Under the pieces are notes generated by a model that did no database searches, was not told the origin of the DNA, and saw nothing but the letters and a program-made list of their open reading frames with translations. From IMG/VR virus record IMGVR_UViG_3300027782_003694, positions 1-27,122 of that record: a stretch of 27,122 nt of DNA, one strand, 5' to 3'. Shown piece by piece: positions 1 to 27,122 of the stretch. Both the position numbers and the translations under genes were made by a program. Source of the stretch: a virus. The stretch's first letter is position 1. The number at the start of each line of letters is the position of its first letter.

Positions 1-1
1 C

Positions 2-3000
2 CCAGGTGTACAAGTCAGTGTAATTGACCAAAGTAATTACACGCCCGCTGCTGCTAGCTCAGTACCGTTTATTTTGTTGGCAACTGCAGAGAACAAAGTC
101 TCTGGTGCCGGTACAGGAATCGCTCCAGGAACATTGGCTGTTAATGCCAACAAGCTGTATTTGATGACAAGTCAGAGAGACTTGTTATCTACGTTTGGTG
201 TTCCATTCTTTTACAATACCACAGCTGGTACTCCTATTAATGGATACGAACTCAATGAATACGGTTTACTAGCCGGTTATTCGGCATTAGGAGTTACCAA
301 TATTGCCTACGTAATGCGAGCTGACATTGACTTAGCCGCTCTTACAGCAACACTAAATCGTCCAGTGGGTGCTCCTGCTAATGGCAGTTACTGGTTTGAT
401 ACTACCAACAGTGTTTTTGGAATCAATGAGTGGAATCAAACCACGTCTGCATTTACCAAATATACACCTAGTGTTATTACCGACACTGTTTATTTAGAAA
501 CTTTAAGTACTGTGCCCTTGGCCAGTTATGGTAGTATTGGGGACTATGCTGTTGTTGCAACTAACATATACAACCCACTTTATTACAAGCGTGGTGGTCC
601 TACTACAGCTCAAGCACCAGGATGGTTACAAGACGGTGCCAGCGCAGGAGATCTGTACAATACCTGGGTCTTGGTTGGCAGCGATGAATGGAAAACAGCT
701 TGGCCTACCGTACAAGGTACATTGGCTCCAACTAGTTTAACTCCAGGTAATAGTTTTGCTATCAATGATGTTACGATTACAGTTCCTTCTAGTCCTAACA
801 ACACAGTAACAAATTTAGTTACTCAGATCAATTCCTTTAGCGACACTACTATTCCAGGCGTTTATGCTGCTAACATCGGCGGAAAACTAACTTTATACGC
901 AGATAGTCTTGCTACCAATGATGGTAGTACAGAAGGCACAGGTGTCATTGCTATTAATAATGTTAGCGGTACACCTCTTGCTGTTTTAGGTATTACAACA
1001 AATCAATACGCAGCCCCAACATATTTTCATGGTTACAATTACCAAGCACCAAGATGGCGTACTACAGATACACAGCCAGAACCCACTGGCAGCGTGTTCC
1101 AACAAATGAATGCTGTCAACAGAGGTATGTTGATTGAAGTTAAACGTTACGACAGTGTCTTGGGCGCATTTGTGTTACAAGCCTGTCCAGTATATGATAC
1201 CGATTCGGATGCTATATATTCCTTGGATCCAGTGACTGGTGGTTCGGCTATTCCTGCTGGTACCACGTATGCACAGGTTGACCCTTATAGAAATGCTACC
1301 GGTGGTTTTCAAATCCTTGAAAGACTTGCCACAGGTCCTACCGTGGTCACAGGTGCCACAGCCAACCCAACATTTATTCAAGGTTCTACCTTTCAGCTCA
1401 GGGCTTCACAAGCAGAAACCGCCCAATATACAACTTTGGTAACCGCAGTCATTCAAGGAACCACAAGTGCTGATTTTGTTGCTGCTGTAAGTGCTGCCGC
1501 AGTGCCAAACGTGAGCGCATCGGTTAATGATGCTGGTCAAATCGTAATGACACACGCCTTGGGCGGAGACATTTACATGATTGATGGCACCAATACCCCA
1601 CTTGCTGATGCAGGAATTAACACTACTTGCGTAGGTGTACGTCAATATGCAGTCAACGGTGTTGGTATAAGTCTCAGCAATTGGGTCAGTTCGCCTACAT
1701 TTACCTATACTGCTGCTGCTAGTCAACCCAACATTGATCCGCTCAATGGCACCTATTGGTATTACAGTGATGCTACCACAGTGGATATCATGATTCAAAA
1801 CAATGGTGATTGGTACGGTTATCAAAATGTAACCAACGATGTACGCGGTTTTGACCTGAGTCTAACTAATGCTGCCGGACCAATATTTTCAGCTACAGTA
1901 CCGACCACACAGACCGACGAAGCAGAAAGCCCATTGGTCTATGGCGATTTATGGATCAATACTGCAGATTTGGAAAATTATCCAGTGATCAGCCGTTGGC
2001 AAAGTGTAGACGGGCAAAATCAGTGGGTACAGATCAACAATGCTGACCAGACCACAATCAATGGCGTGTTGTTTGCTGATGCAAGGTGGGCACCTAACGG
2101 TACCACCGATCCTATCACAGATCCTATTCCACCAATTGCTACAGGATCAACACCGTTGATCACTAGCAACTACCTGGACCTTGACGCACCAAATCCAGAC
2201 CTATATCCAGAAGGAATATTATTGTTTAACACACGTAGATCAGGATTTAACGTCAAGTCATTTGCAGTTAATTACTTTAACGCTACAGACTATCCTTCAC
2301 CGGATGTGTTGCCTAGCCAAACTAATACTTGGCTTACAGCGTCAGGACTCCGTGCAGATGGTAGCCCTAACATGGGACGTCAAGCACAACGTCATTTGAT
2401 CGTCCAGGCATTGAGAGTGGCAATTGACACAAGTACACAGTTGCGTGAAAATCAAGCACAGTACAACCTGATTGCTTGCCCACAGTATCCAGAGTTGGCA
2501 CCCAACATGGTGGTGCTCAACAATGATCGTGGAGACACTTCGTTCAGCGTGATTGACACACCTCTGCGCTTAAATCCAGCAGATGTAGTGGCCTGGGCCA
2601 CCAACAACAACGGATTAGGCATTGCTGCAGGTGATGGCAACCAGGCTCAGGGTGATGCATACTCGGCTGCATTCTATCCAAGTTGTACCACAACTGACCT
2701 AACAGGTAACGTAGTAGTTACTGCACCAAGTCACATGATGTTGCGTACTATTATCCGCAGTGACAGTGTTGCTTATCCATGGTTTGCACCAGCTGGTTTA
2801 CGCCGTGGTGTGGTAGACAATGCACTACAAATTGGTTATCTTGATGCAGTATCAGGTGAATTCCAACCCCTAGGTGTAAATCAAGGCCTACGTGATGTAT
2901 TGTACAGCAATAATGTCAACCCAATTACATTCATACCAGGCACAGGTATTGTAAACTTTGGTAATCATACCTTACAAGGTAATGCTACAGCACTTGATCG

Positions 3001-3322
3001 TATCAATGTGGCACGTTTAGTAGCATTTATCCGTGGTCGTTTAGAGATTATTGGTAACCAATACTTGTTTGAACCTAACGATACAATCACTCGTGCAGCG
3101 ATCACCAATCAGGTAACATCACTCATGATTGATTTGGTCAACAAGCGTGGCCTGTATGATTACTTGGTTGTTTGTGATTTGACCAACAATACCCCAGCAA
3201 GTATTGATCGTAACGAGCTGTATGTTGATATCGCCATTGAGCCGGTTAAGGCTGTGGAGTTTATCTACATACCAATGCGTATTCAGAACACAGGAACTAT
3301 AGCAGCACAGGCATCAGCGTAA
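2..3322 (+). CDS. gp18: Contractile tail sheath protein (T4 gp18-like), 5' end cut by window
   Basis: The frame is open from base 2 (PGVQVSVIDQSNYTP...), so the gene begins upstream of the window; the TTG at 74 is not a real start. The sheath surrounds the tail tube and contracts to drive infection. The N-terminal part (PGVQVSVID, then KLYLMTSQRDLLSTFGVP) and the C-terminal ~250 residues (GLRDVLYSNNVNPI; LDRINVARLVAFIRGRLE; LFEPNDTITRAAI; DYLVVCDLTNNTP; EPVKAVEFIYIPMR) are typical of the T4 sheath family. At more than 1,100 residues it is far longer than T4 gp18 (659). The excess sits in the middle and looks modular: two related beta-rich units (bases 746-1018 and 1382-1657) interspersed with short aromatic units near 380, 1085 and 1746. 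The identity is secure; the role of the inserts is unknown. Confidence 0.95.
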   Translation, partial: PGVQVSVIDQSNYTPAAASSVPFILLATAENKVSGAGTGIAPGTLAVNANKLYLMTSQRDLLSTFGVPFFYNTTAGTPINGYELNEYGLLAGYSALGVTNIAYVMRADIDLAALTATLNRPVGAPANGSYWFDTTNSVFGINEWNQTTSAFTKYTPSVITDTVYLETLSTVPLASYGSIGDYAVVATNIYNPLYYKRGGPTTAQAPGWLQDGASAGDLYNTWVLVGSDEWKTAWPTVQGTLAPTSLTPGNSFAINDVTITVPSSPNNTVTNLVTQINSFSDTTIPGVYAANIGGKLTLYADSLATNDGSTEGTGVIAINNVSGTPLAVLGITTNQYAAPTYFHGYNYQAPRWRTTDTQPEPTGSVFQQMNAVNRGMLIEVKRYDSVLGAFVLQACPVYDTDSDAIYSLDPVTGGSAIPAGTTYAQVDPYRNATGGFQILERLATGPTVVTGATANPTFIQGSTFQLRASQAETAQYTTLVTAVIQGTTSADFVAAVSAAAVPNVSASVNDAGQIVMTHALGGDIYMIDGTNTPLADAGINTTCVGVRQYAVNGVGISLSNWVSSPTFTYTAAASQPNIDPLNGTYWYYSDATTVDIMIQNNGDWYGYQNVTNDVRGFDLSLTNAAGPIFSATVPTTQTDEAESPLVYGDLWINTADLENYPVISRWQSVDGQNQWVQINNADQTTINGVLFADARWAPNGTTDPITDPIPPIATGSTPLITSNYLDLDAPNPDLYPEGILLFNTRRSGFNVKSFAVNYFNATDYPSPDVLPSQTNTWLTASGLRADGSPNMGRQAQRHLIVQALRVAIDTSTQLRENQAQYNLIACPQYPELAPNMVVLNNDRGDTSFSVIDTPLRLNPADVVAWATNNNGLGIAAGDGNQAQGDAYSAAFYPSCTTTDLTGNVVVTAPSHMMLRTIIRSDSVAYPWFAPAGLRRGVVDNALQIGYLDAVSGEFQPLGVNQGLRDVLYSNNVNPITFIPGTGIVNFGNHTLQGNATALDRINVARLVAFIRGRLEIIGNQYLFEPNDTITRAAITNQVTSLMIDLVNKRGLYDYLVVCDLTNNTPASIDRNELYVDIAIEPVKAVEFIYIPMRIQNTGTIAAQASA

Positions 3323-3328
3323 TTGATA

Positions 3329-3357
3329 CTGGGCAAATTAAGTCAAAATTTGCCCAG
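3329..3357 (+). other. Intercistronic RNA hairpin between sheath and tube genes
   Basis: A perfect 11-bp inverted repeat (CTGGGCAAATT, 7-nt loop, AATTTGCCCAG) begins 7 bases after the sheath stop codon. No T-run follows, so it is not a classical intrinsic terminator. It may mark or protect the 3' end of the sheath transcript, or act as a weak terminator before the late-promoter-like element at 3367. Confidence 0.6.
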
Positions 3358-3366
3358 ACAACACGC

Positions 3367-3374
3367 CATAAATA
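3367..3374 (+). promoter_or_regulatory. Late-promoter-like octamer CATAAATA upstream of tail tube gene
   Basis: CATAAATA differs at one position from the T4 late -10 element TATAAATA. It lies between the sheath hairpin and the tube gene. A start about 6 nt downstream would leave a short leader that contains the AGGAGA ribosome site at 3385-3390, 8 nt before the ATG at 3399. Similar octamers recur before other genes in this window. This is inferred from sequence only. Confidence 0.5.
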
Positions 3375-3398
3375 AAAGCATATTAGGAGAATAAACAA

Positions 3399-4013
3399 AT
3401 GGCAACAGCCTCATTAACAAAACTAACAGTACCGTTGGCCAGCGATCAAAGCAGTTCGGCACAAGGTTTGCTGATGCCAAAACTCAAGTATCGCTTTCGC
3501 GTTACTTTTTTGGGCCTGGGTGTAACACAACCTACAACAGAATTGACCAAACAAGTCATAAGTTTTACACGCCCAAATGTTACATTTGACAACATTGATC
3601 TTCCTATCTATAACAGTACCATACGTTTGGCCGGCAAACATAGCTGGACAGACATTACCTGCGAAGTACGTGATGATGCTGGTGGCAACGTAAGTCGATT
3701 GGTTGGCGAACAACTCCAGAAGCAATTGGACTTCCTTGAACAAAGCAGTGCTGCTTCGGGTATTGACTACAAGTTTACCACAGTATTCGAAGTGCTTGAC
3801 GGCGGCAATGGTACTAATGCTCCTATCGCACTTGAAACCTGGAATATCTTAGGTTGCTACCTACAAGGTGTTAACTATAACGATGCCAACTATGGCACAG
3901 GCACTGAGCCGATGACTGTGAGCATGACTATCCGCTTTGATAATGCTCTTCAACTCTCTGCCGGTGTTGGTACACCAGTTCCTAGACAAGTCAACGACGT
4001 AGCCACAGGTTAA
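3399..4013 (+). CDS. gp19: Tail tube protein (T4 gp19-like)
   Basis: The product is 204 residues and is the probable major tail tube subunit, through which DNA passes. Features of the T4 gp19 fold family are visible: an early core strand (LKYRFRVTFLGLG), a middle IRLAGKHSWTDITCEVRDD, and a C-terminal segment (ETWNILGCYLQGVNYNDANY then MTVSMTIRFDNALQ) where tube proteins carry their subunit-contact strands. It is longer than T4 gp19 (163 residues). It follows the sheath gene, as in T4, with a strong ribosome site (AGGAGA) and a late-promoter-like octamer upstream. The next gene has the same fold; this shorter one directly after the sheath is the better candidate for the main tube subunit. Confidence 0.88.
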   Translation: MATASLTKLTVPLASDQSSSAQGLLMPKLKYRFRVTFLGLGVTQPTTELTKQVISFTRPNVTFDNIDLPIYNSTIRLAGKHSWTDITCEVRDDAGGNVSRLVGEQLQKQLDFLEQSSAASGIDYKFTTVFEVLDGGNGTNAPIALETWNILGCYLQGVNYNDANYGTGTEPMTVSMTIRFDNALQLSAGVGTPVPRQVNDVATG

Positions 4014-4019
4014 TACCCT

Positions 4020-5303
4020 ATGGCATTCGGCCAAAACAATCTACAATCATTTCCGCCTGATCAAGGGCTGAGAGACTATAATCACGCTAGTAAAACTTTT
4101 AGATCTAGCGGATATGATCTTGCACCTCGCAATAAGTTTTTATTCCATGTTTATTTTAATTTAAACACTAATATACCGGCAGTAGCTAATTTACTATCCG
4201 GCGGCAAAGGCAGCTCCATTAGTGTCATGGTTAAATCTGCTCAGTTACCAGGTTACACAATTGATGTAGCCCAAATGAATCAGTACAATCGCAAACGCCT
4301 GGTACAGACAAGAATTAATTATAATCCAGCACAAATTGTTTTTAATGATGATAACAGTGACCTTATACGCAACATGTGGTATCAATACTATCAATACTAC
4401 TACAGTGATCCAACTTACAAATATGGTAACACTCCTAACCAATCTGGTGTACTAGGACAAATCCAGGTACCTGATGTAATGGGAGGTGCTAGTTATACGG
4501 CCAATGATATCTATTCTGCCAGCAGAGGAATACAACATTGGGGACTCAGTGGCCAAGGTTACAACAATCCGTCACTGCAGAGTTTGGCCACATCGTTACT
4601 CACAGGGCCTGCTAGCGGACAATTGCCATTTTTTAATGATATCACTATCTATGGTATGAGCCAAAAGACCTATGCTCAGTATACTATGATTAATCCATTG
4701 ATCACCGAATGGACACATGATCAGTACGACTATAGTCAAGGTAATGGCATTATGACTCATACCATGAACATACGTTACGAAAATGTCAAATATTATTCTG
4801 GTGCCATTGGTGGTGCACAGCCTAGCGATCCTGTTACAGGGTTTGCTGATCCTGCTCATTATGATGTTGTGCCTAGTCCAATTGCCGTACCAGGGTCAAC
4901 AGCCACTGTCGAAAGCCAAGGTACTGTACGCCTAAGTCCAAATGGTAGCAAACAAGATCTACAAGCTCTGTCTACTGGTCAAAATACTTTACAAAATGTA
5001 ATTGGTGCTGTTGGTCAAGGACTAGTTCCAACAGCCAGTGCTTTCCTAGGTGGTGCTCTGGCAGGAAGTGGTGCATTTACACAAAATTTGTTGTCGGGGC
5101 TTGCTCCGGCACTGGCCGGTGGAACTATAGATGCCGCACGACAAGCTGCAGGTGCTGTTGGCGGATTCCTCTTCCCAAGTCCTACCCAACCATTAGGAGA
5201 TCAAAACGAAGCTCAACAAGAAGCCGGCGGTACAGGTGGCAATGCCGACGCTCCGGTTGCCGCCGCTCCTGAATATAACGCTTACAACGACGCAGCATAT
5301 TAA
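4020..5303 (+). CDS. Second tail-tube-fold protein with Ala/Gly-rich C-terminal tail (tube or tube-initiator-like)
   Basis: The product is 427 residues. Residues ~30-260 follow the gp19 pattern: APRNKFLFHVYFNLN, VKSAQLPGYTIDVAQMNQYNRKR, IVFNDDNSDLIRNMW, then FFNDITIYGMSQKTYAQYTMINPLITEW and MTHTMNIRYENVKYY. T4 has two tube-fold proteins, the tube (gp19) and the baseplate tube initiator (gp54), so an initiator role is plausible but not shown. The last ~130 residues are low-complexity and rich in Ala, Gly, Gln and Pro (for example GGALAGSGAFTQNLLSGLAP), ending in an acidic/Ala stretch. T4 gp19 and gp54 have no such tail. It starts 6 bases after the tube gene stop. Tube-fold membership is fairly sure; the specific role is not. 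Confidence 0.72.
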   Translation: MAFGQNNLQSFPPDQGLRDYNHASKTFRSSGYDLAPRNKFLFHVYFNLNTNIPAVANLLSGGKGSSISVMVKSAQLPGYTIDVAQMNQYNRKRLVQTRINYNPAQIVFNDDNSDLIRNMWYQYYQYYYSDPTYKYGNTPNQSGVLGQIQVPDVMGGASYTANDIYSASRGIQHWGLSGQGYNNPSLQSLATSLLTGPASGQLPFFNDITIYGMSQKTYAQYTMINPLITEWTHDQYDYSQGNGIMTHTMNIRYENVKYYSGAIGGAQPSDPVTGFADPAHYDVVPSPIAVPGSTATVESQGTVRLSPNGSKQDLQALSTGQNTLQNVIGAVGQGLVPTASAFLGGALAGSGAFTQNLLSGLAPALAGGTIDAARQAAGAVGGFLFPSPTQPLGDQNEAQQEAGGTGGNADAPVAAAPEYNAYNDAAY

Positions 5304-5305
5304 TC

Positions 5306-5665
5306 ATGGCCTCGGTAAACGCTGTCAACAACAAAACTGATTTAACAGTACAAATCTTTGATCGATTCTACGGGTATCAACAACACGTACCTGTAGACGA
5401 ATATGATTCGGTGCTGAGTTATTTTAAATCAGTGTTTGGTTCACTTGAAGCCGCTGGCAATTTTACTGTGTCGGTATTTCGTATCAGTCACGCAACTAAT
5501 ATTCCTGTAATGACTTTGCTACAGCAATTTCAAGGTCAAAGTGCTCCAGAGATTACGTTGACACTGGCTTATTATCTAAATGGTATAAGAAGTCGTAGTA
5601 CCTTGTTAGGGCTTAATGTTCCTACACAACCCAATTATTATGTGGCAAGAAATATTAGGACTTGA
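5306..5665 (+). CDS. Conserved-looking small virion-block protein of unknown function
   Basis: The product is 119 residues: soluble, no signal peptide, no membrane segment. Its N-terminal half has alternating hydrophobic and aromatic residues (DLTVQIFDRFYGYQ, then NFTVSVFRISHATNIPV); the rest is predicted helical (LLQQFQGQ, LTLAYYLNGIRSRSTLLG). I recognise the general look from T4-like phages of aquatic bacteria, where such a protein lies near the tube and gp4 genes, but I cannot name a function. Spacing is 2 bases from the upstream stop and 3 bases to gp4, so it is surely part of the virion operon. A tail or baseplate role is inferred from position only. Confidence 0.6.
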   Translation: MASVNAVNNKTDLTVQIFDRFYGYQQHVPVDEYDSVLSYFKSVFGSLEAAGNFTVSVFRISHATNIPVMTLLQQFQGQSAPEITLTLAYYLNGIRSRSTLLGLNVPTQPNYYVARNIRT

Positions 5666-5668
5666 CCT

Positions 5669-6112
5669 ATGCCTAATTTTCGTCAAGGTGCCTACACTGT
5701 AAAAAATCCTGGCAAGTATGTAGGCAAAGGCACACCCAGATATCGCTCTGGTTGGGAACTTACTTTCATGATGTTCTTGGACAACAATGATAATGTACTA
5801 CAGTGGGCCAGTGAAAGTGTAGCAATTCCTTACCGCAATCCCTTAACTGGTAAACAGAGCATGTACATTCCAGATTTTTTAGTAACGTACCGCGGACGTA
5901 ATAACACCACTGTTGCTGAATTGATCGAAATCAAACCCAAAAAACAAAGTCTAGTTGAAAGCAAAGCCTCAGATCGTGATCGTGCTATAGTGGCTGTAAA
6001 CTATGCCAAGTGGGATAGTGCAACCAAATGGGCTAGACGAAATGGCCTTACGTTTAGAGTAATTAACGAAGATCAGATTTATCATCAAGGTAGCAAAAAG
6101 ACCGGTAAATAG
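5669..6112 (+). CDS. gp4: Head completion protein (T4 gp4-like, nuclease fold)
   Basis: The product is 147 residues, close to T4 gp4 (about 150). In T4, gp4 is needed to finish packaged heads before tail joining. The family pattern is clear: basic N-terminus with KNPGKYVGKGTPRYRSGWEL, then FMMFLDNNDNVLQWASESVAIPY, PDFLVTY, and a nuclease-like VAELIEIKPKKQ followed by AIVAVNYAKWDSATKWARRNGLTF. The E-then-D/ExK arrangement (E in RSGWEL, D in IPDFLV, EIK) matches PD-(D/E)XK-type nucleases, so weak endonuclease activity is possible. It lies next to gp16, consistent with late head and packaging functions. Confidence 0.85.
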   Translation: MPNFRQGAYTVKNPGKYVGKGTPRYRSGWELTFMMFLDNNDNVLQWASESVAIPYRNPLTGKQSMYIPDFLVTYRGRNNTTVAELIEIKPKKQSLVESKASDRDRAIVAVNYAKWDSATKWARRNGLTFRVINEDQIYHQGSKKTGK

Positions 6113-6115
6113 GTC

Positions 6116-6604
6116 ATGACACGTAAATTAGAAGAATTATTTGATTTTCCATCCAGCGAGGATTCTACTCCAGAATCTAACACAGAACCAACACGTACAC
6201 AGCTGGCAGAAATAGATGCTACCATAGACAAAATTGATGCTGCACTACCTACAGTCCGTGATCTTGCCACAGGAGATGGTGAATTAGATGACTTGGCTAA
6301 CATGGCCAAAGAAAGCTATGATAATCTAATGGATTTGGGTATGCAGGTTGATAGTAGATACGCTTCAGAAATATTTACAGTGGCCAGCAATATGCTAGGA
6401 CATGCTATCACAGCCAAAACAGCCAAGCTGAACAAGAAGTTAAAAATGGTTGATCTACAGTTGAAGAAGTTAAAAATGGATCAAGATCAAGCCAGCAAAT
6501 CTGGTGACAGCCCCACAGAAACAGCACACGGACAAGTGTTAAGCCGTAACGATTTATTGGAACGTTTGATAGCCTCCGGCACACAAAACAATAACAAAGC
6601 ATAA
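6116..6604 (+). CDS. gp16: Terminase small subunit (T4 gp16-like)
   Basis: The product is 162 residues, almost the same length as T4 gp16 (164). The small terminase binds DNA and regulates the large-subunit ATPase and nuclease at packaging initiation. The central region is a long helical, probably coiled-coil pair (residues ~30-55 and ~90-125, including AKTAKLNKKLKMVDLQLKKLKM), as in T4 gp16. The N-terminus is acidic and Ser/Thr-rich; the C-terminus (QVLSRNDLLERLIASG) looks like the conserved C-terminal peptide. In T4, gp16 sits beside gp17; here they are separated by about 8.1 kb. Assignment rests on length, helical layout and context. Confidence 0.75.
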   Translation: MTRKLEELFDFPSSEDSTPESNTEPTRTQLAEIDATIDKIDAALPTVRDLATGDGELDDLANMAKESYDNLMDLGMQVDSRYASEIFTVASNMLGHAITAKTAKLNKKLKMVDLQLKKLKMDQDQASKSGDSPTETAHGQVLSRNDLLERLIASGTQNNNKA

Positions 6605-6607
6605 ATA
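6600..6607 (+). promoter_or_regulatory. Late-promoter-like octamer CATAAATA overlapping the gp16 stop codon
   Basis: CATAAATA overlaps the TAA stop of gp16 and lies 18 nt upstream of the next ATG (6626). A start about 6 nt downstream would leave a very short leader containing the weak ribosome site TAGGGAT. It is identical to the octamers at 3367 and 25639. Confidence 0.45.
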
Positions 6608-6625
6608 TCATATAGGGATACAAAT

Positions 6626-7231
6626 ATGAAAAATTTTCAACAATACCTCACTGAAAGTGAAAGAACCTACAATTATCGTATTAAAATTGTAGGTGATGTG
6701 GCTCCAGATTTTGTCAAGGCCTTAGAAGGCAAGCTCGCACAGTTTGACATTATAAAGATTAGCAAGCCAAAAACTACACCAGTTCAACTTAGTCCTGCTG
6801 ACTTTCCTAAGCACAGCAACGATAGTGTGACCAGTATGGACGTAGAATTTCGATATCCAGCCATTGAGCCACAGATCAAACAAATCGCTCAATTGTTGAT
6901 GATGGATCCAAACAGAATTATCATGTTGACCACACCACACGAAGAAGGTATGGACAGTGAACGTGAGCGTGTTGCCGCACAAAATAAAGATTTATTGGAT
7001 TCAGATTACCCTGCTGATACTCCAGAACAAAAAGCCCTGATTGCGGATTACTCGGCACCATATGATGAGCATGCAGTATTGAAAAACACATATCGTAGTG
7101 ACTTCACAGTGGCCGGTGGCAAAACACCGCCAGCAAAAACCACAAATGATTTGCCAATGGGCAATGCAAGCCCAATGACCAAGACAAAACGTCCACCACG
7201 TCCAGCCACTGGTGCCCAACCCCGAGGATAA
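6626..7231 (+). CDS. Probable packaged head protein with T4-like capsid-targeting N-terminus
   Basis: The product is 201 residues of unknown function. The first ten, MKNFQQYLTE, closely resemble the capsid-targeting peptide of T4 internal proteins (as I recall, MKTYQEFIAE in IPIII), where cleavage by the prohead protease follows the Glu of an (L/I)xE motif. Here that would be after Glu10. Residues 16-105 look like a compact alpha/beta domain with a repeated pattern (YNYRIKIVGDVAPDFVKALEG..., then SMDVEFRYPAIEPQIKQIAQ...). The C-terminal third is Pro/Lys/Thr-rich and probably disordered (TPPAKTTND, TKTKRPPRPA). It opens the block after gp16 behind a late-promoter-like octamer. Head localisation is inference. 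Confidence 0.6.
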   Translation: MKNFQQYLTESERTYNYRIKIVGDVAPDFVKALEGKLAQFDIIKISKPKTTPVQLSPADFPKHSNDSVTSMDVEFRYPAIEPQIKQIAQLLMMDPNRIIMLTTPHEEGMDSERERVAAQNKDLLDSDYPADTPEQKALIADYSAPYDEHAVLKNTYRSDFTVAGGKTPPAKTTNDLPMGNASPMTKTKRPPRPATGAQPRG

Positions 7232-7235
7232 CACG

Positions 7236-9533
7236 ATGACATTTTTTTACGACCTAAACAAACGATTAGCTGATTTGGCCAGTAAGCAAGATGCAACCCA
7301 GTTAGCCGAATCTAAACAAGCTGAAACTGTTGCTCAATCTCCACTGACCCAAGCATTAAACGAAGCCCAGGCTAAAAGACTTCCAGGATTGCCAATTACT
7401 CAAAAAGATGTAGAGAAAAAGTTTGGCGGATCCATGATAAAAATGGCTCAAGCGGCCAAGGAAGCTGGTTTTAGTGATGCTAGAATTAGACAGGCTATGG
7501 ATGACTTAAAGCAAGGTAAAAATCCTAATGATGTTGCTGAAACTGGGTATAGTGCCAAAGCTGGTCGTGCCGGTAAAGACCTAGGCAAGCCTGGCAAGAA
7601 CTTTGCCAAGATTGCCAAAGGTGCTGCCGAACGTTATGGTAGTAAGGCCGCCGGCGAGCGTGTGGCTGGTGCAGTGCTAAACAAGTTGCGTCATCCCAAA
7701 GAAGATATTGAAAACGAAGGCAATGCATTTACAGGCGCATTGGCCAAGACACCCAAAGGTGGTAAGTTCAAAGTAGGTGGCAAAGAATTCACAGACACAA
7801 GTAGTCTGGAAGAAGGCATGTGCCCCGGTTGCGGTTGCTCGCCATGCAAGTGCGACAGCATGGAAGAAAGTGCTTTACAGGCCTATCTTGGTAAAAAGAA
7901 GTATGGCGATCAAGGTATGAAGGCACTACAACAAGCCGGTCGTGACCATGCGGGCAAAGAAAAAATGGCCAAGATCCGTGCCAAGTATGACAAAATGGAC
8001 GAAGGCGATATGGAAGAAGGCAATGCCTTTACTGCCGCATTAAAAGCAACACCCAAAGGTGGCAAATTCAAGGTTGGCGGCAAGGAATTCACAGACACTA
8101 GTGATCTTGAAGAAGGTTTCAAAGAAATGGATGCTTGGTTGGCCAGTCGCGAAAAAGAAAAAGGCACCGGCAAGTTTGATAAGAAAGAACGTACCCTGCC
8201 TGGCGGAACAAAAGCCACAACATATACTCGTCGGCACGAAGATGACGAAGAAGACAAGGACGATGAAGTCAAGAGTGATGCTCCTAAGAAAAAAGGCCGT
8301 CCAAAGTCAGCCGCACCAAAAGATTCTGAGCGTGTGACCAAAGGCAGCCACAAGTATAAAACAGTTGATGGCAAGCGTGTCAAGAAAGAAAAAACCAAAG
8401 AAGATCTCGACAGCGACGGTGTGTTAATGACTCGTTCTACCAACTGTTCTAGCGAAAGTGCTATCCCTGTAACAGATCGTGGTGAATACGATGACGAAGC
8501 TGGCATGACCAAAGACTCCTTGCATACTATTATTCGCCATGCTCGAGAACTTGAACAAGCACTTCGTAGCAATGAAAACTTGCCAGAATGGGTACAAGAA
8601 AAAGTTGGACAGATCAAAGGCATGATGAGCAGTGTCACTGACTATATTATCAGCACACACGAGCGTGATGTGGAACATCGTACAGGCCGAGAAGGACTAA
8701 CAACTGTAATTCCTGAGAAAGCAGTTAGTCAAGCACAACGCAGAGCCGCTGGCATTGCACATGCCGCACAAAAGGGTGAAATCCCCAAGAGCAAGTTGCG
8801 TGGTGCGTCAAAAGAAATGGCCAAAATGCCTCAAGGTGAGCTACACAAATTTGCTGCAACCAAAGAAAAAGGCCTGCCTAAGAAAGTCAAAGAAGGTGGC
8901 AAACCAGACTTCTTAGACTTAGACAAAGATGGCAACAAAACTGAGCCAATGAAAAAAGCTGCCAAGGAAAAGTCTTCAAACAAAGAAGAAAAAGTTGATG
9001 AAACAACAGTAGCCGGATCAGTGGCCACAGCACCAGCTACTACTAAGAAATCTTCTGGTGGCATGCAGTTTGGCAAAGGTGTTTACGAAAGTATCAACAA
9101 TCAAGTTGAATCAATGATCACTGAAGGTATCGATGTTGCTGACACAATTGCAGAAAACGAAGGCAAAACTATCACAGTAACAGCATCGGGCCCAGAAGCA
9201 GATATGTTGATGCAGTTGTTGAAAGCAGCTGGATTGTCGGGCCAAAGTCAAGGTTGTGGATGTGGGCAAACACCATGTGGTTGCGAAACAGTCGACGAAG
9301 CCTACGGCGACACAGACGAAACATTAAACAATCCAGATTGGCCAACCGACACAGAAACACTTGCAGCACAGCCTGAGTTACGCACATATTCAGGTGGATT
9401 GAATGGTCCTAAGAGTACCGGACAGTCAACAACACCAGTATTGGCTAGTCAACTGCGTCGTCAAATCAGTATGGAAGAGTCAGTCGAGCTTGAGCGTAGT
9501 TTGTTCAAGACTTGGAAAAATTATAAAGGTTAA
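7236..9533 (+). CDS. Large charged, repeat-containing protein; possible packaged or scaffold-like polyprotein
   Basis: The start at 7236 (MTFFYDLNKRLADL) is chosen over an in-frame ATG at 7212 because GAGGATA at 7224-7230 is a good ribosome site and the earlier start would overlap the upstream gene; this gives 765 residues. It is very rich in Lys, Glu, Asp, Gly and Ala and probably largely disordered. Two nearly identical 34-residue units (core TPKGGKFKVGGKEFTDTS) lie at bases 7716-7817 and 8016-8117. Two Cys-rich motifs, CPGCGCSPCKC (196-206) and CGCGQTPCGC (674-683), could bind metal. A helical segment around LPEWVQEKVGQIKGMMSSVTD and a DFLDLDKDGNKTEPMKKA motif resemble modules I associate with marine T4-like phages. 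Several (L/M)EEG/S sites resemble prohead-protease cleavage sites. Function unknown. Confidence 0.7.
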   Translation: MTFFYDLNKRLADLASKQDATQLAESKQAETVAQSPLTQALNEAQAKRLPGLPITQKDVEKKFGGSMIKMAQAAKEAGFSDARIRQAMDDLKQGKNPNDVAETGYSAKAGRAGKDLGKPGKNFAKIAKGAAERYGSKAAGERVAGAVLNKLRHPKEDIENEGNAFTGALAKTPKGGKFKVGGKEFTDTSSLEEGMCPGCGCSPCKCDSMEESALQAYLGKKKYGDQGMKALQQAGRDHAGKEKMAKIRAKYDKMDEGDMEEGNAFTAALKATPKGGKFKVGGKEFTDTSDLEEGFKEMDAWLASREKEKGTGKFDKKERTLPGGTKATTYTRRHEDDEEDKDDEVKSDAPKKKGRPKSAAPKDSERVTKGSHKYKTVDGKRVKKEKTKEDLDSDGVLMTRSTNCSSESAIPVTDRGEYDDEAGMTKDSLHTIIRHARELEQALRSNENLPEWVQEKVGQIKGMMSSVTDYIISTHERDVEHRTGREGLTTVIPEKAVSQAQRRAAGIAHAAQKGEIPKSKLRGASKEMAKMPQGELHKFAATKEKGLPKKVKEGGKPDFLDLDKDGNKTEPMKKAAKEKSSNKEEKVDETTVAGSVATAPATTKKSSGGMQFGKGVYESINNQVESMITEGIDVADTIAENEGKTITVTASGPEADMLMQLLKAAGLSGQSQGCGCGQTPCGCETVDEAYGDTDETLNNPDWPTDTETLAAQPELRTYSGGLNGPKSTGQSTTPVLASQLRRQISMEESVELERSLFKTWKNYKG
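7716..7817 (+). repeat. 34-codon direct repeat, copy 1
   Basis: This copy encodes EGNAFTGALAKTPKGGKF... ending LEEG. It is the same length as, and very similar in DNA and protein to, the copy at 8016-8117. Both copies end in an L-E-E-G sequence. Confidence 0.85.
8016..8117 (+). repeat. 34-codon direct repeat, copy 2
   Basis: This copy encodes EGNAFTAALKATPKGGKF... ending LEEG, exactly 300 bp downstream of the equivalent point in copy 1. Differences are mostly third-position changes plus a short divergent stretch, which suggests an old in-frame duplication. Confidence 0.85.
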
Positions 9534-9538
9534 TCAAC

Positions 9539-9832
9539 ATGGCTATTCAAGTAATCAACACCGCAGGTAATGTATTATGGACCACAGACAAAGCTGAAAT
9601 TAATGCTGAAAGTAACAATGTGACTTATCAAGTCAATATCACTGCACTAGGTACAGCCAATGCTGTGGGTAACTTGTATGCCAATGTAGTATCCGTGCCC
9701 AACGGAACCATAAGAGAAATTTATGTAGGTGCCGGCAACTATTTGATTATGGCCGGCAGCAATTTTACAGTTCGCGCATTAGGCACACAAAGTTCAGCAC
9801 AATACAGCGAATTTAACTCCGCAGGACAGTAA
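9539..9832 (+). CDS. Small beta-rich protein of unknown function
   Basis: The product is 97 residues, begins MAIQVINTAGNVLWTT, and has alternating hydrophobic and polar residues throughout (VTYQVNITALG, IREIYVGAGNYLIM, SNFTVRALG). This pattern suggests a beta-sandwich or a small virion decoration subunit. There are no Cys residues, no signal peptide and no charged clusters. It starts 5 bases after the large charged gene, with AAAGGT nearby as a ribosome site, and is followed 2 bases later by the first MRAREF gene. A structural role is suggested only by composition and neighbours. Confidence 0.55.
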   Translation: MAIQVINTAGNVLWTTDKAEINAESNNVTYQVNITALGTANAVGNLYANVVSVPNGTIREIYVGAGNYLIMAGSNFTVRALGTQSSAQYSEFNSAGQ

Positions 9833-9834
9833 CC

Positions 9835-10215
9835 ATGCGAGCCCGAGAGTTTATTGCCGAAGGCAGTAGAGGCGAAGTCAGGGCATCTGCCGCTCATGAC
9901 TTTGAAAAGGCACATCCTGGTATGGTTGGCCCGGGCGGCAAAGGCGATGTGTATTGGGGTCGTTACTACGATCATTATCGCGTAGCCACATTGGCTGGAA
10001 TGGGCCTAGACGAAATTGCCAACATGGACGAAATTGGATTTTTTGGCAACCTACCAATATTCAGTGCCTACACCGAACATGATCGCAAAAAACTTACAGC
10101 AATCATGAAAAAACTCAAGATGAAGCCTAAGGACTATGTCAGCACAGGCAGTCATGAATCAGACGATACCAACCACACAAGCCCAGTAACTGCGTTCAAG
10201 GGCTACGCAAAGTAA
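9835..10215 (+). CDS. MRAREF-family protein A (putative packaged internal protein)
   Basis: The product is 126 residues, the first of three divergent paralogues in this window (others at 11092 and 11487). Shared features are the N-terminus MRAREFIAEG, a middle YDHYRVATLAGMG, a following segment NLPIFSAYTEHDRKKLTAIMKKL, and the C-terminus SPVTAFKGYAK. The N-terminus resembles the T4 capsid-targeting peptide; cleavage after Glu9 of an IxE site would be expected for a prohead-protease substrate. The middle is Gly/aromatic-rich (GGKGDVYWGRYYDHYR). The function of the body is unknown. It is followed one base later by the Ntn-hydrolase-like gene. Confidence 0.6.
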   Translation: MRAREFIAEGSRGEVRASAAHDFEKAHPGMVGPGGKGDVYWGRYYDHYRVATLAGMGLDEIANMDEIGFFGNLPIFSAYTEHDRKKLTAIMKKLKMKPKDYVSTGSHESDDTNHTSPVTAFKGYAK

Positions 10216-10216
10216 C

Positions 10217-11095
10217 ATGTGCATAATCATCGCCAAATACTTTGACGGTATTGGATGGGCCGGTGCCAAAAATCGCGACCGTAACTATACACCTGTGCTA
10301 GACTTCATTGAATCAGACGAAGACGGCGTTGAACGTATGATGATGCACGATGAAATCACCGGCTACAAAGAAGGTATCAACAGCCACGGTATCAGTATCT
10401 TAAACACCAGCCTTGATGTGTATGACGATGAAAGCGAAGTAGATGCTGGCACCGCCAAGTCAAGCCCGGATGGACGAACTATCGCCGAGGCATTATCACA
10501 GAATAACGCACTAACGGCAGCAAAAATCATCGTCAAAAGAAAAATGGGTGGGTTTACCATGGTGTTCGATCATGACAATATGTACTTGATTGAAGCCAGT
10601 GATTGGGATGGAACCAAGCCCTATCAATACGTAGCAAAACGAGTGCCTAACGATCAAGTGGTCGCTAGATCCAATCACGGTGTTTGGTTGCCTGATGCAG
10701 GATATCAACGTCGACCCGATAATCGAAGCGAAACACTCAGTAGAATCAGCAGCGAAACTCGTCTGCTATTGGCTGAAGCTGTAGTAGAATCAGCTCAAGA
10801 TCCTGAAGATTTAGTGGATGGCATGTGTCAAGTTTACATCAATGACTCCCAGCTAAATATAATGAGGACCAGCACAGAAAAAAAGAAAATGCGGACTACT
10901 AGCCAGCAGTTATGTGTGCCCAAGGAGCGGACACTGTATTGCAGACCAGTCAGTAGTCACTCAAAATTTGATTTTTGGAGGCTTAATCGTCCCAACACCG
11001 GTGTCTGGGTTGAGATACTAAGTAATCGTGCTTTATGGCAGAACACCCAAGGTGATCCTCCGTTTGGTCAAATGAAACTAAAGGATGTAAAATGA
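10217..11095 (+). CDS. Putative N-terminal-nucleophile (Ntn) hydrolase
   Basis: The product is 292 residues. Cys2 directly follows the initiator Met, as in cysteine Ntn hydrolases, where removal of Met1 exposes the nucleophile. MCIIIAKYFDGIGWAGAKNRDRN matches the usual opening strand plus an Arg-Asp site (R20, D21). Downstream lie GINSHGISILNTSL (53-66) and VARSNHGVW (149-157), typical of penicillin-V-acylase/C45/NRDE-like folds where Asn residues build the oxyanion hole. Such enzymes cleave or transfer amide-linked acyl groups; the substrate here cannot be told. The C-terminal ~70 residues are basic and unlike the core. It is packed between two MRAREF genes (1-bp gap upstream, ATGA overlap downstream), so co-expression is certain. 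Fold moderately sure; activity inferred. Confidence 0.65.
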   Translation: MCIIIAKYFDGIGWAGAKNRDRNYTPVLDFIESDEDGVERMMMHDEITGYKEGINSHGISILNTSLDVYDDESEVDAGTAKSSPDGRTIAEALSQNNALTAAKIIVKRKMGGFTMVFDHDNMYLIEASDWDGTKPYQYVAKRVPNDQVVARSNHGVWLPDAGYQRRPDNRSETLSRISSETRLLLAEAVVESAQDPEDLVDGMCQVYINDSQLNIMRTSTEKKKMRTTSQQLCVPKERTLYCRPVSSHSKFDFWRLNRPNTGVWVEILSNRALWQNTQGDPPFGQMKLKDVK

Positions 11096-11490
11096 GAGCT
11101 CGTGAGTTTGTAGCAGAGGCAAAGTTTGGTTCAGCACAGGATGTGCCAGCCAACGCTAAAAAGTTACCAAATCATCAGGCCACAGCCATCAAGGGTGCTA
11201 TTAGCATGCCCGACATTAGTATGACCAAGCAAGGCGGCAGTCCTTATACACAATGGCGTTTTGGTATTGCTATGGCAGGTGCTCCTGACTTCCCGACAGA
11301 ACCAGCTGGTGCGTTTGCTGGCGACCCGCTATTGGCTACCTACACTGATGTAGAACTAGATATTATTAATGCTGCGGCCAAATCAGTTGGTGCCGGACAT
11401 GTTAAAAAACTCACAGACAATCGTAGCACTGAACACGAAGGTGTTTATAAAGTAAGCCCTGTTCGAGCGTTTAAAGGATATGGTAGATGA
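11092..11490 (+). CDS. MRAREF-family protein B (putative packaged internal protein)
   Basis: The product is 132 residues and paralogous to the proteins at 9835 and 11487. It begins MRAREFVAEAKFG (a VxE rather than IxE candidate cleavage site), has the middle motif YTQWRFGIAMAGA and the segment GDPLLATYTDVELDIINAAAKSVG, and ends SPVRAFKGYGR. It overlaps the Ntn-hydrolase-like gene by ATGA at its start and the next paralogue by ATGA at its end, implying translational coupling. AAAGGATG just upstream can serve as ribosome site. The function of the body is unknown. Confidence 0.6.
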   Translation: MRAREFVAEAKFGSAQDVPANAKKLPNHQATAIKGAISMPDISMTKQGGSPYTQWRFGIAMAGAPDFPTEPAGAFAGDPLLATYTDVELDIINAAAKSVGAGHVKKLTDNRSTEHEGVYKVSPVRAFKGYGR

Positions 11491-11873
11491 GAGCTCGAGA
11501 GTTTATCACTGAAGAAAAAACCTTGCCGTCGGAGCAGGCAGATCCTATGAATCATGTGTTTGTATTACCAGGAGTGCAATCCAGCGATCCATATCAAATC
11601 TATAGACTGGGTGTGGCCATGGCCCGTGCCCGAAGTAATGCAGGAACTGATGGTATTACCGATAAGTTACCTGCATGGTCAGCAGAAGCCGCGTTTGGCG
11701 AAGACGCTGTGATTGCAGGATTTAATGCCAGTGTTGAACCAATAATTGATCAAGCATTAAAAATGATAGGACTGCCCGATAAAAAAATACAAATAAGCAC
11801 ACCAAACAGTTTGGAACCTAAATCAGTAAATTATCAAAGTCCTGTAACAGGCTTTAAAGGCTATCCAAGATAA
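11487..11873 (+). CDS. MRAREF-family protein C (putative packaged internal protein)
   Basis: The product is 128 residues and the third paralogue. It begins MRAREFITEE, has the middle motif YQIYRLGVAMARA, the segment EDAVIAGFNASVEPIIDQALKMIG and the C-terminus SPVTGFKGYPR. The first 18 bases are almost identical to those of copy B (ATGAGAGCTCG then GAGTTT), while the bodies are diverged, so either the ends are under strong constraint or the duplication is old. The gene ends in a TAATG overlap with the next small gene. Packaging into the head is inferred from the N-terminus only. Confidence 0.6.
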   Translation: MRAREFITEEKTLPSEQADPMNHVFVLPGVQSSDPYQIYRLGVAMARARSNAGTDGITDKLPAWSAEAAFGEDAVIAGFNASVEPIIDQALKMIGLPDKKIQISTPNSLEPKSVNYQSPVTGFKGYPR

Positions 11874-12172
11874 TGGCAAATCCACCTCCACCATATTCGG
11901 ATCTTACTGGCATAAGTCGCACAGTAATGAAGGACAACGCACAGGAGTCTGTGACCAACTACAACGGCAATGCTAGACCTGCTGAAATGACAGTTAATAT
12001 CAATACCAATGAAATGTATATTGGCAATGCCACAGGTGCTCTTACCAAAGTAATACAAGTTACCGGTGCCAACACTTTTCTAGGTAATGTCCGTGTGGCC
12101 AATAGCACAGCAGGATTAAATCAACTGTATTTTAATTCTGCCACAGGCGAAATTGTATACTATCAACCTTGA
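11873..12172 (+). CDS. Small Asn/Thr-rich structural-like protein of unknown function
   Basis: The product is 99 residues, beginning MANPPPPYSDLTGISRTV, with a beta-type repeat pattern (MTVNINTNEMYIGNATGAL, then NTFLGNVRVANSTAGLNQLYFNSATGEIVYY). The Asn, Thr, Gly and Ala richness and the 'x-IGN-x-TG' style resemble phage fibre or decoration proteins. It overlaps the preceding gene as TAATG and its TGA is one base before the nuclease ATG. No enzymatic motif is visible. Confidence 0.5.
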   Translation: MANPPPPYSDLTGISRTVMKDNAQESVTNYNGNARPAEMTVNINTNEMYIGNATGALTKVIQVTGANTFLGNVRVANSTAGLNQLYFNSATGEIVYYQP

Positions 12173-12173
12173 C

Positions 12174-12887
12174 ATGAAAAAATTACTTTTAATATTACTC
12201 TTTACACCATTATTGTCTGTAGCACAGATCAACGCTCAATGTCCACAGTTCACGGCCAACGGCACACCCGAGTATCAAGCCCAACCCGGCGACCAAGAGT
12301 TATGCAAAACAAACTACGCTGTAATCCATCGTTGCTCAGTCAAAGCACCTGTGGCAGTGTTTGAACGGTTGACCATGGCCGCAATGACTGGTCCTGCCAA
12401 ACGAAAGAATGACTTCCGTCCAGATCCTGCTGTTACACCCAACTGCTCGGCCACTTTGGCCGACTATGCCACAGTGGGCCGCACACACGATCGCGGACAC
12501 ATGGCACCTGCTGGTAACAACACACAGAATGATGCTATCATGTCAGAGTCATTCTTCCTGTCAAACATGGTAGCACAAGTGGCCAACAACAATCGTGGTG
12601 CGTGGCGTTTATTAGAATCTGCTGAACGTCAATGGGCCGCACAACCTGGCACAGATTTTTATATCATTAGTGGTGGCATTTATGATCAAGGGCACCCTGT
12701 GGTAGGGAACGGTCTTGGCATTCCTACTCGCCTATACAAAATCATTATTGAAAAAAATAGTCGTCAAGTTCAGGCCTATCTAATGCCTAATGGCCCTATC
12801 AACCCAGCAACAGATTGGCCTAAGTATCAAACAAATATGGCTACCATTGAACAAGCTACTGGGATGAAATTTAACTTAGGGCAATAA
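12174..12887 (+). CDS. Exported DNA/RNA non-specific endonuclease (NUC1/EndoG-Serratia nuclease family)
   Basis: The ATG at 12174 (MKKLLLILLFTPLLSVAQINAQ) is preferred over an in-frame ATG at 12153 because it gives a clean signal peptide: two Lys, then a hydrophobic core, with likely cleavage after Ala17 or Ala21. The 237-residue product has the family signature: DRGHMAP (106-112) with catalytic His109, then SNMVAQVANNNRGAWRLLE (130-148), carrying the metal-ligand Asn and the helix that normally follows. Four Cys (23, 44, 54, 91) fit disulfides in an oxidising compartment. These enzymes cut DNA and RNA without sequence preference using Mg2+. Export would keep it away from the phage's own DNA until secretion or lysis. 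Family very sure; destination inferred. Confidence 0.88.
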   Translation: MKKLLLILLFTPLLSVAQINAQCPQFTANGTPEYQAQPGDQELCKTNYAVIHRCSVKAPVAVFERLTMAAMTGPAKRKNDFRPDPAVTPNCSATLADYATVGRTHDRGHMAPAGNNTQNDAIMSESFFLSNMVAQVANNNRGAWRLLESAERQWAAQPGTDFYIISGGIYDQGHPVVGNGLGIPTRLYKIIIEKNSRQVQAYLMPNGPINPATDWPKYQTNMATIEQATGMKFNLGQ

Positions 12888-12890
12888 ATA
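12883..12890 (+). promoter_or_regulatory. Late-promoter-like octamer AATAAATA overlapping the nuclease stop codon
   Basis: AATAAATA includes the TAA of the nuclease gene and lies 62 nt upstream of the homing endonuclease ATG (12952). A start about 6 nt downstream would fall at the foot of the inverted repeat at 12896-12925. It is one position from the T4 late -10 consensus. Confidence 0.4.
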
Positions 12891-12895
12891 AAGGT

Positions 12896-12925
12896 GTAGT
12901 TCGCGATGCGTCAACATCCAACTAC
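12896..12925 (+). other. Imperfect hairpin in the leader of the homing endonuclease gene
   Basis: GTAGTT (12896-12901) pairs with AACTAC (12920-12925), and inside it GATG (12905-12908) pairs with CATC (12915-12918). It lies between the late-promoter-like octamer and the ribosome site AAGGAG. The stem is interrupted and modest; it does not cover the ribosome site. It could be incidental. Confidence 0.3.
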
Positions 12926-12951
12926 TCTAACACTGTAAAGGAGTGCCAGCA

Positions 12952-13575
12952 ATGATATTTAACAAAAAACACCCACCATCTGGTTATTATGTTTATGCTT
13001 ATCTACGAAAGTCTAACCTAACACCTTATTATATAGGTAAGGGCAAAGATATTAGGGCAGTTGAAAAACATAATATTACGGTTCCAAAAGATTCTACCAA
13101 GATAATCATCCTTGAATCTAATTTAACAGAAATTGGAGCATTTGCCATTGAGCGTAGGCTCATACAATGGTGGGGTCGTAAAGACATTAACACCGGTATT
13201 CTTTTAAACAAGACAGACGGAGGTGACGGTGCATCCGGACGCATAGCAAAGAAAGGTGCAGAATCTCCGCTGTATGGCAGAAAGCGTCCAGAATTTAGTA
13301 AGATGCTGACCGGAAAAAAACGACCAGAACATGCAGAAACAATGAAAGGTCGCATGGCCGGCAAACAAAATCCACGCTTTGGAAAACCTGGAACATTTGC
13401 AGGAAAAACTCACAGCGAAGAAGCATTGGCTAAAATGCGTAAACCAACAGGCCCTCATTTAAAACAACGAGAGCCTTTAACTTGTCCACACTGTCAAAAA
13501 ACTGCCGATTCAAGTAATGCCAAACGTTGGCATTTTAATAACTGTAAACTCAAAACACTCATAATTACAATATGA
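12952..13575 (+). CDS. GIY-YIG homing endonuclease with NUMOD3-like repeats and C-terminal zinc finger
   Basis: ATG 12952 ([15 protein letters not shown]) is chosen because AAGGAG at 12938-12943 precedes it by 8 nt; an in-frame GTG at 12943 would overlap that site. The product is 207 residues. The GIY-YIG nuclease domain is at ~10-90: [10 protein letters not shown]...PYYIGKG, then an Arg in KGKDIRA and a Glu in [12 protein letters not shown]. Next come NUMOD3-type DNA-binding repeats ([40 protein letters not shown]). The end carries CPHCQ...HFNNC, a C2HC-type zinc finger. Such enzymes spread their own gene by cutting cognate sites, as Seg proteins and I-TevI do in T4. It is free-standing, with no intron visible, and overlaps the radical SAM gene by ATGA. 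Confidence 0.88.
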
Positions 13576-14708
13576 GCAATTTCTACTGTGCAGCCCCTTG
13601 GCGAGGCTTGCATATCAATCCACGTGGTGACGTTAAAACCTGCTGTGCCGGTAATCCTAACATGCTGGGCAATCTAAACAACAAAGGCATAGAAGAAATT
13701 TTAGACGGCCCTGTACTAAAAGAAATTAGATCTGCGTTACAACGAGGACATACACACCCGTATTGCATAAATTGTGTGGATCGCGAAAGCAAGGGCAGTG
13801 ACAGTGAACGTACCTGGCACAACAATATCAATTCAGGGTTTGATACTCGTAACGCTGGCATAGATTACCAATACCCTACCCTATTAGACATACGCTGGAA
13901 CAGCACTTGTAATCTCAGTTGTAACTATTGCAGTCCTGCAGACAGTTCTAAATGGGCCGCTTTGAAAAAAATTCCAATAAACAACAATACCAAAAATTAT
14001 TATTTAGAAGTTTGTGATTTTATTGAAAAAAATCATCAACACGTAAAAGAAGTTGCATTGGTCGGCGGCGAACCTTTATTGTTACCAGAAAATGACCGCC
14101 TGTTAGATGTGATACCCGCAGATGCAGTAATAACTATTATAACCAATCTTAACACCCCGCTGGAAAACAATAGCATATTTAAAAAATTAGCACAACGCCG
14201 TCGAGTAGGATGGTCAATGAGTTTTGACAACATTGGCCCTAGATTTGAATATGTACGATCGGGTGCCAACTGGGATCTTCAACTACACAATCTTGATCTC
14301 GTACAGGATTTAATCAAAAATAATGGACACTGGGGTGGCCTACATGCAGTATATAATCTATACAATGCCACTAGACTAGTTGAGTTTAAACAGTTTGCCA
14401 CTGCACGTGGATTATCAATTAAATGGCAAAATTTGGATGGCCCTAAACTATTGGATCCACGAGTATACGGAAAAGAAATTGCTAGATTGGCCGCAGAAGA
14501 AATCAACCGTGTATTTGAAAGTTGTATCATAGATGATGAAGAACAGCTTTTATTTAAAACTGCCCTTGGACAATATCAATCTGTAACAGACAATAGCACA
14601 TCCGCTCTAGTAGAATTAAAAAAATTCATTGAACAAATTGAACAGTATCACCCTGACCAGCAAGGAAAGTTTCATGAACTATGGCCCGAAATAAGTAGTT
14701 TATTATGA
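13572..14708 (+). CDS. Radical SAM protein with N-terminal twitch/SPASM-like Cys cluster (1)
   Basis: The product is 378 residues. The radical SAM cluster motif CNLSCNYC is at 113-120 (Cys113, 117, 120 ligate the SAM-binding 4Fe-4S cluster), and GGEP at 165-168 is the usual SAM-contact motif. The N-terminus carries a second Cys set, FYCAAPW (C6), TCCAGN (C24, C25) and YCINCVD (C65, C68), in the pattern of SPASM/twitch auxiliary-cluster domains but placed before the radical SAM core. SPASM/twitch enzymes mostly modify peptides or proteins, but the substrate here is unknown. The gene overlaps both neighbours by ATGA, just before the large terminase. A second protein with the same layout is at 21954. 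Family very sure, function unknown. Confidence 0.85.
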
Positions 14709-16270
14709 GTCAAACTGAATCAACCTTAGTCAAAGCACCGTATCGTCGACACCACTGGACCGATGAGCAATTGGCTGAGTTTATGGCCTGTGCCGATCCT
14801 GCCACCGGTCCGCAGTATTTTATGGATCACTTCTTTCATATACAACATCCTACCAAAGGTAAAATGCTGTATCATCCGTTCGACTATCAAAAACGTCTGA
14901 TCAACACCTATCATAACTATCGCTATTCTATCTCAATGATGCCGCGACAAACTGGTAAGAGCACCAGTGCCGCCGGATACCTGCTATGGATGGCCATGTT
15001 CCGTCCTGACAGTACGATTCTTATTGCTGCTCACAAGTATACAGGCTCGCAAGAGATCATGCAACGTATCCGTTATGCTTATGAACTATGCCCAGATCAT
15101 ATCCGTGCAGGTGTTACCAGTTACAACAAAGGTAATTTGGACTTTGAAAACGGAAGCCGTATAGTTTCAACTACCACAACAGAAAACACCGGTCGTGGTA
15201 TGAGTATTACACTACTGTACTGTGACGAGTTTGCGTTCGTGCGACCCACCATAGCCAGAGAATTCTGGACCAGTATCAGCCCTACACTGGCCACAGGTGG
15301 TAAGGCAATTATCACAAGTACACCAAACAGTGATGAAGATCAGTTTGCGTTACTGTGGAAAGGTGCTCTTAAATGCGAAGACAGCTATGGCAATCCTACC
15401 GAGTTAGGCATGAATGGATTTCGAGCCTATCGTAGCTATTGGAATGAGCATCCAGATCGTGATGAAACCTGGGCCGCAGAACAGCGGGCACAACTAGGTG
15501 ATGATCGTTTCCGTCGTGAGATGGGTTGCGAATTTATCATCAACGATGAAACACTCATAGCTCCAGCCAAGCTCCTAGACCTACGAGGACACGAACCTCT
15601 GTATAAAACTGGACAGGTACGATGGTACCAGCGACCTAAAAAAGATCGCATTTATGTAGTCTCTTTAGATCCTAGTCTGGGCACTGGCGGTGACCCTGCA
15701 GCTATACAAGTGTTTGAAGCCAATACCACAGAACAAGTAGCTGAATGGCGTCATAATCGAACCACTATACCTGAACAAGTGCGTATTCTGGCTGACATTG
15801 TGCGTCACTTGAATGAGACAGTACAAGATCCTCAACAAATTTACTACAGTATTGAAAATAATACCATTGGCGAAGCTGCTCTAATAAGCATAGCCGAATT
15901 TGGAGAAGAAAATATTCCCGGCTATTTCCTCAGTGAACCTGGCGGTGGCGGAAGCCGCAGATACCGCAAAGGATTTAATACCACAAACAAACCCAAACTA
16001 GCGGCCTGCAACAAGCTGAAAATACTAATAGAAACTGGCCGCATGAAAATACGCAGTAGCGGGTTAGTCAGCGAACTTAAAACTTTTGTAGCACACGGTG
16101 TGGGCTATGCCGCTAAACCGGGCGAAACTGATGATCTTGTCATGAGTACAATTTTAGCCGTGCGTATGATGCAGTTGCTACAAACATTCCACGTAGAAAT
16201 GGATGTACAAATGCGAGATCACGGCGATCAAATTGAACCGCCCATGCCATTCATTACCACGCGGTTCTAG
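14705..16270 (+). CDS. gp17: Terminase large subunit (T4 gp17-like)
   Basis: The product is 521 residues, shorter than T4 gp17 (610). It is the ATP-driven packaging motor and headful nuclease. ATPase motifs: Walker A-like RQTGKST (81-87), Walker B LLYCDEF (170-176) with the catalytic Glu, and coupling motif TSTPN (204-208). RNase-H-like nuclease: SLDPSLGTGGDPA (first Asp 322), YYSIENN (Glu 384) and GETDDLVM (Asp 476/477). An N-terminal HPFDYQKRLI supplies the adenine-binding Q-motif type segment. It overlaps the radical SAM gene by ATGA. In T4 it follows gp16 and precedes the sheath gene; here gp16 is 8.1 kb upstream and the sheath lies before gp16. Confidence 0.95.
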   Translation: MSQTESTLVKAPYRRHHWTDEQLAEFMACADPATGPQYFMDHFFHIQHPTKGKMLYHPFDYQKRLINTYHNYRYSISMMPRQTGKSTSAAGYLLWMAMFRPDSTILIAAHKYTGSQEIMQRIRYAYELCPDHIRAGVTSYNKGNLDFENGSRIVSTTTTENTGRGMSITLLYCDEFAFVRPTIAREFWTSISPTLATGGKAIITSTPNSDEDQFALLWKGALKCEDSYGNPTELGMNGFRAYRSYWNEHPDRDETWAAEQRAQLGDDRFRREMGCEFIINDETLIAPAKLLDLRGHEPLYKTGQVRWYQRPKKDRIYVVSLDPSLGTGGDPAAIQVFEANTTEQVAEWRHNRTTIPEQVRILADIVRHLNETVQDPQQIYYSIENNTIGEAALISIAEFGEENIPGYFLSEPGGGGSRRYRKGFNTTNKPKLAACNKLKILIETGRMKIRSSGLVSELKTFVAHGVGYAAKPGETDDLVMSTILAVRMMQLLQTFHVEMDVQMRDHGDQIEPPMPFITTRF

Positions 16271-16277
16271 CTAAATA
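16270..16277 (+). promoter_or_regulatory. Weak late-promoter-like octamer GCTAAATA
   Basis: GCTAAATA begins on the last base of the terminase stop and ends 7 nt before the ATG at 16285. It matches the octamer at 19462. Transcription starting ~6 nt downstream would give an almost leaderless message, and no ribosome site is visible, so this is a weak call. Confidence 0.25.
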
Positions 16278-16284
16278 CACTACT

Positions 16285-18612
16285 ATGGCAGATATCACAC
16301 CCGCTCGCAAATTATTTGATCTATTGGTCAGTAGAGATTTTGATCCAGAAATGTTAGACAGTTCTGGAAAGCCTGCACCAGATCCGTCCGAAGCTGAAAT
16401 ATTCAGCTTTGACTTCCGTGCTCATTCTGGCAAAGATTATGGCACAGTAGTAATCATGCTGGGCAATGACCACGATCTTGAAATTTATTGTTCAGATAAT
16501 GTGGGTCGTGGCATGGAAGGTGATGACAAAAACGACTGGTTTGCTTTCCTAGAACAGTTAAAAAACTTTGCTGTTAGAAACTTTATGAGTTTTGGCATTA
16601 AGAATCTAAATCGACTACGTTACAGTATGCAAGGACAAGCCGCAATTAAAGAAGGCCTGTTTGAATCATGGACTGGTAATCGGACTACCAGCTGGAATGG
16701 TGTTGCAACAGAAGCCCGGTTAATGATCCGTCATAAAAAGAACATTGCCGAAGGTGATGCTCGCTTCCGTTATATCGAAAGCCTGTTTATTGAGACAGCC
16801 GACAGTGAACGTTACAAGTTGCCATTTAAAAGCCTAACTGGCGGCCGTGCCATGCTGGAACATGTGCGTCAAGGCGGCCGCCCGTATGACGGTCGTGGTA
16901 ATCATATTAGTGAAATGGTAACAGAATTAAATGTATTAAGTCGTTTCCGTAGAGCCAATCAAGGACAAATTTTTGAAGGTGACACACAACAATTAGTAGA
17001 ACAAGTTCAAGAATATCAGTCAAACTTGCAACGCAGTCTTAAAGGTCTTGGCACCAAGACTGGATACACAACATATTTTGAATCATGGAGCCCTGCTGAA
17101 ATTTCAGAACAGGACGTAGTGATTGAAAGTTTAAAAAGTCTTTTTGTCAAGCAAAGCATTGACACAAGAATTGAGTCAGCACTTCCCTTGCTGGCCAAAA
17201 TACAACAACAAGGAACAGCAATGAAAGAAGCCAACATATTTGAAGCCTGGGCAGAAAGCCTAATAGAAGGAACATGGCAGTTGCCAGACACACCAGAAAA
17301 ACAAGCCAAGCTCGTTGAATTAATGAGCACAGACTTGCCAGTTGGTGCCGATGCTACTAACGTTACAGAACAATTATATGATTTAATTGGCGATGATCAA
17401 CTGTTTGATCAGTTAGAAGAGTTAGCTGAACGTGACGCCAATGCAGATGCACGTCAAGTTATTTTTGATCGTATGCAAATGTTAAGTGATCATCCAGATG
17501 TGCTTCGAGTTATTGAACAATTACAAATTGATCCCACTGCTGAAATGAATCCTCCAGAGGCAACTCCTGCTGATTTGTCTGATGTTGCTCCTGAGCAGTC
17601 AGATAAAGTTCCAGGTGGTCAAGGCACTGTTAATCGTTTAGCAGAAGATTCACTTCGATCAATCCGTCGTGCAGCCGGACTACTTACAGAAGAAGAAATA
17701 AAAGAAAATGTCCTGACCGACGATACAGGTTCGACACTACAACATATCAAAGACACATTTAAGCGTGATGTTAAAGATTTTGAAACAACAGGCGAGATGA
17801 GTCAGCACTTGCACGATGCATTGTATGATTACTACCAAGATGACATGCCATACGGTGTTAAAAAAGCTCGCTCCGGTGATCCACATGAATGGGTAGCAGA
17901 TCGTTTTGGTGCAGATCTAGGATTACCTGGATATGGAATGAATAGTCCAGGTGTTCCAGATGAAGACTATGGCCTTGAGCGTGAAAGTGTCATGCACGGT
18001 GACTATGCTGAAGAAGACACCGAGCCACATAGTGTGGATGGTGGTATGGAAAATCCATTAATTCAAGACGAAGGCATTCTTGGAACAGTGGGCGGCGGCC
18101 TAGCCGGACTTGCTCTGGGCGGCCCATTGGGTGCTATTGCTGGTGCCGGGTTAGGACAAGCTGCAACTTCCGGTGGCTCAGACATTATCGAGCAAGGTGA
18201 AGAAGAAACCGATGAAGGCTGGAAAGGCCAACTAGCTGGCGGAACAGTTGGAACATTAGCCGGAACAGCCGCTGGCGCCGCATTAGGACCAGTCGGAGCT
18301 GTGGTTGGTGGAGCATTAGGCGGAACAGCAGGTCAAATGATTGGCGATAAACTTGGTGGTAATGAAGAAGAAACCGACGAAGGCAAACTGGGTGCATTAG
18401 CTGGTGGTGCAGTAGGTGGCTACGCAACCAAGTCTGTTAAAGGTGCAATGAGTGGCGCAAAATTAGGAAGCTCATTACAAGATCGTTTTTCTAACAAAAA
18501 TGACAAGAGCCCATTAGCAGGACAATATGGACATTCTGGTAAAATGAAAGAAGTTGGTAAAGACACTAGCTTTTTAGATCGTCTCAAAGAACTTTCTGGA
18601 ATGAAAAAGTAA
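16285..18612 (+). CDS. Large protein of unknown function with glycine-zipper C-terminal region
   Basis: The product is 775 residues. Residues 1-110 form a compact, acidic N-terminal region (MADITPARKLFDLLVSRDFD...; VVIMLGNDHDLEIYCSDNVG; FLEQLKNFAVRNFMSFGIKN). Residues ~120-430 are mainly helical and acidic (EARLMIRHKKNIAEGDARFR; LESLFIE-type segments; FDQLEELAERDANADARQV). A module with LRSIRRAAGLLTEEE and MSQHLHDALYDYYQDDMPYG follows at ~450-540. The last ~180 residues contain two glycine-zipper blocks of small hydrophobics (LGGPLGAIAGAGLGQAA; GTAAGAALGPVGAVVGGALG), each followed by an acidic EETDEG. Such stretches can pack as membrane-inserting helices. I recognise no enzyme. It follows the large terminase and ends just before a terminator-like hairpin. 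Confidence 0.65.
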   Translation: MADITPARKLFDLLVSRDFDPEMLDSSGKPAPDPSEAEIFSFDFRAHSGKDYGTVVIMLGNDHDLEIYCSDNVGRGMEGDDKNDWFAFLEQLKNFAVRNFMSFGIKNLNRLRYSMQGQAAIKEGLFESWTGNRTTSWNGVATEARLMIRHKKNIAEGDARFRYIESLFIETADSERYKLPFKSLTGGRAMLEHVRQGGRPYDGRGNHISEMVTELNVLSRFRRANQGQIFEGDTQQLVEQVQEYQSNLQRSLKGLGTKTGYTTYFESWSPAEISEQDVVIESLKSLFVKQSIDTRIESALPLLAKIQQQGTAMKEANIFEAWAESLIEGTWQLPDTPEKQAKLVELMSTDLPVGADATNVTEQLYDLIGDDQLFDQLEELAERDANADARQVIFDRMQMLSDHPDVLRVIEQLQIDPTAEMNPPEATPADLSDVAPEQSDKVPGGQGTVNRLAEDSLRSIRRAAGLLTEEEIKENVLTDDTGSTLQHIKDTFKRDVKDFETTGEMSQHLHDALYDYYQDDMPYGVKKARSGDPHEWVADRFGADLGLPGYGMNSPGVPDEDYGLERESVMHGDYAEEDTEPHSVDGGMENPLIQDEGILGTVGGGLAGLALGGPLGAIAGAGLGQAATSGGSDIIEQGEEETDEGWKGQLAGGTVGTLAGTAAGAALGPVGAVVGGALGGTAGQMIGDKLGGNEEETDEGKLGALAGGAVGGYATKSVKGAMSGAKLGSSLQDRFSNKNDKSPLAGQYGHSGKMKEVGKDTSFLDRLKELSGMKK

Positions 18613-18631
18613 ATTGGCAGCACCCACACAG

Positions 18632-18672
18632 ATGCCCTTGGTAGTTTTAACTTACCCAGGGCATTTTTTATT
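18632..18672 (+). terminator. Intrinsic terminator-like hairpin overlapping a start codon
   Basis: A 12-bp stem with one mismatch (ATGCCCTTGGTA at 18632-18643 with TACCCAGGGCAT at 18653-18664) has a 9-nt loop and is followed by a run of six T (18664-18669). It lies 19 nt after the stop of the 775-residue protein and would end that transcript. It also contains the first 11 codons of the next gene, including its ATG. Confidence 0.8.
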
Positions 18673-19450
18673 AACAGTATTAACTATACAATCTTATTTA
18701 AAATATCATCCAACACCCAATCGAGTAATTATTGTTGTGGATGATCTTAGCAACAAGGTATGGCCTTCTTACATAGAAGATTGTCATGAACTTTACAGTA
18801 AGTTAATTCCCGGGGTTGAAATACGTCAAACAAGTTCAATGCCACAGGCACATAAATTTGTAAGCGGTTGGATCCGTCAACAAATTGTTAAATTATATTT
18901 GGATACAATAGTTGACGAAGTACAATGGTTTTTTACTGATGGTGACATTGTGTTTTTACATGATTTTGATCCAACACAAACTCCGTATACGCTACCGGTA
19001 CCATCGGAAGACCAAAATAATTACATAAAAAATTTATTAGGAATACCCAAAGGTGGAATTTTTGTTAATGACCAACAGGTGTGTGTAAGTGACCCTCCGT
19101 TTAAAATTATGGATAGGCAAGTATTAGTTGAGTTAAGGAAACATATCGAAACAATACATAATCGATCAACTGATGATATACATTTAGAGTATAAAAACGA
19201 AAAATCTACAACTGTATCGGAGTGGGAGTTAATTGATAGTTTCAAACAATATGTATTAGGGCAAGAATTAAATTTAATAAGATATGCACCACACCGATTA
19301 GACAATATTCCAGACAATTTAACTTTCTTTACACACCAATTTTTTACTTGTTATAGTTCGGACTCTGCATTTACTCGACAGTTTTTTCAAGAGCACGGAG
19401 TCCTTGTTTCAGATGATATTTGGCAAATATTATCTAAAATCTCTGAATAG
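18632..19450 (+). CDS. Putative glycosyltransferase with DxD motif (GT-A-like)
   Basis: From ATG 18632 the product is 272 residues; a TTG at 18614 in frame is an alternative. MPLVVLTYPGHFLLTVLTIQ and RVIIVVDDLSN are the nucleotide-binding start of a GT-A fold, and WFFTDGDIVFLHDFDP (99-114) holds the DxD metal/UDP-sugar motif (DGD 103-105). SEWELIDSFKQYVLG and a C-terminal FFTHQFFTCYSSD follow. It resembles phage/bacterial DUF6492-type glycosyltransferases. No signal or membrane segment. The start codon is buried in a terminator-like hairpin, so expression needs read-through and unfolding. The coding sequence is visibly more AT-rich than the flanking structural genes, which suggests recent acquisition. 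Target (DNA base, virion protein or host glycan) is unknown. Confidence 0.72.
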   Translation: MPLVVLTYPGHFLLTVLTIQSYLKYHPTPNRVIIVVDDLSNKVWPSYIEDCHELYSKLIPGVEIRQTSSMPQAHKFVSGWIRQQIVKLYLDTIVDEVQWFFTDGDIVFLHDFDPTQTPYTLPVPSEDQNNYIKNLLGIPKGGIFVNDQQVCVSDPPFKIMDRQVLVELRKHIETIHNRSTDDIHLEYKNEKSTTVSEWELIDSFKQYVLGQELNLIRYAPHRLDNIPDNLTFFTHQFFTCYSSDSAFTRQFFQEHGVLVSDDIWQILSKISE

Positions 19451-19461
19451 AACAAACACAA

Positions 19462-19469
19462 GCTAAATA
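19462..19469 (+). promoter_or_regulatory. Late-promoter-like octamer GCTAAATA upstream of gp32
   Basis: GCTAAATA lies just upstream of the sigma70-type promoter of gp32. T4 gene 32 also has several promoters of different timing, so dual control is plausible. Confidence 0.35.
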
Positions 19470-19472
19470 ACA

Positions 19473-19501
19473 TTGATTCAGCAGTAAACATGTGTTATAA
19501 T
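19473..19501 (+). promoter_or_regulatory. Sigma70-type promoter of gp32, with extended -10
   Basis: TTGATT (19473-19478), a 17-bp spacer and TATAAT (19496-19501), preceded by TGT (an extended -10 TGn), make a near-consensus host-type promoter. The expected start is about 19508, giving a leader of ~84 nt before the gp32 ATG at 19592. It follows a transcription unit that ends in a glycosyltransferase, so it restarts transcription for replication genes. Confidence 0.75.
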
Positions 19502-19520
19502 AACTCATGTGATACACAGA

Positions 19521-19591
19521 ATCACAGGCAACGTAACATCTATACAATAGATAGGCAACACATTTTAAACAACTTAGAAAGGCAACATAAA
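19521..19591 (+). repeat. Three AGGCAAC repeats at 27-nt period in the gp32 leader
   Basis: AGGCAAC occurs at 19526-19532, 19553-19559 and 19580-19586, spaced exactly 27 nt apart. Flanks are partly conserved; the second and third are preceded by TAGA(T/A)A. The third copy forms part of the ribosome site of gp32. The leader is A-rich with little pairing potential, as expected for an ssRNA-binding target of gp32. Confidence 0.7.
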
Positions 19592-20590
19592 ATGGCATCT
19601 TTAGCAGACATCCGTGCCCGATTGGCACAATCAGAAGGTAAACAACAAGGCGGCAATTCCACAGGTGGTGATAACGCAATTTATCCACACTGGAATATGG
19701 AAGAAGGTTCCTCCGCAACACTCAGATTCCTCCCAGACGGTAACACCAAAAACACATTCTTTTGGCAAGAACGAGCAATGATTCGTTTGCCATTCAATGG
19801 CATCAAAGGTGAAATGGAATCCAAACAAGTATATGTACAAGTTCCCTGCGTGGAAATGTGGCAAGAGACTTGTCCGGTGCTGACAGAAGTTCGCACTTGG
19901 TTCAAAGACAAGAGCTTGGAAGAAATGGGTCGTAAGTATTGGAAGAAGCGTAGTTATATTTTCCAAGGCTTTGTTCGTGAGAACCCAATCGGCGACGACA
20001 AGGCTCCAGCAAACCCAATCCGTAGATTTATCATTGGACCACAAATCTTTACCTTGATCAAAGGTGCATTAATGGATCCAGAGTTGGAAGAATTGCCAAC
20101 AGACTTGATGCGTGGCCTGGACTTCCGTATCAGCAAGACAAGCAAAGGTGGCTTTGCTGACTACAGTAGTAGTAAGTGGGCCCGTAAAGAAACAGCACTC
20201 ACAGAAGCTGAACAAGCGGCCATTGCTGAACACGGCTTGTTTGATCTTTCAACATTCTTGCCCAAGAAACCAGGCGAAGTTGAGCTCAAGGTCATCAAAG
20301 AAATGTTCGAAGCAAGTGTTGATGGTCAAAGTTATGACACAGAACGTTGGGGCCAGTACTTCCGCCCAGCAGGTGTTAATGCTCCAGCAGGCAGTGCTAC
20401 ACCAACAACAGCTTTTGTTGATGGTCACGGCGATGTTCAAGAGGTTGCGGCTAAACCAGCACCAGTGGCAACAGCAAGCAACTTTGATGACGAAGAGCCG
20501 GCAGTTGCGTCAGCACCGGTTGAAGCTAAACCATCTTCAGACAAAGCTCAAGACATCTTGGCTATGATTCGTGCTAGACAAAAGCAGTAA
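19592..20590 (+). CDS. gp32: Single-stranded DNA-binding protein (T4 gp32-like)
   Basis: From ATG 19592 (MASLADIRARLAQSEG) the product is 332 residues (T4: 301). The start is fixed by GAAAGG upstream and by the promoter at 19473-19501, which rules out the in-frame ATG at 19490. It coats ssDNA in replication, recombination and repair. The OB-fold core is recognisable: NAIYPHWNMEEGSSATLRFLP, then QVPCVEMWQETCPVLTEVRTWF with Cys residues of the zinc-binding region, and GRKYWKKRSYIFQGFV typical of phage gp32. After residue ~250 comes a Pro/Ala linker and an acidic tail (NFDDEEP) ending in DKAQDILAMIRARQK, the protein-partner tail. uvsX follows, and uvsY lies downstream, as expected for the recombination module. 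Confidence 0.92.
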   Translation: MASLADIRARLAQSEGKQQGGNSTGGDNAIYPHWNMEEGSSATLRFLPDGNTKNTFFWQERAMIRLPFNGIKGEMESKQVYVQVPCVEMWQETCPVLTEVRTWFKDKSLEEMGRKYWKKRSYIFQGFVRENPIGDDKAPANPIRRFIIGPQIFTLIKGALMDPELEELPTDLMRGLDFRISKTSKGGFADYSSSKWARKETALTEAEQAAIAEHGLFDLSTFLPKKPGEVELKVIKEMFEASVDGQSYDTERWGQYFRPAGVNAPAGSATPTTAFVDGHGDVQEVAAKPAPVATASNFDDEEPAVASAPVEAKPSSDKAQDILAMIRARQKQ

Positions 20591-20606
20591 TATATAGTAT
20601 CATACA

Positions 20607-20630
20607 GCACAAGGGAGCGATCCCTTGTGC
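20607..20630 (+). other. Perfect hairpin with GCGA tetraloop between gp32 and uvsX
   Basis: GCACAAGGGA and TCCCTTGTGC form a perfect 10-bp stem around a GCGA (GNRA-type) loop. The following CTCTTCTC is pyrimidine-rich but not a T-run. It could protect the abundant gp32 message, weakly terminate it, or lower uvsX expression relative to gp32. A separate ribosome site for uvsX (AGGTGA at 20645-20650) lies beyond it. Confidence 0.75.
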
Positions 20631-20653
20631 CTCTTCTCAACTACAGGTGAAAC

Positions 20654-21712
20654 ATGGCAAAACCATTTGACGTATCAAAATTTAGAAAAGAAATTACAAA
20701 AAGTATTGACGGTCTCAGCATTGGATTCAACGATCCCACAGACTGGATCAGCACGGGCAACTTTGCACTCAACTACTTGATCTCAGGAGACTTCAACAAA
20801 GGCATTCCACTGGGCAAGGTCACTGTGTTTGCCGGTGAGTCAGGTGCAGGTAAGAGTTACATCTGCTCAGGCAACATTGCCAAAAACGCACAAGAACAAG
20901 GTATCTTTGTTGTGTTGATTGATTCAGAGAACGCACTGGATGAAGATTGGCTCAAGGCACTTGGAGTGGACACTTCAGAAAGCAAACTGCTGAAACTGAG
21001 CATGGCCATGATCGATGATGTGGCCAAAACCATTAGCACATTCATGAGCGACTACAAGGCCTTGCCCGATGGTGAGCGTCCCAAGGTCATGTTTATCATT
21101 GACAGCTTGGGCATGTTGCTTACTCCAACCGACGTAAATCAGTTTGACGCCGGTGAAATGAAAGGTGACTTGGGTCGTAAACCCAAAGCACTCACAGCAC
21201 TTGTTCGCAACTGCGTCAACATGTTTGGTAGCTACAATGTGGGCTTGGTGTGTACCAATCACACCTATGCGTCGCAGGACATGTTTGATCCCGATGACAA
21301 GATTTCCGGCGGTCAGGGTTTTATCTATGCTTCCAGTATCGTAGTTGCCATGAAGAAAATGAAACTCAAAGAAGACGAAGACGGCAACAAGATTTCAGAA
21401 GTCATGGGTATCCGTGCCGGATGCAAGGTTATGAAAACACGCTATGCCAAACCCTTTGAAGGTGTGCAGGTCAAGATTCCTTATGAAACAGGTATGAATC
21501 CCTACAGCGGTCTAACAGACTTGGCTGAAAAGAAAGGCCTGCTCAAGAAAGACGGAAACCGACTTATGTTTGTGACCAGCGATGGCGAAATCATCAAACA
21601 GTTCCGCAAGGCCTGGGAAAGCAACGAAGACGGATGCTTGGACAAGGTCATGGCCGACTTTGCAAATCAGAAGGAAACGGTAAGTACTGAAGAAACAGCC
21701 TCGGAGGAATAA
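20654..21712 (+). CDS. uvsX: UvsX, RecA-like recombinase
   Basis: The product is 352 residues (T4 UvsX: 391). It polymerises on ssDNA with UvsY help, displaces gp32 and drives strand exchange for repair and recombination-dependent replication. Walker A is GESGAGKS (61-68), after GIPLGKVTVFA; Walker B is VMFIIDSLGM (145-154), with the RecA-type sequence VLIDSENALDEDWL (88-101) between them. A Gly-rich loop GGQGFIYASS marks loop L2. The N-terminus starts MAKPFDVSKFRKEITK. The C-terminus is acidic (STEETASEE), as in many RecA-family proteins. The ribosome site AGGTGA sits just upstream, and the acidic gene follows after 3 bases. Confidence 0.95.
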   Translation: MAKPFDVSKFRKEITKSIDGLSIGFNDPTDWISTGNFALNYLISGDFNKGIPLGKVTVFAGESGAGKSYICSGNIAKNAQEQGIFVVLIDSENALDEDWLKALGVDTSESKLLKLSMAMIDDVAKTISTFMSDYKALPDGERPKVMFIIDSLGMLLTPTDVNQFDAGEMKGDLGRKPKALTALVRNCVNMFGSYNVGLVCTNHTYASQDMFDPDDKISGGQGFIYASSIVVAMKKMKLKEDEDGNKISEVMGIRAGCKVMKTRYAKPFEGVQVKIPYETGMNPYSGLTDLAEKKGLLKKDGNRLMFVTSDGEIIKQFRKAWESNEDGCLDKVMADFANQKETVSTEETASEE

Positions 21713-21715
21713 TAG

Positions 21716-21967
21716 ATGTCAGTAGAATTAGCAAAAGAAATCTGGGATGAACTCAAGCGATATGTAAACACAGTGGACCGTGACGAAGCTGCCGAAACAT
21801 TAGTAAGTGTGTTGATTGACAACGACGCAGATGCTGATGAAATTAAAACAGTATTTAAAAGCGACAGCGAAGTTAAAAAAGCACTTGCTAGCTACCTCAA
21901 AGATCACGAAGAAGATGATGAAGACGAAGATGATGATGAGGACGACTACGAGGATGAGGATTATTGA
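21716..21967 (+). CDS. Small highly acidic protein after UvsX
   Basis: The product is 83 residues. Residues 1-60 look helical (MSVELAKEIWDELKRYVN; DEAAETLVSVLIDNDADADE; KSDSEVKKALASYLKD), followed by an almost unbroken Asp/Glu tail with Tyr (EDDEDEDDDEDDYEDEDY). The charge suggests DNA mimicry or binding of a basic protein such as UvsX, UvsY or gp32, but no function can be assigned. It starts 3 bases after uvsX and overlaps the second radical SAM gene by 14 bases. Small acidic proteins after uvsX are a familiar look in T4-like phages of aquatic bacteria, in my recollection. Confidence 0.6.
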   Translation: MSVELAKEIWDELKRYVNTVDRDEAAETLVSVLIDNDADADEIKTVFKSDSEVKKALASYLKDHEEDDEDEDDDEDDYEDEDY

Positions 21968-23072
21968 TAATCAATATTATTGTTCACAAAAATTTTGGTG
22001 GATGACAGTAGAGCCAGAACGGCGATCTATAGCTTCGTGTTGTGCTGCTACTCCAGAAAAAATAGATTTGTCTTGGTTAAAAACTAATTCAGGGCAGTTG
22101 TTTAATATGCCTACCCTAATATCTGAACGAGAAGCAATGTTAAATAATCAACCTGTAGTTAGTTGTGAAAATACTTGCTGGAGTGCGGAACGTGTTGGAT
22201 TACCAAGTCGCCGTACCAAAATGTTGTCAAGTGTGCGTACACACACGGATGTAGTGTCTAGTCCATCTACACTACATATTAACCTAGGTAGTGATTGTAA
22301 TTTAACTTGCAGCTACTGTACCAAACAATACAGTACAGCATGGTTGCGTGATATTGATACAAACGGTCCATATTTAAATGAAACCCGTTTCCAAATTAAC
22401 AACAACGATCGTGTTGTTTTAAAATTAGGACAAAAAGCAATTAAATCTAGTGACAGCTATCAGTTAATAGTGAATGAAATACGCAACATTAAAACTGCCA
22501 ATCAAATTGAAATCACCGGCGGGGAACCATTTTTGTACAACGGACTAACAGAACTAGTTAATAGCCTGACAGGACCAGTGGACATATTTACTGGACTTGG
22601 TGTTGATACCAAAAGGCTAGAACGAATTTTAGATACATTACCAGATACTGTGACGTTTACAGTTAGTGCTGAAAATGTCGGCGAACTGTACGAGTTTAAT
22701 AGGTACGGTAACACCTGGTCTAATTTTTTAACAAATTTAGAACTGATACAAAAAAGATTTAATCATCGGTTTTGTACAGTAGTAAGTAATTTAACTATTC
22801 ACGGTTTAGAAAAATTTCGCAAACAGTTTGGTACCAAACAAGATTTAATTAATTTATGCACAGATCCAAATTATTTAAGTGCCAGTGTATTAGACACAGA
22901 AAGTAAAATATTATATCAATCGACTATGCCAGATTTACTAGACACTGTTACGGTAGAATATACAGCAGAACAAAAAGAAAAATTACGTAAATATCTTTAT
23001 CGTTTTGTTGAAATTAGAAATTTAAATTTGCAGATTTTTCCTGCACATTTTATTAATTGGATCAATGAATAA
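21954..23072 (+). CDS. Radical SAM protein with N-terminal twitch/SPASM-like Cys cluster (2)
   Basis: From ATG 21954 (MRIIDNQYYCSQKFWW) the product is 372 residues. Longer in-frame starts (from 21816) would run through the acidic gene and give a Lys/Met/Thr repeat artefact. The radical SAM motif CNLTCSYC is at 115-122 and GGEP at 189-192. N-terminal Cys are C10, C29-C30, C71 and C75, the same layout as the protein at 13572 (C6, C24-C25, C65, C68), so the two share a domain plan. The rest is diverged. The gene sits between the acidic gene and uvsY and is visibly more AT-rich than uvsX, which suggests insertion. Substrate unknown; a peptide or protein is likely by analogy to SPASM/twitch enzymes. 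Confidence 0.82.
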   Translation: MRIIDNQYYCSQKFWWMTVEPERRSIASCCAATPEKIDLSWLKTNSGQLFNMPTLISEREAMLNNQPVVSCENTCWSAERVGLPSRRTKMLSSVRTHTDVVSSPSTLHINLGSDCNLTCSYCTKQYSTAWLRDIDTNGPYLNETRFQINNNDRVVLKLGQKAIKSSDSYQLIVNEIRNIKTANQIEITGGEPFLYNGLTELVNSLTGPVDIFTGLGVDTKRLERILDTLPDTVTFTVSAENVGELYEFNRYGNTWSNFLTNLELIQKRFNHRFCTVVSNLTIHGLEKFRKQFGTKQDLINLCTDPNYLSASVLDTESKILYQSTMPDLLDTVTVEYTAEQKEKLRKYLYRFVEIRNLNLQIFPAHFINWINE

Positions 23073-23095
23073 TCATTTATTAAAGGAATTAAACT

Positions 23096-23548
23096 ATGTG
23101 GTATAGTAAAGTTGTTGCTGATCTAAGCAACATTCCTGATTTTATTGCTCACTATGAAAGCGAGCTAGAAGATGCCAAGCGTGATGTACGTATTGGCGGA
23201 CTTGTGGAAAAAAATATCACAGCATTGCCCGGCATTACCGAGCATAGATTCAACCAACTGCAAGAAATTGAAGCCATCCTAAATCATCTTAACATACAGT
23301 TACGCAAAATACGCCGCAGACATTTCCAAAAATATCTAGAAGGCTATGCCCGTGCATTGACCAGTAGAGATGCAGAAAAGTATGTGGATGGTGAAGATGA
23401 AGTAATTGATTTTGAAACTATCATAAACGAAGTAGCGTTATTACGCAATCGTTGGCTAGGCATCATGAAAGGTCTGGATTCAAAGTCGTGGATGAGTGGA
23501 CATATTGTACGTTTACGCACTGCTGGCATGGAAGACATACAAGTATGA
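23096..23548 (+). CDS. uvsY: UvsY, recombination mediator
   Basis: The product is 150 residues (T4 UvsY: 137). UvsY loads UvsX onto gp32-coated ssDNA. The start has a strong ribosome site (AAAGGAA) upstream. Helical segments include LSNIPDFIAHYESELEDAKR, HRFNQLQEIEAILNHLNIQL and the basic RKIRRRHFQKYLEG. The C-terminus (LLRNRWLGIMKGLDSKSW, then GHIVRLRTAGMEDIQV) matches the conserved end of T4-like UvsY proteins of aquatic phages. The gene overlaps the next one by ATGA. UvsX and UvsY are separated here by two genes, the acidic protein and the radical SAM protein. Confidence 0.85.
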   Translation: MWYSKVVADLSNIPDFIAHYESELEDAKRDVRIGGLVEKNITALPGITEHRFNQLQEIEAILNHLNIQLRKIRRRHFQKYLEGYARALTSRDAEKYVDGEDEVIDFETIINEVALLRNRWLGIMKGLDSKSWMSGHIVRLRTAGMEDIQV

Positions 23549-24300
23549 AATTTATACACCCAGGTGATAGTCACCGGCACAGTCTTGAGACTTTAAATCA
23601 GTTATACGAATATGATGACTTTATGGCCAGCATTAAAACTGTGCTGGATCTTGGATGTGGGTCTGGCGAAGATTTAACCTGGTGGGCTACTGCTACTACT
23701 CGAGACGAAAAAGCAGAACCTTTGAATATTCAATGCACCGGTATAGATCTAGCATCCGAATTGCTGTTAACTAACCGACACAAAAATATGTTTTATCATC
23801 AGGCTGACTTTGATGGCAACATACCTTCTATTCCTTCTGGATTTGATGTGCTTTGGTGTCATGATGCATTTCAATACGCACAAACTCCTGTAAAGACCTT
23901 GAGCAATTGGTGGAATCTTGCCAGTACTGGCGGAATGTTGTATATTGCTGTGCCGCAGACTATAAACTTTTTTCGAGGCCAATTTGATTATCATTTGCCT
24001 AGTGGAAGTTACTATCATTATACCATGGTCAGTTTGATGTATATGTTGGCCACTGCAGGTTGGGACTGTCGTTCAGGATTTTTTAAACAAGACTCTGCAG
24101 AGTCTTGGATTCATGCCATGGTGTACAAGAGTGTCCACAAACCATTGGATCCTAAAACTGCCACCTGGCACAAGTTAGTTGAACTAAATTTGTTGCCAGA
24201 AACGGCAGCTCGTAGCATATATGGCCACAATTATTTGCGGCAACAAGATCTAGTTGTGCCTTGGGTTGACCACAGTCTCATGAGTATGGCCCTAAAATAA
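23545..24300 (+). CDS. Class I SAM-dependent methyltransferase (1)
   Basis: The ATG at 23545 (MKFIHPGDSHRHSLETL) overlaps the uvsY stop as ATGA and is preferred over an upstream in-frame start at 23452 that would overlap uvsY deeply. The product is 251 residues. Motif I is VLDLGCGSGEDLTWW (33-47), the acidic SAM-ribose residue lies in TGIDLA (65-70), and FDVLWCHDAFQYAQ with GGMLYIAVPQ supply the later strands. It looks like a methyltransferase of small molecules or sugars rather than a DNA methylase: there is no DPPY/NPPY motif. It heads the transferase block, which supports a role in glycan or metabolite tailoring. Substrate unknown. Confidence 0.78.
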   Translation: MKFIHPGDSHRHSLETLNQLYEYDDFMASIKTVLDLGCGSGEDLTWWATATTRDEKAEPLNIQCTGIDLASELLLTNRHKNMFYHQADFDGNIPSIPSGFDVLWCHDAFQYAQTPVKTLSNWWNLASTGGMLYIAVPQTINFFRGQFDYHLPSGSYYHYTMVSLMYMLATAGWDCRSGFFKQDSAESWIHAMVYKSVHKPLDPKTATWHKLVELNLLPETAARSIYGHNYLRQQDLVVPWVDHSLMSMALK

Positions 24301-24842
24301 TGACTTTAATTACACCCGACTATCAAAATAGTTTAAAACAATTACAAAAAGAAAATAAGTTCAAAGGCCTGTTGGTCAAATATGATCCTGTACGAGATTT
24401 CGTTAAAAAATATCAACCAGAAAGTATTTTAGATTACGGCTGTGCCAAGGGTCGGCTTGTAGAACAATTAAAAGCAGATTTTCCAGAGATTAGAGTAATT
24501 GATGGCTACGATCCAGGTGTTCCTGAATTTGAAAGTATACCGTTAAACAGTTATGATTGTTTAATCAGCAACGACGTAATAGAACACTTTGAACCAGAAT
24601 TTTTAAATCAAAGTCTACAACAGATGAATGCGTTGTTTTCTCGCAGTGCTTGGTTAATCATTGCCTGTTATCCGGCTAAAAAAAGTCTACCTGATGGCCG
24701 CAATGCACACTTGATTATTGAATCGCCGGCATGGTGGCGTGAGCGTGTAGCCAAGTGCTTTACCGACTGCTGTATTGTGTACAACGAAGTGGTAGAATTT
24801 GCCGCAGGAAAACCTGAGCTTAGACTTATACTAGAACGATGA
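24300..24842 (+). CDS. Class I SAM-dependent methyltransferase (2), short
   Basis: The product is 180 residues. Its ATG uses the last base of the previous stop (TAATG). Motif I is ILDYGCAKGRLVEQL (43-57), with the SAM-acidic strand RVIDGYDPGVPEF and CLISNDVIEHFEPEF in the motif IV position, followed by LIIACYPAKKSLPDGRNAH. It belongs to the Methyltransf_11/23-like group, at the short end of the family. It lacks DNA-methylase catalytic motifs. It overlaps the next gene by ATGA. Likely a partner of the preceding methyltransferase in the same pathway. Confidence 0.75.
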   Translation: MTLITPDYQNSLKQLQKENKFKGLLVKYDPVRDFVKKYQPESILDYGCAKGRLVEQLKADFPEIRVIDGYDPGVPEFESIPLNSYDCLISNDVIEHFEPEFLNQSLQQMNALFSRSAWLIIACYPAKKSLPDGRNAHLIIESPAWWRERVAKCFTDCCIVYNEVVEFAAGKPELRLILER

Positions 24843-25630
24843 AATATGCTTATGCACTAGACATGCCAGGCGAGCATGCCAAGTGGACCTTGGAACCTTG
24901 GCGGCAACGCGGCCTCAAAGTGTTTGATCGGGTAGTTGATATTCCAGATGATTATGTTTTAATAGCCACCCATTATGCTCCATGGTGGTCGCCACTTAAC
25001 GAATACATAGCCGAAGGCCGCCCGTATATAGAAATCGAATATGGCTACTGGGGTCCAGATACTCCACGTAGAGAAACTCGCAGAGTAACCTACAATGGTC
25101 ACCATAACATGACCATGCGACCCGTACCACACAGTCGGGCACACTTGTTTCCAACACCAGCACAACAACCGTGGCAGTCACACACTGACGGATATGTTAT
25201 AGGCATACAGCCTGTGGAAGTAGTACTGCAAGAACGTACTGGTGAAAATCTTGATCAATTTAGAGCTAGATTGACTGCGGCTGTGCGACCTTATTGGTCG
25301 GGTGAAATACGCTGGCGTAAAAAAACTGGTGCAAAAGACAATCGTTGGCCCAGATATGTGGAACAATTAGTAGGGGCCAGAGCTGTTGTTGGAGAACGAA
25401 CCATGGCCTGTGTCGAAGCGTGTTTGTTAGGCATACCTGCCTACACTACAGATGCTAGTATGACTACCTTGCTCATGGGTGGTATTGAAAATTTGGCTAT
25501 AGATAATCGGCCCGATCGTGCCGCTTGGTGGGAACATATTTGTTGGAGTCAGTTTAATCGAGCAGAATTTAATTCAACTGTGCCGGCAGATCTAGTAGAA
25601 CAATATCAAATATTTAGAACTCCGAGATAA
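24839..25630 (+). CDS. GT-B glycosyltransferase-like protein
   Basis: The product is 263 residues, begins MKYAYALDMPGEHAKWTLEPWRQRG and overlaps the methyltransferase by ATGA. The N-terminal half (VLIATHYAPWW; YIEIEYGYWGPD) and the C-terminal stretch RAVVGERTMACVEACLLGIPAYTTDASMTTLLMG resemble the nucleotide-sugar-binding half of GT-B enzymes, where an 'E..LLGIP' motif selects the donor. It is shorter than most GT-B proteins and has no membrane segment. The neighbours strengthen a glycan role. An unrelated Rossmann-type enzyme cannot be ruled out. Confidence 0.5.
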   Translation: MKYAYALDMPGEHAKWTLEPWRQRGLKVFDRVVDIPDDYVLIATHYAPWWSPLNEYIAEGRPYIEIEYGYWGPDTPRRETRRVTYNGHHNMTMRPVPHSRAHLFPTPAQQPWQSHTDGYVIGIQPVEVVLQERTGENLDQFRARLTAAVRPYWSGEIRWRKKTGAKDNRWPRYVEQLVGARAVVGERTMACVEACLLGIPAYTTDASMTTLLMGGIENLAIDNRPDRAAWWEHICWSQFNRAEFNSTVPADLVEQYQIFRTPR

Positions 25631-25638
25631 TATACGCA

Positions 25639-25646
25639 CATAAATA
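25639..25646 (+). promoter_or_regulatory. Late-promoter-like octamer CATAAATA upstream of the nucleotidyltransferase-cupin gene
   Basis: CATAAATA ends 5 nt before the ATG at 25652, in the only gap (21 nt) between genes in this block. A start ~6 nt downstream would place +1 at the start codon, so the message would be nearly leaderless. It matches the octamers at 3367 and 6600, but the spacing makes it uncertain. Confidence 0.35.
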
Positions 25647-25651
25647 TCTGC

Positions 25652-26392
25652 ATGAAAACAATAGTGGTAGTTAGCGGAGGGTTTGACCCCGTACATTCTG
25701 GACACATTAAATTACTCAAAGAAGCTCGTCTATTAGGTGACATGCTCATAGTGGGCATCAACAGTGATGAATGGCTTGAGCGTAAAAAAGGTCGTGCTTT
25801 CATGCCCTGGACTGAAAGACTGTGCATATTGAATAACCTAGCAATGGTAGATGAAGTATACACGTTCGATGATGAAGATGGCACAGCATGTCATTTGCTA
25901 GAACAAGCCCAAGCCCACTACCCACAAGATCGTATCATATTTGCCAACGGTGGAGACCGCACTCAAGATAATATTCCAGAAATGATTGTTGAGGGTGTTG
26001 AATTTATGTTTGGTGTAGGCGGAACCAATAAAGCAAATAGTAGTAGTTGGATCTTACAAGAGTGGAAAGCACCCAAGACAGACCGTCCTTGGGGTTATTA
26101 TCGTGTGTTACACGAAGTGCCAGGAACTAAAGTTAAAGAACTTACAGTCAACCCTGGTCAAACACTCAGTATGCAACGACACAGTAGTCGAGCAGAATAC
26201 TGGCAAGTGTCAGAAGGCCGGTGTGTGGTAGAAGGCGAAGGCAAGCGTCAAACTTCTCTAGAAACACACGATAGTTATCATATTCCTACAAACGAATGGC
26301 ATCGACTATACAACCCATTTGACCAACCTTGCAGAATTGTAGAAATACAGTATGGTCCTAATTGTGTAGAAGAGGACATAGAAAGACAATGA
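25652..26392 (+). CDS. Nucleotidyltransferase-cupin fusion (cytidylyltransferase-like plus mannose-6-P isomerase-like cupin)
   Basis: The product is 246 residues with two domains. Residues 1-~135 are a cytidylyltransferase-like Rossmann domain: MKTIVVVSGGFDPVHSGHIK contains the HxGH motif (15-18), followed by GDMLIVGINSDEW and ANGGDR. Such enzymes join an NMP to a sugar- or alcohol-phosphate (as in HldE or TagD). Residues ~145-246 are a cupin like the C-terminus of ManC/type II phosphomannose isomerase: RPWGYYRVL, NPGQTLSMQRHSSRAEYWQV and HIPTNEWHRLYNP, with His177 as a likely metal ligand. The fusion suggests activation of a sugar phosphate plus an isomerase or epimerase-like step. It overlaps the next gene (ATGA). 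Domain calls good; substrate unknown. Confidence 0.78.
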   Translation: MKTIVVVSGGFDPVHSGHIKLLKEARLLGDMLIVGINSDEWLERKKGRAFMPWTERLCILNNLAMVDEVYTFDDEDGTACHLLEQAQAHYPQDRIIFANGGDRTQDNIPEMIVEGVEFMFGVGGTNKANSSSWILQEWKAPKTDRPWGYYRVLHEVPGTKVKELTVNPGQTLSMQRHSSRAEYWQVSEGRCVVEGEGKRQTSLETHDSYHIPTNEWHRLYNPFDQPCRIVEIQYGPNCVEEDIERQ

Positions 26393-27072
26393 CCCCAATA
26401 CCAATTTTTGTTGGATACGATCCTAGAGAAGCCATTGCTTTTCACACCTGCGTGAACAGTATCATTCGTCATGCTAGTCAGCCTGTGGCAATCATGCCCA
26501 TCGCATTAAACTTGTTTCAAGACTATGAAGAAACACACACTGATGGATCAAATCATTTCATTTACACACGTTTTTTAGTTCCGCACCTAATGAGCTACAC
26601 AGGTTGGGCAATATTCATTGATGGCGATATGATTGTTCGAGACGATATAGTTAAGCTGTGGGAACTACGTGAAGGCAACAAAGATGTTATGGTGGTTAAA
26701 CACGATTACAAAACCAAGATGACTGAAAAATATCTTGGTGCCAAGAATGAAGATTATCCAAGAAAAAATTGGTCGAGTGTAATACTTTGGAATTGCAGTA
26801 ATCATCCTAATAGAAAATTAACACCCGAGTTTATACAAAAATCTTCGGGCTCTTACCTGCATCGTTTTTCCTGGTTAGACGATGAGCGTATTGGTGAGCT
26901 ACCTAAAGAATGGAACTGGTTGCCAGACGAATATGGCCCTAATCCAGATGCTAAACTACTACACTACACATTAGGTACACCTTGCTTTCATGAGTTTGCT
27001 GACACTCCACAGGGCAACGAGTGGCATATGGAACGCATGTTTACTGAGTACTGTCAACAACGTTTGGATTAA
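26389..27072 (+). CDS. Putative glycosyltransferase with DxD motif (GT8-like)
   Basis: ATG 26389 (MTPIPIFVGYDPREAIAFHT) overlaps the cupin-fusion stop; an upstream in-frame start at 26362 would run through that gene. The product is 227 residues. IPIFVGYDPREAIAFHTC is typical of phage and host family-8-like glycosyltransferases, and AIFIDGDMIVRDDI (74-87) carries the DxD (D78-G-D80). Later segments include KNWSSVILWNCSNHP and LPKEWNWLPDEYG. No signal or membrane segment. It pairs with the GT-B-like and nucleotidyltransferase proteins as a probable glycan assembly set. Confidence 0.75.
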   Translation: MTPIPIFVGYDPREAIAFHTCVNSIIRHASQPVAIMPIALNLFQDYEETHTDGSNHFIYTRFLVPHLMSYTGWAIFIDGDMIVRDDIVKLWELREGNKDVMVVKHDYKTKMTEKYLGAKNEDYPRKNWSSVILWNCSNHPNRKLTPEFIQKSSGSYLHRFSWLDDERIGELPKEWNWLPDEYGPNPDAKLLHYTLGTPCFHEFADTPQGNEWHMERMFTEYCQQRLD

Positions 27073-27074
27073 CA

Positions 27075-27122
27075 ATGACTCCAGATATTCCAAAAAGAGA
27101 TTTTAAACCAGGGCAGGTACTT
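27075..27122 (+). CDS. Start of a further gene, cut by the window end
   Basis: An ATG at 27075, two bases after the preceding stop, opens a frame of 16 codons to the window end: MTPDIPKRDFKPGQVL. It is too short to identify. Confidence 0.45.
   Translation, partial: MTPDIPKRDFKPGQVL

Follow-up and report, generated by a model that had tools for sequence, protein, structure and literature searches.

The three small genes designated P1, P2 and P3, which lie in a 27,122-base virus record (the whole stretch of DNA that was analysed, referred to here as the "window"), quite probably encode members of an old paralogous family of proteins of about 13 kDa that reside inside the heads of T4-like, often jumbo, phages and that carry a leader of the T4 type. 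The N-terminal tag that makes up this leader is modular and occurs on non-homologous bodies: phages of this kind also carry the pattern MRAxEF[ILV]xE on at least 25 proteins that do not belong to the family.

The gene content of the window is that of a T4-like phage, with a tail sheath, two tail tube proteins, a gp4-type head closure protein and a gp17-type terminase, as well as a single-strand binding protein, UvsX and UvsY. P1, P2 and P3 form an array within the late virion-gene cluster, between the sheath-tube block and the terminase, and all three are encoded on the + strand. P1 (P0001; 9835..10215; group A in the classification given below) has the leader MRAREFIAE (9835..9861), a predicted capsid-targeting sequence with a predicted cut after Glu9, followed by a YYDHYR helix and the C-terminal SPVTAFKGYAK. 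P2 (P0002; 11092..11490; group B) combines the leader MRAREFVAE (11092..11118), also a predicted capsid-targeting sequence, with SPYTQWRFGIAMAGAP and the C-terminal SPVRAFKGYGR, and P3 (P0003; 11487..11873; group C) combines the leader MRAREFITE (11487..11513), likewise predicted to target the capsid, with DPYQIYRLGVAMARA and the C-terminal SPVTGFKGYPR. The initial annotation had described three open reading frames of 126-132 residues with the shared ends MRAREF[IV]xE and SPVxxFKGYx[KR], and both the lengths (126, 132 and 128 amino acids) and the ends are confirmed.

The starts of P2 and P3 overlap the stop of the preceding gene (ATGA). Between P1 and P2 lies a + strand gene (10217..11095) for an Ntn-hydrolase-like protein with a Met-Cys start, the Cys after Met being a possible N-terminal nucleophile. 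This protein has a weak match to the Pfam family AAT (E=0.039), and relatives of it with 35% identity are encoded by the Chryseobacterium phages MA9V-1/2; its gene is present in 42 of the related loci described below, and a group A gene is present in 42/42 of these. The gp17-type large terminase (14705..16270, + strand) lies downstream of the array in the window, and a terminase is found downstream of the array in 53 loci. An Endonuclease_NS (DNA/RNA non-specific endonuclease) with a signal-like hydrophobic start is also encoded downstream of the array, at 12177-12887, and the late region contains two radical-SAM-like open reading frames (13572-14708 and 21816-23072), the motifs of which were judged by eye only.

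Judged by sequence comparison, P1, P2 and P3 are real paralogues, that is, old duplicates of one gene (BLASTP gives E=5e-14 for P2 against P3 and E=2e-6 for P1 against P3). A search for proteins with both end motifs, which the initial annotation had proposed, did uncover relatives in uncultivated T4-like phages of IMG/VR: the scan yielded 205 stretches that code for relatives, 80 loci (denoted here by L numbers) were kept from these, and a profile search of these loci and the window identified 205 family ORFs, mostly 2-4 per locus. The carriers found are all uncultivated, T4-like and often jumbo phages, known mostly from fragments, and each of 20 longer contigs has 1-4 family members. A tree and group profiles divide the family into six ortholog groups, A (P1), B (P2), C (P3), D, E and F. 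Two members of one group occur together in only 2 loci, while gene orders differ between loci (ABC, DAB, DE and ED are all found) and group content differs from phage to phage.

When the groups were trimmed of the first 10 residues and of the C-terminal motif, 14 of the 15 pairs were still aligned by hhalign at a probability of 92-99.9%, and reversed controls reached at most 2%; the remaining pair, A-C, scored 19%, though A and C each match the other groups. Since the trimmed bodies are still homologous, the family consists of one duplicated domain and not of two fixed ends on unrelated bodies. The earlier description of the regions outside the shared motifs as highly diverged holds between the three paralogues, but not against their own orthologues, where these regions are well conserved: P1 shares about 60-79% identity with many of its IMG/VR orthologues, and the mean identity within group B is 75%.

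The exact conservation percentages are biased upward, because the seeds were picked with both end motifs and the collection scan used the same motifs (neighbouring copies were added by profile, not by motif), and it is with this bias that the figures for the leader in 146 distinct relatives (M1 and E9 146/146 each, R2, A3 and F6 145 each, and E at position 5 in 144/146 with D in 2) and for a 99-sequence alignment (in P2 numbering, E114, S122, F127 and G129 invariant, and Y52, R56, S112, P123 and Y130 at least 90% conserved) are to be read. The middle motif noticed in the initial annotation, to which Y52 and R56 belong, is thus real.

The strict MRAxEF pattern produced 59 matches in 20 long phage contigs and 0 in a reversed control. 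Fetching 18 matches that appeared to lie outside the family gave 16 full-length non-family proteins, one family member and one 19-codon ORF; among the 16, the protein of L291 is the same gene as that of L176. A scan of IMG/VR for MRAxEF-type starts found at least 88 proteins in newly fetched loci, at least 74 of them in the family and at least 14 outside it. In the 80 related loci, 70 non-family ORFs fit a leader pattern, and 68/70 group into three conserved clusters, every one of them on the gene strand. The domains carried by tagged proteins include GNAT (L176, L174, L184, L281 and L282), LysM-SLT, DUF6321 and DUF6934. Tagged cargo can share a contig, and even an array, with the family: the tagged GNAT of L176 is on the same contig as the D-A-B array of L021, a tagged DUF6321 protein lies inside the family array of L010, and in L074 two family genes are directly followed by a non-homologous gene of 280 aa, all three of them tagged. 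The last of these (L074:991-1833) starts MRAKEFLSE and was assigned to no family. In L184 a tagged LysM-transglycosylase (413-1294), in which MRASEFIAE is followed by a twin-arginine-like stretch, adjoins the tagged GNAT (1299-1664), and the 19-codon ORF (L292:1-57) begins where a tagged GNAT gene ends and may be a decayed gene, a sequencing error or chance. Weak scores of the family profiles on other tagged proteins and on the T4 internal proteins derive from the leader, in searches of tiny databases, and were not counted as homology.

The leader appears to be conserved as a peptide. The codons at leader positions 3-9 vary synonymously, which indicates that selection acts on the peptide; conservation of the start at the DNA level through ATGA coupling was considered and accounts for Arg2 alone, Arg2 being partly tied to the ATGA start-stop overlap (121/146). 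The concern that MRAREF might be a general start motif, raised when the family was first noticed, is answered by a search of 257 Gb of cellular genomes, run with A1, in which 13 stretches match either end pattern and 0 are relatives.

In T4, cleavage sites favour Leu or Ile two residues before the cut Glu. The family leader ends in a similar (L/I)xE-like pattern, position 7 being Ile in 100, Val in 35, Leu in 7 and Met in 4 of the 146 members; Val or Met at this position (P2 has Val) departs from the strict T4 rule. According to the T4 record, IpII and IpIII start MKTYQEFIAE, and P1 starts MRAREFIAE, so that EFIAE is common to both. The first ten residues of IPIII are its capsid-targeting sequence as defined by experiment and suffice for head entry, and its residues 8 and 10 govern the cut (PMC9026906). 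The capsid-targeting sequence is described as the conserved part of the otherwise diverse T-even internal proteins (PMC3012670). The processing machinery was read from relatives, the 27 kb window being without gp21 or gp23. Peptidase_S77, the gp21-type prohead protease, is encoded in 8/12 large contigs of relatives, including 6/6 of those over 220 kb. The gp23 propeptide, with its cleavage site placed by the motif, appears to end in YL[KR]E before NA[ST] in 6/8 records, the remaining two having HLKE and LLSE; this end immediately precedes the conserved body. The T4-style capsid-targeting reading offered in the initial annotation is therefore supported both by the presence of the same nonapeptide on non-homologous proteins, with EFIAE in common with IpII and IpIII, and by the T4-type prohead protease and the gp23 with a fitting motif that relatives encode.

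Two further conserved families with T4-like leaders (e.g. MKNFQQYLTE and MKTLKDYLSE) occur in 48 and 18 loci. The window contains a protein (6626..7231, + strand), non-homologous to P1-P3, of the family that has such a leader in 48 loci; it starts MKNFQQYLTES. Atu_ph07 has MKTLQDYLTES. The homologue in PA5oct, EST35_0202, is annotated as a structural protein detected by ESI-MS/MS, but it starts MKSFRDYYDAS and is without the xxE site, which counts against the preferred explanation given below.

The C-terminal motif behaves differently from the leader. The SPVxxFKGY end was found on no non-family ORF among the 80 loci and on none of the other tagged proteins, and it is modelled at a confidence like that of the body, whereas the N-terminus is modelled at low confidence. 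The proposal that the conserved C-terminus is a "packaging" end is for these reasons not supported: the motif is part of the family's single domain and does not serve as a packaging end in general. The conserved SxE that precedes the motif was considered as a further protease site and set aside, because Pro often follows the Glu and the hydrophobic residue two positions before it is missing.

Structure prediction had been suggested for all three bodies; P1 and P2 were modelled as helical, and a search of the PDB by fold found no match. In AlphaFold2 models (mean pLDDT 83 and pTM 0.58 for P2, 78 and 0.43 for P1) both are small and helical, and the YxxYR motif marks the start of the first of their two main helices; the fold is provisional because the models are of moderate confidence. 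Certainty is lowest over residues 1-20 in both (54-64), compared with about 77-84 for the C-terminal motif, and in P2 the leader has a pLDDT of about 60 against 79-94 in the body. In BFVD the models of P2 (8e-4) and P1 (6e-3) both rank the uncultured-phage protein A0A6J5KNQ7 first, and on the strength of these model matches it is probably a member of the family. The best PDB match by sequence (0.059) was judged to be chance, Pfam and PHROGs gave nothing convincing for the family (the best PHROGs match among 99 members, 0.00087, involved one member alone), and none of the 50,697 named phage records searched with four family queries contained a relative.

Three other accounts of these proteins must be weighed. 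That they are ordinary paralogues, unpackaged, which share their start by common descent and resemble the T4 capsid-targeting sequence by coincidence, seems improbable. The homology of the bodies does mean that a common start within the family needs no special cause, and Arg2 is partly tied to the ATGA overlap (121/146 members), but against this account stand the appearance of the same nonapeptide on many non-homologous bodies, the 59 matches against 0 in the reversed control, the EFIAE common to T4 and the family, and an N-terminus that is of low confidence and separable in both models. The view taken in the initial annotation, a fast-diversifying family of injected counter-defence proteins with packaging signals at both ends, is very doubtful, although T4 IPI does act in such a way, the three paralogues are divergent with fixed ends, and group content varies between phages. 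Its second packaging signal is contradicted by the absence of the C-terminal motif from other tagged proteins, and its changing bodies by bodies that are homologous and conserved within groups. Median dN against loci L001-L030 was 0.185 for P2 and 0.269 for P1, compared with 0.216 for gp17 and 0.26 for gp4; dS is saturated in this comparison, so no claim is made about dN/dS. The figure of 0.489 for P3 includes non-orthologues; P3 is 82% identical to its true orthologue in L006 and 79% to that in L007, the gp17 of L006 being 75% identical. With orthologues this stable and a median dN for P2 below that of the terminase, the sequence pattern does not look like rapid diversification, the bodies within groups appearing to evolve about as slowly as the terminase.

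The same slow evolution, close in rate to that of gp4 and gp17, speaks for a reading in which the proteins are packaged and cleaved but have a morphogenetic purpose, as prohead core components that shape a large head in the manner of T4 gp67/gp68 and, in part, IPIII. This possibility shares its packaging step with the preferred explanation, needs no action on the host, and deserves some weight without being likely; it agrees with the 2-4 members found in most loci and with the head assembly defects of T4 IPIII mutants (PMC9026906). Against it stand a tag that is also carried by enzymes (GNAT, LysM-SLT), which would be odd parts of a scaffold, and a set of groups that varies from phage to phage.

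According to the preferred explanation, that of packaged internal proteins, the first nine residues, MRAxEF[IV]xE, would bind the prohead scaffolding core as the T4 capsid-targeting sequence does, and the phage's gp21-type prohead protease would then cut after Glu9 and release the mature body in the head. These two steps are strongly indicated, and packaging with cleavage is very likely. The mature proteins may then stay associated with the DNA in the head and accompany it into the cell at infection; this step is moderately indicated, and injection of the putative internal proteins with the DNA is somewhat likely. It can be speculated that each ortholog group has a conserved target on which it acts, either in the host or in DNA. 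The stability of the groups points to conserved targets or to a structural duty of the body, and evolution this slow speaks against a fast arms race; a putative anti-defence role is unlikely.

The head contents and injected proteins of phages are usually learned one virion at a time. On balance, MRAxEF[ILV]xE appears to be a clade-wide head-import address, from which the injected set of uncultivated T4-like jumbo phages could be read in sequence as a six-group core family together with a cargo that shifts between phages and comprises acetyltransferases, a peptidoglycan enzyme, DUF6321 and DUF6934 proteins, and unknown proteins. If the nonapeptide is an import signal, head cargo can be found by sequence search across uncultivated phages, and candidates for effectors of the first minute could be listed at once, among them a small, widespread protein family without a known fold.

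The closest known system is that of the T4 internal proteins IpI, IpII and IpIII, which are likewise small and several per phage, which in IpII and IpIII have a leader of about ten residues ending in EFIAE, and which have the counterpart of their T4-type protease in the family's relatives. The family differs in its nine-residue leader, MRAREF[IV]xE, in bodies that form one conserved domain with no detectable relation to the T4 proteins (on which the family profiles score at most 10.9 bits, derived from the leader), in its conserved C-terminal SPVxxFKGY, in the mild acidity of groups C, D and F where the T4 proteins are basic, and in its occurrence in uncultivated, often jumbo, phages. The giant phages of the SPN3US/phiKZ type also package many ejected proteins, some of them cut by a prohead protease (PMC5694885, PMC10052503), but in the carriers described here the capsid protein is of the gp23 type and Peptidase_S77 is encoded. 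T4 Alt and the polyvalent proteins are enzymes thought to enter the host with the phage DNA, as the tagged enzymes may do. GNAT, found among the tagged cargo, is listed by Iyer et al. (2017, PMC5512222) as one of the polyvalent-protein domains, and the interior of a very long phage protein family, phrog_10691, of 3925 positions, is matched by one tagged GNAT. A polyvalent protein is, however, one giant polypeptide, whereas each tagged domain forms a small protein by itself, with the short leader common to all.
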